From Mycobacterium adipatum (GTDB lineage Bacteria; Actinomycetota; Actinomycetes; Mycobacteriales; Mycobacteriaceae), in NCBI RefSeq assembly GCF_001644575.1, contig NZ_CP015596.1, forward strand, positions 3,906,001-3,970,000: a DNA stretch of 64,000 nt, given 5' to 3'. A program made the translations under genes and the position numbers. How positions within the stretch are numbered: position 1 is the first letter of the stretch; the number at the start of each line of letters is the position of its first letter. Under the pieces are notes generated by a model. The model did not search any database and was not told where the DNA came from. It saw only the letters and a program-made list of their open reading frames with translations. This document shows, piece by piece, positions 1 to 64,000 of the stretch.

Positions 1-1051
1 CAACCACGTCGACCCGCACTACCTGTACCCACCCGGCGGCACTCTGCTGCTGGCGCCGTTCGGGTACCTACCGGTCGACGCGGCGCGCTACTGGTACATC
101 ACCTTCAACGTCATCGCCTTCCTCATCGCGGCATACCTGTTGCTGCGGATGTTCAACTACACGCTGAGCTCGGTCGCGGCACCGGCACTACTGCTCGCCA
201 TGTTCTGCACCGAATCCGTCACCAACACTTTGGTGTTCACCAACATCAACGGCTGCATGCTGCTGGGCGCGGTGCTGTTCTTCCGGTTCCTGCTCAAGGG
301 CGGGGTACGCGCAGAACTGTTGGCCGGTGCCGCGATCGGGTTGACGCTGGTGGTCAAACCCTCGCTGGCACCGCTGCTGCTGCTGCCGGTGCTCAATCGC
401 CAGTTCTACACGCTGATCACCGCTTTCGGGGTGCCGCTGGTGTTCAATGCCGCGGCCTGGCCGCTGGTGTCGGATCCGATGAACTTCGTGCACCGCACCG
501 CCCCGTACATCCTGGAAACCCGCGACTACTTCAACTCCTCGATCCTGGGCAACGGCATCTACTACGGGCTGCCGATGTGGCTGATCCTGGCGCTGCGCAT
601 CCTGTTCCTGCTGCTGGCGGTCGGCAGCCTGTACCTGCTCTACAAGTACTACCGCGAACGCGATCAGCTGTTCTGGCTGCTGACCTCCTCAGGTGTGCTG
701 CTCACCGCGTCGTTCCTGGTGCTCTCGCTGGGCCAGGGGTACTACTCGACGATGCTGTTCCCGTTCCTGATGACGGTGGTGCTGCGCAACTCGGTGCTGC
801 ACAACTGGCCGGCCTGGCTGGCGGTGTACGGGTTCATGACGATGGATCGCTGGCTGCTCGGGCACTGGCCGACCACGGGACGCTTCCTGGAATACATGAA
901 GATCACCTACGGCTGGTCGCTGCTGTTGGTGGTGGTGTTCTGCGTGTTGTACTTCCGCTACCTGGACGCCAAGTCCGAAGGCAGGCTGGATTCGGGGATC
1001 GATCCACCGTGGATGACGGATGAGCATCGGCGCGCTAGCGTGAAATCATGA
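1..1051 (+). CDS. aftC: Arabinofuranosyltransferase AftC, 3' part (5' end outside window)
   Basis: Open from the first base in the frame starting at base 2, so about 349 C-terminal residues are visible; the family is about 430 residues long. The protein is a polytopic GT-C membrane glycosyltransferase (GT87-like). AftC adds the alpha-1,3 branch to arabinan of arabinogalactan and lipoarabinomannan, using decaprenylphosphoryl-arabinose on the outer face of the membrane. Recognisable stretches are VDPHYLYPPGGT, TNTLVFTNINGC, DYFNSSILGNG and YFRYLDAK, with about eight hydrophobic segments. The catalytic N-terminal acidic motif lies upstream of the window. The stop overlaps the msrB start (ATGA), so the two genes are probably co-translated. 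Assignment to AftC rather than a paralogue rests on remembered sequence similarity and the msrB neighbour. Confidence 0.9.
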   Translation, partial: NHVDPHYLYPPGGTLLLAPFGYLPVDAARYWYITFNVIAFLIAAYLLLRMFNYTLSSVAAPALLLAMFCTESVTNTLVFTNINGCMLLGAVLFFRFLLKGGVRAELLAGAAIGLTLVVKPSLAPLLLLPVLNRQFYTLITAFGVPLVFNAAAWPLVSDPMNFVHRTAPYILETRDYFNSSILGNGIYYGLPMWLILALRILFLLLAVGSLYLLYKYYRERDQLFWLLTSSGVLLTASFLVLSLGQGYYSTMLFPFLMTVVLRNSVLHNWPAWLAVYGFMTMDRWLLGHWPTTGRFLEYMKITYGWSLLLVVVFCVLYFRYLDAKSEGRLDSGIDPPWMTDEHRRASVKS

Positions 1052-1476
1052 CAACCCCCGGCCCCAAGCTTGAGCTGACCGACGACCAGTGGCGCGAGAA
1101 GCTCAACCCCGCCGAGTTCGCAGTGTTACGCCGCGCCGGCACCGAGCGGCCCTTCACCGGTGAATACACCGACACCAAGACCGCCGGGGTGTACCAGTGC
1201 CGGGCCTGCGGCGCCGAATTGTTCCGCAGCACCGAGAAGTTCGAATCCCATTGCGGCTGGCCGTCTTTCTTCGACCCAGCCGACTCCGACGCGGTGATCC
1301 TGAAACGGGACGATTCGCTGGGCATGACCCGCGTCGAGGTGATCTGCGCCACCTGCCACAGCCATCTCGGACACGTCTTCGAGGGTGAGGGCTATCCCAC
1401 CCCGACCGACCAGCGCTACTGCATCAACTCGATATCGCTTCGTCTGGTGCCTGCCGACTCGAACGCAACAGACTGA
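1048..1476 (+). CDS. msrB: Peptide-methionine (R)-S-oxide reductase MsrB
   Basis: A 142-residue cytosolic repair enzyme that reduces methionine-R-sulfoxide in proteins. Zinc ligands are visible as two CxxC pairs, C51/C54 (QCRACG) and C100/C103 (CATCHSHLGH). The catalytic cysteine is C125 in RYCINS, and the CGWPSF substrate loop is intact. The ATG overlaps the aftC stop by 4 bp, indicating translational coupling. The last 53 bp overlap the 3' end of the convergent c-di-GMP gene; both reading frames are intact there. Length and motifs are normal for the family. Confidence 0.96.
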   Translation: MTTPGPKLELTDDQWREKLNPAEFAVLRRAGTERPFTGEYTDTKTAGVYQCRACGAELFRSTEKFESHCGWPSFFDPADSDAVILKRDDSLGMTRVEVICATCHSHLGHVFEGEGYPTPTDQRYCINSISLRLVPADSNATD

Positions 1477-3742
1477 GCATGGCCGCCGGCGTCAACGGCG
1501 CCGTGTACAGGTAACCTTGGGCCACCTGACAACCGTAATCGCGTAACAGCGCGGCTGTTTCGGGATCCTCCACCCCCTCGGCCACCGTGGTCAGCCCGAG
1601 TTCGTTGGCCAGGTCGATGACGGCACGCAGGATGGCCGCCGCGCGTTTGTCCACCAGCACGGTGGTGACGAAGGCACGATCCAGTTTGAGCTCGTCGACG
1701 TACAGTTCCCGCAGATACGACAGTGCCGAATAGCCGCTGCCGAAATCGTCGATCGCGACGCGCACCCCCGATTGCCGTAACCGCTTGATCACCTCACGCG
1801 CGCCTTCGGTGTTGCCCAGCAGCAGATCCTCGGTGATCTCGATGGTCAGCAACTCGTGCGGCAGACCCCGTCGCCGCAGCGCGCGGCCCACGGTTTCGGG
1901 CAGCGTGGAATCGCTCAACGAGGGCGCAAACACGTTGACCGCGACCGGAACCAGCAGACCCAGATCCCGCCATTGCGCGATCTGATCGAGCGCCTTGGCG
2001 AACACGAGCTCGGTGATCGGCCGCATCAACCCGTGATCGCGCACCAACTGCAGGAACTGGTCAGGGGCCAGCAATCCGCGGTCGGGATGCGGCCAGCGCA
2101 CCAGTGCCTCCACCCCGACGATGGACCCGTCACCCAGTGCGAACTTGGGTTGGTAGGCCAGCGTGAGTTCCTGGTTGTCGATGGCGTGGCGCAGCTGTCC
2201 GAGCAACTTGTAGGCGACGGTGCTGTCGTACGCCAACGCCGTGCGGTCACGCTCCGGCGCGTCCGCCACGGACACATCGGCAGGGCTGAAGGTGTGCACG
2301 CCGGGGGTCCGCGAACGCTTCGCCGCATACATGGCCATATCCGCCTGTTTCAGCAGCAACTCCGGTGACACCTCCGCGTCGTCGGCAGACACCATCGCCA
2401 GCCCGGCGCTGGGCCGCAACAACAGATCATGGCCGTCGACGACAAAAGGTTCGTCGAACGCTCGCAGGACCTCGCGAGCCACCTCCCGCGAGGCGACGTC
2501 ATCGCCTTCCATCAGCACGACGAACTCGTCGCCCCCGATGCGCGCGACCGTGTCGCTGGATCTGGCTCGGGCCAGGGTCCGCGCGGCCACCTGCACCAGC
2601 AGTTGATCACCGGCGGGGTGCCCCAGGCCGTCGTTGACAAGCTTGAAATCGTCGAGGTCCAGCGACAACACCGCCACCGACTGCCTGTTGTCGCGGCGGT
2701 GCAATGCCAACGCGTGCTCCAGCCGGTCCTGGAAGAGCGCTCGATTGGCCAGCCCGGTCAGCGGATCGCTCATCGCCTGCGCCGCCACCGCGGCCAGCAG
2801 CCTGCGATTCTCGGCCACCACGATGAACTGACGCAGCAACACCAGCATGATCAGCAGCACCGAGGCGATCAGCGCGGGCGGCATCCCGGGCGTCGTGCCG
2901 AACCGCGCCACCGCGGCACCGATGGCGATCACGATGGGCACATAGGGCAGCCACATGGCCACCTGTGAGAACGAGCGCTCGCCGGCAACCCGCTGCTGCG
3001 GTACGCCGGTACACAGCCCCGCGAGCGCGATCAGCAACAGCCCGAGCGCCCAGCCCACACTGCTGTACCCCGTCAACCTGAAATCGTTGTGCGAGTTCAT
3101 GTAGACGAAGATGGAGTCGGCGATGGTCATCAGCGCCATACCGACGGTCAACAAGGTCAGCGGCGTTCGGTGCGGCGCGGGCGCCCGCCCGAGCAACAGC
3201 ATCGCGACGGTCAATGCCAACAAGTCCGCGATCGGGTAGGCCAGGGCCACCCCCACCGCGAAGCGGCTCGCTCCGCCCGCTTCGAACAACCCACCCAGTA
3301 TCGTCAGCCACCCGATCTGGAAGAACGCGGCCGTCACGATGAAACCGTCCAGAGTCAACCGCGTGTACGTGTAGCCCGAGGCGCCGACCGGCGCGATGAG
3401 AAGCCCGATGCAGATCGACAACGGCAACATCAGATACGCGATGTCGGCCGCCGACGGGAACGGTGAGACCTTCAAAAACCATTCGTAGTAGGCCCACAGC
3501 ACCGAACCCACGGTCCACCCGGCCAGCCCGATCGCGATGAACGCCGCCGAGATGCGCTGCCTACCGCGGCAGCGAAACGCGGTATGCGCGGCACAACCGG
3601 TGGCGAACAGCGATAGGACCACGAACACGTTGTCCTCGAACGCGATTCGGAAGTCCTCCGAACCCCACCCGCCCAGCAGCCAGACGCAGAAAGCCAAGGT
3701 AGCAACCGTAGCCACTGCCCCGACACGGCCGACCATCGGCAT
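1424..3742 (-). CDS. Membrane-bound GGDEF-EAL c-di-GMP turnover protein
   Basis: A 772-residue protein. Residues 1-320 hold about nine or ten hydrophobic segments and probably form a membrane sensor. The GGDEF domain (about 324-485) keeps GGDEF at 403-407 and an inhibitory I-site RSSD at 394-397, exactly five residues upstream. The EAL domain (about 515-765) keeps E545 (EAL), N603, E635 (ITE), D665/D666 (DDFGSGYS), K686, E722 and Q742. Both diguanylate cyclase and phosphodiesterase activities are therefore plausible. The start is ATG 3742; a TAGCGT -10 at 3749-3754 lies 6 nt upstream, suggesting a leaderless mRNA. The gene is separated from the hem operon by a hairpin. The remembered M. tuberculosis synteny has no such gene here, although other rapid growers do carry a second GGDEF-EAL protein. 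Confidence 0.93.
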   Translation of the reverse strand: MPMVGRVGAVATVATLAFCVWLLGGWGSEDFRIAFEDNVFVVLSLFATGCAAHTAFRCRGRQRISAAFIAIGLAGWTVGSVLWAYYEWFLKVSPFPSAADIAYLMLPLSICIGLLIAPVGASGYTYTRLTLDGFIVTAAFFQIGWLTILGGLFEAGGASRFAVGVALAYPIADLLALTVAMLLLGRAPAPHRTPLTLLTVGMALMTIADSIFVYMNSHNDFRLTGYSSVGWALGLLLIALAGLCTGVPQQRVAGERSFSQVAMWLPYVPIVIAIGAAVARFGTTPGMPPALIASVLLIMLVLLRQFIVVAENRRLLAAVAAQAMSDPLTGLANRALFQDRLEHALALHRRDNRQSVAVLSLDLDDFKLVNDGLGHPAGDQLLVQVAARTLARARSSDTVARIGGDEFVVLMEGDDVASREVAREVLRAFDEPFVVDGHDLLLRPSAGLAMVSADDAEVSPELLLKQADMAMYAAKRSRTPGVHTFSPADVSVADAPERDRTALAYDSTVAYKLLGQLRHAIDNQELTLAYQPKFALGDGSIVGVEALVRWPHPDRGLLAPDQFLQLVRDHGLMRPITELVFAKALDQIAQWRDLGLLVPVAVNVFAPSLSDSTLPETVGRALRRRGLPHELLTIEITEDLLLGNTEGAREVIKRLRQSGVRVAIDDFGSGYSALSYLRELYVDELKLDRAFVTTVLVDKRAAAILRAVIDLANELGLTTVAEGVEDPETAALLRDYGCQVAQGYLYTAPLTPAAMLSLLRSSRQAPDEAISS

Positions 3743-3767
3743 TCCAGAACGCTAGCAAAATTCCGAT

Positions 3768-3788
3768 ATCCCAGGTCCGAACTGGGAT
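3768..3788 (-). terminator. Hairpin terminator after hemQ
   Basis: ATCCCAG (3768-3774) and CTGGGAT (3782-3788) form a perfect 7-bp stem with a 7-nt loop. It starts 8 nt after the hemQ stop and is followed on the minus strand by ATCGGAATTTTG, a short T run. This fits an intrinsic terminator of the hemE-hemY-hemQ operon and insulates the c-di-GMP gene downstream. Confidence 0.6.
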
Positions 3789-3795
3789 GACAAAT

Positions 3796-4488
3796 TTACG
3801 GAAGCTTCGCGAGCAGCTGCTCGACCGCGACTCGCGGCCCGGTGAAGAACGGGGTCTCCTCGCGGACGTGCCTGCGCGCCTCGGTGTAGCGCAGCTTCCA
3901 CATCAGCTCGACGATGCGGCCCAGATCGGGGCCCTCGAAGGCCAGGATCCACTCGTAGTCGCCGAGCGCGAACGCCGGCACGGTGTTGGCGCGCACATCC
4001 GGGTACTCGCGGCCCGCCATACCGTGATCGACGAGCATCTTGCGCCGCTCGTCCTCGGGCAGCAGATACCAGTCCAGCGAGCGTACGAACGGGTAGACGC
4101 AGACGTAGTCGCCCGGGTCCTCGCCGGCGATGAAGGCCGGGACGTGGCTCTTGTTGAACTCGGCGGGACGGTGCAGCGCGACCACGCTCCACACCGGCTC
4201 ACTGGCCAGACCCAGCGTCGTGCGGCGGAAGGCCGAGTAGGTGGCCTGCAGGTCTTCCACCCGCTCGGCGTGCGTCCAGATCATGTAGTCGGCGTCGGCA
4301 CGGAACCCCGTGACGTCGTACAGGCCGCGGACCACGACGCCGTTGTCCTCCTGCTGTTTGAGGAACGTCGCGGTCTCGTCGATCACGGCAGACCGGTCCT
4401 CGTCGAGCGCCTCGGGTTGAACGGCGAAGACCGAGATCATCATGTACCGGGTCATCGAGTTGAGCGTGTCGTAATCGAGCTTGGCCAT
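3796..4488 (-). CDS. hemQ: Coproheme decarboxylase HemQ/ChdC (chlorite dismutase fold)
   Basis: A 230-residue protein of the chlorite dismutase-like family. It performs the last step of the coproporphyrin-dependent haem route, the peroxide-dependent decarboxylation of coproheme to haem b in the cytosol. The catalytic tyrosine is Y132 in [14 protein letters not shown], and the likely proximal haem ligand is H155 in [12 protein letters not shown]. It is the last gene of the hemE-hemY-hemQ operon, only 4 nt after hemY. Length matches the actinobacterial family. A true chlorite dismutase is unlikely given the haem gene context. Confidence 0.94.
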
Positions 4489-4492
4489 GGAC

Positions 4493-5848
4493 CTATCGTG
4501 CCACGCCGGAGGTCACCAGTTTCGCGGCCGCCCTGGTCGCCGATCCCACACATGCGGGCACCCCGATGCCATCCAGATAACCGCCGGCGACCGCCAGCGT
4601 CGGCGGCAGTCCGGCACGCAACTCGGCCACCAGATCGACGTGCCCGGGGCCGTACTGGGGCATCGCGTCGATCCAGCGCTGCACCCGGTGGTCCACCGGG
4701 TCCGCGGCGACGGAGAACACGTTCTGCAGATCCTCCAGCGCCCAGTTCAGCAATTCGTCGTCGCCGACGCTGCCGGCCACGTTGTCCCCGAACCTGCCGT
4801 AGGACAGCCGCACCAGCTCCACGTTGCCGTGGCGGCCCCATTTGCGCGACGTCAGCGTGATGGCCTTGGTGTGCAACCGTTCTCCGGTGGCGACGAGTAC
4901 TCCGGACTGATCGGGCAGCGGGGTGCCACCGGGCAACGCCAACGCCACCAGCGCGGTCGAGGCGACCCCGATGCGGCGGGCGGCGGCAGCGCTGGCCGCG
5001 GCGATGGGCTCGACCAGGCGGGCCAGCCGCGGCGCGGGCACCGCGAGCACCACGGCGTCGGCCGGCCAGTGCCCGCCCTCGTCGTCGACGAGCTCCCAGC
5101 CCTGCCCGCAGCGCTCGAGGCGGTCGATCCCGACCTGCGCCCAGCGCAGGTCGGCGCGCCGGGCGAGTTCCTCGACCAGCACCCGGTAGCCGCCGTCCAG
5201 CGCCCCGAACACCGGGCCGGGCCGGGGGGCGGGCAGCGCGTTGCGGACGGCCTCGGTCAGGTTGCGGGCGCCACGATCGAGGGCGGCGGCCAGTGCCGGC
5301 AGCGCCGAGCGCACCCCGATGGTCGCCGCCGAACCGGCGTACACGCCGGTGAGCAGCGGTTCCACCGAGCGGGTGACGACCTGCGCGCCGAACCGGTCAC
5401 CGACCAGGTCGCCCACCGACGCATCGGCGGCCGGGCGCCAGGAGAACGAGCGGCGGGGTTCGTCGGCGATCTGGGCCACTGTGGCGGCGTCGACGAGTCC
5501 GGCCACCGATTCGGCCTGTGCCGGGATGCCCTGCAAGGTGCCGGCCGGCAGCGGATGCAGCGCGCCCTGGCTGTAGATCAGCGGCCGGGCGCCGACACTG
5601 GCCACCTGCCTGCCGGACAATCCGAGCTCGGCCAGCAGCGCGGTGACCTCGGGGCGGCGGGTGATGAACGCCTCGGCGCCGACATCCATCGCCATCCCGC
5701 CCACCTGTTCGGTGCGCAGCACGCCGCCGAGCCGGTCGGCCGGGTCGAACAACGTGATCGACGCGTCCGGCCCCGCCGCGACGCGCAGCCGATAGGCCGC
5801 GGTGAGGCCCGAGATGCCTCCGCCGACAACGCAGTACGTGGACTTCAC
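4493..5848 (-). CDS. hemY: Coproporphyrinogen III oxidase CgoX (HemY/HemG type)
   Basis: A 451-residue flavoprotein. The N-terminus [17 protein letters not shown] is a Rossmann dinucleotide-binding motif for FAD, and the C-terminus [18 protein letters not shown] is the second FAD-contact region of this oxidase family. Older annotations call it protoporphyrinogen oxidase (hemG/hemY). In Actinobacteria with HemQ the substrate is expected to be coproporphyrinogen III. The ATG overlaps the hemE stop by 4 bp and hemQ follows after 4 nt, so the three are one translation-coupled operon. Confidence 0.94.
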
Positions 5849-6894
5849 AATGAATGCACCAGTTCGACGAGCTCGGTCACCACCGCCGGGTCGGTGCTCG
5901 GGAGTACACCGTGACCCAGGTTGAAGATGTGCCCGGACGCGCCCGCGGCGATGGCCGCGCGGCCGTCCTGCACGACTGCCCGCGCGGCGCGCTGTACCAC
6001 CGGCCAGCCGGCCAGCAGGACCACCGGATCAAGGTTGCCCTGCAACGCCGTACCGGGCCGGACCCGCCCGGCCGCGGCTTCCAGCGAGGTCCGCCAGTCC
6101 ACCCCCACCACAGTGGCCCCGGCCTCGCCCATCGCACCGAGCAGTTCGGCGGTGCCGACACCGAAGTGCGTCATCGGCACACCGCGCGCCGCCAGCGTCG
6201 CGAAGATCCGTGAGCTGTGCGGCAACACATGACTGCGGTAGTCGGCCAGCGACAGCGTCCCGGCCCACGAATCGAACAGTTGGATGGCGTCGACGCCGGC
6301 GTCGAGTTGGGCCGCCAGGAACTCGATCGTCAGATCGGTCAGCGAGGTCATCAGCGCATGCCAGGTGTCGGGCTCGGCGAACATCATCGCCTTGGTCTTC
6401 TCGTGGTTGCGGCTCGGACCGCCTTCCACCAGGTAGGACGCCAGCGTGAACGGTGCACCGGCGAACCCGATCAGCGGTACCTCACCCAGGGCCGCCACCA
6501 GCAGCGACACCGCGTCGCTCACCGGTGCGACCGCAGAGCGCTCCAGCGGTCTGAGGGTGTCGACATCGGCCCGGGACCGGATCGGGTGCTCGATGACGGG
6601 CCCGACGTCCGGCACGATGTCCAGCGCCACCCCGGCCGCCTTCAAGGGCACCACGATGTCGGAGAACAGGATGGCGGCGTCCACGCCGTGCCTGCGCACC
6701 GGTTGGAGGGTGATCTCGCAGACCAGTTCCGCGTCGAAGCAGGCATCGAGCATCTTGTGGTTGGCACGCAGGGCCCGGTACTCGGGCAGCGACCGCCCGG
6801 CCTGACGCATGAACCACACCGGGGTGCGGCTCGGGGTGCGGCCGGTGGCGGCGGCGAGAAAGGGCGACTCAGGCAGGTCACGACGGGTGTTCAT
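5845..6894 (-). CDS. hemE: Uroporphyrinogen decarboxylase
   Basis: A 349-residue enzyme converting uroporphyrinogen III to coproporphyrinogen III in the cytosol. The family signature [16 protein letters not shown] is near residue 25, the second motif [17 protein letters not shown] is in the middle, and [13 protein letters not shown] is near the end. It is the first gene of the haem operon and overlaps hemY by 4 bp. The start ATG is at 6894; the 79-bp gap to the divergent DUF3000 gene holds a palindrome at 6915-6930. Confidence 0.96.
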
Positions 6895-6914
6895 CGAGCC
6901 CTATGGTGCCATGT

Positions 6915-6930
6915 GCGCCGAGATCGGCGC
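6915..6930. promoter_or_regulatory. Palindrome between hemE and DUF3000 gene
   Basis: GCGCCGA and TCGGCGC form a perfect 7+7 inverted repeat around GA. It lies 20 bp upstream of the hemE start and between two divergent genes, so it could be a repressor operator. At this GC content a 7-bp repeat may also be chance. No family is assigned. Confidence 0.3.
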
Positions 6931-6973
6931 GCCTGCGCACGGGTGAGACGAGATGGGTCTAGCGTCGGGGTCT

Positions 6974-7555
6974 GTGACGTCCGCCGAACCGGCTCAATTC
7001 CGCACCGCGGTAGCGGCGATGAATGCCGCCACCGTTCGGCCGGAGATCGAGCTGGGACCGATCCGTCCGCCGCAGCGCCTGGCACCCTTCAGCTACGCGC
7101 TGGGGGCCGAGGTGCGCCACCCCGACGCCGCCGTGGTGCCGGAACGCTCCGAGGGCGACGCCTTCGGTCGGCTGATCCTGCTGCACGATCCCGAGGGCGC
7201 CGAGGCCTGGGACGGCACCATGCGCCTGGTCGCCTACATCCAGGCCGACCTGGACTCCACCGAGGCTGTCGACCCGCTGCTGCCGGAGGTCGCGTGGAGC
7301 TGGCTGGTGGATGCGCTCGCCGAGCACGGGGAAGCCGTCACCGCCCTGGGCGGCACGGTCACCGCGACCACCTCGGTGCGCTACGGCGACATATCCGGGC
7401 CGCCACGCGCCCATCAACTGGAACTCCGCGCCTCCTGGACGGCCACCAACCTCGAGTTGGGCCCGCACGTGCAGGCCTTCTGCGAGGTCCTCGAGCATGC
7501 GGCCGGCCTGCCGCCGGCCGGCGTGACCAGCTTGGGTTCCCGCACCCGCGCCTGA
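6974..7555 (+). CDS. DUF3000 conserved actinobacterial protein
   Basis: About 193 residues from GTG 6974. This start is preferred because TAGCGT (6960-6965) sits 8 nt upstream as a -10 element and suggests a leaderless mRNA; ATG 6953 would add seven residues. Conserved stretches are RPEIELGPIRPPQRLAPFSY and VRYGDISGPPRAHQLELRAS. There is no signal peptide or membrane segment and no catalytic motif is recognised. The stop shares one base with the start of the RNase D-like gene (TGATG), so the pair is coupled. M. tuberculosis has this pair in the same order, as I recall it. Function is unknown. Confidence 0.85.
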   Translation: MTSAEPAQFRTAVAAMNAATVRPEIELGPIRPPQRLAPFSYALGAEVRHPDAAVVPERSEGDAFGRLILLHDPEGAEAWDGTMRLVAYIQADLDSTEAVDPLLPEVAWSWLVDALAEHGEAVTALGGTVTATTSVRYGDISGPPRAHQLELRASWTATNLELGPHVQAFCEVLEHAAGLPPAGVTSLGSRTRA

Positions 7556-8820
7556 TGACCGAGCCCGACGAAACATCCGGGGACATACCCGAACCGGAAC
7601 CGACTCCGCTGCTGGCCCCTGCCGACGGCGTGCCGCCGGTCGCCAGCTATCCCAGTGAGATCGCGCGGGCCGCCGAGCAGTTGGCCGGCGGCACAGGAGC
7701 GTTCGCGGTCGACGCCGAGCGGGCCTCGGGATTCCGGTATTCGAACCGTGCCTACCTGTTGCAGATCCGCCGGGCGGGTGCGGGCACCGTGCTGATCGAT
7801 CCGGTGAACCACGGTGGCGATCCGCTCCAGGTGATGGCGCCGCTGGCCGAGGTGCTCAGCACCGACGAGTGGGTGCTGCATGCCGCCGACCAGGACCTGC
7901 CGTGCCTGGCCGAGTTGGGCATGACCCCACCGAGCCTCTACGACACCGAACTGGGGGCCCGGCTGGCCGGCTTCGACCGGGTCAACCTCGCCGAGATGGT
8001 GCGCCGACTGCTGGGCCTTGGCCTGGTCAAGGGGCACGGCGCCGCCGACTGGTCCAAGCGCCCGTTGCCCGCAGACTGGCTCAACTACGCCGCACTCGAC
8101 GTGGAGGTGCTGCTGGAGCTGCGGGCCGCGGTGGCCGCCGCGCTCGACGAACAAGGCAAATCCGATTGGGCCGCACAGGAATTCGAGTTCCTTCGCACAG
8201 TCGAACCGACGGTCACCCGACGCGACCGGTGGCGCCGCACCTCGGGCATCCACAAGGTGCGCGACCCCAGGGCGCTGGCCGCGGTGCGCGAGCTGTGGAT
8301 CGCCCGTGACCAGATCGCGCAACGCCGCGATATCGCGCCTGGCCGGATCCTGCCCGATGCCGCAATCGTCAACGCCGCCACCGTCGATCCCGATACGGTC
8401 GAAAAGATCGTCGCGCTCCCCGTTTTCGGCGGCAGCCGGCAGCGTCGCAGCGCCCAGGTGTGGCTGGACGCCCTGGCCAGGGCCCGCCAGGATCCGAACC
8501 CGCCGACGGGTTCCGAACCACTCACCGGCCCACCGCCGCCGGCCCGCTGGGCACGGCGCAAGCCGGAGGCCGCCGAACGGCTGGAGGCTGCGCGAAGTGG
8601 TTTGTCCGAACTCTCGCAGAAGGTTTCGGTTCCCACCGAGAACCTCCTGACACCCGACACGGTGCGGCGACTGTGCTGGGACTGGCAGCCGGTCGAGAAC
8701 ATCGAGGCAGCCGTCGACGACTTCCTGGCCCACGCCAGGGCCCGGCCGTGGCAGCGAGAGCTGACGGTGCCGGTGCTGACCGAGGCGTTGACGCCATCGC
8801 CCCCCGCATCGTCGGATTGA
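7555..8820 (+). CDS. RNase D-like 3'-5' exonuclease with HRDC domain
   Basis: A 421-residue protein. The N-terminal half is a DEDDy exonuclease: DAE in AFAVDAERASGFRYSN (motif I), HAADQDLPCLAELG (motif II) and LNYAALDVEVLLEL (motif III with the Y..D pair). The C-terminal half contains HRDC-type helices (about residues 225-300: RDQIAQRRDIAPGRILPD). It probably trims or matures structured RNA such as tRNA precursors. It is coupled to the DUF3000 gene by the TGATG overlap. The start ATG 7555 follows an acidic, proline-rich leader of about 30 residues. Confidence 0.9.
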   Translation: MTEPDETSGDIPEPEPTPLLAPADGVPPVASYPSEIARAAEQLAGGTGAFAVDAERASGFRYSNRAYLLQIRRAGAGTVLIDPVNHGGDPLQVMAPLAEVLSTDEWVLHAADQDLPCLAELGMTPPSLYDTELGARLAGFDRVNLAEMVRRLLGLGLVKGHGAADWSKRPLPADWLNYAALDVEVLLELRAAVAAALDEQGKSDWAAQEFEFLRTVEPTVTRRDRWRRTSGIHKVRDPRALAAVRELWIARDQIAQRRDIAPGRILPDAAIVNAATVDPDTVEKIVALPVFGGSRQRRSAQVWLDALARARQDPNPPTGSEPLTGPPPPARWARRKPEAAERLEAARSGLSELSQKVSVPTENLLTPDTVRRLCWDWQPVENIEAAVDDFLAHARARPWQRELTVPVLTEALTPSPPASSD

Positions 8821-8833
8821 CGGGATCGCAGAC

Positions 8834-9319
8834 ATGGCCGAAAAGTCGGAGACGCACGACGAAAAGGACCGTCAGCGGTTCGCCGACCGCGTCCTGAGCA
8901 TCGTCGAGGACGCGGTGTACTGGGCCATCGCGGTCATCCTGGTGGCCGCAGCGGTGGCCCTGCTGGTGGCCCAGGTGAAGACCATGTTCTCGTTGCTGGA
9001 CACGCCCACCTCCAACGTCATGCTGGAAATCCTGGACGGCGTGCTGCTGATCTTCATCTTCGTCGAGCTGCTGTACGCCGTGCGGACCAGTCTGCGGTCC
9101 CATGAGATCGCCGTGGAACCGTTCTTGATCGTCGGAATCCTGGCCTGCATCAAGGAGATCGTGGTGCAGTCGGTGGAAGCGGCCAAGCTCGTGGGCCAGG
9201 GGCCGGAATTCGCCAGGACCATCGTCCATACCGGAGTGCTCGGCGCACTGGTGCTGGTACTGGCGGCGGCAGCGTGGATACTGAGGCAACGCGCCCTGGC
9301 AGCTCCCCCTGAGGAATAG
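8834..9319 (+). CDS. PsiE-like small membrane protein
   Basis: A 161-residue protein with four hydrophobic segments (about 26-47, 61-83, 95-115 and 133-152) and a charged N-terminus. The layout, and the segments LLIFIFVELLYAVRTSL and VEPFLIVGILACIKEIVV, resemble the PsiE family (phosphate-starvation-inducible, function unknown). It lies 13 nt after the RNase D-like gene and is probably co-transcribed with it. It converges on dxs with 20 bp between the stops. Biochemical role unknown. Confidence 0.8.
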   Translation: MAEKSETHDEKDRQRFADRVLSIVEDAVYWAIAVILVAAAVALLVAQVKTMFSLLDTPTSNVMLEILDGVLLIFIFVELLYAVRTSLRSHEIAVEPFLIVGILACIKEIVVQSVEAAKLVGQGPEFARTIVHTGVLGALVLVLAAAAWILRQRALAAPPEE

Positions 9320-9339
9320 GGCGCCGCCACCGCGGTCTC

Positions 9340-11262
9340 CTACTCGGACTTCCGCACCGACATGTCGGCGTCGGCGTCGAGTTCGGAGTTGTTCAGCGCG
9401 GCAACCCAGCCGGTGATCTGCCGGGCGATGTGCCGATCGGTCAGACCGATATCGGCCAGCACTTCACTCCGTGAGCCATGTGCCTGAAATTCCTGTGGCA
9501 CACCGACATCGCGGCACGGTACGTCGATCTCGGCCGCCCGCAGCGCGGCGGACACCGAGGATCCGATACCGCCGTGCACACCGCTGTCCTCCACGGTGAC
9601 GACCAGCTTGTGCGCCGACGCCAGTGCGTGCAGCGCCTCGGGCACCGGCAGCACCCACCGCGGGTCGACGACGGTGACGCCGATGCCCTGCTGCTGTAGC
9701 CGTTGCGCGGCCGCAAGCCCCATCTGGGCGAACGATCCGACCGCGATCAGCAGGACATCTTCGGAGGAGCCCGGACCCGGTTTGGCCAGGATGTCTACTG
9801 TGCCACGCCGCTCGAGCGCCGGGATGTCTTCGCCGACAGAGCCTCTCGGGAAGCGAATGGCCGTCGGACCGTCTTTGACGTCCACCGCCTCGCCGAGTTC
9901 CTCACGCAGGCGCGCGGAGTCACGGGGCGCCGCCACCCGCATGCCGGGCACGATGCCGAGGATCGACAGATCCCACATGCCGTGGTGGCTGGCGCCGTCG
10001 GGGCCTGTGACACCGGCACGGTCCAGCACGATGGTCACCGGAAGCTTGTGCAGCGCAACGTCCATCATCATCTGGTCGAACGCGCGGTTGAGGAAGGTCG
10101 AGTAGATGGCCACCACCGGGTGCATGCCACCCATGGCGAGACCGGCCGCCGAGGTCATCGCGTGTTGCTCGGCGATGCCGACGTCGAAGAGCCGGTCCGG
10201 GTAGAGCTGACCGAAGGCCGCCAGACCGGTCGGGCCGGCCATGGCCGCGGTGATCGCGACGATATCGCGGCGACGCTTGGCGATCTTGATGAGCTCATCG
10301 GAGAAGGTGCCCGTCCAACCGGGCGCGGAAACGGCCGTCGCCTGCCCGGTGAGCGGATCGATGATGCCGCAGGCGTGCATCTGTTCGGCCTCGTCGGCCT
10401 CGGCAGGCGCATAGCCCATGCCTTTGCGCGTGACGACGTGCACGATGACCGGTGCGTTGAAGCCGCGGGCATGTCGCAACGCGGCTTCCACGGCGTGCTC
10501 GTCGTGACCGTCGATCGGGCCCACGTACTTCAAGCCCAGGTCGGTGAACATGGCTTGCGGCTGCAGCGCGTCCTTGAGCCCCGCTTTGACGCTGTGCATG
10601 CACTGGTAGCAGACCTCGCCGATCAGCGGCACACCGCGCACCACGTCGCGGCCCCGTTCCAGGAACTTCTCGTAGCCGGGCTGCAGTTGCAGGGCGGCCA
10701 GGTGATCGGCGAGCCCGCCGATGGTGGGCGCGTAGCTCCGGCCGTTGTCGTTGACGACGATGACCACCGGCCGCCGGGCGGCGGCGATGTTGTTCAGCGC
10801 TTCCCAGCACATACCGCCGGTGAGCGCGCCGTCGCCGACGACGGCGACCACATGCCGATTGCGGTGCCCGGACAACTCGAAGGCCTTGGACAGCCCGTCG
10901 GCATAGGACAGTGCGGTACTGGCGTGGCTGGACTCCACCCAGTCATGCTCGCTCTCGGCGCGTGCCGGATAGCCCGACAGACCGTCCTTCATCCGCAGCT
11001 GGTCGAAATCGGCGGCACGCCCGGTCAGGATCTTGTGCACGTAGGACTGGTGCCCCGTGTCGAAGATGATCGGATCATGCGGCGAATCGAAGACCCGGTG
11101 CAGCGCCAATGTCAGTTCGACGACGCCGAGATTGGGGCCCAGATGTCCGCCGGTTGCAGCGACCTTGTGAATCAGGAATTCACGGATCTCACCGGCCAGC
11201 TCGTGCAGCTGAGACTGGGACAGGTGCTGCAGATCGGCGGGACCGCGGATCTGTTTAAGCAT
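9340..11262 (-). CDS. dxs: 1-deoxy-D-xylulose-5-phosphate synthase
   Basis: A 640-residue thiamin-diphosphate enzyme. It condenses pyruvate and glyceraldehyde-3-phosphate in the first step of the MEP isoprenoid pathway. Visible motifs are [16 protein letters not shown] (substrate and ThDP contacts), the [16 protein letters not shown]g/ThDP signature, the catalytic glutamate in [15 protein letters not shown], and the [18 protein letters not shown] stretch of the pyrimidine domain. The start ATG 11262 gives [14 protein letters not shown], as in other mycobacterial Dxs. It is monocistronic or weakly linked to nhaA, whose stop lies 27 bp upstream. Confidence 0.97.
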
Positions 11263-11289
11263 CCCGCCAGTTTAGCCACGTAACACCCT

Positions 11290-12594
11290 TCAGTCCTGTC
11301 GAGGCTGGTAGATGTCGGGCACTCCATCCCGATCATCGTCGGCGGTCTCGGCGACGTGGATCCGGCGATATGCGGCGTTTCGGGTGGTGAGCAGCACCGC
11401 CGCCAGGAGCGCGGCCAACAGCGATCCGGTCAGGACTCCGACTTTCACGAATTCGTCACGGGCGGGGTCCGGGTAGGCGAGATCGCCGATCAGCAGCGAC
11501 ACCGTGAAGCCGATGCCGGCGAGCATCGAGACCCCCAGCACGTCGATCCAGCGCAGCGAGGCGTCCAACTCGGCGCGCGTCACCTTCGACAACGTCCAGG
11601 TGGTCAGGAAGATGCCGATCGGTTTGCCCAGCACCAGGCCCGCAACGATGCCCAGGGTGATCGGCGACCCGAGCGCATGCGCCAGGCCGTCGAAGCCGCC
11701 GAGAGCCACCCCGGCCGCGAAGAAGGCGAATACCGGGATCGCGATGCCTGCCGAGATCGGCCGGGTCTTGTGCTCGAAGTACTCCGCCATGCCCGAACCC
11801 AGGTCGTCGCCGCTGCGGGTCACCGATCGGTGTACCGGCACCGCGAAACCGAGCAGCACGCCGGCGACGGTCGCGTGCACACCGGATTCGTGCATCAACA
11901 CCCAGGTGGCGATCGACAGCGGGATCAGGATCCACCAGGCCTTGATCCCGCGCTGCACGCACAGCGCGAACAGGGCCAGCGGTACCGCCGCCAGCGCGAG
12001 CGCGGTGATATCGAGGGTCTCGGTGTAGAACACCGCGATCACGGTGATGGCCAGCAGGTCGTCGACGACGGCGAGGGTCAGCAGGAACATGCGCAGCGCG
12101 GAGGGCAGGTGCGTCGAGATGACCGCGAGCACGGCCACCGCGAAGGCGATGTCGGTGGCGGTGGGGATGGCCCAGCCATGGGCCGCACCCTCGCCCTCGC
12201 GAGCGGCGATCGCGACGAAGATCAGCGCGGGCACGACCATCCCGCCCACCGCCGCGGCGATGGGCAGCGCGGCCCGGCCGGGATCACGCAGATCACCGGC
12301 CACGAATTCGCGTTTGAGCTCAAGGCCGACCACGAAGAAGAAGATGGCGAGCAACCCGTCGGCCGCCCAGTGCCCGATGGACAGATTCAGGTGCAGGCCC
12401 AGCGGTTCGGCGCCGAGCGTCAGGTCACGTAGCCCGAAATATGCACCGGCCCAAGGGGAATTCGCCCACACGATGGCGCTCGCCGCGGCGATCAGCAGGA
12501 TGATGCCACCGACGGTCTCCTTGCGGAGAACCTCCGAGACGCGGTTGGTTTCCGACCACGACCCGAGGGACAGCAGTCTGCGGCGGTTGCTCAT
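11290..12594 (-). CDS. nhaA: Na+/H+ antiporter NhaA
   Basis: A 434-residue, roughly 11-12 segment inner-membrane antiporter that exports Na+ in exchange for protons. The ion-binding aspartates are present: D178 and D179 in [10 protein letters not shown] and D148 in [16 protein letters not shown], characteristic of NhaA, is near residue 91. The start ATG 12594 has a good ribosome site (AAGGAG, 4 nt spacing). The gene lies 61 nt after the small membrane protein on the same strand and may be co-transcribed with it. My remembered M. tuberculosis synteny has arsenical transport genes here, so the locus is variable. Confidence 0.95.
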
Positions 12595-12655
12595 GGGGCT
12601 CCTTGGTCAGCATTACGAGACGCCGACCAGACTTCCCGGCACACCGGGGACAACC

Positions 12656-13192
12656 CTATACGTCGTCGGGTTCGTTGTCCGGGCGAGTCCAGCCCAGGAT
12701 CATCGCCGGTGAGCAGCCGCCGATGAGCAGCACCGTCAGTGTCAGCAGGCCACCGGCATACGCCATGTCGGTGTCGGTGCCACCGGTGATGACGGAACCG
12801 AAGATCAGATAGCAGACCGGGATCATCATCAAGTTCTGCGTGATGGTGAGCCCGATCGACCGGGCGCTGTTGCGTTGCGCGATCTCGAACTCGTCGAGCG
12901 CCTGTACGGGAGCATCACCGCGACGGCTGGACACGATCTGCAAGGCGATCCACACCGGAAGGAACACCAGGGTGGCCGGCAGCCACACCAGCGGCGCCCA
13001 CGGGACCCCGAATGCGCAGAGCACACCGACACCGAACATGACGGCGAACGTGACCAGCAGCGCGACGACGAGGACGCGGCGGCGTCGCCGGGTGCGCCAG
13101 CCCGGTAGCGAATGCGCCCAGACCTGTTCTCTTTTCAGGAAACGCTGGGTGCGGAACTGCTGGTAACGCTCGATCAGGTCTGTGTCAGCCAC
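12656..13192 (-). CDS. Four-helix membrane protein paired with an XRE regulator
   Basis: About 178 residues from GTG 13192, chosen because AAGGAG lies 9 nt upstream; longer readings run into the regulator gene. A basic stretch (RTRRRRR) precedes four hydrophobic segments at about 38-60, 63-85, 107-130 and 138-158. Between helices 2 and 3 lies LDEFEIAQRNSARSIG, similar to the LDExExxxRxxA motif of membrane proteins often encoded beside small XRE regulators. The GTG overlaps the regulator stop by 8 bp, so translation is coupled. Function is unknown; a role with NhaA downstream is only an inference. Confidence 0.7.
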   Translation of the reverse strand: MADTDLIERYQQFRTQRFLKREQVWAHSLPGWRTRRRRRVLVVALLVTFAVMFGVGVLCAFGVPWAPLVWLPATLVFLPVWIALQIVSSRRGDAPVQALDEFEIAQRNSARSIGLTITQNLMMIPVCYLIFGSVITGGTDTDMAYAGGLLTLTVLLIGGCSPAMILGWTRPDNEPDDV

Positions 13193-13469
13193 GGGGGCCG
13201 TCTCCTTCGATTCGTCGGTACACATGGGCGGACAGCGGCGCGAATGCGGTTCGGGAGAACACCGCCTCCACCGGCAGGTCGAACACGTCGCAGATCCGGA
13301 ACGCCAGGTCCAGGCTCGGGTAGTGATCGCCCCGTTCCAGCGCACCGATGGTCTGTGGGTTCACCTCGATGAGGGTCGCCAGATCCGCCCGGCTCATGCC
13401 ACGCTCGGCGCGCAGGACGCGGATGCGATTGTGGATCGGGAGAGATTCCCCCCGTTTCACCGGACTCAT
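13185..13469 (-). CDS. Small XRE-family (Cro/CI type) transcriptional regulator
   Basis: 94 residues from ATG 13469. The helix-turn-helix is about residues 20-60 (SRADLATLIEVNPQTIGALE), followed by YPSLDLAFRICDVFDLPVE, typical of the short YozG-like XRE class. The start is placed at 13469 because a strong promoter lies just upstream, its -10 ending 8 nt before the ATG, consistent with leaderless translation. A longer frame to 13505 would run through that promoter. It is coupled to the membrane protein gene, which it probably regulates together with itself. Confidence 0.85.
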   Translation of the reverse strand: MSPVKRGESLPIHNRIRVLRAERGMSRADLATLIEVNPQTIGALERGDHYPSLDLAFRICDVFDLPVEAVFSRTAFAPLSAHVYRRIEGDGPRG

Positions 13470-13477
13470 GCAACGTA

Positions 13478-13505
13478 GTGTTATGAAAACACAATGAACT
13501 GTCAA
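13478..13505 (-). promoter_or_regulatory. Promoter of the XRE-membrane protein pair
   Basis: On the minus strand TTGACA (13500-13505, consensus -35) is followed by a 16-nt spacer and TAACAC (13478-13483). The ATG of the regulator begins 8 nt after the -10, so the transcript probably starts at or next to the start codon. The spacer GTTCATTGTGTTTTCA is AT-rich compared with the surroundings. Confidence 0.6.
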
Positions 13506-13653
13506 GGTAAACCAACACGCGATGCGGTCAGGCCGCCCCGCGCGCTGCGATGCCCGATGTCGAGCGGGTCATCCACCGCGCGACCGGACCACCCATCGGG
13601 ACGACGCCCGGGAGTCGCGCCTGCTCACGGTTCGCGCCGATGCTGCGAAGTGA

Positions 13654-13698
13654 TGGACAGCACGACCTGTGATGCGGTAAAGTCGAACACATGTGCGA
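13654..13698 (+). promoter_or_regulatory. Orphaned SOS promoter and LexA box, cut off by the IS
   Basis: -35 TGGACA (13654-13659), an 18-nt spacer and -10 TAAAGT (13678-13683), overlapped by an SOS box TCGAAC-ACAT-GTGCGA (13683-13698). The mycobacterial consensus is TCGAAC-N4-GTTCGA; the one mismatch lies in the sequence brought by the insertion element. The original right half (GTTCGA) now lies at 15096-15101. Before insertion this was the leaderless promoter and operator of the DUF222-HNH gene. Now it reads into the end of the IS. Confidence 0.75.
13687..13694. repeat. Left 8-bp target-site duplication (ACACATGT)
   Basis: Identical to 15090-15097 on the other side of the element. Eight base pairs is the usual duplication length of ISL3-family elements. 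Confidence 0.85.
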
Positions 13699-15089
13699 CT
13701 CCTCATGTTTTCGTGGGTAGTTTTGGGCGTAATCCGCCGAGGCAGAGGTAGATCATTGCGGTCAGCGCTCGGGCGGAGTGGTGGCCGTAGCCGCGGGCGT
13801 TGATGAGGCGAATCTTGGCGTTGATGCCCTCAATGAGGGCGTTGGATATTCCGAGTTCGACGGCGGCGATGACGGCGTCGAAGTGTTCTTGGAGGCGTTT
13901 GCCGAGTTCGACGAATGAGGGGATGCGGCTGCGTTTGGCCGCAGTGATCCAGGCCTTGAGGAGTGCGCGAGCGGCGCCGGGTTCGTGATCGAGTCGGTAG
14001 AGGTCGCGTAGTTGTTCTTTGAGGGTCCATGCTCGTCCGACGCGTCGGCTGGCGCGCGCGATCTGGTTGACCAGTGCCCGTTTGGTGTCGTTGAGTTTGT
14101 TCTCACCGGTACGCAGGGCCCATCGGGTTTGACGCCATTGTGCTGAGGTCATGACGACTTTGTTCGGGCCGCTGGCGGCGTCGGCGAAGACGCGGTCCAG
14201 AGCTCGGTTGACCCACAGCATGATGTGGAACGGGTCAAAGCAGATGGTCGCCTTGGGCACGTGTTCTCGGGCGGCAGCTTGGTAGGCCTTGCTGACATCC
14301 ATGCTGACCGCTTCGATGGTCTCCAACGCCGAATCTGGTTGGGATTCAAAGAATGCTGCGAATGAGTCTTCGCTGCGTCCGGTCTGGACATCGATGACGG
14401 TTCCGGTGTCATGATCGCCGATGATGGTCAGATAGTGGTGCGGGTGGCGGTAGCAGATCTCGTCGACACCGATGCGGTAGAGGGTGTCGAGTCGGCGTTG
14501 ATCAAGCAGCTCATCGACTCCGCGGGTGATGATCGAGGTGACCGATTCCCAACTGCACCGCATCAGGGTCGAGACCGTCGTGCGGTCGGTGCGCTGAGCA
14601 AGCCACAACACCATGTCTTCGAAGTCTCGGCTGAACCTGGCTCCCGGTCGGGCCCAGGGCACGTCTTCGGTGATGACCCCGCAATCCGGGCAGTGCAACC
14701 GGCGGATGCGGTAAATCAGCCATAGTCGTTTCGTGCCCAGGTCGAGGTGGCGCCATCGCCGCCGGCGACGGTCATAGACGGCCCTCACGCGTTTGCTGCA
14801 GGGGCAGGTCAGCAGCCGCGTTTTGGGCCGTACGGTGACCTCTACAACGTGGTCCCCGATCGACACGTCGACCACCGATGCGCCGGGGATCTGAAGAAGA
14901 CGGTTAAATGCAGTACTGACGCGCACGCGGATGGATCCTCTGGTTGAGGTTGGTGTGGTAACCCCGAAACCTAGAGGCACACCGCGTGCGCGTCCTTCAT
15001 CTCTACGCTGACACGCCGAGAGCGCTTGTGCTGCAGTATGAACCGACCCTGAACAGCAGAAAAGCGCCCACTAGAACACTAGGAGCGCC
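13695..15089 (-). mobile_element. ISL3-family insertion sequence, 1,395 bp, single transposase
   Basis: The ends were set by the 8-bp duplication ACACATGT on both sides. Imperfect terminal inverted repeats match at 20 of the first 30 positions: the left end reads GCGACTCCTCATGTTTTCGT, and the right end read inward GGCGCTCCTAGTGTTCTAGT; both continue with GGG, three mismatches, TTTT. The only gene is the transposase, whose stop lies inside the left repeat. The element looks intact and potentially mobile. It sits inside a former LexA SOS box and directly before the DUF222-HNH start codon. Confidence 0.9.
13703..14926 (-). CDS. ISL3-family transposase
   Basis: 407 residues from GTG 14926, chosen for the upstream AGAGGA ribosome site (9 nt) and because family members begin like VRVSTAFNRLLQIPGAS. 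A GTG at 14980 would give 425 residues. An N-terminal zinc finger of the ISL3 type is present (CPCSKRV ... LHCPDCGV), then the RNase H-like DDE core with IGVDEICYRHPHHY, AVSMDVSKAYQAA and the C-terminal glutamate in SNALIEGINAKIRLI. No frameshift or stop is seen, so it is probably active. Unlike a typical housekeeping gene, it carries its end in the terminal repeat of the element. Confidence 0.93.
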   Translation of the reverse strand: MRVSTAFNRLLQIPGASVVDVSIGDHVVEVTVRPKTRLLTCPCSKRVRAVYDRRRRRWRHLDLGTKRLWLIYRIRRLHCPDCGVITEDVPWARPGARFSRDFEDMVLWLAQRTDRTTVSTLMRCSWESVTSIITRGVDELLDQRRLDTLYRIGVDEICYRHPHHYLTIIGDHDTGTVIDVQTGRSEDSFAAFFESQPDSALETIEAVSMDVSKAYQAAAREHVPKATICFDPFHIMLWVNRALDRVFADAASGPNKVVMTSAQWRQTRWALRTGENKLNDTKRALVNQIARASRRVGRAWTLKEQLRDLYRLDHEPGAARALLKAWITAAKRSRIPSFVELGKRLQEHFDAVIAAVELGISNALIEGINAKIRLINARGYGHHSARALTAMIYLCLGGLRPKLPTKT

Positions 15090-15097
15090 ACACATGT
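15090..15097. repeat. Right 8-bp target-site duplication (ACACATGT), contains the HNH gene start codon
   Basis: A copy of 13687-13694. The ATG inside it (15094-15096) is the start codon of the downstream DUF222-HNH gene, so the transposition duplicated the start codon. Confidence 0.85.
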
Positions 15098-16359
15098 TCG
15101 AACAGTTCGGCATCGAGGACCTCCGCGACCGCGAGGCGGCGCTGCGAGATCGCATCGCCGAACTGGAACGGCAGAAATCGATCGCGGCGGCCGAACAGGC
15201 CCGCGCCGCGGCGCAATGGGACGCCGTCCGCCGCCAGATCGAAGCCAGCGCCGGGGTGCCGACCGCACGACGTGGGCGCGGGCTGGCCTCGGAGATCGCG
15301 CTCGCGCGCCGCGACTCCCCCATCAAGGGTGATCAGCACCTCGGATTCGCCAAGGCGCTGGTACACGAGATGCCTTACACGCTGGCCGCATTGGACGCGG
15401 GCGTGCTCTCGGAATGGCGGGCCACCCTGATCGTGCGAGAGTCGGCCTGCCTCACCGTCGAAGACCGCCGCCGTCTCGATCACGAGATGTGTGCCGACCC
15501 CGCAGCCCTGGATGGACTGGGCAACAAGCGCATCCGAGCCGAAGCCAAGAAGATCGCCTACCGGCTCGATCCACGCGCCGTCGTCGACAAGGCCGCCAAG
15601 GCACCCGAGGACCGCACCGTGTCCACCCGGCCGGCAGCCGACAACATGGTCTACCTGACCGCGCTGATGCCGCTGACCCAGGGCATCGCCTGCTACGCCA
15701 GCCTCAAACGTGAGGCCGATGTCAATCCCGACGGGCGCTCGCGCGGGCAGACGATGTCCGACACCGTCTACGAACGCCTGACCGGACGGTCGGCGGTCGC
15801 ACCGGTGCCGATCACGGTCGACGTGGTGCTCTCCGATGAAGCGCTCATCGGCACCAGCGATGAGCCGGCCGAGGTACCCGAGCACGGGCCGATCCCGGCG
15901 GAGCTGGCACGCCGGCTGATCACCGAGGCCATCGACGAGCGGGGCTGGGTCGCACTGCGCCGCCTCTACGCCACACCGAGCACCGGCGCGCTGGTGGCCA
16001 TGGATTCACGGGCCCGCACCTTCCCGGGCGGGCTTGCCCAGTTCATCCGGCGACGCGACCAAACCTGCCGAACACCCTTCTGCGACGCGCCCATCCGCCA
16101 TATCGACCACGCCGAGCCGCACCGGCACGGCGGCCCCACCGACGCACTCAACGGGCGCGGCTGTTGCGAGCAGTGCAACTACACCAAGGAACAGCCGGGC
16201 TGGCGGGTGAGAACCTACTTCGACCCGGCCGGCCGCCATGTCGCCGAGCACATCACCCCCACCGGGGCGGTCTACCGGTCGACCGCCCCGCCGGTCGCCG
16301 GGGGCCTGCGCATCCTCACCCGCGACGTGCATCTGGTCACCGTGAACCGCGCGGCGTGA
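15094..16359 (+). CDS. DUF222 / HNH endonuclease-like protein (13E12 repeat family)
   Basis: 421 residues from ATG 15094 (MFEQFGIEDLRDREAALRDR). The N-terminal DUF222 domain covers about residues 1-270. The C-terminal HNH nuclease fold reads RRRDQTCRTPFCDAP, HIDHAEPHRHGG and ALNGRGCCEQCNYTKE, so the metal and zinc ligands look intact. This is the REP13E12-type family, several members of which I recall being LexA-controlled in M. tuberculosis. The coding region is whole, but its promoter and half of its SOS box lie 1.4 kb away beyond the IS. An in-frame extension into the IS (ATG 14986) exists. It abuts the convergent methyltransferase gene at 16360. Likely SOS-linked, biological role unknown. 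Confidence 0.88.
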   Translation: MFEQFGIEDLRDREAALRDRIAELERQKSIAAAEQARAAAQWDAVRRQIEASAGVPTARRGRGLASEIALARRDSPIKGDQHLGFAKALVHEMPYTLAALDAGVLSEWRATLIVRESACLTVEDRRRLDHEMCADPAALDGLGNKRIRAEAKKIAYRLDPRAVVDKAAKAPEDRTVSTRPAADNMVYLTALMPLTQGIACYASLKREADVNPDGRSRGQTMSDTVYERLTGRSAVAPVPITVDVVLSDEALIGTSDEPAEVPEHGPIPAELARRLITEAIDERGWVALRRLYATPSTGALVAMDSRARTFPGGLAQFIRRRDQTCRTPFCDAPIRHIDHAEPHRHGGPTDALNGRGCCEQCNYTKEQPGWRVRTYFDPAGRHVAEHITPTGAVYRSTAPPVAGGLRILTRDVHLVTVNRAA

Positions 16360-17556
16360 TCAGCGACTCAGTACCGCCACGCACTCGACGTGGTGGGTCA
16401 GCGGGAACGAGTCGAAGACACGCAACTGCTCCACGGTGTAGCCGTGCCGCAGGTACTCCCCCACATCCCGGGCAAATGACGCTGCCTCACAACCGATGTG
16501 GATGATGCGCGAGGCCTCGGCGGCAGCCAGTTGTTCGATGATCTCGCGGCCGGCCCCGGCGCGCGGCGGATCCAGCACCACGACATCGGGCCGGGCCTGC
16601 TCCGCCGACAGAGCGCGCCGCACCGAATCCGTCACCACCGATACCTGCGGCAGATCGGCCAGCGCGGTGCGTGCCGAGCGCGCCGCCGCGCGGGAGGTGT
16701 CGACGGTGAGCACCCGCCCGGTCTGTCCCACGCCGTCGGCCAGCACGGCCGCGAAAACGCCTGCGCCACCGTAGAGATCCCACGCCGTCATGCCGGGCCG
16801 CAGCTCGGCGGCCTCGCGCACCCGCGCGCTGTAGACGCGCGGCGCATCCCGGTGCGCCTGCCAGAACGCCGTGACCGGAATCCGCCACTGCCGCCCACCG
16901 ATCTCCTGGACGGCCTCGTAGTCGCCCTCCACGACCTGGGTGCTCGCCTTGCGCCCACCGCCGCGCGGACCGGCCTGCACCACGTGGCGGCGGCCCGCAT
17001 CGTCGAGGGCGACATGCAGCTGCGCACCAGGGGGCCAGCCCGACCCGTCCAGACCGTCCAGCATCCCGTCGGGTAGCTGCGCGCAGTGCAGATCCTCGGC
17101 CAGCTCCGCGCTGTGGTACCGGTGAAAACCCGCGCGCCCGGCCTCGGAGACGTCCAGCCGCACTCTGGTGCGCCAGCCCGTGGCTCCGCCGTCGCCGACC
17201 TCCTCGGCAACCCCCGACCAGCCATGGCCGCCGAGTCGTTCCAGCTGGTTGGCCACCACATCGCCCTTGATGCGCCGCGCCGCGGCCGGTTGGACAAACG
17301 CCAGATCGCAGCAACCCGCACCGTCGCGCCCGGCGATCGTGCACAGCGGATCGATGCGGTCCGGTGACGGCTCGATCACCTCAACCACATCGGCATGCCA
17401 GTACGATCCGCGTTCGGACACCACCCGCACCCGAACCACCTCGTCGGGCAGCGCATAGCGCACGAATACGACCCGGCCGTCGTGGCGCGCCACGCAACTA
17501 CCGCCATTGGCGGCCGGCCCGGTGGTGAGAATCAGGTCAGCCTCGGGTGCGGTCAA
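16360..17556 (-). CDS. TrmA/RumA-type RNA (uracil-C5) methyltransferase
   Basis: A 398-residue SAM-dependent RNA methyltransferase. An N-terminal TRAM-like beta domain is followed by a class I Rossmann fold (AWDLYGGAGVFAAVLADG), VVLDPPRAGAGREI and the nucleophile cysteine in IIHIGCEAASFARD. It probably forms 5-methyluridine in rRNA or tRNA; which RNA cannot be told from sequence. A TTG start at 17556 is supported by GAGGA 8 nt upstream and by overlap with the stop of the permease gene (TTGA), giving translational coupling. Confidence 0.9.
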   Translation of the reverse strand: MTAPEADLILTTGPAANGGSCVARHDGRVVFVRYALPDEVVRVRVVSERGSYWHADVVEVIEPSPDRIDPLCTIAGRDGAGCCDLAFVQPAAARRIKGDVVANQLERLGGHGWSGVAEEVGDGGATGWRTRVRLDVSEAGRAGFHRYHSAELAEDLHCAQLPDGMLDGLDGSGWPPGAQLHVALDDAGRRHVVQAGPRGGGRKASTQVVEGDYEAVQEIGGRQWRIPVTAFWQAHRDAPRVYSARVREAAELRPGMTAWDLYGGAGVFAAVLADGVGQTGRVLTVDTSRAAARSARTALADLPQVSVVTDSVRRALSAEQARPDVVVLDPPRAGAGREIIEQLAAAEASRIIHIGCEAASFARDVGEYLRHGYTVEQLRVFDSFPLTHHVECVAVLSR

Positions 17557-19553
17557 TCAAGAAATCCTCTTCGTGCATCGCCGGGCGCGGACTGCGGCTG
17601 CAGTGTCTTGAGCCGCTCCGACGAGTTGAGCTGCCAGGGTACCGAAGTCACCATGACGTTCGGTTCGAAGAGCAGTCTGCCCTTCAACCGCAGCGCGCTC
17701 TGGTTGTGCAGCACCTGCTCCCACCAATGGCCGACCACATATTCGGGAATGAACACCGTCACCACCGTGCGTGGCGACTCCTTGGTGATCCGCTTCACGT
17801 AATCCAATACCGGACGGGTGATCTCGCGGTAGGGCGAGGCAATGACCTTCAGCGGTGTGCTGACGTCGCTCTCCTCCCAGGTATGCACGAGCTCGCGGGT
17901 CTCGGCGTCATCGACGCTGACCGTGATCGCCTCCAGCACGTCCGGACGGGTGGCCCGCGCGTAGGCCAACGCCCGCCGCGTCGGCAGATGCAGCTTGGAC
18001 ACCAGCACCACGGCATGGTTGCGGCTGGGCAGCACGATGTCCTCGAGTTCGGCTTCCTGCTCGTCGAGTTCGCGGGCCACCGTGTCGTAGTGCTTACGGA
18101 TGAGCTTCATGATGACGAACAGGGTGCCCATCGCCAGGATCGCGATCCAGGCACCGGCCAGGAACTTGGTGACCACCACCACCAGGAGCACCGAGCCGGT
18201 ACACGCGCAGCCGATGGCGTTGATCACCCGCGAGCGCATCATGGTGCGCCGCGCCGCGGGATCGGTCTCGATCTTGAGGAAGCGGGTCCAGTGCCGGACC
18301 ATCCCGATCTGGCTGAGCGTGAAGGACACGAACACCCCCACGATGTAGAGCTGAATCAGGTGCGTGACCTCGGCCTGGAACGCGACGACGAACGCGATGG
18401 CCGCCAGCGCCAGGAACAGGATGCCGTTGGAGAATGCCAACCGGTCACCGCGGGTGTGCAGTTGACGCGGCAGAAACCGGTCCTGCGCCAGAATCGACCC
18501 CAGCACCGGGAAGCCGTTGAAGGCGGTATTGGCCGCGAGCACCAGGATCAGCGCCGTCACCCCGGCGATCGCGTACAGGCCGACCGGGAAATCGTGGAAC
18601 ACCGCGTCGGCCAACTGTGCGATGAGCGTCTTCTGGTGATAGTCCGCCGGCGCGCCCACCAGTTGTTCTTCCGGGCGCTCGGCCATCTTCACACCGGTCT
18701 CCCTGGCCAGCATGATGATGCCGAGGAACAGGGTGGTCGCCACCGCACCGAGCATCAGCAGCGTGGTGGCGGCATTGCGCGATTTGGGCTTGCGGAATGC
18801 GGGCACCCCGTTGCTGATCGCCTCCACACCGGTCAGCGCCGCACAGCCCGACGAGAAGGCCCGCGCCACCAGGAACACCATGGCGATCGCCACCATGTCC
18901 TCGCCCTCGTTCTCGGCGTGCATCTCGAACGCGGCGGACTCGGCCTGCAGCGGCACACCCAGCACGTGGATCTGGAACAGGCCCCAGCCCAGCATCGCGA
19001 AGATGCCGAACATGAACGCATACGTCGGGATGGCGAACGCGGTGCCCGACTCCCGGATTCCGCGCAGGTTCAGCGACGCCAGCACCAGGATCGCGACCAC
19101 CGCGAAGATCACCTTGTGCTGGTTGATGAACGGCACCGCCGAACCGATATTGGCCATCGCCGAGGCCATCGACACCGCCACCGTCAGCACGTAATCGACC
19201 AGCAGCGCACTGGCCACCGTCAGCCCGGCCGTCCCGCCCAGATTGGTGGTCACCACCTCGTAGTCACCACCACCGGACGGGTAGGCGTGCACGTTCTGCC
19301 GGTAGCTGGCGATGACGATCATCATGACCGCGGCCACCGCCAGCCCGATCCACGGTGCGAACGAATAGGAGGCCAGGCCGGCCACCGACAGCACCAGGAA
19401 GATCTCCTCCGGCGCGTAGGCGACCGAGGACAGCGCGTCGGATGCGAACACCGGCAAGGCGATCCGCTTCGGTAGCAGCGTGTGCGACAGCTTGTCGCTG
19501 CGGAACGGCCTACCCAGGACCAACCGGCGGGTAGCCGTCGAGAGCTTGGACAC
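17553..19553 (-). CDS. APC-superfamily permease, KimA/KUP-like (probable K+ or amino-acid transporter)
   Basis: 666 residues from GTG 19553; ATG 19613 would add 20. GTG is preferred since TACTCT lies 8 nt upstream as a -10. About 12 hydrophobic segments are followed by a soluble C-terminal domain of roughly 180 residues. SDALSSVAYAPEEIF near residue 35 is the motif shared by KUP and KimA potassium transporters, and YPSGGGDYEVV is an APC helix-1/2 motif. It is divergent from ceoB-ceoC, two NAD-binding K+ transport regulators, with 111 bp between. The context favours K+ uptake, but the substrate is inferred. The stop is coupled to the methyltransferase. Confidence 0.85.
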   Translation of the reverse strand: MSKLSTATRRLVLGRPFRSDKLSHTLLPKRIALPVFASDALSSVAYAPEEIFLVLSVAGLASYSFAPWIGLAVAAVMMIVIASYRQNVHAYPSGGGDYEVVTTNLGGTAGLTVASALLVDYVLTVAVSMASAMANIGSAVPFINQHKVIFAVVAILVLASLNLRGIRESGTAFAIPTYAFMFGIFAMLGWGLFQIHVLGVPLQAESAAFEMHAENEGEDMVAIAMVFLVARAFSSGCAALTGVEAISNGVPAFRKPKSRNAATTLLMLGAVATTLFLGIIMLARETGVKMAERPEEQLVGAPADYHQKTLIAQLADAVFHDFPVGLYAIAGVTALILVLAANTAFNGFPVLGSILAQDRFLPRQLHTRGDRLAFSNGILFLALAAIAFVVAFQAEVTHLIQLYIVGVFVSFTLSQIGMVRHWTRFLKIETDPAARRTMMRSRVINAIGCACTGSVLLVVVVTKFLAGAWIAILAMGTLFVIMKLIRKHYDTVARELDEQEAELEDIVLPSRNHAVVLVSKLHLPTRRALAYARATRPDVLEAITVSVDDAETRELVHTWEESDVSTPLKVIASPYREITRPVLDYVKRITKESPRTVVTVFIPEYVVGHWWEQVLHNQSALRLKGRLLFEPNVMVTSVPWQLNSSERLKTLQPQSAPGDARRGFLD

Positions 19554-19664
19554 GAGTGCCAAGAGTAAGCCCGAACCCGTTTGGCTGTAGCGTTCCGGGT
19601 GCGCCGGTTGCATGGCGTGTTCGATGATGCGGTATTCCTGGACAGCGGCCAGAGAGGACCGAGG

Positions 19665-20333
19665 GTGCGGGTAGTGGTGATGGGGTGCGGCCGGGTCGGC
19701 GCATCGCTGGCGGACGGCTTGGCCAGGATCGGCCATGAAGTGGCCGTCATCGACCGGGATGCGACGGCGTTCAACAGGCTGTCCCCCGAGTTCTCCGGTG
19801 AGCGGGTGCTCGGCATGGGCTTCGACCGGGATGTCCTGCTGCGTGCCGGGATTGAGGAAGCAGGCGCGTTCGCCGCGGTGTCCTCGGGTGATAACTCGAA
19901 CATCATCTCCGCCCGGGTGGCGCGCGAGACCTTCGGCGTGGAGCGCGTGGTGGCACGTATCTACGACGCCAAACGCGCCGCCGTCTACGAACGCCTGGGC
20001 ATCCCCACCGTGGCGACCGTTCCGTGGACCACCGACCGGCTGCTCAACGTGCTCACCCGGGATTCCGAGACCACCAAATGGCGTGATCCGTCCGGCAATG
20101 TCGGGGTCGCCGAGCTACCACTGCACGAGGACTGGGCGGGCCACCCGGTGACCGAACTGGAGGCCGCCACCGGCGGCCGGGCCGCATTCATACTGCGACT
20201 GGGCTCCGGGCTGCTCCCGGACGCCAAGACCGTCATCCAGGCCGGTGACCACGTGTTCCTCGCCGCCATCTCCGGGCATATCGCCGAGGCGCTGGCGATC
20301 TCGGCCCTGCCGCCCAATGAGGACAGCCAATGA
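19665..20333 (+). CDS. ceoB: TrkA-type K+ transport regulator CeoB (RCK)
   Basis: 222 residues from GTG 19665, with an AGAGGA ribosome site; the longer frame from 19581 reads into the intergenic region. VRVVVMGCGRVGASLADGLA is the Rossmann NAD-binding motif of TrkA-N domains, with D38/D40 in AVIDRDATAFNRL as the ribose-contacting acidic end. A TrkA-C-like regulatory part lies at about 135-215. It is coupled by ATGA overlap to ceoC. The pair controls a K+ channel or transporter from the cytosolic side. Confidence 0.93.
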   Translation: MRVVVMGCGRVGASLADGLARIGHEVAVIDRDATAFNRLSPEFSGERVLGMGFDRDVLLRAGIEEAGAFAAVSSGDNSNIISARVARETFGVERVVARIYDAKRAAVYERLGIPTVATVPWTTDRLLNVLTRDSETTKWRDPSGNVGVAELPLHEDWAGHPVTELEAATGGRAAFILRLGSGLLPDAKTVIQAGDHVFLAAISGHIAEALAISALPPNEDSQ

Positions 20334-20995
20334 AGGTCGCCATCGCCGGGGCCGGGGCCGTCGGCCGGTCCATCGCACGGGAGCTGGTGGCCAATCACGA
20401 TGTCACCCTGCTCGAGCGTGATCCCGAACACATCGACGTCGACGCCATCCCGGCCGCGCACTGGCGCCTCGGCGATGCCTGCGAGCTCAGCCTGCTGGAG
20501 TCGGTCCGGTTGGAGGAATTCGACGTGGTCATCGCCGCGACCGGTGATGACAAGGCCAACGTGGTGCTCAGCCTGCTGGCCAAGACCGAATTCGCGGTGC
20601 CCCGGGTGGTGGCTCGGGTCAACGACCCCCGCAACGAGTGGCTGTTCGACGAGAACTGGGGCGTCGATGTGGCGGTGTCCACACCGCGGATGCTGGCCTC
20701 CCTGGTGGAAGAAGCCGTCGCCGTGGGCGACCTGGTGCGGCTGCTGAGCTTCCGCAAGGGCCACGCCAACCTGGTGGAGATCACGCTGCCCGATGACACC
20801 CCGTGGGGTGGTAAGGCCGTCAAACGGCTCAACCTGCCGCGTGACGCATCCCTGGTGACGATCCTGCGGGGTCCGCGGGTCATCGTGCCCGAAGGCGACG
20901 AACCGTTGGAAGGTGGCGACGAGCTGGTGTTCGTGGCGACCGCCGACGCCGAGGACGAGCTCCGCGAGTTGCTGCTGCGCCCTCAGGCGCGCTGA
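20330..20995 (+). CDS. ceoC: TrkA-type K+ transport regulator CeoC (RCK)
   Basis: 221 residues. The N-terminal VAIAGAGAVGRSIARELV is a TrkA-N dinucleotide fold and VTLLERDPEHID its acidic turn. A TrkA-C domain is at about 140-220 (VEITLPDDTPWGGKAVKRL). The start ATG overlaps the ceoB stop by 4 bp. The last 13 bp overlap the convergent DUF3159 gene. With ceoB it makes a two-gene operon; no TrkH/TrkG membrane subunit is next to it, and the nearest transporter is the divergent KimA-like permease. Confidence 0.93.
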   Translation: MKVAIAGAGAVGRSIARELVANHDVTLLERDPEHIDVDAIPAAHWRLGDACELSLLESVRLEEFDVVIAATGDDKANVVLSLLAKTEFAVPRVVARVNDPRNEWLFDENWGVDVAVSTPRMLASLVEEAVAVGDLVRLLSFRKGHANLVEITLPDDTPWGGKAVKRLNLPRDASLVTILRGPRVIVPEGDEPLEGGDELVFVATADAEDELRELLLRPQAR

Positions 20996-21660
20996 TCGGA
21001 CGTCTGCGCGTGCAGCGCGCGCTGCGCGACCCGGATGGCGAAATAGGTGATGACCGCCGCCACCCCGGTCAGCGGCCAGCCCATCGCGATGCGGGCGACC
21101 CCGAGCAGGCCGGTGTCATCGGCATCGTAGAGATGACGCTGCACCACAAAGCGCGACGCGAACACCGCCACCCAGGTGAGCGTCGCGATGTCGAAGGCCA
21201 GCACGGCGCGCGGCACCTTGCGCCAGTCGCGATCGTGGTTGTTGACCCAGCCCCAGATGTAGCCGACCACGGGACGCCGGATCAGCACCGAGAGCGTGAA
21301 CACCGATGCCCACACCAGGGATGACCAGATGCCCAGCAGGAAATAGCCTTTGGATTCGCCGACCAGATAGGCGATCAGCGCGCTGATGCCGACGCCCATG
21401 AACCCGGACACGGCGGGCTGCAGGGAATCCTTGCGGATCAACCGCCACACCATGACCAGCGCCGCAACCCCGAGGGCGGCGTAGATCGCGGGCAGCAGGC
21501 CCACATTGGTGGACATCGGCACGAAAACCAGCACCGGCAGCGAGGAGTAGATCAGCCCGCTGATGCCGCCCATCTGCTCCAGCACGGCCTGGGCGCCCTT
21601 CTTGGGCGGGTCCTCGCCGGCGGCGTCTGCGGTGGATTGCTCGGAGTCCGACTCCGTCAC
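20983..21660 (-). CDS. DUF3159 membrane protein
   Basis: 225 residues from GTG 21660, which overlaps the stop of the OB-fold gene by 4 bp (GTGA). An acidic N-terminus (about 30 residues) is followed by five or six hydrophobic segments. Conserved stretches include QMGGISGLIYSSLPVLVFV and WVNNHDRDWRKVPRA between helices. The family is confined to Actinobacteria and its function is unknown; the ceoBC neighbourhood is conserved in M. tuberculosis as I recall it. The 3' end overlaps ceoC by 13 bp in convergent orientation. Confidence 0.85.
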   Translation of the reverse strand: MTESDSEQSTADAAGEDPPKKGAQAVLEQMGGISGLIYSSLPVLVFVPMSTNVGLLPAIYAALGVAALVMVWRLIRKDSLQPAVSGFMGVGISALIAYLVGESKGYFLLGIWSSLVWASVFTLSVLIRRPVVGYIWGWVNNHDRDWRKVPRAVLAFDIATLTWVAVFASRFVVQRHLYDADDTGLLGVARIAMGWPLTGVAAVITYFAIRVAQRALHAQTSDQRA

Positions 21661-22028
21661 TTCTGGATCTCGTAGAGCGGGTTGTACATGGCCTTGGTGC
21701 CGTTGTCGAGCTGTCCGAGACGACCGTGCACCCGCAGCGTCCGCCCGGATTCGATGCCCGGGATGCGCCGCTGGCCCAGCCACACCAGGGTGACCGCGTC
21801 GGTGCCGTCGAACAGTTCGGCCTTGACCCCACCGGCGCAGCCCTTGCCGTTGCATTCGACGCTGCGCAGCGTGCCGACCATCGTGACTTCCTGACCGCGC
21901 TGACAGTCGATTGCCTTTTGCGCGCCGGTCCCGGCGGCCTCGCCGCTGAGTTCCTCGACGTCGAGTTGCTCGGGGTCTTCCGTCAATCGGCGGGTGAGCC
22001 GACGCAGATACCCTTCGGCCGTAGCCAT
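21657..22028 (-). CDS. OB-fold nucleic-acid-binding protein
   Basis: 123 residues. The OB beta-barrel runs from about 46 to 118 (EVTMVGTLRSVEC, LFDGTDAVTLVWLGQR, TLRVHGRLGQL). CQRG and ECNGKGCAGG supply cysteines that might bind metal. The fold is like the RecG/tRNA-binding OB domain. An SD-like GGGAGAGG precedes ATG 22028. It is coupled to the DUF3159 membrane gene. Partner unknown. Confidence 0.85.
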   Translation of the reverse strand: MATAEGYLRRLTRRLTEDPEQLDVEELSGEAAGTGAQKAIDCQRGQEVTMVGTLRSVECNGKGCAGGVKAELFDGTDAVTLVWLGQRRIPGIESGRTLRVHGRLGQLDNGTKAMYNPLYEIQK

Positions 22029-22149
22029 GACCTCTCCCTGCCGCGAATCCGTCGTGGATCCACTACCTGACCAACGCCACGGTAGACCTGTTGCTTCCGA
22101 TTCGCCACGTCACGCGCGGACGGCGCGGCCGAACTGTCACCATCGTGTG

Positions 22150-22851
22150 ATGGCGGTCAACTTGCGTGGTGTGACAACGGTTCTGCTGGCCGGAACCGGA
22201 TCCGATGACGACTATGTCTATCGGGCGTTCTCCGGGCCGCTGCACGAGGTCGGTGCGATCGTCGTCACACCCGCGCCCGAACCGCGGCGACTGGTCGCCG
22301 GATACCTGGACGCCGTGGACGATGCCGCGCGCAGCGGCGCGCCCATCGCGGTCGGCGGGGTCTCCATCGGCGCCGCGGTGGCCACCGCCTGGGCACTGCG
22401 GCATCCGAGCGCCGCCGTGGCGGTGCTGGCCGCATTGCCGGCCTGGTCGGGCGCGCCCGCTAATGCGCCCGCCGCGCTGACGGCACGGCATTCGGCGCGC
22501 CAGCTGCGCGACGAGGGACTGGCCGCCACCATCGCCGCGATGCAGGCGGGCAGCCCGGGGTGGTTGGCCGCCGAGCTGACCCGGTCCTGGCTGGCCCAGT
22601 GGCCCGCGCTACCGGACGCCATGGACGAGGCCGCGGCGTATGTGGCGCCCACGGTCGACGAACTCGGCACGCTGACGGTGCCGCTCGCACTGGTGGCCGC
22701 GGTGGACGACCCCGTGCATCCGGCCGACGTCGCGGTGGAATGGGCGGCGGCGGCCCGGCACGCGGCGCTGCGGACGGTGACGCTGCAGGAGATGGGCGCG
22801 GACCCGTCGCGGTTGGGTGCGGCCTGCGTGGCCGCCCTGTCGGAGATCTAG
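22150..22851 (+). CDS. Alpha/beta-hydrolase-like protein
   Basis: 233 residues from ATG 22150. The frame extends upstream to 21994, but the part before 22150 overlaps the OB-fold gene and is not conserved-looking. The nucleophile elbow may be GGVSIGAAVATAWALR (S near 78), with an early VLLAGTGSDDDYVYRAF oxyanion-region loop and a C-terminal LALVAAVDDPVHPADVAVEW acid-residue motif. Substrate unknown. It is single in orientation between two divergent or convergent units. Confidence 0.78.
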   Translation: MAVNLRGVTTVLLAGTGSDDDYVYRAFSGPLHEVGAIVVTPAPEPRRLVAGYLDAVDDAARSGAPIAVGGVSIGAAVATAWALRHPSAAVAVLAALPAWSGAPANAPAALTARHSARQLRDEGLAATIAAMQAGSPGWLAAELTRSWLAQWPALPDAMDEAAAYVAPTVDELGTLTVPLALVAAVDDPVHPADVAVEWAAAARHAALRTVTLQEMGADPSRLGAACVAALSEI

Positions 22852-22852
22852 A

Positions 22853-23563
22853 TCAGCCGCCGGTGATCGTGCTGCGCATCTGCTGCATCGCCGACCCTTC
22901 GGCGCTGCGCCGCGCCGCCGGCTCCGGCGGCACCTCACCCTGGGTCTGGGGCTGGGCCTGGGCCTGTTCGGCGGCGATGCGTAGCTGGGCGGCCATCGCC
23001 TCGGGCAGCTGCACGGTCAGCGGCGTGCGCACCGGTAGCGGCGTGTCACCGCGACGAACCACGGTGTCCGCCAACGCTTCGCGGGCCTCTTCGGCCAGCG
23101 CATCGGCGTCCTCGGGCAGCCCGTTGACCACGCAGCGGATCATCCAGCGGTAGCCGTCGACTCCGATGAACCGCACCACGCCGGGCTGCTGGCCCTGCGG
23201 CGCCGAGGTGCCGATGCCGACCACCTCACGGCCCCAGCGACCGTCCTCGACCCGGACCTTCGCGCCGTCCTTGCGCAGCGAGTCGGCCAGCTCGGCGGCG
23301 ACCTCGCGCCACAGCCCGGCCGACTTCGGAGCCGCGTAGGCCGCGATGGTGAACCGGCCGTGGGGGGTGACGACCCAGACCGAGCTGGGCACCCCCTGAT
23401 CGGTCAGTTCCACCCGGACCTGCCCGGCCGCGGGCATCGGGACCAGAACGGACCCGAGGTCCAGCCGCGCATGCTTGGCCGACTCCGGATCGTCGAAGTC
23501 CTCGATGTCGAACGGTCCGTCGAAGTCTTCGGCTTCGTCAGTCACGCTTTCGCCCTCTTTCAC
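22853..23563 (-). CDS. DUF3710 protein
   Basis: 236 residues from GTG 23563, overlapping the dut stop by 4 bp (GTGA); a second GTG 18 codons in ([10 protein letters not shown]) is possible. An acidic N-terminus ([13 protein letters not shown]) precedes a compact domain: [38 protein letters not shown] and [19 protein letters not shown]. The family is actinobacterial and of unknown function. Its constant pairing with dut suggests a nucleotide or DNA metabolism link, but this is context only. Confidence 0.85.
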
Positions 23564-24024
23564 AAACTCGAATGTCCGCCGGATGAACCGTGCCCGCCCG
23601 CGCCGCGGGACGTGTCGGCCAGTCCGGCCTCGTCGAACGATGCCACCTCGACGAGTTCGGGCAGCTCCACCCGCTGTACCAGCAGCTGGGCGATGCGATC
23701 TCCGCGCCGCACCGTGATCGGCTGCTGCGGGTCGAGGTTGATCAGTGTCACCTTGATCTCGCCACGGTAGCCCGCGTCGACGGTGCCGGGCGTGTTGACG
23801 ATCGAAAGTCCCACGCGGGTGGCCAATCCCGACCGCGGATGGATGAGTCCGACCATGCCGTGCGGGATGGCGACCGCGATCCCGGTCGGCACCAACGCGC
23901 GGTGGCCGGGCGCCAGTTCGACGTCGACGGCGCTGAACAGGTCGACGCCGGCGTCACCGTCATGGGCCCGGCTGGGCATGGGGAGGTCGCGATCCAATCG
24001 CACGACCGCCAGAGAAGTGGGCAC
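23560..24024 (-). CDS. dut: dUTP diphosphatase
   Basis: 154 residues from GTG 24024, the same length as M. tuberculosis Dut. A -10 TAATCT (24033-24038 on the minus strand) lies 8 nt upstream, suggesting a leaderless mRNA; the longer frame to 24072 crosses that promoter. Trimeric dUTPase motifs are [52 protein letters not shown] and a glycine-rich tail GGHGSSGG. It hydrolyses dUTP to dUMP, keeping uracil out of DNA. It is coupled to the DUF3710 gene. Confidence 0.96.
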
Positions 24025-24032
24025 GACGGATG

Positions 24033-24042
24033 AGATTACTCT
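24033..24042. promoter_or_regulatory. Overlapping divergent -10 elements (dut and DUF3093)
   Basis: On the minus strand TAATCT (24033-24038) lies 8 nt before the dut GTG. On the plus strand TACTCT (24037-24042) lies 7 nt before the DUF3093 GTG at 24050. The two -10 boxes share two base pairs, and only 25 bp separate the two start codons, so the two transcripts cannot be started on the same DNA at once. Confidence 0.55.
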
Positions 24043-24049
24043 TGGGCAC

Positions 24050-24538
24050 GTGTCCGACACGCGCGCCATCACCCAAACCGTGCGCTACCGCGAGCGCCTA
24101 CGGGTGCCGTGGTGGTTCTGGTTGCCGGGATTGGGCCTCGCGGCGCTGATCGCCGCCGAAGTGAACATGGGCGTCGAGGGGCTGCCGGACTGGGTGCCCT
24201 ATGCGGTGCTGTTGCCGGTCGCCGCGGCCACGCTGATGTGGGCCGGACGCATGGAGGTCCGGGTCGTCCAGAACGGGAACGGGCCGGACGGCGCCGTCGA
24301 ATTGTGGGCCGGCCCGGCGCATCTGCCGGTGAGCGTCATCTCACGGTCCGCCGAAGTGCCCAGGTCCGCCAAGTCGGCGGCGCTGGGCCGTCAGCTCGAC
24401 CCGGCCGCCTACGTCCTGCACAAGGCGTGGGTCGGCCCGATGGTGCTCGTCGTGCTCGACGACCCGGACGACCCCACCCCGTACTGGTTGGTCAGCTGCC
24501 GTCACCCCGACCGGGTGCTGGCCGCGCTGCGCAGCTGA
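24050..24538 (+). CDS. DUF3093 membrane protein
   Basis: 162 residues from GTG 24050, preceded by TACTCT as a -10 and therefore probably leaderless. Two hydrophobic segments (about 20-38 and 48-66) are followed by a soluble beta-rich part with [19 protein letters not shown] and [19 protein letters not shown]. Short actinobacterial family of unknown function; the place next to dut is conserved. Confidence 0.82.
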
Positions 24539-24547
24539 CCCGTCAGA

Positions 24548-24850
24548 TCACGCCGCGCAGTCGGTGCAGATGTACATGCCGTTCTTCTCGCTGGCCAGTC
24601 GGCTGCGGTGATGCACCAAAAAGCAGCTCGAGCAGGTGAACTCATCGGCCTGCTTCGGGACCACACGAACCGACAGTTCCTCGCCGGACAGATCCGCGCC
24701 CGGCAACTCGAACGACTCCGCGGACTCTGATTCATCGACGTCCACAACGGCCGATTGGGCCTCGTTACGTCGCGCTTTGAGCTCTTCCAGCGAATCCTCG
24801 GACACATCGTCTGTCTCGGTTCGCCGTGGAGCGTCGTAGTCGGTAGCCAT
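24548..24850 (-). CDS. DUF4193 zinc-ribbon-like protein
   Basis: 100 residues from ATG 24850, chosen because GGAGG lies 9 nt upstream (ATG 24856 would add MN). An acidic N-terminal half (about 20 acidic residues in the first 65) is followed by a C-terminal CSSC ... CTDC ribbon, probably binding zinc. VPKQADEFTCSSCFLVHHRS resembles RNA polymerase-associated ribbons, but no function is known. Very conserved in Actinobacteria. A CRP-type palindrome lies 100 bp upstream and is shared with cei. Confidence 0.88.
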   Translation of the reverse strand: MATDYDAPRRTETDDVSEDSLEELKARRNEAQSAVVDVDESESAESFELPGADLSGEELSVRVVPKQADEFTCSSCFLVHHRSRLASEKNGMYICTDCAA

Positions 24851-24950
24851 ATTCATCCCCTCCGGTACCGTTTGCAGCACCCTTGCAGCAGTGCTTTGTA
24901 CCAGCGTCGAACGCCTGCACCAAATGATTCGTGCCCGGAATGGACGCAGA

Positions 24951-24976
24951 TTGACTGTGATTTATATCACAGTCAA
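24951..24976. promoter_or_regulatory. Perfect 11+11 palindrome with CRP-type core, DUF4193-cei intergenic region
   Basis: TTGACTGTGAT (24951-24961), TTAT, ATCACAGTCAA (24966-24976). The core TGTGA-N6-TCACA at 24956-24971 is the consensus of the mycobacterial cAMP receptor protein (Rv3676 type). It lies between divergent genes, 49 bp before cei and 101 bp before the DUF4193 start. I recall a CRP site in the same place in M. tuberculosis. Confidence 0.8.
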
Positions 24977-25024
24977 AAACCCCTGGTAGAAACGCATGCC
25001 CCCGGATGGCCTTAAGGTGCAGGG

Positions 25025-25678
25025 GTGGTCGCATCCATCACCGAGGGCACGGCGTTCGACAAGCACGGTCGTCCGTTCCGCCGCCGCAACCATGTACCGG
25101 CGCTGTGTCTGTTCCTGGCGCTCGCCGTGGTGACCGGTGTGGTGTGGGTGGTCGCGCTCAACCAGACCACCGAGGTTCCCGAGGCCGTCGCCTGCAACGC
25201 GCCTCCGCCGCCCACCGGCGATGCCAGCCAACCCGTGCTCGGCCAGCAGGTGTCGCCCGGCGAGATGGCCGAAGTGATGCCCGCCCGGCTCGCCGACACG
25301 AAGGTGCAGGTGCTCAACGCCAGCGGCCGGGGCGGTCAGGCCGCCGAGGTGTCCGGCGCACTCCGTGATCTGGGCTTTGCCCAGCCCACGGCGGCCAACG
25401 ACCCCATCTACGCCAACAGCCGGCTCGAATGCCAGGGCCAGATCCGGTTCGGGGAGCCGGGCCGGGCCGCCGCGGCCGCCGTCTGGCTGGTCGCACCGTG
25501 CACCGAACTGTTCCTGGACGGCCGCACCGACGACTCGGTGGACCTCGCGGTGGGCACCGAGTTCACCGAGTTCAGCCGCAGCGACGATATCGACGCCATG
25601 CTGGCGGGCCTGCGCCCGGACGCCACCCAGCCCGCCGATGCCGCGCTGCTGAGCAAGATCCACAGCACGACCTGCTGA
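25025..25678 (+). CDS. cei: Envelope integrity protein Cei
   Basis: 217 residues from GTG 25025. A single membrane segment at about 25-46 (ALCLFLALAVVTGVVWVVAL) anchors an outside domain with LytR_C-type repeats: TKVQVLNASGRGGQAAEV and about 140-215. Four cysteines (C59 in AVACNAPPPP, C139, C159 and the C-terminal C217) may pair as disulfides outside the cell. In M. tuberculosis this protein is linked to envelope integrity and virulence. The stop lies 1 bp from the convergent suhB stop. Possible CRP control from the upstream palindrome. Confidence 0.9.
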   Translation: MVASITEGTAFDKHGRPFRRRNHVPALCLFLALAVVTGVVWVVALNQTTEVPEAVACNAPPPPTGDASQPVLGQQVSPGEMAEVMPARLADTKVQVLNASGRGGQAAEVSGALRDLGFAQPTAANDPIYANSRLECQGQIRFGEPGRAAAAAVWLVAPCTELFLDGRTDDSVDLAVGTEFTEFSRSDDIDAMLAGLRPDATQPADAALLSKIHSTTC

Positions 25679-25679
25679 G

Positions 25680-26513
25680 CTAACCGAACCGAGCCAGCGC
25701 CTCGTCGAGCGCCGCCGCCACTCCCGGCGCCGCCGCCACCAGCATGTCCGGCGCGTCGCTGGTCGAAGCCGGCAATCGCAGCACGGCACCCGCCTCGGCG
25801 GCGACCAGCGCACCGGCCGCCCAGTCCCACACGTGCACGTCATCCTCGAAATAGGCGTCCAACCGACCGGCCGCCACCATGCAGAGGTCCAGGGCACACG
25901 ACCCGATCCGGCGGACATCGCGGACGTTGGGCAACAGCGCCGCCAGCACCGCAGCCTGCCGCCTGCGCTGCTCGGCGGCATAGGAGAAGCCGGTGCCCAC
26001 CAGGGCCAGCGACAGGTCGCCGATGGTGTTGCACCGCAAGGTGGTCGATACGCCGTCGCGGGTCACGGTCGCACCGTGACCGGCCGCGGCCGAGAACAAC
26101 TCGCCGGTCGGCACGTTGACCACCGCACCGGCCACCGACACACCGTCGATCTGCACGCCGACCGAGACCGCGTAGGCCTCGATCCCGTAGACGAAGTTCA
26201 CCGTCCCGTCGATCGGGTCGATCACCCACACCGGTTCGCCGGTCGCGGCGACCGCCGAACCGCCTTCCTCCTCGCCGAGCACGCGATCGCCGGGCCGAAG
26301 GACGGCGAGCCGCTCCCGCAGCAGCCGCTCGGTCTCGGTGTCGACCACCGTCACCGGATCGGTCGGCGTGCTCTTGGTGTGCACCGAGCCGGACGGGGCC
26401 GCCCCCACCGCGCCGAACACCTCGGCCCGCCTGGTCCTCACGAATGCCGCGGCCTGAACGGCCAATTGCTCCGCGACCGCACGCAGCGTCCGGGGATCGT
26501 TGTCATCGGGCAT
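25680..26513 (-). CDS. suhB: Inositol-1-monophosphatase SuhB
   Basis: 277 residues from ATG 26513 (MPDDNDPRTLRAVAEQL); the longer open frame upstream is the shadow of ppgK. Metal-binding motifs of the family are GEEEGGS (E), WVIDPIDGTVNFVYG and HVWDWAAGALVAAEAGA. It dephosphorylates myo-inositol-1-phosphate, feeding phosphatidylinositol and mycothiol production. The start faces ppgK; a perfect palindrome lies between. Confidence 0.94.
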   Translation of the reverse strand: MPDDNDPRTLRAVAEQLAVQAAAFVRTRRAEVFGAVGAAPSGSVHTKSTPTDPVTVVDTETERLLRERLAVLRPGDRVLGEEEGGSAVAATGEPVWVIDPIDGTVNFVYGIEAYAVSVGVQIDGVSVAGAVVNVPTGELFSAAAGHGATVTRDGVSTTLRCNTIGDLSLALVGTGFSYAAEQRRRQAAVLAALLPNVRDVRRIGSCALDLCMVAAGRLDAYFEDDVHVWDWAAGALVAAEAGAVLRLPASTSDAPDMLVAAAPGVAAALDEALARFG

Positions 26514-26523
26514 GGCTACATCG

Positions 26524-26546
26524 CACCACAACCCTTTATTGTGGTG
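26524..26546. promoter_or_regulatory. 8+8 palindrome in the suhB-ppgK divergent region
   Basis: CACCACAA (26524-26531), 7-nt spacer CCCTTTA, TTGTGGTG (26539-26546). It overlaps a possible plus-strand -10, TATTGT (26537-26542), and lies 11 bp before suhB. It could be an operator for both genes or a hairpin in one leader. No protein is assigned. Confidence 0.5.
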
Positions 26547-26585
26547 GCGAATTGCCTTCTCCGCCGCCTGCTTAGGAGCGTGCCA

Positions 26586-27359
26586 GTGACCGATTCGACC
26601 AACACCGGGTTCGGCGTCGACGTCGGCGGTAGCGGTATCAAGGGCGGCCTGGTCGACCTGGACACCGGTGCCCTGGTGGGCGAACGGTTCAAGTTGGCCA
26701 CCCCGCAACCGTCCACCCCGAGTGCGGTGGCCACCGCGGTGGCCACAGTGGTCCGTGAGTTCGGCTGGACGGGCAAACTCGGCGTGACCTATCCGGGTGT
26801 GGTGACCAACGGCATCGTGCGGACCGCCGCCAATGTCGACAAGGGCTGGATCGGCACCAACGCGGCCGAGGTGATCGGCAAGGAACTCGGCGGGCAGCCG
26901 GTGACGGTGCTCAACGACGCCGACGCCGCCGGCCTGGCCGAGCAGCGCTACGGCGCCGGTAAGGACAACAGCGGGCTGATCGTGTTGCTGACATTCGGCA
27001 CCGGTATCGGATCGGCCGTCATCTACAACGGTGTGCTGCTGCCCAACACCGAGTTCGGCCACCTGGAGGTGGGCGGCAAGGAGGCCGAGCACCGCGCCGC
27101 GTCATCGGTGAAGGAACGCAAGGAGTGGAACTACCAGCGCTGGACCGAGGAGGTCACCAAAGTGCTGGTGGCGATCGAGAACGCGATCTGGCCCGACCTG
27201 TTCATCGCCGGCGGCGGCATCAGCCGCAAGGCCGACCGCTGGATCCCGATGCTCAAGAATCGCACCCCGGTGGTGCCGGCGGCCCTGCTCAACAGCGCCG
27301 GGATCGTCGGTGCCGCGATGGCCGCCCACGATATCCACCTCACACCCGCCACGGCGTGA
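26586..27359 (+). CDS. ppgK: Polyphosphate glucokinase
   Basis: 257 residues from GTG 26586, chosen for AGGAG 7 nt upstream. ROK-type kinase: phosphate motif GVDVGGSGIKGGLVD, substrate-binding NDADAAGLAEQRYG, GTGIGSAVIYNG and EFGHLEVGGKEAEH. It phosphorylates glucose with polyphosphate or ATP. The basic stretch SSVKERKEWNYQRW is in the region linked to polyphosphate binding in this family. A divergent pair with suhB; sigA follows after 198 bp. Confidence 0.95.
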   Translation: MTDSTNTGFGVDVGGSGIKGGLVDLDTGALVGERFKLATPQPSTPSAVATAVATVVREFGWTGKLGVTYPGVVTNGIVRTAANVDKGWIGTNAAEVIGKELGGQPVTVLNDADAAGLAEQRYGAGKDNSGLIVLLTFGTGIGSAVIYNGVLLPNTEFGHLEVGGKEAEHRAASSVKERKEWNYQRWTEEVTKVLVAIENAIWPDLFIAGGGISRKADRWIPMLKNRTPVVPAALLNSAGIVGAAMAAHDIHLTPATA

Positions 27360-27419
27360 ACACGACGCGCGCCGCAAGTCAAATTTGCCGCTCGGCGCGG
27401 TACACACCCACACTGTCGT

Positions 27420-27425
27420 TACAAT
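27420..27425 (+). promoter_or_regulatory. Candidate -10 element for sigA
   Basis: TACAAT lies 132 bp before the sigA GTG, in the 198-bp region after ppgK. No convincing -35 is seen at the right distance. The leader would be long; nothing else in this gap was recognised. Confidence 0.3.
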
Positions 27426-27557
27426 GGTCGATGGCGGCCGCCTACCGAGATAGCGGCGGATATCCGAGCAGAGATCAAACGCCAATATTCGAGACAGCCG
27501 ACGACTTTCGGTGACGCCTGCGCGCGTCATCGGATCCGCAAGACCGAGAGGGTGTAC

Positions 27558-28973
27558 GTGGCAGCGACTAAGACCAGCCCGGCAACCGATGAGCTGGTAA
27601 CGCCCACCGCAACCAAGACGCCCGCGAAGAAGGCGCCCGCCAAGGCTGCAGCAAAGGCTCCGGCCGCCAAGGCGCCGGCCAAGCGGGCGGCGAAGAAGGC
27701 GCCCGCCAAGAAGGCAGCGGGCACGCGCGCCAAGAAGGACGAGTCCGCCGAGGGTGTGACCGACGGCGAGGATCTCGACACCACCGACGATCTCGAAGTC
27801 GAACCCGATGACGTCCTCGACGTCGAGGACGTGGAGATCGACGACCTGGAGACCGAGGACGTCGAGGACACCGAGGAGGCCGAGGCCGACGGCGAGGACG
27901 CCGAAGTCGCCGGTGAAGCCAAGGCCAAACCCGCCAAGGGCGACGACGAGATCGCCGAACCGTCCGAGAAGGACAAGGCCTCCGGTGACTTCGTCTGGGA
28001 CGAAGAGGAATCCGAGGCGCTGCGCCAAGCCCGCAAGGATGCCGAGCTCACCGCCTCCGCGGACTCGGTGCGTGCCTACCTGAAGCAGATCGGCAAGGTC
28101 GCGCTGCTCAACGCCGAAGAGGAAGTCGAGCTCGCCAAGCGCATCGAGGCCGGGTTGTACGCGACCCAGCTGATGACCGAGCTGACCGAGAAGGGCGAGA
28201 AGCTGCCCGCCGCCCAGCGCCGCGACATGCAGTGGATCTGCCGCGACGGCGACCGGGCCAAGAACCACCTGCTGGAAGCCAACCTCCGTCTGGTCGTGTC
28301 GCTGGCCAAGCGCTACACCGGCCGCGGCATGGCCTTCCTGGACCTCATCCAGGAAGGCAACCTCGGTCTGATCCGCGCGGTGGAGAAGTTCGACTACACC
28401 AAGGGCTACAAGTTCTCCACCTACGCCACCTGGTGGATCCGCCAGGCCATCACCCGCGCGATGGCCGACCAGGCCCGCACCATCCGTATTCCGGTCCACA
28501 TGGTCGAGGTCATCAACAAACTCGGCCGCATCCAGCGCGAGCTGCTGCAGGATCTGGGCCGCGAGCCCACTCCCGAAGAGCTGGCCAAGGAAATGGACAT
28601 CACGCCGGAGAAGGTGCTGGAGATCCAGCAGTACGCGCGTGAGCCCATCTCGCTGGACCAGACCATCGGCGACGAGGGCGACAGCCAGCTCGGCGATTTC
28701 ATCGAGGACTCCGAAGCCGTGGTGGCCGTGGACGCGGTGTCCTTCACCCTGCTGCAGGATCAGCTGCAGTCGGTACTGGAGACGCTGTCCGAGCGCGAGG
28801 CCGGCGTGGTCCGGCTGCGCTTCGGTCTGACCGACGGGCAGCCCCGCACGCTCGACGAGATCGGACAGGTCTACGGCGTCACGCGTGAGCGCATCCGCCA
28901 GATCGAGTCCAAGACCATGAGCAAGTTGCGCCACCCCAGCCGCTCGCAGGTGCTGCGCGACTACCTGGATTAG
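27558..28973 (+). CDS. sigA: Primary sigma factor SigA
   Basis: 471 residues from GTG 27558 ([12 protein letters not shown]), preferred over GTG 27552 by similarity to other mycobacterial SigA starts. The N-terminus (about 1-60) is rich in Lys-Ala-Pro repeats such as [10 protein letters not shown]; residues about 65-130 are strongly acidic. Region 1.2 begins near [16 protein letters not shown], region 2 contains [20 protein letters not shown] and [17 protein letters not shown], region 3 [19 protein letters not shown], and region 4.2 the [23 protein letters not shown]. It directs RNA polymerase to housekeeping promoters. It overlaps the convergent membrane gene by 4 bp. Confidence 0.98.
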
Positions 28974-29764
28974 CGCTTGACGCGGCGCTCGCGCGTTTTG
29001 TAGCTCATCGGCCACGACTCGCGGGATTCGTCGCCGGTCAGCGGCACACCGATGCTGCCCAGCTTGACGTCGTAGGCCTCCAGGTCCGGGCCGGCCTCGC
29101 GCTCGGCCCGTTCCCGGGCCAGGTAGTACAGCTGGTCGATCTCCAGTTCCTTGAACGCGACAAAGGTGGACTTGCGCACCGCGTGCGGGCTGGTGGCCTC
29201 GGCGACCATCCGTTCGGTCAGCACCCGGCCACCCAGCACCGCCGCACCCAGCAGCGCGAACGGCAGCACCCAATAGCAGATGAACGACAGCGGGGTCTTG
29301 GTGTCCAGGACCGTCGCGCTGCCCTGCACGATCGGCGGGATCGCCGAGGAGATCGTCATCGCGGCGAACGCCGCGACCCAGATCCAGGTGATCCGGGTGG
29401 TGATAGCACCGAACAGCTCGCTCTTGATCACCTCGGGTGACTGATCGACCTCGGCGAACTCGCGCACGAACGGCCTGCCGACCAGCACGCCGATCAGCGC
29501 CACCAGCAGGATGCCCAGGCTGCTCAGCGGCTGGATCCAACGCTCCATGAAGGCCTGGCTGGCGGTGAAGGTGAGCACGGTCAGCACTGCGAAGGTGGCC
29601 ATGGCGCCGATCTCCAGGGTCCGCCCCGCGGCGCCGCGGGCCCGCCCGATCGCGTAGGAGGCCACCGCGACCGCCAGTGCCACCAGCACCGCCGCGGTGA
29701 ACGGTACGTTGCCGACCAGAATCCAGTAGACGATCCACGGCGCGAAGCCGGACAGTATTGCCAC
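28970..29764 (-). CDS. Conserved membrane protein of unknown function
   Basis: 264 residues from GTG 29764; a -10 TAAACT (29773-29778) 8 nt upstream suggests leaderless translation. Six hydrophobic segments lie between about 5 and 185 (e.g. [21 protein letters not shown]), then a charged cytosolic tail with [19 protein letters not shown]. No known domain was recognised. It overlaps the sigA 3' end by 4 bp. The last part ([19 protein letters not shown]) contains no catalytic motif. Confidence 0.8.
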
Positions 29765-29800
29765 GGTGAGTCAGTTTACAAAGCTAGCGCCATTTGTTAA

Positions 29801-30634
29801 TCAGCGAATCACCACGGCACTGGGTTCCCTTGGTGAGCCCAGCATCTCACGATGCGACGGCGGCCGGCGTCCCCCCTCGTCGGTGATCCCGTACCGCAGC
29901 CCCAGTTCGGCGCCGATCAGGCTGTGCCCGCTCAGCGCGGTGAGCTCCGGGTCGGCGAACAACGCGTCGATCAGGTGCCCGGTGAACTCCGGGGTCTCGG
30001 CGTGCTCGGCCGTCGCCACCAGCGCATCGGGCTTCCCGGCGAATGCCGAGCGCAGCCGTTCGGTCAGCAGGATCCCCATCCAGATGGACACGCAGGTCAC
30101 CGTGGTGCCACCGAAGTCCACGGCCATATCGGCCGCCATCTTGTCGATCCCGGCCTTCTGCGCGCCGTAGGCGGGACCGTGCATGTAGCACACCGAGCCC
30201 GGCGACGAGGTGAACACGATCAGGCCGCGGGGTCGAGCCGTCAGCAGCGGCGCCGCATGCCAGGACGCCACATAGGCCGACCGCAGGCCGACATCGAGCA
30301 CGTCGCCCAGCCCGACCGGTTTCTCCCAGAACGGCCGTGCGCCGGTGAGCTCGTCATGGATGACGGCGGCATTGTTGACGAGCAGGTCCAGTCCGCCGTG
30401 CTCGTCGCGGACCCGGGCGAACAGCCTCGCCACGGCGTCGTCGTCGCCATGGTCCACGGGCACCGCGACACCGACCCCGCCCGCCGCGTTCACAAGATCG
30501 ACGGTGTCGGCCTCGGCGATGGAGCGGCCGGTGACATAGACCAGCCAGCCGTGGGCCCCTAGTGCCGCCGCGATACCTCGGCCGGCGCCACGACTGGCGC
30601 CGGTCACCACCGCGACGCGCCGGGATGCACTCAC
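29801..30634 (-). CDS. Short-chain dehydrogenase/reductase (SDR)
   Basis: 277 residues from GTG 30634. The NAD(P)-binding motif TGASRGAGRGIAAAL is at about 11-25, NNAA near 88, and the catalytic S (FTSSPGS) and YGAQK (Y..K) are present, so the classical SDR active site is intact. The substrate is unknown. A -10 TAGGTT (30641-30646 minus) 6 nt before the GTG suggests a leaderless mRNA. It is on the same strand as the DUF952 gene but 66 bp downstream of it. Confidence 0.88.
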   Translation of the reverse strand: MSASRRVAVVTGASRGAGRGIAAALGAHGWLVYVTGRSIAEADTVDLVNAAGGVGVAVPVDHGDDDAVARLFARVRDEHGGLDLLVNNAAVIHDELTGARPFWEKPVGLGDVLDVGLRSAYVASWHAAPLLTARPRGLIVFTSSPGSVCYMHGPAYGAQKAGIDKMAADMAVDFGGTTVTCVSIWMGILLTERLRSAFAGKPDALVATAEHAETPEFTGHLIDALFADPELTALSGHSLIGAELGLRYGITDEGGRRPPSHREMLGSPREPSAVVIR

Positions 30635-30700
30635 TCCCCCAACCTAACCTCTGCGCGTCCGCGTCTACGATGGCGTCGTGGATTCCGAGGCGGCCGTGGG

Positions 30701-31069
30701 TTATTCGCCAGTCGCCGGCAGCGCGGCGAACGTGCCGTCCGCGGCGGGCAGATAACGCGTGACACTTGTCACAGCGGCAGCGGGTAGTGGCCCGTACAGA
30801 TGCGGGAACAGCATCGACTCGGGATCGGTCGGCACGCCCGGCTCCCAGCGGACCGGATCGGTGAGCCTTGCCGGGTCGATGGTGAGCACCACAAGGTCGG
30901 TGCGCCCCGCGTACAGCCGGTTGGCCGGCAAATGAACCTGCTCAGGGGACGAAAGATGAACGAAACCGACGTCGGCCAGCGACGGCGGACGGTGCATACC
31001 GCTGGCCGACGCTCGTTGCCATTCGTGATCGGCGCACAGGTGCACAAGGACATCGGCCTGGGTACTCAT
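30701..31069 (-). CDS. DUF952 family protein
   Basis: 122 residues from ATG 31069 (MSTQADVLVHLCADHEWQRA); the frame runs further upstream but only this part is conserved-looking. DUF952 hallmarks are VGFVHLSSPEQVHLPANRLY, LVVLTIDPARL and a C-terminal FPHLYGPLPAAAV. These proteins are related to NAD-handling folds in structure; no activity is proved. Likely cytosolic. Confidence 0.85.
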   Translation of the reverse strand: MSTQADVLVHLCADHEWQRASASGMHRPPSLADVGFVHLSSPEQVHLPANRLYAGRTDLVVLTIDPARLTDPVRWEPGVPTDPESMLFPHLYGPLPAAAVTSVTRYLPAADGTFAALPATGE

Positions 31070-31133
31070 CCCATCCACCCTGCTCTCTCGGTAACGCGGG
31101 CGCAGTGAGACACGACACACCGGTGAACCCCCG

Positions 31134-31160
31134 GGGAACAAGGCCAGAACCGAAAACGTC
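31134..31160 (+). promoter_or_regulatory. Candidate sigma-E/H-type promoter before the DUF7455 gene
   Basis: GGGAACA (31134-31140), a 16-nt spacer, then CGTC (31157-31160). The ECF consensus in mycobacteria is about GGGAAYA-N16/17-CGTT, so the -10 has one mismatch. The start codon lies 45 bp further on. Confidence 0.35.
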
Positions 31161-31204
31161 TGACACAGTAGACATACGCACCAAAGCTGAACGGAGGAAG
31201 AGCC

Positions 31205-31396
31205 GTGAACGCAACTCTGACCAGTCCGGAACTGACCCGGGCCGATCGCTGCGACCGCTGTGGTGCCGCCGCGCGTGTACGCGCGAAGCTGCCGTCCGGC
31301 GCCGAACTGCTGTTCTGCCAACACCACGCCAACGAGCACGAAGCCAAGCTGATCGAGCTGGCGGCCGTGATCGAGGTCAGCGCCGTCGACGCCTAG
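31205..31396 (+). CDS. DUF7455 small zinc-ribbon-like protein
   Basis: 63 residues from GTG 31205, with a clear GGAGGA ribosome site 6 nt upstream. A CxxC pair (CDRCGAAARVRA) and a later CQHHANEH supply four possible zinc ligands, as in other small actinobacterial ribbons found near sigma factor genes. Function unknown. It is followed after 43 bp by the YihY gene, which may be in the same operon. Confidence 0.8.
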   Translation: MNATLTSPELTRADRCDRCGAAARVRAKLPSGAELLFCQHHANEHEAKLIELAAVIEVSAVDA

Positions 31397-31439
31397 CCAT
31401 CGGGCCACCGAGGTGGTCGTCGGGAATGCTGGACCGGTG

Positions 31440-32384
31440 ATGACCGACCAGCCGCCGGCGAAGCCGTCACGTCATCACGTTTGGCCGATCACCAAGCGCA
31501 CACTCAGCAAATCCTGGGATGACTCGATTTTCTCCGAGTCCGCGCAGGCCGCGTTCTGGTGTGCGCTCTCGCTTCCGCCCCTGCTGTTGGGGATGCTGGG
31601 CAGCCTGGCCTATTTGGCACCGCTGTTCGGACCGGACACGTTGCCGACCATCGAGAACCAGCTGATCGGCACCGCCGAGCGCTTCTTCTCCCAGAACGTG
31701 GTCAACGAGATCATCGCGCCGACGATCTACGACATCGTGCGGTCCGCTCGCGGTGAAGTGGTCTCCCTCGGATTCGTGATCTCGTTGTGGGCGGGGTCCT
31801 CGGCGGTCTCGGCCTTCGTGGATTCGGTGGTCGAGGCGCATGACCAGACACCGCTGCGACACCCGGTGCGGCAGCGGTTCTTCGCGCTCGGGTTGTACGT
31901 GGTGATGCTGGTGAGCGCGGTGCTGACGGCGCCGTTCATCGCGCTGGGCCCCCGCAAGATCGTCGAGTTCATCCCGGACAGCTGGTCGCACGTGCTGCAG
32001 TACGGGTACTACCCGGTGCTGGTGTTGGCGCTGATCCTGGTGGTGACCGTGCTCTACCGGGTATCGCTGCCCAGCCCGTTGCCGACCCACCGACTGGTGG
32101 TCGGCGCCGTCCTGGCGACCGCGGTGTTCCTGATCGCGACCTTCAGCCTGCGGTTCTACCTGACCTGGATCACCGCCACCGGCTACACCTATGGGGCGCT
32201 GGCGACCCCCATCGCCTTCCTGCTGTTCGCGTTCCTGGCCGGATTCGCCGTGATGATCGGGGCGGAACTCAACGCCGCGATCCAGGAGGAGTGGCCGGCA
32301 CCGGACACCCACGCGCGGCGATTACGCGAGTGGATCCAGGACAAGACGGTCCAGGACAAGACCGGGGAGAACCCTACTTCTTGA
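31440..32384 (+). CDS. YihY/BrkB-family membrane protein
   Basis: 314 residues from ATG 31440 (MTDQPPAKPSRHH). About six membrane segments follow a hydrophilic N-terminus. SIFSESAQAAFWCALSLPPL is the family motif of helix 1, SLGFVISLWAGSSAVSAF and TYGALATPIAFLLFAFLAGF lie in later helices. Members were once called ribonuclease BN in error; the real function is unknown. The tail carries a short repeat, QDKTVQDKTG. The 3' end overlaps the convergent DUF3039 gene by 11 bp. Confidence 0.9.
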   Translation: MTDQPPAKPSRHHVWPITKRTLSKSWDDSIFSESAQAAFWCALSLPPLLLGMLGSLAYLAPLFGPDTLPTIENQLIGTAERFFSQNVVNEIIAPTIYDIVRSARGEVVSLGFVISLWAGSSAVSAFVDSVVEAHDQTPLRHPVRQRFFALGLYVVMLVSAVLTAPFIALGPRKIVEFIPDSWSHVLQYGYYPVLVLALILVVTVLYRVSLPSPLPTHRLVVGAVLATAVFLIATFSLRFYLTWITATGYTYGALATPIAFLLFAFLAGFAVMIGAELNAAIQEEWPAPDTHARRLREWIQDKTVQDKTGENPTS

Positions 32385-32610
32385 GCTGTTCGTAGATCCG
32401 CTTGCAGTCGGCACACACCGGGGAACCGGGCTTGGCCGACTTGGTCACCGGGAACACCTCACCGCACAGCGCGACGACGTGCGTGCCCATCACGGCACTT
32501 TCGGCGATCTTTTCCTTCTTCACGTAATGGAAGACCTTGGGGGCGTCGTCATCGGTTCCGTCGTCGACGCGTTCGTCGGTATCTGGGCGCTCGATGGTCT
32601 GGGTCTGCAT
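32374..32610 (-). CDS. DUF3039 protein
   Basis: 78 residues from ATG 32610; ATG 32619 (MGAMQTQT) is possible. An acidic N-terminus (about 25 residues) is followed by KVFHYVKKEKIAESAVMGTH and a cysteine set C-x-n-CADC (ALCGEVFPV ... GSPVCADCKRIYEQLKK) that may bind zinc. Actinobacterial family, role unknown. Its 3' end overlaps the YihY gene. Confidence 0.85.
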   Translation of the reverse strand: MQTQTIERPDTDERVDDGTDDDAPKVFHYVKKEKIAESAVMGTHVVALCGEVFPVTKSAKPGSPVCADCKRIYEQLKK

Positions 32611-32671
32611 GGCACCCATTGTGCCCGAGACCGAACCCCACAGCGGTCCCGAGATGTGGAACAGTGGAGGG

Positions 32672-33070
32672 ATGAAACACGGCCCCGAGCTGAGTTTCGA
32701 CGACGAAGGTCGTCCGGTCCTCATCACCCGCGCCGCTCTCCCCCAGGACGAGCAGCACCGGGAGCGTGTCCGTAAGTACCTGACGATCATGGCGTTCCGC
32801 ATCCCGGCACTCGTGCTGGCCGCCGCCGCCTACGGGATCTGGCAGAACGGGCTGATCTCACTGGCGATCATCGTGGTGTCGATCCCACTGCCCTGGATTG
32901 CCGTGCTGATCGCCAACGACCGACCGCCGCGCAGTGCCAGCGAGCCGCGCCGCTACCAGGACGCCGGCCCGAGGCGCACCCCGCTGTTCCCCACCGCCGA
33001 GCGCCCCGCGCTGCAGCCGCCGGTCCGCCCCACCCCGGGCACCGGCACCGGGCCCGGCGTTCCCCACTGA
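32672..33070 (+). CDS. DUF3099 membrane protein
   Basis: 132 residues from ATG 32672. GGAGG sits only 1 nt before the ATG, which is too close for a normal ribosome site; ATG 32654 (MWNSGGMKHG) is the alternative. Two hydrophobic segments are at about 36-52 and 56-75, with basic and Pro-rich flanks (RPTPGTGTGPGVPH at the end). Conserved position directly before sigB. Function unknown. Confidence 0.8.
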   Translation: MKHGPELSFDDEGRPVLITRAALPQDEQHRERVRKYLTIMAFRIPALVLAAAAYGIWQNGLISLAIIVVSIPLPWIAVLIANDRPPRSASEPRRYQDAGPRRTPLFPTAERPALQPPVRPTPGTGTGPGVPH

Positions 33071-33153
33071 GCGACGTCTTCTCCACTTCTCAGGACATTC
33101 TCAGGTCGTAGGTTTAAAACCGCAGGTCAAGTGGTACGCCACCAAGACCGAGC

Positions 33154-33180
33154 GGGAACTCACGGGCACCCTCGGGCGTT
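33154..33180 (+). promoter_or_regulatory. Sigma-E/H-type stress promoter of sigB
   Basis: GGGAAC (33154-33159) with a 17-nt spacer to CGTT (33177-33180) matches the ECF consensus of mycobacterial SigE/SigH promoters. The predicted transcript start is near 33187, 31 bp before the sigB ATG. In M. tuberculosis sigB is known to be driven by SigE and SigH from such a site. Confidence 0.7.
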
Positions 33181-33217
33181 GTACGTCGTGACAGTTCAAC
33201 CGAGCAGGAGGCCGTAA

Positions 33218-34177
33218 ATGGCGATCGCCACCGCAAGCCGCTTCGATTCCGATCTGGACGCCCAGAGCCCAGCTGCCGATCTTGTCCGGGTGTATCTCAA
33301 CGGCATCGGGAAGACCGCGCTGCTGACCGCCGCCGACGAAGTCGAGCTCGCCAAACGGATCGAAGCCGGCCTGTACGCCCAGCACGTTCTGAACACCAAG
33401 AAACGTCTCGGTGACGCACGCAAGCGCGATCTGGCCGCCGTCGTACGCGACGGCGACGCCGCGCGCCGGCATCTGCTGGAGGCGAACCTGCGCCTGGTGG
33501 TCTCGCTGGCCAAGCGCTACACCGGCCGCGGTATGCCGCTGCTGGACCTCATCCAGGAAGGCAACCTCGGACTGATCCGCGCCATGGAGAAGTTCGACTA
33601 CGCCAAGGGGTTCAAGTTCTCCACCTACGCCACCTGGTGGATCCGCCAGGCCATCACCCGGGGCATGGCCGACCAGAGCCGCACCATCCGGCTGCCCGTG
33701 CACCTCGTCGAACAGGTGAACAAGCTCGCCAGGATCAAGCGCGAGATGCACCAGAACCTCGGCCGCGAGGCCACCGACGAGGAACTGGCCGAAGAGTCGG
33801 GCATCCCGGCCGAGAAGATCGCCGACCTGTTGGAGCACAGCCGCGATCCGGTGAGCCTGGACATGCCGGTCGGTAGCGACGAGGAAGCCCCGCTGGGCGA
33901 CTTCATCGAGGATTCCGAGGCGATGTCGGCCGAGAACGCGGTCATCTCCGAACTGCTGCACACCGACATCCGCTACGTGCTGGCCACGCTCGACGAGCGT
34001 GAACAGCAGGTCATCCGGCTGCGCTTCGGCCTCGATGACGGCCAGCCGCGCACCCTGGACCAGATCGGCAAGCTGTTCGGGCTGTCCCGCGAGCGGGTCC
34101 GCCAGATCGAGCGCGAGGTCATGTCCAAGCTGCGCAACGGAGACCGCGCCGAGCGGCTGCGTTCGTACGCCAGCTAG
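33218..34177 (+). CDS. sigB: Stress/stationary-phase sigma factor SigB
   Basis: 319 residues from ATG 33218 with an AGGAGG ribosome site. Group 2 sigma-70: it lacks the long N-terminal extension of SigA and begins at region 1.2 ([16 protein letters not shown]). Region 2 has [20 protein letters not shown] and [17 protein letters not shown]; region 4.2 ends [19 protein letters not shown]. It is SigA-like in DNA recognition and serves general stress. A 15-bp hairpin follows, then ideR. Confidence 0.97.
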
Positions 34178-34217
34178 CCGCGTGCGGCTGGTCACACCAG
34201 CGCCAACGTGCACCACA

Positions 34218-34250
34218 GTGATGCCCGTCGCGATCCGCGGCGGGCATCAC
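34218..34250 (+). terminator. Strong hairpin terminator after sigB
   Basis: A 15-bp stem, GTGATGCCCGTCGCG (34218-34232) and CGCGGCGGGCATCAC (34236-34250), with a 3-nt loop ATC; one G-U pair, otherwise perfect. There is no T run, as is common in mycobacterial terminators. It separates sigB from ideR. Confidence 0.7.
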
Positions 34251-34306
34251 ATCGTCACAGGGGCGCACCCGGGGATGTTGCACCCCTGTTCAAGGAGCCA
34301 AACCGC

Positions 34307-34312
34307 TAGACT
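34307..34312 (+). promoter_or_regulatory. -10 element of ideR
   Basis: TAGACT lies 33 bp before the ideR ATG. A convincing -35 is not seen. No iron box (TTAGGTTAGGCTAACCTAA type) is found nearby, so IdeR autoregulation is not indicated here. Confidence 0.4.
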
Positions 34313-34345
34313 CCGAAGGTAACGGCAGGGCCTGGAAGGTAGGGC

Positions 34346-35050
34346 ATGAACGATCTCATCGACACCACCGAGATGTACCTGCGGACCATTTACGACCTCG
34401 AAGAAGAGGGAGTGGTGCCGCTGCGTGCACGGATCGCCGAACGGCTGGAGCAGAGCGGCCCGACGGTGAGCCAGACCGTATCGCGGATGGAACGCGACGG
34501 CCTGCTGCACGTGGCCGGCGATCGGCACCTCGAGCTCACCGAGAAGGGCCGCTACCTCGCGGTCTCGGTGATGCGCAAACACCGCCTGGCCGAACGGCTG
34601 CTGGTCGACGTGATCGGCCTGCCCTGGGAGGAAGTGCACGCCGAGGCCTGCCGCTGGGAGCACGTCATGAGTGAGGACGTGGAACGCCGGCTCGTGCAGG
34701 TCCTCGACAACCCGACCACCTCGCCGTTCGGCAACCCCATCCCCGGCCTGTCCGAACTCGGGTTCGGCGGCACCGGTAACGGCGAGGACGCCAACCTGGT
34801 CCGCCTCACCGAACTGCCCGCCGGATCCCCCGTCGCCGTCGTGGTCCGCCAGCTCACCGAACACGTGCAGGGCGATGTCGAGTTGATCAGCCGGCTCAAG
34901 GACGCCGGCGTGGTCCCCAATGCTCGAGTCACCGTGCAGGTCACCGATGACCCGGCCGAACAGGGCGGCGTGCTGATCCTGATCCCCGGCCATCAGGAAG
35001 TCGAACTCCCCCATCACATGGCCCATGCCGTGAAGGTCGAAAAAGTCTGA
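34346..35050 (+). CDS. ideR: Iron-dependent repressor/activator IdeR
   Basis: 234 residues. DtxR family: winged helix (about 1-73, helix LEQSGPTVSQTVSRMERDGL), dimer and metal domain, and an SH3-like C-terminal domain from about 150. Site 1 metal ligands H79, E83 and H98 and site 2 ligands M10, C102, E105 and H106 are all present in RKHRLAE and EVHAEACRWEHVMS. With Fe(II) it represses siderophore genes and activates iron storage. It follows sigB after the hairpin. No iron box is seen in the window. Confidence 0.98.
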   Translation: MNDLIDTTEMYLRTIYDLEEEGVVPLRARIAERLEQSGPTVSQTVSRMERDGLLHVAGDRHLELTEKGRYLAVSVMRKHRLAERLLVDVIGLPWEEVHAEACRWEHVMSEDVERRLVQVLDNPTTSPFGNPIPGLSELGFGGTGNGEDANLVRLTELPAGSPVAVVVRQLTEHVQGDVELISRLKDAGVVPNARVTVQVTDDPAEQGGVLILIPGHQEVELPHHMAHAVKVEKV

Positions 35051-35063
35051 GGTAGGCGGCTTT

Positions 35064-36104
35064 TCAGCCGGCGCGCTGACCGAACGCCAGCCGCGGCGGC
35101 AGCCGCACCCCGAGTTTTGCCGCAGTTCGGTAGCCGGACAGCGCCATCTCACGGATCTGTTCCGGGCGCATACCCGATTGCAGCGCGCTGTCCAACATGA
35201 CCGCCATCCGGTGCTCGGGGGCGATGCGCACCGCCTCCTCCAGCGCGATACCGGCCAGCGGGCCGTCCCCGCGTGCGTAGGCGGAGAAGGCCAGCAGAGC
35301 GAGCGCATCCGGGCGCCAGCGCGGCGGCAGTGTGCGCGCCATCAACGCCCACAGCGACTCGGCCGCGGCGGCACCGTCCCCGACCGCCAGCGCGTACAGG
35401 GTGTCGCGCACCCGCGGGTCGCCCAGCGCGCACACCACGCTGACCAGCTCGCCGTCGCCCGGTTCGGTGCCGTCGGCGAGGCGGGCGGCGGTGGACATCG
35501 CCGCGTGGACGGCCTCACGCGCGGTACGCGCGCTGCGCCTGACCTCGCCGCGGCTCGCGATGGCCGCGGCCAGGCGTGCGCCCCGGTCGGCGTCGGTGAC
35601 CGCGATCACCTGCTGCAGATCGGCGCGGCGACGGTAGAGCCGCCGCCCGTCGAGCACCGCGGCCGCCGCCAGCGGCGAGGCCTCCGGATCGTCGACCTCG
35701 CCATGGGCACCGCAGCCGTCCGCGCAGTACCAGCGCCCGCCCGCGGCAATCCGGTCCACCACGAGCACGGCCAGCAGTTCGACCCCCTCGGCCGCCAGCG
35801 ACCGGGTCAACGCATCGGCCAACGCCTCATGGTCGGTGCCGCATGCCTGGCAGTCGGCGCCGAACTCGTCGATGATCATCGCGATCGCGTCGTCCGGGGC
35901 CGCCGAACCCACCACCTCGGCGAGGTGGTCGGTGTTGGCCACCAGGTCCGGCGACAGGTCGACGCGGAGCACGGCGCCCAGCTCGGCGGCGTCAACGGTC
36001 ACCAGCGCCAGCGAGTGTTCGGGGACGAAGCCCAGCACGGCGGGCACAGCGGCGATCAGCGAGGCGGGCCGACCGATGTCGAACCCTCGAGGTTGTGTTG
36101 TCAT
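35064..36104 (-). CDS. DUF4192 protein
   Basis: 346 residues from ATG 36104 (MTTQPRGFDIGRPASLIAAVP); the frame extends upstream without a likely start. Conserved DUF4192 stretches are GFVPEHSLALVTV, MIIDEFGADCQACGTD and LALLAFSAYARGDGPLAGIALEEA; one or two CxxC-like pairs are seen (CQAC). Actinobacterial, function unknown. It converges with ideR (13 bp between stops) in the arrangement I recall from M. tuberculosis. Confidence 0.85.
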   Translation of the reverse strand: MTTQPRGFDIGRPASLIAAVPAVLGFVPEHSLALVTVDAAELGAVLRVDLSPDLVANTDHLAEVVGSAAPDDAIAMIIDEFGADCQACGTDHEALADALTRSLAAEGVELLAVLVVDRIAAGGRWYCADGCGAHGEVDDPEASPLAAAAVLDGRRLYRRRADLQQVIAVTDADRGARLAAAIASRGEVRRSARTAREAVHAAMSTAARLADGTEPGDGELVSVVCALGDPRVRDTLYALAVGDGAAAAESLWALMARTLPPRWRPDALALLAFSAYARGDGPLAGIALEEAVRIAPEHRMAVMLDSALQSGMRPEQIREMALSGYRTAAKLGVRLPPRLAFGQRAG

Positions 36105-36199
36105 GCGTCTCACCGTGACCCGCGGGACCGACCGCCGGCCGCACCAACACCGCCCACGCGGGTCGACTGTGCACGAATCCGAGATTGTGGATAAGCCGG

Positions 36200-37201
36200 T
36201 CACCGTGCCGCGTCGGCGGCCGGCAGCAGTCTGTCCAACACATCGGCCAACGTGATGAGCCCGCGCACCCGGCTATCCTCGACGACCACCACCAGGTGGC
36301 TGCGGGTCTCCCGCATGGTGCGCAAGGCGGCGTACACCGGGGTCTCGGCCGCCAGTTTCAGCGCCGGCCGCATCAGATCGGCGGCAGTGACGGTGTCGGG
36401 CGCATGGACCGTGTCACGCACGTGCACCACACCGTCGTCCGCCACCAGCAGACGCAGGTGTCCGGTGGCCCGCGATGCGGCCTGGATGACCGCCGGTGTC
36501 GCGTCGGGGGCCACGCCGCTGGGCACGGCCCCGTCGCGGACCATGTCCCCGACGGTCAGGGCCTGCAGTTCCAGCGCGCTGACCAGATGACCGTGGTAGC
36601 GCTCATCCAGGGTGCCGACCGTCGCGGAATGCTCCACCAGGTGCCGCAGCGCATCCGGATCCTGGCCGGTGGCGACCTGATCGACCGGGTCGACGCCGAC
36701 CTTGGACAGGCACCAGTTGGCCAGCCGGTTCAGTGCGCCGATCAGCGGGCGCGCCACCCACATGAAGGCCCGCATCGGGAGTGCCAGCAGGGTTGCCGAC
36801 CGCTCGGGATGCGCGATTGCCCAGGACTTCGGCGCCATCTCCCCGACCACCAGGTGCAGGAAGGTGACGATGATCAGCGCGAGCACGAAACCGCCCACGT
36901 CGGCCAGCCAGGCCGGTGCACCCCAGCCCGCGATCGCGGGTGTGAGCCAGTGGTGCACCGCGGGTTTGGTGAGGGCACCCAGCGCCAGCGTGCACACCGT
37001 GATGCCGAGCTGGGAACCCGCCAGCAGCACCGAGAGCTCCGAGGCCGAACGCAGCGCAGCCCGCGCGGAACGGCTGTGCGGGGCGGCGTCTTCCAGACGG
37101 TGCCGCCGCGCGGCGATCAGCGCGAATTCCACCGCGACGAAGAAGGCACTCGCCGCGATCAGCGCCGCGGTGACGAGCGCGACCACCCATGGGCTGTTCA
37201 T
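36200..37201 (-). CDS. CNNM-type membrane protein with CBS pair (HlyC/CorC-like, short form)
   Basis: 333 residues. Residues 1-190 form the CNNM (DUF21) domain with about four hydrophobic segments (AFFVAVEFALIAARRHRLED, SQLGITVCTLALGAL, LVVGEMAPKSWAIAHPERS); residues 210-330 hold two CBS-like repeats. It lacks the C-terminal CorC_HlyC domain of its partner. Such proteins are thought to move Mg2+ or Co2+; older notes call them haemolysins. ATGA overlap with the upstream gene shows coupling. Confidence 0.88.
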   Translation of the reverse strand: MNSPWVVALVTAALIAASAFFVAVEFALIAARRHRLEDAAPHSRSARAALRSASELSVLLAGSQLGITVCTLALGALTKPAVHHWLTPAIAGWGAPAWLADVGGFVLALIIVTFLHLVVGEMAPKSWAIAHPERSATLLALPMRAFMWVARPLIGALNRLANWCLSKVGVDPVDQVATGQDPDALRHLVEHSATVGTLDERYHGHLVSALELQALTVGDMVRDGAVPSGVAPDATPAVIQAASRATGHLRLLVADDGVVHVRDTVHAPDTVTAADLMRPALKLAAETPVYAALRTMRETRSHLVVVVEDSRVRGLITLADVLDRLLPAADAAR

Positions 37202-38541
37202 CGCAGCACCACCAGAACGCTTGCCGGAACGTGCTTGTCGACGCTGCGCACCGTCGCGTGCAGGTGCCGCGCGACGGGCGGATCCTCGGCGATCAGTTCG
37301 GCGGGGTCGATGCCGAGCTCGACGGTGACGCTGTCGCCGACGGTGGGCAGGCCGCCGAACTCGGCGATGACCAGACCCGCCAGCGTCTCGTAATCACCCT
37401 CGGGCAGATCGTGTCCGACGGCGCGGCTGACCTCGTCGAGCGCGACGTCGCCGCGAATCAGCCAGCCCTGCGGGGTCGCGACGATATCCTCGTCGGCGCC
37501 CGCACCGTCGTGCTCGTCGTCGATCTCCCCGACCAGTTCCTCGGCCAGATCCTCCATGGTGAGCACCCCGGCGAAACCGCCGTATTCGTCGATCACCAGG
37601 GCCATTTCGTCGCGCGCCGCGGTCAGCGTGCGCAGCGCCGCGGGCAGCGCCAACGTGGTCGGCAGAATCACCGCCGGCCGGCTCAGCGAGGCCGCGGTGG
37701 CATCCGGGTCGGCGGCACCGAGCAGGTCGTGCAGATGCACGACGCCGATCAGGTCGTCGGCGGATCCGCCCACCACCGGGTAGCGGGTGTGGCCGGTGGC
37801 CATCTTGTCCAGGACCGCGTGCACCGGCTCGTCGGCGCGCACCACGTCCACACGGGCCCGCGGGATCATCGCGTGTTCGGTACTGCGGGTGGGGAAATCG
37901 AGGATACGGTCCAGCAAGGTGGACAGGTACTCGGGGAGTTCACCGGCCTGCCGGGAGTCGGCCACGATGTGCTCCAGATCGCGCGGGGTGGCCGAATGCT
38001 CCACATCGTGCACCGGTTCGATGCGCAGCGCGCGCAGCAACAGATTCGATGAGGCGTCGAAGAGTCGGATGAGCCAACCGAATACCGCGAGATAGATGGT
38101 GGTGGACAAGGCCAGCTTGTCGGCGACGGCCTCGGGCCGGGCGATGGCGAGGTTCTTCGGGAACAGCTCGCCGAACACCATCTGCACCACCGTGGAGAAA
38201 AGCACCGCCAGCACGGTGCCGATGGCGACGCCCACCGCGATGGGCACCCCCACATCCCCGAGCAACTCGCCCAGGCCCGCGCCGATGAGCGGTTCGGCGA
38301 CATAGCCGACCAGCAAGCCGGTGACGGTGATACCGAGCTGAGCGCCCGAGAGCATGAACGAGGTGCGCCGCGTCACCGCCAGCGCGCGGGCTGCGGCGGC
38401 GTCCCCGGCCTGCGCGCGCGCTTTGAGGCGGGATCGGTCCACGGCCATGAAGGCGAACTCCTGGGCCACGAAATAACCGGTCAGCGCGGTGATCGCCAAC
38501 ACGACCGCGATGCCGGCCAGGATTCCCAGGGCGGTCAGCAT
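37198..38541 (-). CDS. CNNM/CBS/CorC_HlyC membrane protein (long form)
   Basis: 447 residues from ATG 38541. The CNNM domain (about 1-195: [51 protein letters not shown]), a CBS pair (about 205-335, [16 protein letters not shown] and [18 protein letters not shown]) and a C-terminal CorC_HlyC domain (about 345-440). Predicted divalent-cation transport or its regulation. Forms a coupled pair with the short form; in M. tuberculosis the equivalent pair lies elsewhere as I recall, so it has moved or been inserted here. Confidence 0.9.
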
Positions 38542-38707
38542 GCGGTGGCCGGGCGCGGTCTTCGGCGTTTGCGCTTGGCGCGTCTCACACAAGTACCTAC
38601 GAACGACACCGCAGCGAAGTTCCCGAGCCGACTGTGCCGAATTTGTTCACACGCAATTAGCGGCACAGACATCCGGTTTGGCGGTTCCCGGCGTAGGAAC
38701 GTCAGCC

Positions 38708-40123
38708 ATGGGTTCCATGCAGGAGTACGACCTCGTCGTCATCGGTTCCGGTCCGGGCGGGCAGAAGGCCGCGATCGCCGCCGCCAAACTGGGCAAGACC
38801 GTGGCCGTGATCGAACGCGGTCTGATGCTCGGCGGTGTCTGCGTCAACACCGGCACCATCCCGAGCAAGACGCTGCGCGAGGCGGTGGTCTACCTCACCG
38901 GGATGAACCAGCGCGAGCTGTACGGCGCCAGCTACCGGGTCAAGGAGAAGATCACCCCCGCCGACCTGCTGGCCCGCACCCAGCATGTCATCGGCAAGGA
39001 GATCGACGTGGTGCGCTCGCAGCTGATGCGCAACCGCATCGAGCTCTACGTCGGGCACGCCCGCTTTCTCGATGCGCACACCGTGCACGTCGACGATCCC
39101 AACCGCGCCGAGCGGGTGACCGTCAGCGGCCGCAAGATCGTCATCGCCACCGGCACCAAACCGGCCCGCCCCGCCGGCGTGGAGTTCGACGAGCAGCGGG
39201 TGCTGGATTCCGACGGCATCCTCGACCTCAAGTCCATCCCGAGCTCGATGGTGGTGGTCGGCGCCGGCGTGATCGGTATCGAGTACGCCTCGATGTTCGC
39301 CGCGTTGGGCACCAAGGTCACCGTCGTCGAGAAGCGCCCCAACATGCTGGAGTTCTGCGATCCGGAGATCATCGAGGCGCTGAAGTTCCATCTGCGCGAC
39401 CAGGCGGTGACCTTCCGTTTCGGCGAAGAGGTCACCGCCGTCGACGTCGGCACCGCCGGGACCGTCACCACGCTCGCCAGCGGCAAGCAGATCCCGGCGG
39501 AGACGGTGATGTACTCGGCCGGGCGGCAGGGGCAGACCGATCACCTGGACCTGCCCACCGCCGGGCTGGAGGCAGATGGCCGGGGCCGGATCTTCGTCGA
39601 CGACAACTACCAGACCAAGGTCGACCACATCTACGCCGTCGGCGACGTGATCGGCTTTCCGGCGCTGGCCGCCACCTCGATGGAGCAGGGTCGCCTCGCC
39701 GCGTATCACGCATTCGGCGAGCCGACGCATTCGATCACCGAGATTCAGCCGATCGGCATCTATTCGATTCCCGAGGTGTCCTATGTCGGCGCCACCGAGG
39801 TCGATCTGACCAAGGATTCCGTGCCGTACGAGGTCGGGGTGTCGCGCTACCGCGAACTGGCCCGCGGGCAGATCGCCGGGGACTCCTACGGCATGCTCAA
39901 GCTGCTGGTGTCGACCGAGGACCTACGCCTGCTCGGCGTGCACATCTTCGGCACCAACGCCACCGAGATGGTGCACATCGGCCAGGCGGTGATGGGCTGC
40001 GGCGGGACCGTCGAGTACCTCGTCGACGCGGTGTTCAACTACCCGACGTTCTCCGAGGCCTACAAGGTCGCCGCACTCGACGTGATGAACAAACTGCGCG
40101 CGCTCAGCCAGTTCAAGAGCTGA
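38708..40123 (+). CDS. sthA: Soluble pyridine nucleotide transhydrogenase SthA
   Basis: 471 residues from ATG 38708, favoured by AGGA 9-10 nt upstream; ATG 38717 ([10 protein letters not shown]) gives 468 residues, the usual length. FAD motif [18 protein letters not shown] at the start, NAD motif [16 protein letters not shown] in the middle. [13 protein letters not shown] has only one of the two redox cysteines of lipoamide dehydrogenases, as expected for SthA. It transfers hydride between NADPH and NAD. A 7-bp inverted repeat TGTGCCG ... CGGCACA (38633, 38661) lies in the 166-bp upstream gap. Confidence 0.95.
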
Positions 40124-40223
40124 CGGGACTTCCCGCCACCTCCCCTGTGTTGCACCAATGTCCGGGGTCGCACACGAGCACCGCGACAAAGTGCGAGACA
40201 CTAGTGAACAGGAGGTGAACCAC

Positions 40224-41198
40224 ATGGCCGATAACCAGGAGCAGCATTACCAGCCCGAGCAGAACGGTATGTACGAGCTGGAGTTTCCTGCCCCACAACT
40301 GTCCGCCACGGACGGTCGTGGGCCAGTGATGATCCACGCGCTGGAAGGATTTTCCGATGCCGGTCACGCCATCAAGCTGGCGTCCCAGCATCTGAAGGAC
40401 ACCCTCGACACCGAGCTGGTCGCGTCGTTCGCCATCGACGAACTGCTGGACTACCGGTCACGGCGGCCGATGATGACGTTCAAGACCGATCACTTCGCCA
40501 GCTACGACCAGCCCGAGCTGAACCTCTACGCGCTGCACGACAGCGTCGGCACCCCGTTCCTGTTGCTGGCCGGCATGGAGCCCGACCTGCGCTGGGAGCG
40601 TTTCGTCACCGCCGTGCGGCTGTTGGCCGAACGGCTGGGCGTGCGGCAGACCATCGGCCTGGGCACCATCCCGATGGCGGTCCCGCACACCCGGCCGGTC
40701 ACGTTGACCGCGCACTCGGCAAATTCCGAGCTCATCGCCGACTACACCCCGTGGGTCGGCGAGGTTCAGGTACCGGCGAGTGTGTCCAGCCTGCTGGAAT
40801 TCCGGATGAGCCAGCACGGGCACGACGCGGTCGGATTCACCGTGCACGTGCCGCACTACCTGGCCCAAACCGCCTACCCACCGGCCGCCGAGACCCTGCT
40901 CGCCGAGGCAGCCCGGGCGGGGGCGCTGCAGATCCCCCTGGCCGCGCTCGGGGAGGCCGCCGCCGAGGTGCACACCAAGATCAACGAGCAGGTCGAGGCC
41001 AGCGCCGAGGTGGCTCAAGTGGTGGCCCAGCTGGAGCGTCAGTACGATGCGTTCGTTGCCGCTCAGGAAAATCGCTCGTTGCTGGCACGTGACGAGGAAC
41101 TGCCCAGCGGTGACGAACTGGGCGCCGAGTTCGAGAAATTCCTCGCCCAGCAGGCGGACGGCAAGTTCGGGGAGGGCTTCACCGACGGCGAGGAGTGA
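40224..41198 (+). CDS. PAC2-family (proteasome assembly chaperone-like) protein
   Basis: 324 residues from ATG 40224 with a strong AGGAGGTGA ribosome site 5 nt upstream. PAC2 domain: MIHALEGFSDAGHAIKLASQ, TPFLLLAGMEPDLRWERF, GLGTIPMAVPHTRP and a C-terminal coiled region with QVVAQLERQYDAFVAAQ. The archaeal and eukaryal relatives help assemble proteasomes; a bacterial role is not established, though mycobacteria have proteasomes. Coupled to the following hydrolase gene (GTGA overlap or 8-nt SD spacing). Confidence 0.9.
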   Translation: MADNQEQHYQPEQNGMYELEFPAPQLSATDGRGPVMIHALEGFSDAGHAIKLASQHLKDTLDTELVASFAIDELLDYRSRRPMMTFKTDHFASYDQPELNLYALHDSVGTPFLLLAGMEPDLRWERFVTAVRLLAERLGVRQTIGLGTIPMAVPHTRPVTLTAHSANSELIADYTPWVGEVQVPASVSSLLEFRMSQHGHDAVGFTVHVPHYLAQTAYPPAAETLLAEAARAGALQIPLAALGEAAAEVHTKINEQVEASAEVAQVVAQLERQYDAFVAAQENRSLLARDEELPSGDELGAEFEKFLAQQADGKFGEGFTDGEE

Positions 41199-41203
41199 CC
41201 GAC

Positions 41204-42226
41204 ATGACCGATCGCAAGCCGAACCTGCGCAGCGTGCCGGAGATCTCTCCGGCCCTGCAGTTCCGCACCATCCACGGCTATCGTCGAGCGTTCCGGGTCG
41301 CGGGTTCGGGTCCGGCGATCCTGTTGATCCACGGCATCGGCGACAACTCCACGACCTGGCACACCGTGCAGGCGATGCTGGCGCGGCGTTTCACGGTGAT
41401 CGCGCCCGATCTGCTGGGCCACGGACAGTCGGACAAGCCGCGCGCCGATTACTCGGTGGCCGCCTACGCCAACGGCATGCGCGATCTGCTCAGCGTGCTG
41501 GACATCGACCGGGTGACCGTCGTCGGCCACTCCCTGGGCGGCGGCGTCGCCATGCAGTTCGCCTACCAATTTCCGCAGCTGGTCGACCGGCTGGTGCTGG
41601 TCGGCGCGGGCGGGGTCAGCAAGGACGTGAATGTGGCGCTGCGGGTCGCGGCACTGCCGGGGGCCACCGAAGCGCTGGCGCTGCTGCGGTTGCCGCTGGT
41701 GCTGCCCGCCCTGCAGGCGGCCGGACGCATCGGCGGGGCCCTGTTCGGGTCGACCGGACTGGGCCGCGATCTGCCCGACGCCCTGCGCGTGCTCGCCGAT
41801 CTCCCCGAGCCGACGGCATCCTCGGCGTTCGCCAGGACGCTGCGCGCTGTCGTGGACTGGCGCGGCCAGGTGGTCACCATGCTGGATCGCTGTTATCTGA
41901 CCGAATCCGTTCCCGTGCAACTGGTCTGGGGTACCCACGACTCGGTGATCCCGGTCAGCCACGCATGGCTCGCACATGCCGCGATGCCGGGCTCGACGCT
42001 GGAGATCTTCGAGGGATCCGGGCATTTCCCCTTTCACGACGACCCTGACCGTTTCGTCGACGTGGTGCAGCACTTCATCGACACCACGATTCCCGCGGAG
42101 TACGACCACGAACTGCTGCGCGGCCTGCTGCGCACCGGTATGAGCGAACGCGCGATCACCGGTTCGCTGAACACCAGGGTCGCCGTGCTCGACGCGATGG
42201 GCGCCGACGAGCGCAGCGCCACCTGA
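41204..42226 (+). CDS. Alpha/beta-hydrolase
   Basis: 340 residues from ATG 41204, chosen for GAGGAG 8 nt upstream; a GTG at 41195 overlaps the upstream stop. Nucleophile elbow [13 protein letters not shown] (serine near residue 117), oxyanion loop [12 protein letters not shown], acid loop [15 protein letters not shown] and histidine in [13 protein letters not shown]. All three triad residues are present. Substrate unknown; the orthologue in M. tuberculosis is called Rv2715 and is of the same length. Confidence 0.92.
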
Positions 42227-42239
42227 CTACCATCGGGGT

Positions 42240-42938
42240 ATGGCCGTCGATGTTGCAGTCCTGCGAGTGTTCACCGATGCACGGGGCGAGTTCGGCAATC
42301 CCCTCGGCGTGATCGATGCGGCGACCGTGGATCCGGCCGACCGCCAACGCGTGGCCACCGAATTGGGTTACAGCGAAACGGTGTTCGTCGATCTTCCGGA
42401 GCCGGGAGCGGCGAGCGCACACATGCGGATCTTCACTCCGGTCGCCGAACTACCGTTCGCCGGGCACCCGACGGTGGGCACCGCGTGGTGGCTCAAGCAG
42501 CGCGGCACACCGGTGCGGACGCTGCACGTCCCGGCGGGTCTGGTGCAGGTGGAGTATCTGCCGGAAGCCGACGGCGAGTGGACCGTGATCAGCGCCCGAT
42601 CGGACTGGGCACCCGATATGGCCATCTACCACCTGGAGTCGGTCGAGCAGGTGCTGGCCGCCGACACCGCCGATTACACCGACGACGTCGAGCATTACCT
42701 CTGGGCGTGGACGGACGAGTGCCGGGGCGCTCTGCGGTCCCGGATGTTTGCGCCGCACCTCGGCATCGCCGAGGACGAGGCGACCGGCGCGGCGGCGGTA
42801 CGGATGACCGACCACCTGAGCCGAGATCTGCTCATCACCCAAGGCAGAGGCTCCGAGATTCGTACGTGGTGGGACCCGGCGGGTTGGGTCAAGATCGCGG
42901 GCCGGGTGGTAGCCGACGCCGGCGTCCGACTGGATTGA
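42240..42938 (+). CDS. PhzF-family isomerase/epimerase-like protein
   Basis: 232 residues from ATG 42240; TACCAT (42228-42233) sits 6 nt upstream as a -10, suggesting a leaderless mRNA. The catalytic glutamate of PhzF is in [11 protein letters not shown], and [20 protein letters not shown] is the conserved substrate motif; [17 protein letters not shown] is the second. Members isomerise or hydrate small aromatic or amino-acid-derived acids. The substrate is unknown. It ends 1 bp from the nrdR stop. Confidence 0.9.
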
Positions 42939-42939
42939 A

Positions 42940-43401
42940 TCAGCCGGAGGTGGAGACACGGTGGGCGCGCAGCGCCTCGATCTCCCGTTCGAAATCGTCG
43001 GCCGAGGTGAAGGACCGGTACACCGAGGCGAACCTCAGATAGGCGACCTCATCGAGATCGCGGAGCGGGCCGAGGATCGCGAGTCCCACGTCGTGGCTCG
43101 CAATCTCGGGCGAACCCGCGGCCCGCACGGCGTCCTCGACCTGTTGTGCCAACAGGTTGAGCGCATCATCGTCGACCTGTCGGCCCTGGCATGCCCGGCG
43201 CACACCCTTGATGACCTTCTCCCTGCTGAACGGTTCGGTCACCCCGCTGCGCTTGACGACCGCGAGCACCGCGGTCTCGACCGTGGTGAATCGACGGCCG
43301 CATTCCGGGCAGGACCGGCGACGCCTGATGGCCTGACCCTCATCGGTTTCCCGGGAGTCGACGACACGTGAGTCCGGGTGACGACAGAACGGACAGTGCA
43401 T
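42940..43401 (-). CDS. nrdR: Transcriptional repressor NrdR
   Basis: 153 residues from ATG 43401 with GGAG 5 nt upstream; longer frames have no good start. N-terminal zinc ribbon [18 protein letters not shown] ... [11 protein letters not shown] (C3, C6, C31, C34) and an ATP-cone (about 46-136: [20 protein letters not shown]). It represses ribonucleotide reductase genes when dATP is high. Located between the PhzF gene and chiZ, as in M. tuberculosis except that the nitrobindin-like gene I recall there is absent. Confidence 0.96.
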
Positions 43402-43476
43402 CACCGCTCCTTCGCCGCACCGCAGATCGACCAGTTCGAATGTCGTCGAGCCTACCTGGGTACCGCAGAGCACGCG

Positions 43477-43974
43477 TCAGCCGATCGGTGCGATGAGCGT
43501 CTGCCCGGCCTGCACCGTGCCTGTTTCGAGCTTGTTGAGCTCGCGGATGCGCTCGACGATCTGGCCCGCGGGCGCATCCGGGGCCACCCGGTGGGCGATG
43601 TGCTGCAGCGTCTCACCGTCCTGCACGTACACCACCGACAGGCGGGTGGGCAGCTGGACGGGCTCTTCGGTGGGACCGCCCAGCTGGGCGACGAGCCCGA
43701 GCCACAGGGTGATTGCGCCGGCCAGCAGGGCCAGCAGCACCGTGGCGGCCGGTGTGATCGGCCGGCGCCGGTGCGAGGCGCGGGACATCAGCACCCCGCT
43801 GCCGCGGTGGCCCAGGGGTGCACCACCGGGGCGGCGCGAGGATGGGACACGACGCCGGCGCACGACGACGTCGCGGGGCAGGGGCCACACCTCGGCGGCC
43901 ATTGCGGGCCGCGGCGACCGAGCCGGGGCGTACGCACTGTGCCGAGTGTCCGGGCGAGCTTCGAGAATCGTCAT
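43477..43974 (-). CDS. chiZ: DNA-damage-induced LysM protein ChiZ
   Basis: 165 residues. A long basic N-terminal tail, one membrane segment (about 76-95: ATVLLALLAGAITLWLGLVA) and an outside LysM domain (VVYVQDGETLQHIAHRVAP ... VQAGQTLIAPIG) that binds peptidoglycan. ChiZ is the SOS cell-division inhibitor and wall hydrolase of mycobacteria. It is divergent from lexA. Two adjoining SOS boxes lie 50-90 bp upstream and fit a -10 TAGCAT (44018-44023 minus). Confidence 0.92.
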   Translation of the reverse strand: MTILEARPDTRHSAYAPARSPRPAMAAEVWPLPRDVVVRRRRVPSSRRPGGAPLGHRGSGVLMSRASHRRRPITPAATVLLALLAGAITLWLGLVAQLGGPTEEPVQLPTRLSVVYVQDGETLQHIAHRVAPDAPAGQIVERIRELNKLETGTVQAGQTLIAPIG

Positions 43975-44024
43975 CTGAGCGCCTCTCCGAGTAGGGGTCT
44001 TTCGCTTCTGTGTTCGAATGCTAG

Positions 44025-44040
44025 TCGATCATGTGTTCGA
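44025..44040. promoter_or_regulatory. SOS box 1 (chiZ side)
   Basis: TCGATC-ATGT-GTTCGA, one mismatch to the mycobacterial LexA consensus TCGAAC-N4-GTTCGA. It lies in the chiZ promoter region, directly upstream of the candidate -10 (44018-44023, read leftwards). Confidence 0.75.
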
Positions 44041-44044
44041 TGAA

Positions 44045-44060
44045 TAGAACATGTGATCGA
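44045..44060. promoter_or_regulatory. SOS box 2 (second LexA site, tandem)
   Basis: TAGAAC-ATGT-GATCGA, two mismatches to consensus. Its centre is exactly 20 bp from the centre of box 1, two helical turns, so two LexA dimers would bind on the same face of the DNA. Confidence 0.6.
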
Positions 44061-44147
44061 ACTGTTGCGAAACGATAGACCGGGGCACCGACAAGTGGAC
44101 GCGTCCCGCGCGGCCACCCGCCGGGCCGAGGGCGAACACGACACGCC

Positions 44148-44188
44148 TCGAACACATGTTTGATTATCTGTGCGGTGGCGACTACATT
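44148..44188 (+). promoter_or_regulatory. lexA promoter with SOS box overlapping the -35
   Basis: SOS box TCGAAC-ACAT-GTTTGA (44148-44163) is the same sequence I recall before M. tuberculosis lexA. It overlaps a -35 TTGATT (44160-44165), 17-nt spacer, and -10 TACATT (44183-44188). The lexA ATG begins 7 nt after the -10, consistent with a leaderless autoregulated mRNA. Confidence 0.8.
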
Positions 44189-44195
44189 CGGGCAC

Positions 44196-44870
44196 ATGAG
44201 CGACAGCACCGAAACCCCTGAGGCACGCTCCAGCCTGACCGAGCGTCAGCGCACCATCCTGGAGGTCATCCGCACCTCCGTGACCAGTCGCGGGTATCCG
44301 CCGAGCATCCGTGAGATCGGCGACGCCGTCGGCCTGACCTCCACCTCGTCGGTGGCGCACCAGCTACGCACCCTGGAACGCAAGGGTTACCTCCGCAGGG
44401 ACCCGAACCGGCCCCGCGCCGTGGACGTGCGCGGTTCCGACGATGTGGTGACCCCCATCGTGACCACCGATGTGGCCGGGTCGGACGCGCTCCCCGAACC
44501 GACATTCGTGCCGGTGCTCGGCCGGATCGCCGCGGGTGGCCCCATCCTGGCCGAAGAGGCCGTCGAAGAGGTCTTCCCGCTCCCCCGCGAGCTGGTCGGC
44601 GAGGGTTCGCTGTTCCTGCTGAAGGTGGTCGGCGAATCCATGATCGACGCCGCGATCTGCGACGGCGACTGGGTGGTCATCCGCCAGCAGAACGTCGCCG
44701 AGAACGGCGATATCGTCGCGGCCATGATCGACGGCGAGGCGACCGTGAAGACCTTCAAGCGAACCCGCGGTCAGGTGTGGCTGATGCCGCACAACCCGGC
44801 GTTCGAACCGATCGACGGTAACGACGCGGTGGTGCTCGGCAAGGTCGTCACCGTGATCCGCAAGATCTGA
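44196..44870 (+). CDS. lexA: SOS repressor LexA
   Basis: 224 residues from ATG 44196; the frame to 44160 runs through the promoter. N-terminal winged helix ([20 protein letters not shown]), Ala113-Gly114 self-cleavage site (GRIAAGGP), catalytic S148 (VGESMID) and K185 (TVKTFKR). Represses the SOS regulon and itself. The window holds four LexA sites: two for chiZ, one for lexA, and the one broken by the IS at 13,683. Confidence 0.98.
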
Positions 44871-44877
44871 CGGACCC

Positions 44878-46947
44878 TCAGTCCGCCCGGACGAATCCGT
44901 TCGTCCGGGCGAATTCCTCACTGGCGAACCAGATCTCGGCCTCGGTGTCGCGGTAGCCCGGGCTCCCCGGAGCCCAGTACAAACCGGTCTTGGTGTCCGC
45001 CTTGATCGGGTAGCCCTCCGGCGCCCGGTAGCGGTCACCGGTGGCCAGCCGCATCGAGGTCCATCCGGCGTCCTCGGGCTCGTCGTCCTGTATCGCGGCG
45101 TGACGCCCACTCGGGAAATCCGGTTCGTACGCGGTCTGCGGCGGCGCGATCACCGCGGTGGGTGACTCGATCCGCGTCGGCGCGGTGTCCACGGCGTCCG
45201 GGTCGTCGTCGAAACTCAGCACCGCATCCTGCTCGGCGTCGAGCTCTTCGAGATCGTCGGCGTCGACATCGCGCTCCGCGGCGGGTTCGCCGTCGTGGTC
45301 GTCGGCGTCGTATCCGTCGCCGTCGTATCCGTCGCCGTCGTACTCGTCGCTGTCGTACTCGTCGGCGTAGTCGTCACCGCTGTAGTCGTCACCGTCCTCG
45401 GTGCCGGATTCGGCCGGCGGCGCCGACGCCCACGGGCTCTGCGGGGTGTAGGGAGCCGGTTCCGGGCGGCTGGGGTACCCGGATTCGTAGCGGTCCCCGT
45501 ATCCGCCGCTGTAGCCGCGTTCGTAGGGATCCTCACCGTCGTGGTGACCGTCGTCGAAGTGGCCGTCACCGAAGTGGTCACCGTCGCGGGGACGGCGGTT
45601 ACGCAGGACCGCGACGCCGATCAGCGCGAGCACACCGAGCAGCGGGATCAGGCCGAGCAGCCACCACCAGGAGAACCAGCTGGCGCCCTTGCCGGAATCG
45701 CCGTCGGCCTGCGGCCCGTCCGCCGGGGCCTGCGGCGCGTCCGCGCCCGGCACCTCGAGTCCGGCGAGCTGAGACTGCAGACCGGCGGGCTCGGTGCTGA
45801 ACTTCTTGGCCGCCCGGTCCCACGAGATCGAACCACCGTTGAACTGCTGGCTGACGATATCGCCGTTCTCGGTCTGGTCGGCCTTCGGCGCCCCGAGCTC
45901 ACCGGTGGCGCCACCCAGCTTCTGCCATGCGGCGTTCATCGCGCCACGCACGATGACGGCGCCGAAATCGGGTGTCCAGAAGATGACGGGCTGGTCCTCC
46001 GCGGCGAACTCGACCACCCGACTCTGCGGGGTCAGTCCGCCATCGGCCTCGCTGGTGGTGGGGAACCCCAGATCGCCGGTCGGCCCGCCGACACTCTCGT
46101 ACTTGGCCAGCACCTGTCCGGTGACCACGTTGGCGCCGGTGTCGGGGCTGTAGAAGATCTTGCCGCCGGCGTAGTTCTGCCCCACGCCGTCGGCGCCGAT
46201 CGCGTACTGCGCGCCCTCCTCGGCGCCCAGCGGCCCGAGTGCGCCGCCGGCGGCACGGCGGGCGGCGGCGATGGCAGAGGTGGCGTCCGAGGGGACCTCG
46301 ATGGCCCCGAGCTGACCTGCCAGCTCAGGCGGCACCGTGGTGAAGGCCTTGGTCTTGCGGTTCCACGAGATCTCACCGCCGGTGAACTTCTGGGTGACGA
46401 CATCGCCATTGGTGGTCTCATCCTCGCTGGGTACGCCGAGCGCTCCGGCCGAACCCCCGAGCGCATCCCAGGCCTGGTTGATGGCGCCGCGCACGACCCG
46501 CGCACCGGTGTCCGGCGTCCAGAAGATGACCGGCTTGTCCGGCGCGCTGAAGGTGGAGTTGCGACTGTTGGCCGCCCGGCCGGGGCCCTCGTCGATGGTC
46601 GGGAAGCCCAGGTCACTGTCGGCAGGACCGCCGAGCGACTCGTACTTCTCCAGGATCGCGCCGGAGACGATATGCGCGCCGGTATCGGGGGTGAAGAAGA
46701 TCTTGCCCGAGGCAAAGTTCTGCCCGAAACCGTCACCGGCCGGGTAGACGCCACCGTCCTTGGGGCCCAGCGGACCGGTCTCACCGCCGCCGGTCTCCCA
46801 GGCCGCGGTGATCGCCGCGTCGGCATCACTTTCCGGCGTGGCGACGGCCGGCGGCGCCATCAACACCGACGCGAACAATCCGGCGCTCACGAGCCCTACC
46901 GCAAGCCGCCCGGCAATCCTGCTAAGCCGGGATCGCTGCCTGGTCAT
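44878..46947 (-). CDS. LGFP-repeat envelope protein with membrane anchor and acidic tail
   Basis: 689 residues from ATG 46947, with GGAGGA just upstream. A signal peptide (1-37, cleavage near VATPESD) is followed by two copies of a ~180-residue LGFP unit (45-205, 225-390), each with LGFP-type motifs and a GKIFFTPDTGAHIV or similar turn. A membrane segment lies at about 423-447 and a cytosolic, very acidic, Asp/Gly/Tyr-rich tail at 450-640 (DEYDGDGYDGDGYDADD). The C-terminus ends in EGYPIKADTKTGLYWAPGSP with IWFASEEFARTNGF, like the sunset module of actinobacterial proteins. LGFP repeats bind the cell wall of mycolata. Function of the whole protein is unknown. Confidence 0.85.
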   Translation of the reverse strand: MTRQRSRLSRIAGRLAVGLVSAGLFASVLMAPPAVATPESDADAAITAAWETGGGETGPLGPKDGGVYPAGDGFGQNFASGKIFFTPDTGAHIVSGAILEKYESLGGPADSDLGFPTIDEGPGRAANSRNSTFSAPDKPVIFWTPDTGARVVRGAINQAWDALGGSAGALGVPSEDETTNGDVVTQKFTGGEISWNRKTKAFTTVPPELAGQLGAIEVPSDATSAIAAARRAAGGALGPLGAEEGAQYAIGADGVGQNYAGGKIFYSPDTGANVVTGQVLAKYESVGGPTGDLGFPTTSEADGGLTPQSRVVEFAAEDQPVIFWTPDFGAVIVRGAMNAAWQKLGGATGELGAPKADQTENGDIVSQQFNGGSISWDRAAKKFSTEPAGLQSQLAGLEVPGADAPQAPADGPQADGDSGKGASWFSWWWLLGLIPLLGVLALIGVAVLRNRRPRDGDHFGDGHFDDGHHDGEDPYERGYSGGYGDRYESGYPSRPEPAPYTPQSPWASAPPAESGTEDGDDYSGDDYADEYDSDEYDGDGYDGDGYDADDHDGEPAAERDVDADDLEELDAEQDAVLSFDDDPDAVDTAPTRIESPTAVIAPPQTAYEPDFPSGRHAAIQDDEPEDAGWTSMRLATGDRYRAPEGYPIKADTKTGLYWAPGSPGYRDTEAEIWFASEEFARTNGFVRAD

Positions 46948-47062
46948 CGGTCCTCCCCGAAGTCGTGCAAAACCACACGAAAGTATCGCGTTCGTCAACT
47001 TTGCGTCAGCCGACCACGAAGTCGTGGGATATCGCCACCTGCGCGTTATGCGTGTCGGACCT

Positions 47063-48220
47063 TCACACCCCCAGGCCGCGGCCGATGATCTCCTTCATGA
47101 TCTCGGTGGTTCCGCCGTAGATCGTCTGGATCCTGGAGTCCAGGAATGCCCGCGCGATCGGGTATTCACGCATGTAGCCGTAGCCGCCGTGCAACTGCAG
47201 GCAGCGGTCCACCAAACGCACCTGCGCCTCGGTGCTGTACCACTTGGCCATCGCCGCCTGATCGACGGTGAGCTTGCGGTCCAGGTGCAACCGGATGAAC
47301 TCGTCGACCATGATGCGGATCGCGGTCGCCTCGGTGGCCAGTTCGGCCAGCACGAACCGGTTGTTCTGGAAGCTGCCGATCGGCTTGCCGAACGCCTTGC
47401 GCTCCTTGGTGTACTGCAGGGTCTGCTCGAGCGCGGACTCCATCGCCGCGGCGGCCATCACGGCGATGCTGATGCGTTCCTGGGGCAGGTTCTGCATCAG
47501 ATAGAGGAAGCCCATGCCCTCCTGGCCGAGCAGGTTCTCCACCGGAACCTGCACATCGGTGAAGGACAGTTCGGCGGTGTCCTGGGCATCGAGGCCGATC
47601 TTGTCGAGGTGGCGTCCCCGCTCGAAGCCCGCCATCCCGCGCTCGACCACCAGCAGGGAGAAGCCCTGCGCGCCCTTCTCCGGGTCGGTGCAGGCCACCA
47701 CGATCACCAGATCGGCGTGAATGCCGTTGGTGATGAACGTCTTGGACCCGTTGAGGATGTAGTGGTCGCCGTCGCGGACGGCGCGGGTCTTGATGCCCTG
47801 CAGATCGCTGCCGGTACCGGGTTCGGTCATTGCGATCGCCGTGATCACTTCGCCGCTGCAGAATCCGGGCAGCCAGCGCCGCTTCTGCTCCTCGGTGGCC
47901 AGTTCGATCAGGTACGGCGCGATGACATCGTTCTGCAGGGTGAAACCCAGTCCGCTGTGGTGGCCCGCGGCGGTCTCCTCGGTGATGACGACGTTGTAGC
48001 GGAAGTCCGGGTTGCCGCCGCCGCCGAACTCCTCCGGAACGGCCATGCCCAGAAAGCCCTGCTTACCGGCTTCACGCCAGACCTCGCGGTCGACGATCTT
48101 GGCCTTCTCCCACTCCTCCCGGAACGGTGCCGCATGGCGCTCCAGGAAGGCGCGGTAGGACTCGCGGAACAGATCGTGCTCGGGCTCGAACAGGGTGCGG
48201 TCGTATTTGACGACGCCCAT
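47063..48220 (-). CDS. fadE20: Acyl-CoA dehydrogenase FadE20
   Basis: 385 residues from ATG 48220 (AGGT ribosome site 7 nt upstream). FAD-dependent acyl-CoA dehydrogenase: AIAMTEPGTGSDLQGIKTRA and GSKTFITNGIHADLVIVVA for substrate and FAD contacts, ERKAFGKPIGSFQNNRF, and the C-terminal YGGTTEIMKEIIGRGLG. A catalytic glutamate is expected in the LHGGYGYMREYPIARAFLD region. Beta-oxidation of fatty or branched acyl-CoA. Divergent from the Mo oxidoreductase across a perfect TetR-type operator. Confidence 0.92.
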   Translation of the reverse strand: MGVVKYDRTLFEPEHDLFRESYRAFLERHAAPFREEWEKAKIVDREVWREAGKQGFLGMAVPEEFGGGGNPDFRYNVVITEETAAGHHSGLGFTLQNDVIAPYLIELATEEQKRRWLPGFCSGEVITAIAMTEPGTGSDLQGIKTRAVRDGDHYILNGSKTFITNGIHADLVIVVACTDPEKGAQGFSLLVVERGMAGFERGRHLDKIGLDAQDTAELSFTDVQVPVENLLGQEGMGFLYLMQNLPQERISIAVMAAAAMESALEQTLQYTKERKAFGKPIGSFQNNRFVLAELATEATAIRIMVDEFIRLHLDRKLTVDQAAMAKWYSTEAQVRLVDRCLQLHGGYGYMREYPIARAFLDSRIQTIYGGTTEIMKEIIGRGLGV

Positions 48221-48266
48221 CGTGTGACCTCCGGTACTGGTATCAGGGTGCGTGGCGCCCAACATA

Positions 48267-48286
48267 TACCAACCAGATGGTTGGTA
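48267..48286. promoter_or_regulatory. Perfect TetR-type operator between fadE20 and the Mo-oxidoreductase gene
   Basis: TACCAACC-AGAT-GGTTGGTA, a perfect 8+8 palindrome. It overlaps the fadE20 promoter region (a minus-strand TATGTT at 48261-48266) and lies 31 bp before the oxidoreductase start. The regulator is probably of the TetR family; the nearest TetR gene is at 50591-51160. Confidence 0.75.
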
Positions 48287-48317
48287 GAGCCGCCGGCCGG
48301 GGCTCTAGGATCGGTGC

Positions 48318-50594
48318 GTGTCGCGAGCCAGCCTGGCCCACTGGGGCGCTTTCACCGCCGAGGTCAGTGCCGGCGACCTCACGGCCGTGCGCCCGCACGC
48401 CGGTGACGACGACCCCTCGCCCCTGCTGGGCAACCTGCCCGGTTCCATCCGGCACCGCTCCCGGGTCGCGGGCCCGGCGATTCGGCGCGGTTGGCTGGAC
48501 AACGGGCCGGGGCCAAGTGTTCGTCGCGGCGATGACGAGTTCGTGGCGGTGTCCTGGGACGAACTGTCCGATCTGCTCGCCGGCGAACTACGACGGATCA
48601 TCGCCGAACACGGCAACGAGGCGATCTACGGCGGGTCGTACGGCTGGGCGAGCGCCGGCCGGTTCCATCACGCGCAGAGCCAGGTGCATCGCTTTCTCAA
48701 ACTCATCGGCGGCTACACCTCCTCGCGGCACTCCTACAGCCTCGGCGCGACCGGGGTGATCATGCCGCGGGTGGTGGGCACTCATGACGATCTGTTCAAA
48801 CGCTCCACGCAGTGGGAGGTGATCGTCGAACACACCGATCTGCTGGTGGCCTTCGGCGGTCTGGCGCTGAAGAACACCGGGATCAACCACGGTGGCACCA
48901 CCGCACATCCGGCACGCGACGCGCTGCGCCGGTTCCGGGAGCGGGGCGGGCGCATCGTGTCGTTCTCCCCGCTGCGCGACGATGTCGACGGCGACCACGA
49001 ATGGCACGCCCCACGACCCGGCACCGATGTGGCCGTCATGCTCGCGCTGGCCCATGTGCTGGCCACCGAGGACCTCGCCGATCGCGCGTTCCTGGACACC
49101 TACTGTGTCGGGTACGACCGTTTCGAGCGGTACCTGCTCGGCACCGACGACGGCGTGCCGAAGTCGCCGGCCTGGGCCGCGACGATCAGCGGGCTGGCGG
49201 GAGAGGACATCACCGCGCTGGCCCGCCGGATGGCCGCGGGCCGCACCCTGGTGACCATCAGCTGGTCGCTGCAACGCATCCGCCACGGCGAGCAGGCGCC
49301 GTGGATGGGCCTGACGCTGGCCGCCATGCTCGGCCAGATCGGCTTGCCCGGAGGCGGTTTCGGGCACGGCTACGGATCGATGAACGAACCGGGGCTGGCA
49401 CCGCTGCGCTTCCCGTTGCCGGTGCTGCCGCAGGGCCACAATCCGGTCTCGACGTTCATTCCGGTGGCCGCCGTCAGCGATATGCTGCTGCACCCCGGCC
49501 GGGAGTACGACTACAACGGCCGGCGCCAGACGTTCCCGGATATCCGCCTGGTCTACTGGGCCGGGGGAAATCCGTTCCACCACCACCAGAACATCGGCCG
49601 GTTACGCCGCGCGCTGGCCCGGCCGGACACCGTCGTCGTGCACGACCCGTACTGGACGGCGATGGCCAAGCACGCCGATATCGTGGTTCCCTCCACCACC
49701 GCCTATGAACGCGACGACTACTCCGGCTCCCGCAATGACCCGATGCTGATGGCGATGCCGGCACTGGTCGAGCCCTACGCACAGGCGCGCGACGACTACA
49801 CCACCTTCGCCGAACTCGCGCGGCGCTTCGGCGTCGCCGACGAGTTCACCGAGGGCCGCACCGCCCGGCAATGGCTGGCGCACCTGTATGCCACGTGGTC
49901 GGCCGGTGTGGACTTCGATGCGCCGTCCTTCGACCAATTCTGGGCCGACGGGCAGCTACGGCTGCCGACCGAGCCCGGGCTGACCCTGCTGGCCGATTTC
50001 CGCGCCGACCCGCACACCAACCGGCTGAACACTCCGAGCGGCCGCATCGAGATCTTCTCCGCCGAGATCGACAGCTTCGGGTACGACGATTGCCTGGGCC
50101 ACCCGGCCTGGTTCGAGCCCACCGAGTGGCTGGGCGGTGAGCGCGCGCGGACCTACCCGCTGCACCTGATCGCCAACCAGCCCGCCAGCCGGCTGCACGG
50201 CCAGCTCGACGGTGGCGCCACCAGCCAGCAGTCGAAAGTACAAGGCCGCGAACCCATCCGGATCCATCCGGCGGACGCGGCCGACCGTGGCCTGGCCGAC
50301 GGGGACGTGGCGCGGGTGTTCAACGACCGCGGCGCCTGCCTGGCCGGCGTGGTGATCGACGACCGGCTGCGCCCGCGGGTGGTGCAGTTGTCCACCGGCG
50401 CCTGGTTCGATCCGCTCGAGCCGGGCGACCCGGATTCGCTGTGCGTGCACGGCAACCCGAATGTGCTGACCGACGACATCGGCACCTCGGCGCTGGCCCG
50501 TGGCTGCACCGGCGCCCATGTGCTGGTGCAGCTGGAGAAGTTCACCCAACACCTGCCACCGGTGCGGGCGCATGAGCCGCCGGTGATCCGCTAA
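48318..50594 (+). CDS. Molybdopterin oxidoreductase, BisC/TorA-like
   Basis: 758 residues from GTG 48318. DMSO-reductase family: GGSYGWASAGRFHHAQSQ and SYSLGATGVIMPRVVGT, where the serine in SYSLGAT is the probable molybdenum ligand, plus the late GRIEIFSAEI and AGVVIDDRLRPRVVQLSTGAW. No N-terminal Cys cluster for [4Fe-4S] is seen and there is no Tat signal, so it is a cytosolic BisC-type enzyme (biotin or methionine sulfoxide reductase). Substrate uncertain. It converges with the TetR gene by 4 bp. Confidence 0.9.
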   Translation: MSRASLAHWGAFTAEVSAGDLTAVRPHAGDDDPSPLLGNLPGSIRHRSRVAGPAIRRGWLDNGPGPSVRRGDDEFVAVSWDELSDLLAGELRRIIAEHGNEAIYGGSYGWASAGRFHHAQSQVHRFLKLIGGYTSSRHSYSLGATGVIMPRVVGTHDDLFKRSTQWEVIVEHTDLLVAFGGLALKNTGINHGGTTAHPARDALRRFRERGGRIVSFSPLRDDVDGDHEWHAPRPGTDVAVMLALAHVLATEDLADRAFLDTYCVGYDRFERYLLGTDDGVPKSPAWAATISGLAGEDITALARRMAAGRTLVTISWSLQRIRHGEQAPWMGLTLAAMLGQIGLPGGGFGHGYGSMNEPGLAPLRFPLPVLPQGHNPVSTFIPVAAVSDMLLHPGREYDYNGRRQTFPDIRLVYWAGGNPFHHHQNIGRLRRALARPDTVVVHDPYWTAMAKHADIVVPSTTAYERDDYSGSRNDPMLMAMPALVEPYAQARDDYTTFAELARRFGVADEFTEGRTARQWLAHLYATWSAGVDFDAPSFDQFWADGQLRLPTEPGLTLLADFRADPHTNRLNTPSGRIEIFSAEIDSFGYDDCLGHPAWFEPTEWLGGERARTYPLHLIANQPASRLHGQLDGGATSQQSKVQGREPIRIHPADAADRGLADGDVARVFNDRGACLAGVVIDDRLRPRVVQLSTGAWFDPLEPGDPDSLCVHGNPNVLTDDIGTSALARGCTGAHVLVQLEKFTQHLPPVRAHEPPVIR

Positions 50595-51160
50595 CCCGGG
50601 GACAATCGCGGTGCGACGAGGTCGACGAAGGCGTCGACGACCCGGTACGCGTCGGCGATCGGTTTGCCGTGCAGAAGCGCGCCGGAGAGCATGGTGTTGA
50701 CGATGCCCCACAGCATGATCGCGGTGTCCGCGGATTCCTGGTCGCCCAGTGAGGCGAAATCCGCGGACAGGGCCCGCAGGGCGATCGCGGCGAAGTCCTC
50801 CATCAGGGCGGCCGCATTGGCATCGGCGGTGTTCTGCAACAGCATGCAGACCTTGAAGAAGCCGGGACGACGCTCGAAGGTGGCGATGATGCCGCGGACC
50901 TTCTCCCGCACCCGCCGCTCCGCCGGGCCGGTGTCGGCGACTGCGGGCGCGAATACTGGCTGCGCCCAGTCCATCAGCACCGCGGCGTAGACATGCTCCT
51001 TGGAGCTGAAGTAGCGGTACAGCGTGCCCAACGCGACATCGGCCGCGTCGGCGACATCACGCATCTGGATGTGGTCGTAGTCCTGCGCCTTCAGCAGAGC
51101 CTGCGCGGCGGCCACGATCTGCGACCGGCGGGCCTGTTTGTAGCCGGGCATGTCGGTCAT
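50591..51160 (-). CDS. TetR-family regulator of the Ltp-FadE operon
   Basis: 189 residues. TetR N-terminus with HTH (about 26-47: MRDVADAADVALGTLYRYFS) and a ligand-binding C-terminal domain of the usual length. It is the last gene of the Ltp-DUF35-FadE-TetR operon, 7 nt after the dehydrogenase gene, so it may regulate its own operon through the operator at 55058-55072, and perhaps fadE20. Ligand is likely an acyl-CoA. Overlaps the convergent oxidoreductase stop by 4 bp. Confidence 0.9.
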   Translation of the reverse strand: MTDMPGYKQARRSQIVAAAQALLKAQDYDHIQMRDVADAADVALGTLYRYFSSKEHVYAAVLMDWAQPVFAPAVADTGPAERRVREKVRGIIATFERRPGFFKVCMLLQNTADANAAALMEDFAAIALRALSADFASLGDQESADTAIMLWGIVNTMLSGALLHGKPIADAYRVVDAFVDLVAPRLSPG

Positions 51161-51167
51161 GGCGGCC

Positions 51168-53387
51168 TCAATTCCTCGGCAGCCCGAGGATCATCGTCGC
51201 GATGATGTTCAGCTGGATCTCGATGGTGCCGCCGCCGATGACCTCGGCGGGCATCATCAGGCTCTGCCCCACGGCCGGCTGCTCGCCGCCGCCGACCATG
51301 GCCGCGCGCCCGCTGAAGACCAGCGCGTCGGCGGTCACCCGGCGCACCAGCAGCGCGGTGCCGACCTTCCCGACGCTGCTCGCCGGGCCCGGGCCGTGCC
51401 CGGCGAGCCGGCCCAGGGTGTCGCGCACCGCCAGTGCGCCGATGGCATTGGTCGCCGCCCGGACCTCCCCCAGCGCCCGGCGCACCGTCACATCCGCCGC
51501 GCCGGCCCGGCGGGCCAGGGCGCGCAGCTCGCTTTCCTTGTCCAGCTTCACGTAGGCGCCGATCGCCACCCGTTCATTGGCCATCGTGGCCAGTGCGTGG
51601 GACCAGCCCGCGGTGGGTTCGCCCACCAGCATCTCGTCGGGAACGAAAACGTCGTCGAAGAAGACCTCGTTGAAGTGTTCGTCTCCGCTGGCGGTGCGCA
51701 GCGGTCGGACCCGGATTCCCGGGGTGCTCATGTCGACGAGGAAGTACCCGATACCCTTGTGTTTCTTGGCTTCCGGATCGGTACGCGCCAGCAGGGCACC
51801 CCAGTCGGCACGCTGCGCCGAGGATGTCCATACCTTCTGGCCCTGAATCACCCATCCGCCATCCACTTTGGTCGCCCTGGTCGACAGCGCGGCCAGATCC
51901 GATCCGGCACCGGGTTCGGAGAACAGCTGACACCAACCGATCTCGCCACGCATCGTGGGCACCGCGAACCGCTCGCGCTGGGCGTCGGAGCCCGCGGTGA
52001 GCACCGTGGGCAGGATCCACTGCGCAATGCCCAGCGACGGCCGCACCAGGTGGGGTCGCTTGTCGTATTCCTCGTCGATGATCAACTGCTGCGCCGGTGA
52101 GGCATCCAGACCCCACGGTGCGGGCAGATACGGCACGACCAGGCCGGCATCGGCCAGCGCGGTGCGCTGCGGGCCGGTCCAGTACTCCGCATATTCGGGG
52201 TTCTGCCGACCGGGCCTCTCGTTGCGCAACGCCGCCGCGGCGTCGAGTGCCGCCGCGACACCGGCGCGGAAATCCGGCTCGACCGCGGTGAGCTCGATGG
52301 TGAAGTCTCGCCCGGGTAGGTCCGGATCACCAAGGGCGCGTGCCCAATCCGTCACCGGTCCGATGGCGGCGGCCAGGCTGATGGCACGTTTCCAGTACAG
52401 GTGCAGGTCATGCTCCCAGGTATAGCCGATCGCGCCGAACATGGTGAGCGCATCGACCACCAGTTCGGGCAGCCCACCGATGGCGGTAACCGCGGCGCCG
52501 GCGGCCGCGATGTGGTGCTGGACGGCCGACTGGCCCGCGCCGCGTACCGCATCCCACGCCGAGGCCGCGGCGAGTTCGCTGTTGATGAACAGCATGGCCG
52601 CCTTGTGCTGCAGGGCCTGGAACGTGCCGATCGGGCGGCCGAACTGCTCGCGCACCTTCAGGTAGGCGACGACATTGTCCACGCACCAACGCGCGATGCC
52701 CGCGGCTTCGGCGGCGATGAGGCCGACCGCGATGCCCCGGGCGGTCCGCTCGTCGATACCGGGCAGCGGTTCGGCCGGCGCGCGGTCGCATTCCAGGGTG
52801 CCGACATCGCGGGTGAGGTCGGTCGGTGATTGCGCCTGCACCGTGACGCCCGGTGCGCTCGCGTCCAGGGCGAACCAGAGTGTCTCGCCGGCAGCGGTTT
52901 TGGCGCCGACCACCAGCTGCTGCGCGGAACTCAGGCCGAGTTGCGGGCCGGCAGAGCCGCTCAGTTCCCAGCCCTGGGCACCGGCGCCGGCCCGGATCTC
53001 CCCGTCCCCGGGTAGCAGCAACGCCGCCGTGCGGCCGTCGGCGATACCGGCCAGCAGGGCACGGGTGCCGGGCCGGTCGGTGTCCGCGGTGGCCACCACC
53101 GCACCGGCGATGACGGTGGGCAACAGCGGGCCCGGTAGCAGTCCGTAACCGGCCGCGTCGATGACGCAGGCGGCGTCGGCCAGCGTGCCGCCCTGCCCGC
53201 CGAACTCCTCGGGCAGGTGCACCGCATGCAGACCCTGGTTCACCAGGGCCGGCCAGAAGTCGGGCCGGTGCCCGGCCGCGATCGCGTCGAATTGTGATCT
53301 GGTCAGTTCCAGTCCCCCGTGCCGGCGGGCGAACCCGGCCATGGTGTCGGTGAGCTGGACCTGTTCATCGGTGAGTGCCACGACCAC
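51168..53387 (-). CDS. Fused double acyl-CoA dehydrogenase (FadE)
   Basis: 739 residues from GTG 53387 with AGGAGG 5 nt upstream. Two acyl-CoA dehydrogenase modules are fused: about 1-360 (LPEEFGGQGGTLADAACV, REQFGRPIGTFQALQHKAAM) and about 375-739 (QLFSEPGAGSDLAALSTRA, GQKVWTSSAQRADWGALLAR, and the end GGGTIEIQLNIIATMILGLP). The first module has lost the middle FAD motif, which is complete only in the second, as expected for a fused form of the alpha2beta2 FadE type. Probably acts on bulky acyl-CoA such as a sterol side-chain intermediate; this is inferred from the Ltp neighbour. Confidence 0.9.
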   Translation of the reverse strand: MVVALTDEQVQLTDTMAGFARRHGGLELTRSQFDAIAAGHRPDFWPALVNQGLHAVHLPEEFGGQGGTLADAACVIDAAGYGLLPGPLLPTVIAGAVVATADTDRPGTRALLAGIADGRTAALLLPGDGEIRAGAGAQGWELSGSAGPQLGLSSAQQLVVGAKTAAGETLWFALDASAPGVTVQAQSPTDLTRDVGTLECDRAPAEPLPGIDERTARGIAVGLIAAEAAGIARWCVDNVVAYLKVREQFGRPIGTFQALQHKAAMLFINSELAAASAWDAVRGAGQSAVQHHIAAAGAAVTAIGGLPELVVDALTMFGAIGYTWEHDLHLYWKRAISLAAAIGPVTDWARALGDPDLPGRDFTIELTAVEPDFRAGVAAALDAAAALRNERPGRQNPEYAEYWTGPQRTALADAGLVVPYLPAPWGLDASPAQQLIIDEEYDKRPHLVRPSLGIAQWILPTVLTAGSDAQRERFAVPTMRGEIGWCQLFSEPGAGSDLAALSTRATKVDGGWVIQGQKVWTSSAQRADWGALLARTDPEAKKHKGIGYFLVDMSTPGIRVRPLRTASGDEHFNEVFFDDVFVPDEMLVGEPTAGWSHALATMANERVAIGAYVKLDKESELRALARRAGAADVTVRRALGEVRAATNAIGALAVRDTLGRLAGHGPGPASSVGKVGTALLVRRVTADALVFSGRAAMVGGGEQPAVGQSLMMPAEVIGGGTIEIQLNIIATMILGLPRN

Positions 53388-53396
53388 GAGAGCCTC

Positions 53397-53813
53397 CTAG
53401 TGCGCCGCGGTGTAGCGCAGCAGGGTGATGTCGGCGGCGGGGTGATCGACGAAGACCCGAGAGACCGCCATGCCGATGCGAAGGTGCGCGGGATCGACGC
53501 CGACGAGTTCGGTGGCCAGCCGCGGGCCTTCGTCCCATTGCACGACGGCGAGCAGATGCGGTACCGCGTCGGCGAATTGCGGCGCGACCGGTCGTTGCGC
53601 GACGGCGAAGCTGACGAGCGTGCCCATACCGGAGATCTGGCGCCACTGCAGATCATCGGCGAGGGTGCCGGGTGCGAGCACGCGCGGATAGAACACGTAG
53701 GCGTCCAGCGATGGCGAGAACTGGATCCAGATCTCGTGCCGGCGCAGGCCGTCCCAGAACGGGGCCGACGTCGGGGTGGGTAGCGGCAGTGGGCGCGCCA
53801 GTGCGTCATTCAC
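53397..53813 (-). CDS. DUF35-type OB-fold protein without its zinc ribbon cysteines
   Basis: 138 residues from GTG 53813. The OB fold (about 45-125) is like the partner of lipid-transfer thiolases (LVSFAVAQRPVAPQFADAVP). In normal DUF35 proteins the N-terminal ribbon has two CxxC pairs, but here the region reads IWIQFSPSLDAYVFYPRVL, with no cysteine, so zinc is lost. Sits 3 nt after the Ltp gene and 10 nt before the dehydrogenase, and probably forms a complex with Ltp. Confidence 0.8.
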   Translation of the reverse strand: MNDALARPLPLPTPTSAPFWDGLRRHEIWIQFSPSLDAYVFYPRVLAPGTLADDLQWRQISGMGTLVSFAVAQRPVAPQFADAVPHLLAVVQWDEGPRLATELVGVDPAHLRIGMAVSRVFVDHPAADITLLRYTAAH

Positions 53814-53816
53814 GAT

Positions 53817-55022
53817 CTAGTCCCCCTCCAGCACGAGTGCTTCTTGCTCGCTGAGCACGCCACCGTTGCCGGACACGAAAGCCCGGTGACAGTCGGCGAT
53901 CTGGGTCGCCTCGGCGCGCCCCATGAGCTGGCGGGTCGCATCGCAGACATGGTGCATACCCCCGGCGTTACCGGGCTGGCCGTAGCCGAGCTGGCCGCCC
54001 GCGGTGTTCATCGGGAAATCGCCACGGAACGTCAGGTCGTGGTCGGTGACGAACTGCATGCCCTTGCCCTTTTCACAGAACCCGGCGTCCTCCAGGGTCA
54101 GCAGCGCGGTGATGGTGTAGCAGTCATAGATCGACACCATGTCCATATCGGCCGGCGTGGCACCGGCCATCCCGAACGCGGACTCGGCGACCGTCACCAT
54201 CGGGGTCTGCAACGGATCCGCGGCGTACACCGGCGACTTGTAGGGCACCCGTTCGCCGAATCCCTTGATCCACACCGGCCGGTGGCGGCTCTTGCGGGCC
54301 AGCTCGGCGTTGGTGACCAGCACGGCCGACCCGCCCATACACGGCATCACGATCTCCAGCATGTGCAGCGGCGAGGCGATGATCGGGCTGTCCAACACGT
54401 CGGCGATGCTCAACGGCTTGTCCCTGAACACCGCGCCCGGGGTGTGGTTGGCATTGACCCGTTGGTCGACCACGATCTTGGCCATCGCCGACTCGTCGTA
54501 ACCATAAGCGGCGGCGTACATCTGAGCGACCTGCGCGTAGGGCCCGTTCTGCCCGAGATAACCGTAGGGAATCTCGAACTCGGCCTGCGGTGAGCCGTAA
54601 CGGTAGCTGGACGCGCCGTAATACAGGGCATCACCCGGATCGTAGGGACGCTCGGGCGACATCGGGGTGAGGTAGTTGGCCGGGATCGCGCACAGCACTG
54701 CCTGGCAGATCCCCAATTCGATGGCCGCCGCGGCGCGCCACACCATCGCCGCGCCGGACGCGCCGCCGAGATCGACGAGTTCTGCGTAATTGACCGCCAG
54801 CCCGAGATACTCGGCAACGGTGGACGAGACGAACAGCTGGGACTCCATCACCCCGCAGGTCACCAGCCCGTCCACCTGGTCGACCGTCAATCCGGCGTCG
54901 GCGACCGCCGCCGCGGCCAGCCGTGCCCACTGCTCGAGGATGAACTCGGGCGCGCCGGTCGGCTTGCGCGTGGCGGGCAGTTCGTGGAAGCCGACGATCG
55001 CGGCGTCGCCTCGCAGGCCCAT
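53817..55022 (-). CDS. Lipid-transfer protein, thiolase-like (Ltp type)
   Basis: 401 residues from ATG 55022 with a GAGGGGAG ribosome site. Thiolase fold: DGLVTCGVMESQLFVSSTVA, SIYDCYTITALLTLEDAGF and GGQLGYGQPGNAGGMHHV. The canonical thiolase catalytic cysteine and GHPxGxxG motif are altered, as in Ltp-type aldolases that work with DUF35 partners in sterol side-chain removal. First gene of its operon. A palindromic operator lies 35 bp upstream. Substrate is inferred only. Confidence 0.85.
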   Translation of the reverse strand: MGLRGDAAIVGFHELPATRKPTGAPEFILEQWARLAAAAVADAGLTVDQVDGLVTCGVMESQLFVSSTVAEYLGLAVNYAELVDLGGASGAAMVWRAAAAIELGICQAVLCAIPANYLTPMSPERPYDPGDALYYGASSYRYGSPQAEFEIPYGYLGQNGPYAQVAQMYAAAYGYDESAMAKIVVDQRVNANHTPGAVFRDKPLSIADVLDSPIIASPLHMLEIVMPCMGGSAVLVTNAELARKSRHRPVWIKGFGERVPYKSPVYAADPLQTPMVTVAESAFGMAGATPADMDMVSIYDCYTITALLTLEDAGFCEKGKGMQFVTDHDLTFRGDFPMNTAGGQLGYGQPGNAGGMHHVCDATRQLMGRAEATQIADCHRAFVSGNGGVLSEQEALVLEGD

Positions 55023-55057
55023 GTGGTGCTCCCCTCGGATCGGTCACATGACAATAT

Positions 55058-55072
55058 TAGAATGAGATTCTA
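55058..55072 (-). promoter_or_regulatory. Operator before the Ltp operon
   Basis: TAGAAT-GAG-ATTCTA, a perfect 6+6 palindrome. On the minus strand it is followed by TAATATTGT, a possible -10. It differs from the KstR motif (AAC-N2/4-GTT type), so the co-operonic TetR is the first candidate. Confidence 0.6.
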
Positions 55073-55160
55073 CTTTCAATTCGGGGTGGATTTTCGGTTC
55101 CGTCAACGCCCGGCCGCCCAGGGTGCGACGATCCGATTGGCTCTTACCCGGGGGTGACAG

Positions 55161-56522
55161 ATGCGCAGTACACGACGGTTCATCACGACCGTGCTGACCT
55201 TGCTGGCAGCGGTTCTCATCACGGTCGCCTCGACGCTGACGATGGCCGTCGCGCTGGCGGCGACGGCGCTCATCGTGCCGGGCACCGGCACGCCGAACGC
55301 CAATATCGTCACCGGCTACCTGGAGAACGCCCGCGACTACTACATCGCACCGTTCAACCCCGCGTGCACCGCGGACAACGACTGCGCGCTGCAGGGCATC
55401 GACTACCCCGCGCAGTTCTGGCCGATCCCGCTGCCCGGGTGGGGCGGGCTCAAAGGCGCCAAATGGGATGTGTCCACCGGCGACGGCCTGGCCACCCTGA
55501 ACGCGACCCTGGTGGACACCCTGGCGCAGGACCCGCCGAACACCCCGGTCGTCATGTTCGGCTACTCCCAGGGCGGCAACATCGTCAGCCGGGAGAAGCG
55601 CAACCTGGCCGGGCTGCCCAAGGACCAGACCTACCTGTCGTTCGTGATGATCGGCAACACCAACCGGCCCAACGGCGGTCTGTTCGAACGGCTCGCGTTC
55701 CTGGGACATGTGCCGATTCTCGACGCCACCTTCGGGCTGCCCGCTCCGACCGACACCTGCGACCACATCTGCGCCACCGATATCGCGTTCCGGTACGACG
55801 GTGTCGCGGACTTCCCGCTCTACCCGATCAACGCATTGGCCGTCCTCAATGCGATCGCCGGCTTCTGGTACATCCACGGCACCTATCTGGCACCGAATGA
55901 GAACAGTGACGTGGGCGAGCTGCCGGACGGGTACACGCCCGCCGAACTTGCCGAACAACTCGCCAACGAGGACAACTGGGACGAGCACGGCGACACCCGC
56001 TACATCACCATCCCGACCAAGACCCTGCCGATCGTGCGCCCGTTCCTGGAGTTCGCCGGATTCACCGGAACCGGTTTCCTGATCAAGCCGATCGTCACGC
56101 TGCTCACCCCGCTGCTCGAGGTTCTGATCGAGACCGGATACGACCGGTCGCTGAGTTACGGTGTGCCCGCACCCTTCCGGCTGATACCGCGCGTCAATCC
56201 GCTCGTGCTGGCTCGCGACGTGGTCGAGGCGATCGGCGAAGGCATCCATGACACGTTCGGCGGCGGTACGGCCGTTCAGCAGGCCCCCGAACCACAGCAG
56301 GCACCGGTGCAGGCGGCCACCGCGGTCGAGGTCGCCGACACCGTGGCACCCGCCGAGGACACCGAAGCGCCCTCCGAACCGGTCGACACCGCACTGACCG
56401 AGGACACCGAAGAGGACACCGCAGAGATCGACGAGCCCGCGGAACGGGCGCGGCTCACCGAGGCCCGCACCTCACCGAAGGCCGCCAGGTCGTCCACCCG
56501 GTCGGTGCGCCAGGCCGCATGA
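55161..56522 (+). CDS. Secreted PE-PPE-domain serine hydrolase without PE or PPE module
   Basis: 453 residues. An N-terminal hydrophobic stretch (about 8-36) is a signal peptide or anchor. The PE-PPE domain (about 37-300) is an alpha/beta hydrolase with nucleophile motif FGYSQGGNIVSRE (serine near 134) and VPGTGTPNANIVTGYLENAR at its start. Cutinase-like esterase activity is likely; such enzymes cut lipids. From about 375 the tail is Pro/Ala/Glu-rich and acidic (TEEDTAEIDEPAERAR). GGGGGTGA precedes the ATG. A bidirectional hairpin follows. Confidence 0.88.
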   Translation: MRSTRRFITTVLTLLAAVLITVASTLTMAVALAATALIVPGTGTPNANIVTGYLENARDYYIAPFNPACTADNDCALQGIDYPAQFWPIPLPGWGGLKGAKWDVSTGDGLATLNATLVDTLAQDPPNTPVVMFGYSQGGNIVSREKRNLAGLPKDQTYLSFVMIGNTNRPNGGLFERLAFLGHVPILDATFGLPAPTDTCDHICATDIAFRYDGVADFPLYPINALAVLNAIAGFWYIHGTYLAPNENSDVGELPDGYTPAELAEQLANEDNWDEHGDTRYITIPTKTLPIVRPFLEFAGFTGTGFLIKPIVTLLTPLLEVLIETGYDRSLSYGVPAPFRLIPRVNPLVLARDVVEAIGEGIHDTFGGGTAVQQAPEPQQAPVQAATAVEVADTVAPAEDTEAPSEPVDTALTEDTEEDTAEIDEPAERARLTEARTSPKAARSSTRSVRQAA

Positions 56523-56526
56523 CCCG

Positions 56527-56587
56527 CGCGAGCAGGCGCACCGGCCCTGGAATGACGGGGGATTCGGGAACGGTGCGCCTGCTCGCG
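56527..56587. terminator. Bidirectional 17-bp hairpin between PE-PPE gene and hflX
   Basis: CGCGAGCAGGCGCACCG (56527-56543) and CGGTGCGCCTGCTCGCG (56571-56587) pair perfectly over 17 bp around a 27-nt loop. It starts 5 bp after the PE-PPE stop and ends 4 bp before the convergent hflX stop, so it can end both transcripts. Confidence 0.8.
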
Positions 56588-56590
56588 TGA

Positions 56591-58003
56591 CTACCAGTTG
56601 CTGAACTCGCGCAGGCTGGCGGCCAGCGGCACCGGGACCCGCGCGGTGATCTTGGTGCCCGTGTCGGTGTGTTCGGTGGTGTCGATCCGGCCCTCGGTGT
56701 GCACCCGGGCCACCAGGTCGCCACGGTCATACGGCACGGTCACGTCGACGAACGCGTCGGTGGGCTCGACCAGCTCCACCAGGCGGGCCCGCAGCCGATC
56801 CAGCCCCTCGCCGGTGTGCGCGGAGACGAACACCGCGTCCGGTAGCGCCCGGCGCAGCTGGGCCAGGGCGAGCTCGTCGGCGGCGTCGATCTTGTTGACC
56901 ACCAACAGTTCCGGCGCGGGCGACCCGTCGTGATCGGCGTACACGTCGCGCACCACCTCGCGGACCGCGTTGATCTGCGCCAGCGGGGTGGCATCGGAGC
57001 CGTCGACGACGTGCACCAGCAGATCGGCGTCGACGACCTCCTCAAGGGTGGAACGGAACGCCTCGACCAACTGGGTGGGCAAGTGCCGCACGAAGCCCAC
57101 GGTGTCGGTCAGCACGAACGGCCGGCCGTCGTCGAGCTCACCCCGGCGGGTGGTCGGCTCCAGCGTGGCGAACAGCGCGTTCTCCACCAGCACACCCGCA
57201 CCGGTCAATGCGTTGAGCAGACTGGACTTTCCGGCGTTGGTATAACCGACGATCGCGACCGCGGGCAGGTCGGCGGCCCGGCGCTTACCGCGCTGGGTGT
57301 CGCGGATCTTCTTCATGTCCTTGATCTCGCGGCGCAGCTTGGTCATCCGCTCACGGATGCGACGGCGGTCGGTCTCGATCTTGGTCTCACCGGGACCGCG
57401 GGTTCCGACGCCGCCGCTGCTGCCGCCCGCGCCGCCACCCTGCCGGGACATGGATTCACCCCAACCGCGCAAGCGCGGCAGCATGTACTCCATCTGGGCC
57501 AGCGACACCTGCGCCTTGCCCTCGGCGGACGTCGCGTGCTGGGCGAAGATGTCCAGGATCAGCGCCGTCCGGTCGATGACCTTGACCTTGACCACCTTCT
57601 CCAGCGAGTTCAACTGGGCGGGGCTCAGCTCACCATCGCAGATCACGGTGTCCGCGCCGGTGGCGGTGACGATATCGCGCAACTCGATGGCCTTACCGGA
57701 GCCGATATAGGTCGAGGCGTCCGGTTTGTCGCGGCGCTGCACCAGGCCTTCGAGGACCTCGGAGCCCGCCGTCTCGGCCAGCGCGGCCAACTCGGCCATG
57801 CTCGCGTCCACATCGGCCGCGGTGCCCTCGGTCCACACCCCGACGAGCACGACCCGTTCCAGACGCAGCTGGCGGTATTCGACCTCGGAGATGTCGGTGA
57901 GTTCGGTCGAGAGCCCCGCGACACGACGCAGCGCCGCGCGATCCTCCAGCGCCAGTTCGCCGGTGCTCGGAACGGGGTTGCGCGTGAGTTCAGATTCAGT
58001 CAT
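56591..58003 (-). CDS. hflX: Ribosome-associated GTPase HflX
   Basis: 470 residues from ATG 58003. N-terminal HflX domain, then a coiled linker (KIETDRRRIRERMTKLRREI) and a G domain: G1 GYTNAGKSS near 253, G3 DTVGF near 300, G4 NKID near 370, G5 SAH. It splits or rescues stalled ribosomes. The start is preceded by a weak GAAAGAAC ribosome site; a TTG at 58036 would extend it. Last gene of the miaA-dapF operon, 33 bp after dapF. Confidence 0.95.
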   Translation of the reverse strand: MTESELTRNPVPSTGELALEDRAALRRVAGLSTELTDISEVEYRQLRLERVVLVGVWTEGTAADVDASMAELAALAETAGSEVLEGLVQRRDKPDASTYIGSGKAIELRDIVTATGADTVICDGELSPAQLNSLEKVVKVKVIDRTALILDIFAQHATSAEGKAQVSLAQMEYMLPRLRGWGESMSRQGGGAGGSSGGVGTRGPGETKIETDRRRIRERMTKLRREIKDMKKIRDTQRGKRRAADLPAVAIVGYTNAGKSSLLNALTGAGVLVENALFATLEPTTRRGELDDGRPFVLTDTVGFVRHLPTQLVEAFRSTLEEVVDADLLVHVVDGSDATPLAQINAVREVVRDVYADHDGSPAPELLVVNKIDAADELALAQLRRALPDAVFVSAHTGEGLDRLRARLVELVEPTDAFVDVTVPYDRGDLVARVHTEGRIDTTEHTDTGTKITARVPVPLAASLREFSNW

Positions 58004-58036
58004 ATGTTCTTTCGATGGTGGCACGCCTGCCTGCAA

Positions 58037-58915
58037 TCACGCACCTGAATTACGCCACCACTGCTCGGCCAGCTCGCCATGCGCGACGAGCACCGACGGT
58101 CCCCGCAGGTAGCTGGTCGCCTCGGCGATGGTGACGGTGACCTCGCCGCCGGGGATACGGACCGCGAGGGTTCCGGTCTCCTCCCCCGCCCGGGCCAACG
58201 CGGCAACCGCTGCGGCGACGGTTCCCGTTCCGCAGGAACGGGTTTCGCCGACACCGCGCTCGTGCACGCGCATGTCGACCGCATCGTGCGAGCGCACCGC
58301 CACGATCTCGACGTTCACCCCGTCGGGGAACTGTTCGGTGTCGAAGGACACCGGCGCGCCGACATCGAGCGCGGCCAGCCCGGCCACGCTGAGGTCGCTC
58401 ACACAGGCCAGGTGCGGATTACCGACATCGACGGCCAGCCCGGTGAAGGTCCGCCCGCCCACCACGGCCGACCCGGTGCCCAGCCGATTGGCCTTGCCCA
58501 TGTCGACGGTGACCTCGGCCTCGGTGGGTTCCTCGGCGTCGAAGCCGTGCACCACGACCGGCCGCGCACCGGCCAGCGAGCCGACCACGAACTCGTCGCG
58601 GCTCTCCAGTCCGGAAGCCCGCAGGTAGTGCGCGAACACCCGCACCCCGTTGCCGCACATCTGCGCGATCGACCCGTCGGCGTTGCGGTAGTCCATGTAC
58701 CAGTCCTGCGCCGCCACCCCCTCGGGCAGCCGCGCGAACACGCCGGCGGCCGCCGCCGCACCGGCCGTCGTCACCCGCAGCACTCCGTCGGCGCCCAGAC
58801 CGCGGCGACGGTCACACAGCGCGGTCACCACGCCGGGGGTCAGTGCGAGCGCGGCGTCGAGGTCCGGCAGCACGACGAAGTCGTTCTGCGTGCCGTGACC
58901 TTTGGCGAATCTCAC
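58037..58915 (-). CDS. dapF: Diaminopimelate epimerase
   Basis: 292 residues from GTG 58915, which overlaps the miaA stop (GTGA). Catalytic cysteines C87 (MCGNGVR) and C228 ([10 protein letters not shown]) of the two-base racemase are present. It interconverts LL- and meso-diaminopimelate, for lysine and peptidoglycan. Normal length; middle gene of the miaA-dapF-hflX group. Confidence 0.97.
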
Positions 58916-59853
58916 GTGTCCAGGATACGCAGGGCGGCATCGACCAGGTCCGGCGCCGAACCGTCGAGCCAGTTCACCCGGTGGTCACGGCGAAACCAGG
59001 AGCGTTGCCGGCGGACATAGCGGCGGGTGCCTACGAAGGTGGGCTCGCGGGCCGCGGATCCGTCGCCCCCGGCGTCCAGGTCGGCCAGCACCTGCGCGTA
59101 GCCCAGGGCTCGCGACGCGGTCACGCCGGTGCGCAGACCAGCTTCGATGAGACCGATCACCTCTTCGACCAGACCCTCGGCGAACATCGTGTCGGTGCGA
59201 TGCTGCAGTCGCTCGTCCAGAATGGCTGTCTCCCAATCCAATCCGATGATGGTGGTACCCCAGCGCGGGGTGCCGATCCGGGGTGCCGACGCCGCGAACG
59301 GTCTGCCGGTCAGCTCGACGACCTCCAGCGCACGCACGATGCGCCGTCCGTCGGTGTCCAGGATGGCCGCCCCGGCCGCCGGATCGACGCGCGCCAGTTC
59401 GACGTGCAAGGCGGCGACCCCGACCTCAGCGAGGCGGGCCTCCCAGCGGGCCCGCACCGCCGGATCGGTCGCCGGGAACGACCACTGGTCCAGCAGCGAC
59501 TGGATGTAGAGCATGGACCCGCCGACGACCACCGGCACCGCCCCGCGTGCCATGATCGCCTCGATATCGGCCGCTGCGCTCTCCTGATAGCGCGCCACCG
59601 ACGCGTTCTGCGTGACGTCGAGGACGTCGAGTTGGTGGTGCACGATGCCACGGCGCTGCGCGGCAGGCAGTTTGGCGGTACCGATGTCCATACCGCGGTA
59701 GAACTGCATCGCGTCGGCGTTCACGATCTCCCCGCCGACCCGTTCGGCCAGCGACAGCGCGAGCGCGGATTTCCCGGTCCCGGTCGGGCCGATCACGGCG
59801 ACGGGCCGGATGTGGGGGCGAGCGGAGCGACGGGGGTTCAGGGTGCCACTCAC
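58912..59853 (-). CDS. miaA: tRNA dimethylallyltransferase MiaA
   Basis: 313 residues from GTG 59853, overlapping the extradiol-like gene stop by 4 bp (GTGA). P-loop [18 protein letters not shown] at about 20-37, [17 protein letters not shown] with catalytic residues, and [11 protein letters not shown]. It adds dimethylallyl to A37 of tRNA, before MiaB. The frame to 59988 is a shadow. Its partner gene miaB is at the window end. Confidence 0.96.
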
Positions 59854-60530
59854 CGGAGCCAGGTGCCCGCGAAGTAGCCGACCCCGAACGGGGCCCCGCG
59901 GTACAACTCGGTGGCCCGGACCGGCCGCGCGCCGACGAGTCCGGCGAGCACCTGGTAGGCAGCCTGGCCCACGGCGCCCTCGGCGCACCGCGACAGCGCG
60001 TCGGCATCCCCGGCGGCCAGCGCGTCATCCAGGGCCGCCTGCACGGACACCGAATCCGGGTCGAAGCCGCCCGGAGCGGACTCGGTGAGCGTATTGGCGC
60101 CGTCGGCGATCACCAGCACCCCTACCGGGTCGGGTGTCTCGTCGAGCTCGGCCCGCAGCGCCGCACCCCGGTCGGCAGCGGCCGCACCGATATCGGCGTA
60201 GACCCGCACCTCGGCGACGGCGTCGGTGTTCACCCGGGCGCGCACCCAGCCGGCGATCAGCGCGGGCAGCGGCAGCGCGGTCACCGGGCCGTCGGCCTGC
60301 GCCGACAACCGCACCGGGATCTCGGCGCCGTACCCGGCGAAGGTGCCCGCCGCCGACGGCGGGATCACCGCATCGGTGGGCCCCACCCCGATGGTGATCC
60401 ACCGCGGCGGCAGCACGGCGGCCGCGGTCAGCACCGCGGCCCGCAGATCGGCCACCTCATCGGCTGCCGCACCGGCCAGTTCGGGCACCACGATCGGCGC
60501 CGAGGGGATCAGAGCAATGGCCGCCAACAC
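59850..60530 (-). CDS. Class III extradiol dioxygenase-like protein
   Basis: 226 residues. The fold resembles LigB-type class III extradiol dioxygenases, with [12 protein letters not shown] at the start, [16 protein letters not shown] and [20 protein letters not shown]. The metal-binding histidines of true LigB enzymes are absent (there is no histidine in these motifs), so it is probably not an active dioxygenase. Conserved between the DMT transporter and miaA in mycobacteria; function unknown. Coupled to miaA (GTGA). Confidence 0.82.
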
Positions 60531-60534
60531 TCCT

Positions 60535-61422
60535 TCACGCTATCGCCTCCCCGGCGTCGGCCCGATCCGCCCAGCCCGCCTCACCGCGGGCCAGTGCCGC
60601 GGTCGCGACCATCATCACCGCCACCGCGCCGATCAGCGTGATCCAGCCGGCCTCACCGGGACGCAGGGTTTCCCCGAGCACGACGACACCCAGCACCGAG
60701 GCGACGACCGGTTCGGTCACCGTCATGGTCGGCAGCGAGGCCGTCATGGAACCGGCCCGGAAGGCGGCCTGCTGATATCCGGTCCCGGCGACCGCGACCA
60801 CCGCCCACGCGTAGAGCTCCGGGGTCCGCAGCAACTCCCACACACCGTCGCCCAGACGGTCCACCACCCCCTTGGTGAGGATCGCGAACACGCCCCACAG
60901 GGCACCGGACACGCAGGCCAGCAGCATCGCGCTGATGGTGCGACCGGACCAGATCTGCGCGCCGACGATGCACAGCACCAGCAGCGGCCCGAGCACCGCG
61001 CCGACCGCCAGCCAGGTCGCGGGATCGGCCCGCGAGTGTCCCGCCGTCGGGTTGCCGACCGTGACGATCATCGCCACCGAGGCCGCCAGCAGCACCGCCC
61101 AGGTCCATTCGAATCGACTCACCCGATGGTGGTTGGCCCGGGCGTTGAGCGGCAGCGCGAACAGCAGTGAGGTGACCAGCAGGGCCTGCACCAGCAGCAC
61201 CGAACCCAGGCCCAACGCCGCGGCCTGCAGCCCGAAACCCACCGCCGAGACGAGGCTGCCGACCCACCACATGCGGTCCTTGAGCAACTGCAGGAACAAC
61301 TGCACGTGGCTGACCTGCTCATCGGTGACCTCGTGCGCCGAACGCTGATGGATGACATCGCCGATCGCGATGAACAACGCAGCACCGAGTGCCAGCAGTG
61401 CGGCGATATCCGCCTTGTCCAA
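60535..61422 (-). CDS. DMT/EamA-type transporter
   Basis: 295 residues from TTG 61422, supported by GGGAGG 6 nt upstream. Nine or ten hydrophobic segments in two EamA-like halves (GSVLLVQALLVTSLLFALPL; TVTEPVVASVLGVVVLGETL is the second half's family motif). N-terminus MDKADIAALLALGAALFIAI. Exports or imports a small metabolite; substrate unknown. First gene of the five-gene operon down to hflX, 4 nt before the extradiol-like gene. Confidence 0.88.
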   Translation of the reverse strand: MDKADIAALLALGAALFIAIGDVIHQRSAHEVTDEQVSHVQLFLQLLKDRMWWVGSLVSAVGFGLQAAALGLGSVLLVQALLVTSLLFALPLNARANHHRVSRFEWTWAVLLAASVAMIVTVGNPTAGHSRADPATWLAVGAVLGPLLVLCIVGAQIWSGRTISAMLLACVSGALWGVFAILTKGVVDRLGDGVWELLRTPELYAWAVVAVAGTGYQQAAFRAGSMTASLPTMTVTEPVVASVLGVVVLGETLRPGEAGWITLIGAVAVMMVATAALARGEAGWADRADAGEAIA

Positions 61423-61583
61423 CGGGGGCCTCCCAACCGGTCAGGGCACTGAGGGTGCCGGTAAACACCCACCGATCGCAACCGCAGTTCGGGCCGACCT
61501 GCTTGAATAGCGACGGAAGCAATCGGGCGCCGCGTCGCGCGGCAGGTGCGTGGTGAGACCACGCGGAGTGCGAGGGAATGAAT

Positions 61584-62957
61584 ATGACGACCAACGACTC
61601 AGGTTCGGGCGAGACCACCGGGGAATCGGCACCTGCGGCTCCCAAGCCCACTCCCAAACCCGCACCCCGGCCGGGCCCCCGGCCGACACCACATCCCCGC
61701 CCGGCCGCCGCCGCGGTCACCCCACCGGTCGCGGTGCCACCGCCCGCGGCGGATCCGCACCGTTTCGGCCGCGTCGACGCCGACGGCACCGTCGTGCTGA
61801 TCACCGCCGCCGGGGAACGCGTCATCGGCTCCTGGCAGGCCGGCGAACCCGACGCCGCGTTCGCACACTTCGGTCGCCGCTATGACGATCTGCACACCGA
61901 GGTCGTGTTGCTGGAGGCCCGGCTGGCCTCCGGTAGCGGCGACGCGCGCAAGATCAAATCCGCGGCCTCGGCGCTGCTGGAATCCTTGCCGACCGCCTCG
62001 GTCCTCGGTGATCTCGACGCCGTCGAACAGCGACTCAAGTCCATCCTCGAGCATGCCGACGGGGCCGCCGCCGAGGAACGCACGCGCCGCGACGCGCAGC
62101 GCGCCGCCCAGGCCGCCCGCAAGGAAGCGCTGGCCGCCGAGGCCGAGGAGATCGCCAACACCTCCGGGCAGTGGAAGGCCGCCGGTGATCGGCTGCGCGC
62201 GATCCTCGATGAGTGGCGCACCATCACCGGGCTGGACCGCAAGACCGATGACGCGCTGTGGAAGCGATATTCGGCGGCACGGGAGACCTTCAACCGGCGC
62301 CGCGGCTCCCATTTCGCCGAGCTGGACCGTGAACGTGTGGGCGCGCGCCAGGCCAAGGAAGCACTGTGCGAGAAGGCCGAGAAGCTCAGCGACTCGACGG
62401 ACTGGGCCGGCACCGCGGCGACCTTCCGCGACCTGCTCGCCCAGTGGAAGGCGGCCGGCCGGGCCGCCAAGGACGTCGATGACGCGTTGTGGGCGCGCTT
62501 CAAGGCCGCCCAGGACACCTTCTTCGAGGCCCGAAACGCCATCAACGCCGAGCGTGACGCCGAGTTCGGCGCCAACGCCCTGGCCAAGGAGAAGCTGCTG
62601 GCCGAGGCCGAGCGCATCGACATCGCCGACCCCAAGGCCGCTCAGGCCGCGCTGCGGGCGATCGGCGACAAGTGGGACGCGATCGGCAAGGTGCCGCGGG
62701 AGAAGTCGGCCGACCTGGAGCGCCGACTGCGCGCCGTGGAGAAGAAGGTTCGCGAGGCCGGGACCGCCGATCACACCGACGCCGAGGCGCAGGCGCGCGC
62801 CGACCAGTTCCGCGAACGCGCCGAACAGTTCGAGCGCCAGGCGCAGAAGGCCGAGGCCGCCGGTAAGACCAGGGACGCCGAGGCGGCCCGGGCCAGCGCC
62901 GCGCAGTGGCGGGAATGGGCGGAGACCGCCGCCGAAGCGGTCACCAAGAAGCGTTAG
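61584..62957 (+). CDS. DUF349 coiled-coil protein
   Basis: 457 residues from ATG 61584 (GAGGGA 8 nt upstream); ATG 61578 would add MN. A Pro/Ala-rich N-terminus (about 15-55) is followed by coiled-coil DUF349 repeats with the shared W motif ([60 protein letters not shown]). Probably an RNA- or ribosome-associated helical protein; role unknown. The 3' end overlaps the convergent membrane gene by 17 bp. Confidence 0.88.
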
Positions 62958-63540
62958 GACTGGTCGGGCCCGCGTCAGGGCCGAGGTCCTCGAGCAGGGT
63001 CTTGTGCTGCCGCTGGGCGACAGCCCGGCGACGCTCTTCCTCGGCGGCCAGCTGCAGCGCGGTGCGTGACCACACCACCCGCGCCCAGTGGAAGGCCAGC
63101 AGCAGCACCGCCAGCCAGCCGATGATGAGCCCGATTCCGGGGCCCGGCAAGCCCTGGCCGGCGGTCTGGCGCGACCAGACCGCGAGCATGCCGACCGGGC
63201 AGGCCACCGCGGTGCCGGCCAGCGCGATCCAGGCCAGCGTCCAGCGCCGGGTCAGCAGCGCGAGGACCGAGAACCCGATACTGAAGACCAGCGACAGCCA
63301 GACGAACGCCCGCGAGGGCAGTGACAGCCCGTCCGCGGCCGCGGTGTCGTTGGCGATCAGCACGTCGATACCGCGCGAGGACCCGGTGTGCGGCAGCAGC
63401 AGCGACACCAGCACCGCGAACACCAGAATCGCCACCACCAGGGCACGCGCCCCGGGGTCGATCTCGGCGGCGACGCGCCGTTCGGCCGCCTCGATATCGC
63501 CCTTGAACGCGTCGAAGTCCATCGGATCCTGCCGGCTCAC
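62941..63540 (-). CDS. Four-helix membrane protein after miaB
   Basis: 199 residues from GTG 63540, overlapping the miaB stop (GTGA); the start at 63549 would add MWV. A charged N-terminus ([20 protein letters not shown]) is followed by four hydrophobic segments (about 34-54, 78-96, 101-121, 133-154) and a basic coiled C-terminal stretch ending PTSPNASW. Conserved in mycobacteria, function unknown. The 3' end overlaps the DUF349 gene by 17 bp. Confidence 0.82.
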
Positions 63541-64000
63541 AACCCACATCCTTCGCTGACTGGTGCCACGGGCGGAGCCCCGATGGCGGGCATGCCCAGG
63601 CCCACGCCCGTCACCGGGCGTCGCCCCGCCGCATGCGCGTCGCCGGCGCGGGTTCGCCGATGCCCGGATACCGCCGCGTCGGCGACCAAAAAATGCGGGG
63701 CGGCGCGGGTCACGGTCGTGGTGACGATGTCGCCGGGACGGATCTCGGCGCCCCCGGAGGCGAAGTGCACCAACCGGCCATCGCGGGCGCGCCCGGACAT
63801 CCGCGCCGTGGCGGCGTCCTTACGACCCTCCCCGGCGGCCACCAGGACTTCGACCTCGCGTCCGACCTGGGCCTGGTTCTCCTGCAGCGAAATCTGCTCT
63901 TGCAGCTCGATGAGTCGCTGATAGCGTTCGCCGACAACTTCTTTGGGCAATTGGTCGGCCAGCGCGGCGGCCGGGGTGCCGGGCCGTTTCGAGTACTGGA
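63537..64000 (-). CDS. miaB: MiaB (tRNA-2-methylthio-N6-dimethylallyladenosine synthase), C-terminal part
   Basis: About 153 residues of the C-terminus; the frame runs off the window at base 64000 (it reads [20 protein letters not shown] at the edge). The visible part includes the end of the radical-SAM domain and the TRAM domain ([55 protein letters not shown]). The iron-sulfur cysteine motifs lie outside the window. With MiaA it makes ms2i6A37 on tRNA. Its stop is coupled to the membrane gene. Confidence 0.92.

Follow-up and report, generated by a model that had tools for sequence, protein, structure and literature searches.

Introduction

Elements of the p-MULT 3/TnGBS group insert at a point 15-17 bp ahead of the -35 element of sigma-A promoters, according to the available part of the report (PMC3942029). 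Some of the insertion sequences that target REP elements insert at the axis of the palindrome, for which a regulator-like recognition is suggested in the accessible sections of that study (PMC1525189). In mycobacteria, five putative HNH endonuclease genes, imuA', imuB, dnaE2 and lexA are listed in the accessible text on the LexA regulon as RecA-dependent, damage-induced genes (PMC8151990). Here we analyse a 64,000-nucleotide stretch of the Mycobacterium adipatum genome (contig NZ_CP015596.1, positions 3,906,001 to 3,970,000; referred to as the window), in which an insertion sequence of the ISL3 family lies ahead of an HNH gene. The mycobacterial LexA operator consensus is the 16-bp palindrome TCGAACNNNNGTTCGA. 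We consider it highly probable that this element is a member of a lineage within the ISL3 family, with a transposase that picks as its target the LexA operator of actinobacteria (the SOS box, TCGAAC-N4-GTTCGA); a likely mechanism is proposed below.

The insertion at the HNH locus

The element measures 1,395 bp (13,695-15,089) and is flanked by identical 8-bp duplications, ACACATGT, read directly from the sequence. The order of the letters is TCGA (13683-13686), ACACATGT (13687-13694), element, ACACATGT (15090-15097) and TCGA (15098-15101); the element splits the SOS box TCGAAC-ACAT-GTTCGA, and the ATG of the HNH gene falls within the target duplication. Both observations bear out the sequence-only reading, which had placed an IS inside an SOS box at 13,683-15,101 and that box over the start codon of the HNH gene. 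The duplication with its flanks matches the consensus palindrome, the same core is found upstream of lexA in the window (Table 1), and the split box is best described as a putative LexA operator. The genome contains 14 intact SOS boxes; the reversed pattern, used as a control, gave none.

Table 1. Features of the insertion locus and of lexA in the window.
Feature	Position	Strand	Evidence or remark
Promoter-like hexamers TGGACA-18-TAAAGT, upstream of box	13654..13683	+	consensus match only
SOS box, left 12 bp (TCGA + duplication)	13683..13694	+	with element bases gives TCGAACACATGTGCGA
Target duplication ACACATGT, 8 bp, left copy	13687..13694	.	
ISL3-family insertion sequence, 1,395 bp	13695..15089	- (strand of transposase)	five genome copies, 98-100% identical
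Imperfect terminal inverted repeat	13695..13716	+	15/22 positions equal to other end
Transposase, 425-aa ORF	13703..14980	-	Pfam DDE_Tnp_ISL3 (E 2.8e-58), HTH_Tnp_ISL3, Zn_ribbon_ISL3
Imperfect terminal inverted repeat	15068..15089	-	bears AGGAG 8 nt before HNH ATG
Target duplication ACACATGT, 8 bp, right copy	15090..15097	.	contains HNH gene ATG
SOS box, right 12 bp (duplication + TCGA)	15090..15101	+	
HNH-domain gene, 421 aa, ORF intact	15094..16359	+	HNH PF01844
SOS box TCGAACACATGTTTGA upstream of lexA, 8-bp core common with insertion target	44148..44163	+	
lexA, repressor expected to read the box	44196..44870	+	Pfam LexA_DNA_bind E 3.4e-29, Peptidase_S24 E 5.6e-33

Membership of the ISL3 family follows from the catalytic, helix-turn-helix and zinc-ribbon domains of the transposase, together with the 8-bp target duplication and the imperfect terminal repeats. 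Most of the 120 database relatives listed have a length of 407 aa, compared with the 425-aa ORF in the window. A search of genome contigs gave 3 loci, and a search of viral contigs gave no relative. The phage search returned 17 records, all below 60% identity, and a sequence search of the PDB yielded 3 matches with E values of 0.33-0.46.

At E<=0.001 the HNH protein matched HNH alone in Pfam (E 2.4e-4); of its earlier description as a DUF222-HNH gene the HNH part stands, and the DUF222 part has no Pfam match. The gene may be called 13E12-like. It encodes an HNH domain, and among homologues at 29 other loci an SOS box with no more than 2 mismatches lies near the start in 26 (between -150 and +40 relative to the aligned start) and exactly over the ATG in 15, the corresponding box in the window being split. 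No homologue of the HNH gene was found beside the neighbouring trm-type gene in 19 relatives, over a compared stretch of ~1.5 kb.

The ORF of the HNH gene and its ATG are intact despite the insertion, and the end of the element supplies an AGGAG ahead of this ATG. On the promoter side, where a left half-site had been described, part of the box does remain, and it is more than a half-site: the left TCGA, the duplication and the first element bases together form TCGAACACATGTGCGA, a box with a single mismatch. One promoter-like hexamer pair was found, against a shuffle mean of 0.3 (sd 0.6), again by consensus match only. To call the gene cut from its control, as had been done, is too strong. With the element in the box over the start codon, the ORF is kept and the promoter is separated from the gene; the control of HNH expression would be altered, either upwards or downwards.

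Insertions of the same lineage share one target

All five copies of the element in the genome lie inside SOS boxes, at the same position, with the cut TCGA^ACNNNNGT^TCGA. The flanks of copies 2 and 5 resemble each other (on one side, 97% over 400 bp), so that the five insertions may represent four independent events, although the duplications of these two copies differ. Copy 3 (L003) is located between the ends of two ORFs, with no gene recognisable as SOS-controlled beside it. For copy 2, an IS-free paralogue is present in the same genome (L019): one flank aligns to it as far as position 1512 and the opposite flank from position 1505 onward, and the two alignments overlap by 8 bp, at an intact box.

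The transposase clade comprises 38 insertions with a resolved duplication, drawn from one plasmid and 15 genomes, and 36 of them deviate from the box at no more than 2 of 12 positions (17 perfect, 14 with one, 5 with two and 2 with three mismatches). Removal of five rows with similar flanks (L005, L043, L046, L129 and L177) leaves 31 of 33, a count in which weaker flank similarities between other rows (75-84%) are retained; the tree excludes L170 and L073, which occupy the sites of L075 and L063, respectively. L173 and L176, both from G1229, have weak boxes with 3 mismatches each, and two further copies, L212 and L213, show 1 and 0 mismatches. The duplication is not resolved in 32 rows, 11 of which (8 distinct elements, as judged by their flanks) fall in the SOS clade according to sequence identity; these were counted apart. 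In each of the eight, an SOS half-site adjoins one end or both; several of these half-sites contain a mismatch, and one is displaced by a single base. In L172, one end is SOS-side and a second copy of the same end lies at a non-SOS sequence.

Box matches occur at only 5 of 28,812 positions in the flanks. Of the 53 rows for ISL3 insertions that lie outside the clade, 50 are non-matching, with at least 6 mismatches, and the remaining three, which do match the box, make up a second, distant lineage. The target of the sister element L164 (45% identity) is not an SOS box. These two controls exclude chance and, since the insertion in the window is one of five SOS-box insertions in its genome with dozens more in relatives, we regard it as a case of target selection: one motif, cut at a fixed position. 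At the level of sequence, the selection of the target, the position of the insertion and its conservation in the clade are established, as are intact relatives of some sites.

Two ideas about the element itself were rejected. The GCGA by which its left end re-forms a box is not a design feature of the clade, as it is not general there: other members carry GCTA, GCGG, GCCC, GGCG or CCCT, while L044, L167, L168 and L175 also have GCGA. Neither does an SOS box appear to govern the transposase, the interior of the element holding just one match, with 3 mismatches (13878).

The genes next to the sites are mostly DUF222/HNH genes, plus two DNA polymerases. Thirty ORFs, hand-picked one per site from 41 sites, were scanned, with the 11 other sites outside the scan and the window gene scanned separately; 19 contained DUF222, one was an IMS polymerase and one a DNA polymerase III alpha-type protein. 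The gene for the latter, read as dnaE2, follows a box that carries the insertion L178 in a relative; its counterpart in our genome, L016, has an intact box.

Alternative explanations and proposed mechanism

The transposase might read any palindrome of the form TCGA-N8-TCGA, whose overlap with the LexA box would then be incidental and without a biological link to the SOS response. The targets of the second lineage, which are looser at the centre (L055 ACTGACCT, L183 ATCCGTCT), and copy 3, which has no recognised SOS gene beside it, are consistent with this explanation. In the main clade, however, positions 5, 6, 11 and 12 (information content of 1.82, 1.51, 1.41 and 2.00 bits) fit the LexA consensus beyond TCGA, and several insertions are found at SOS-type genes, which makes such a general palindrome unlikely. 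Both SOS lineages share residues in 4 alignment columns, a weak lead, the second lineage comprising three near-identical rows.

It is improbable that the transposase is brought to its targets by LexA, alone or in a complex, in the way that tethering factors act for some transposons, insertion then following the protein and not the sequence. The targets do agree with the LexA consensus, those ahead of the two DNA polymerase genes among them, and lexA is present in the window. Elements that are tethered usually insert next to the protein concerned, which disfavours recruitment here: the insertions fall inside the site, at the dyad centre and with few exceptions at identical bases, a position that bound LexA would obstruct, and the site of copy 3 adjoins no recognised SOS gene.

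Random insertion followed by survival in harmless 13E12-type boxes, that is selection instead of targeting, would agree with the prevalence of DUF222 genes, which are probably dispensable, in the scan. We consider this very improbable, as almost all insertions are cut at the same two bases, nearby DNA seldom matches the box, other ISL3 elements persist at AT-rich sites in related genomes, and some insertions precede DNA polymerase genes, where they are not obviously harmless. Because DUF222 genes adjoin most of the sites at which a gene was recognised, retention at places of little harm could contribute to the pattern; the exact positioning makes retention alone insufficient. A single chance insertion into one SOS box, the sequence-only reading, is allowed by the window alone and has a negligible probability, being rejected because the five genome copies and the clade all point to choice of the box; target selection, as deduced from these comparisons, is the main point that goes beyond it.

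The likeliest mechanism of this target selection is that a two-fold symmetric transposase complex directly recognises the palindrome, without LexA recruitment. The cuts are symmetrical, each lying 4 bp inside one end of the 16-bp dyad, and the central 8 bp are duplicated. Direct recognition is favoured over recruitment because LexA, when bound, should block cuts that are made within its own site; access to the target would then be best when DNA damage removes LexA. More tentatively, SOS-box targeting may have evolved as a strategy, on two or more occasions among ISL3 transposases, in which the transposase mimics DNA recognition by LexA, competes for its operators and enters the SOS regulon chiefly after damage-induced LexA cleavage, coupling target availability to stress and repeatedly rewiring damage-inducible genes; we think this possible but somewhat doubtful.

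If true, SOS-box targeting by this lineage would be a natural example of convergence, in which a repressor and a transposase have come to use the same palindrome. It would predict recurrent rewiring of the SOS regulon in actinobacteria, including mutagenic polymerases, make insertion sites usable for mapping SOS boxes, and open to direct test the idea that targets become accessible on DNA damage. As the family also includes a second lineage of SOS type and a third that uses another palindrome, it offers a system for studying how target specificity evolves in DDE transposases.

Comparison with known systems

Site-choosing insertion sequences are already known; the operator of a global stress regulator as the target is without a report in the literature searched, where we found neither an SOS-box-targeted IS nor one aimed at such an operator. 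The window element resembles the ISL3 family in its transposase domains, its size of ~1.4 kb, its 8-bp duplication and its ends of the type GGCNCTCCT. It differs in its target: the 50 non-matching insertions examined lie at AT-rich sites or at another palindrome, whereas the lineage of the window element uses the SOS box. As in the damage-induced set given in the accessible text on the mycobacterial LexA regulon (PMC8151990), which includes HNH genes, the window has an HNH gene at an SOS box; an IS aimed at such boxes is not described in that text. Some of the REP-targeting elements share insertion at a palindrome axis with the window element, but REPs are repeated extragenic elements and not operators of a named regulon (PMC1525189, accessible sections, in which ISL3 has no occurrence). 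From the available part of the p-MULT 3/TnGBS report (PMC3942029), those elements have in common with the window element an insertion into host regulatory DNA that is specified by the transposase, a specificity shared there by two transposase families; they belong to another transposase superfamily and keep a fixed distance from a promoter, whereas the element described here inserts inside a repressor operator.

The insertion target at the window locus

The longest ORF of the insertion sequence in front of the HNH gene, on the minus strand, encodes an ISL3-family transposase by its domain match. TCGA is present in the outer flank at each side of the element's duplications; duplication and flanks together yield an exact SOS box, TCGAAC-N4-GTTCGA, which we take to be the consensus of the LexA operator. 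The sequence-only reading had placed the element inside such a box, and this placement is borne out. Because its ATG lies in the duplication, the HNH coding sequence was kept with its start codon. Given the position of the promoter-like pair upstream, we infer that transcription of the HNH gene from it would be leaderless. The window also encodes LexA, and TCGAACACATGTTTGA upstream of lexA is identical to the insertion target in its 8-bp core. The interval between lexA and the divergent gene holds two further SOS-like boxes, at 44025-44040 (1 mismatch) and 44045-44060 (2 mismatches), in addition to the lexA box at 44148.

Features of the window locus, with a separate ISL3 lineage for comparison
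Feature	Position	Remarks
Insertion sequence, 1,395 bp	13,695-15,089	Transposase on minus strand; identical 8-bp copies ACACATGT at both sides
HNH gene	15,094-16,359	ATG within duplicated 8 bp
Promoter-like pair	13,654-13,683	Upstream of box; position would start transcription at about the ATG
LexA gene	44,196-44,870	
Terminator-like stems	13702-13717 and 15080-15063	Immediately internal to each element end, oriented against incoming transcription
Third (separate) ISL3 lineage	Loci L081-L120	Genomes G596, G517, G691, G781, G774, G754, G765

Target selection by the element and its relatives

The M. adipatum genome contains five copies of the element, and all five sit in an SOS box at the identical position and have an 8-bp duplication; three occupy perfect boxes and two occupy one-mismatch boxes. 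The flanks of copies 2 and 5 are similar, so the insertions possibly represent four independent events rather than five, although the two duplications differ. Fourteen perfect boxes are intact in this genome, where the reversed control pattern has none, and the element thus occupies 3 of 17.

Relatives were gathered by transposase similarity, not by site, from genomes of the genus (E ≤ 1e-60; 9 of 198 genomes), family (1e-30; 19 of 301), order (1e-55; 22 of 397) and class (1e-75; 3 of 394), and from a further genus set (1e-150; 14 of 396); the sets overlap, and M. adipatum is in every one. Junctions were resolved through the 8-bp duplication and the terminal repeat. In a transposase tree of 91 rows (56 different; quick method, no bootstrap), the main clade, which includes the element of the window, comprised 38 rows (15 genomes plus one Rhodococcus plasmid), whose transposases share 52-100% identity with that of the window. 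Over the 12 fixed bases, their targets had no mismatch in 17 rows, one in 14, two in 5 and three in 2. By the same score, at most two mismatches were found at 5 of 28,812 other positions in the 400-bp flanks. Once five rows with similar flanks were removed, 31 of 33 clade rows remained within two mismatches; two additional element copies had 1 and 0. Outside the clade, 50 of 53 rows had at least 6 mismatches, the tree being the fair comparison for these 50, which a score-based label had grouped by their own score; the remaining three form a second lineage. The exceptions were L173 and L176 (both from genome G1229; 3 mismatches each); L164, a sister row at 45% identity, whose target is unrelated to the SOS box; and L172 (junction unresolved), where one end occurs a second time, at a non-SOS sequence. 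Collectively, at the level of sequence, these sites show that targeting of SOS boxes is a property of the element.

Empty sites

One flank of copy 2 matches the IS-free paralogue L019 of the same genome at 78%, ending at base 1512; the other matches it at 93% over 44 bases, starting at base 1505. On L019 the two flanks overlap by 8 bp, which correspond to the duplicated part of an intact box (1501-1516). In G1229 (L178), the element occupies the box that precedes a DnaE2-type gene; in the M. adipatum counterpart (L016) the box is intact, and here the flank aligns at the equivalent base. The gene is presumably DnaE2, as judged by Pfam domains and the N-terminal sequence.

At the HNH locus, no HNH homologue was found beside the neighbouring trm-type gene in the loci of 19 relatives (20 loci taken; ∼1.5 kb each side where the contig allowed), so these loci offer no element-free orthologue for comparison; the HNH gene seems to be accessory. 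We compared 30 loci that carry the HNH gene or a homologue; apart from the window's own gene, identities were 57-65%. In 26 of the 29 other loci, a box with ≤2 mismatches occurs between positions -150 and +40 relative to the aligned start, and in 15 of these it lies exactly over the ATG; three loci lack such a box. The window's own locus has no box at this limit because the element splits it. HNH-type genes in two species, at L026 (G139) and at window 15090-15101, had their start-codon box struck by related elements; the flanks of these two sites are similar (77.6% over 192 bases), and the L026 ORF itself had no Pfam match.

Genes beside occupied and intact boxes

From 41 insertion sites, 30 ORFs, hand-picked one per site, were scanned. 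DUF222 scored above the Pfam cut-off in 19; one ORF matched HNH only and one matched DUF222 below the cut-off. The others were one Y-family (IMS) and one DnaE2-type polymerase, one each of DUF6319, DUF5131 and glutaredoxin, and four without family. On a plasmid of Rhodococcus opacus, an NrdH redoxin gene is the next one annotated downstream of the element. DUF222 genes occur at either element end, so the element inserts in both orientations, and copy 3 lies between ORF ends, so a gene start is not needed for insertion. Nine scanned ORFs adjoining intact boxes comprised six DUF222, one DNA polymerase III alpha-type protein, which we read as DnaE2, one radical-SAM and one without family. Among the 14 intact perfect boxes, eight (L010-L014, L017, L019 and L021) precede, by ∼80-165 bp, ORFs that begin alike, with a sequence of the type (M/V)DATDLDTFVDALIDDLTP, the scanned ones being DUF222-HNH; copies 2 and 5 adjoin members of this same DUF222 gene family.

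Effect on the HNH gene

The HNH gene may have been cut from its control, as the sequence-only reading proposed. Its ORF is whole after insertion, and AGGAG at the element end, 8 nt before its ATG, might permit any transcript that runs out of the element to be translated. A one-mismatch box stays with the former promoter, which now reads into the element. Four terminator-like stems were found in the region, versus 1.2 ± 1.2 in shuffles; those near both element ends might block incoming transcription, possibly insulating the transposase gene from host promoters.

Other ISL3 lineages

The second lineage (three rows, G220 and G429; 35% identity) stands apart from the main clade. The starred branches of the tree, a quick tree of long rows, require SOS targeting to have changed at least twice, and the simplest reading is that this would have been gained twice in ISL3 transposases. 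Two further members, scored by eye, agree: L105/L180 has one mismatch, with a poor terminal repeat (10/22), and L183, on Rhodococcus plasmid pRWAY02, has two. At the box centre the targets of this lineage are less strict than those of the main clade, and the second lineage may therefore recognise TCGA-N8-TCGA. The 49% relative L184 is not in an SOS box. Four residues, including a Thr of the HTH region, are common to both SOS lineages and rare in other ISL3 transposases, a tentative lead given the few sequences of the second lineage.

The third lineage (21 rows) inserts in a different long palindrome around ATAWWTAT, at its centre, as in TGCCTCAGAGGC-ATAAATAT-GCCTCTGAGGCA. Among six genomes searched, intact sites (L185-L190) were found in G691 (6) and G774 (3), inside longer palindromes; the palindrome is a candidate REP-like element or operator. 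The remaining 29 tree rows have other, mostly AT-rich targets.

Mechanism and relation to known elements

The cuts are placed symmetrically around the dyad, at constant bases inside the site, which fits a symmetric transposase complex that would read the SOS palindrome directly. With a LexA dimer on the box, insertion should be hindered, and target access would rise when LexA is cleaved. Elements tethered by a bound protein are expected to insert beside the site. These considerations lead us to favour direct readout of the box by the transposase, with access raised on LexA cleavage. A search of solved structures by sequence found no credible transposase relative.

No IS targeting SOS boxes was found in the open-access papers searched, as judged by titles and abstract starts among the matches listed. 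We rate the element as a site-selective ISL3 element with a new target class. Its closest analogues among these papers are the p-MULT transposons at sigma-A promoters (PMC3942029) and the IS elements at REP palindromes (PMC1525189).
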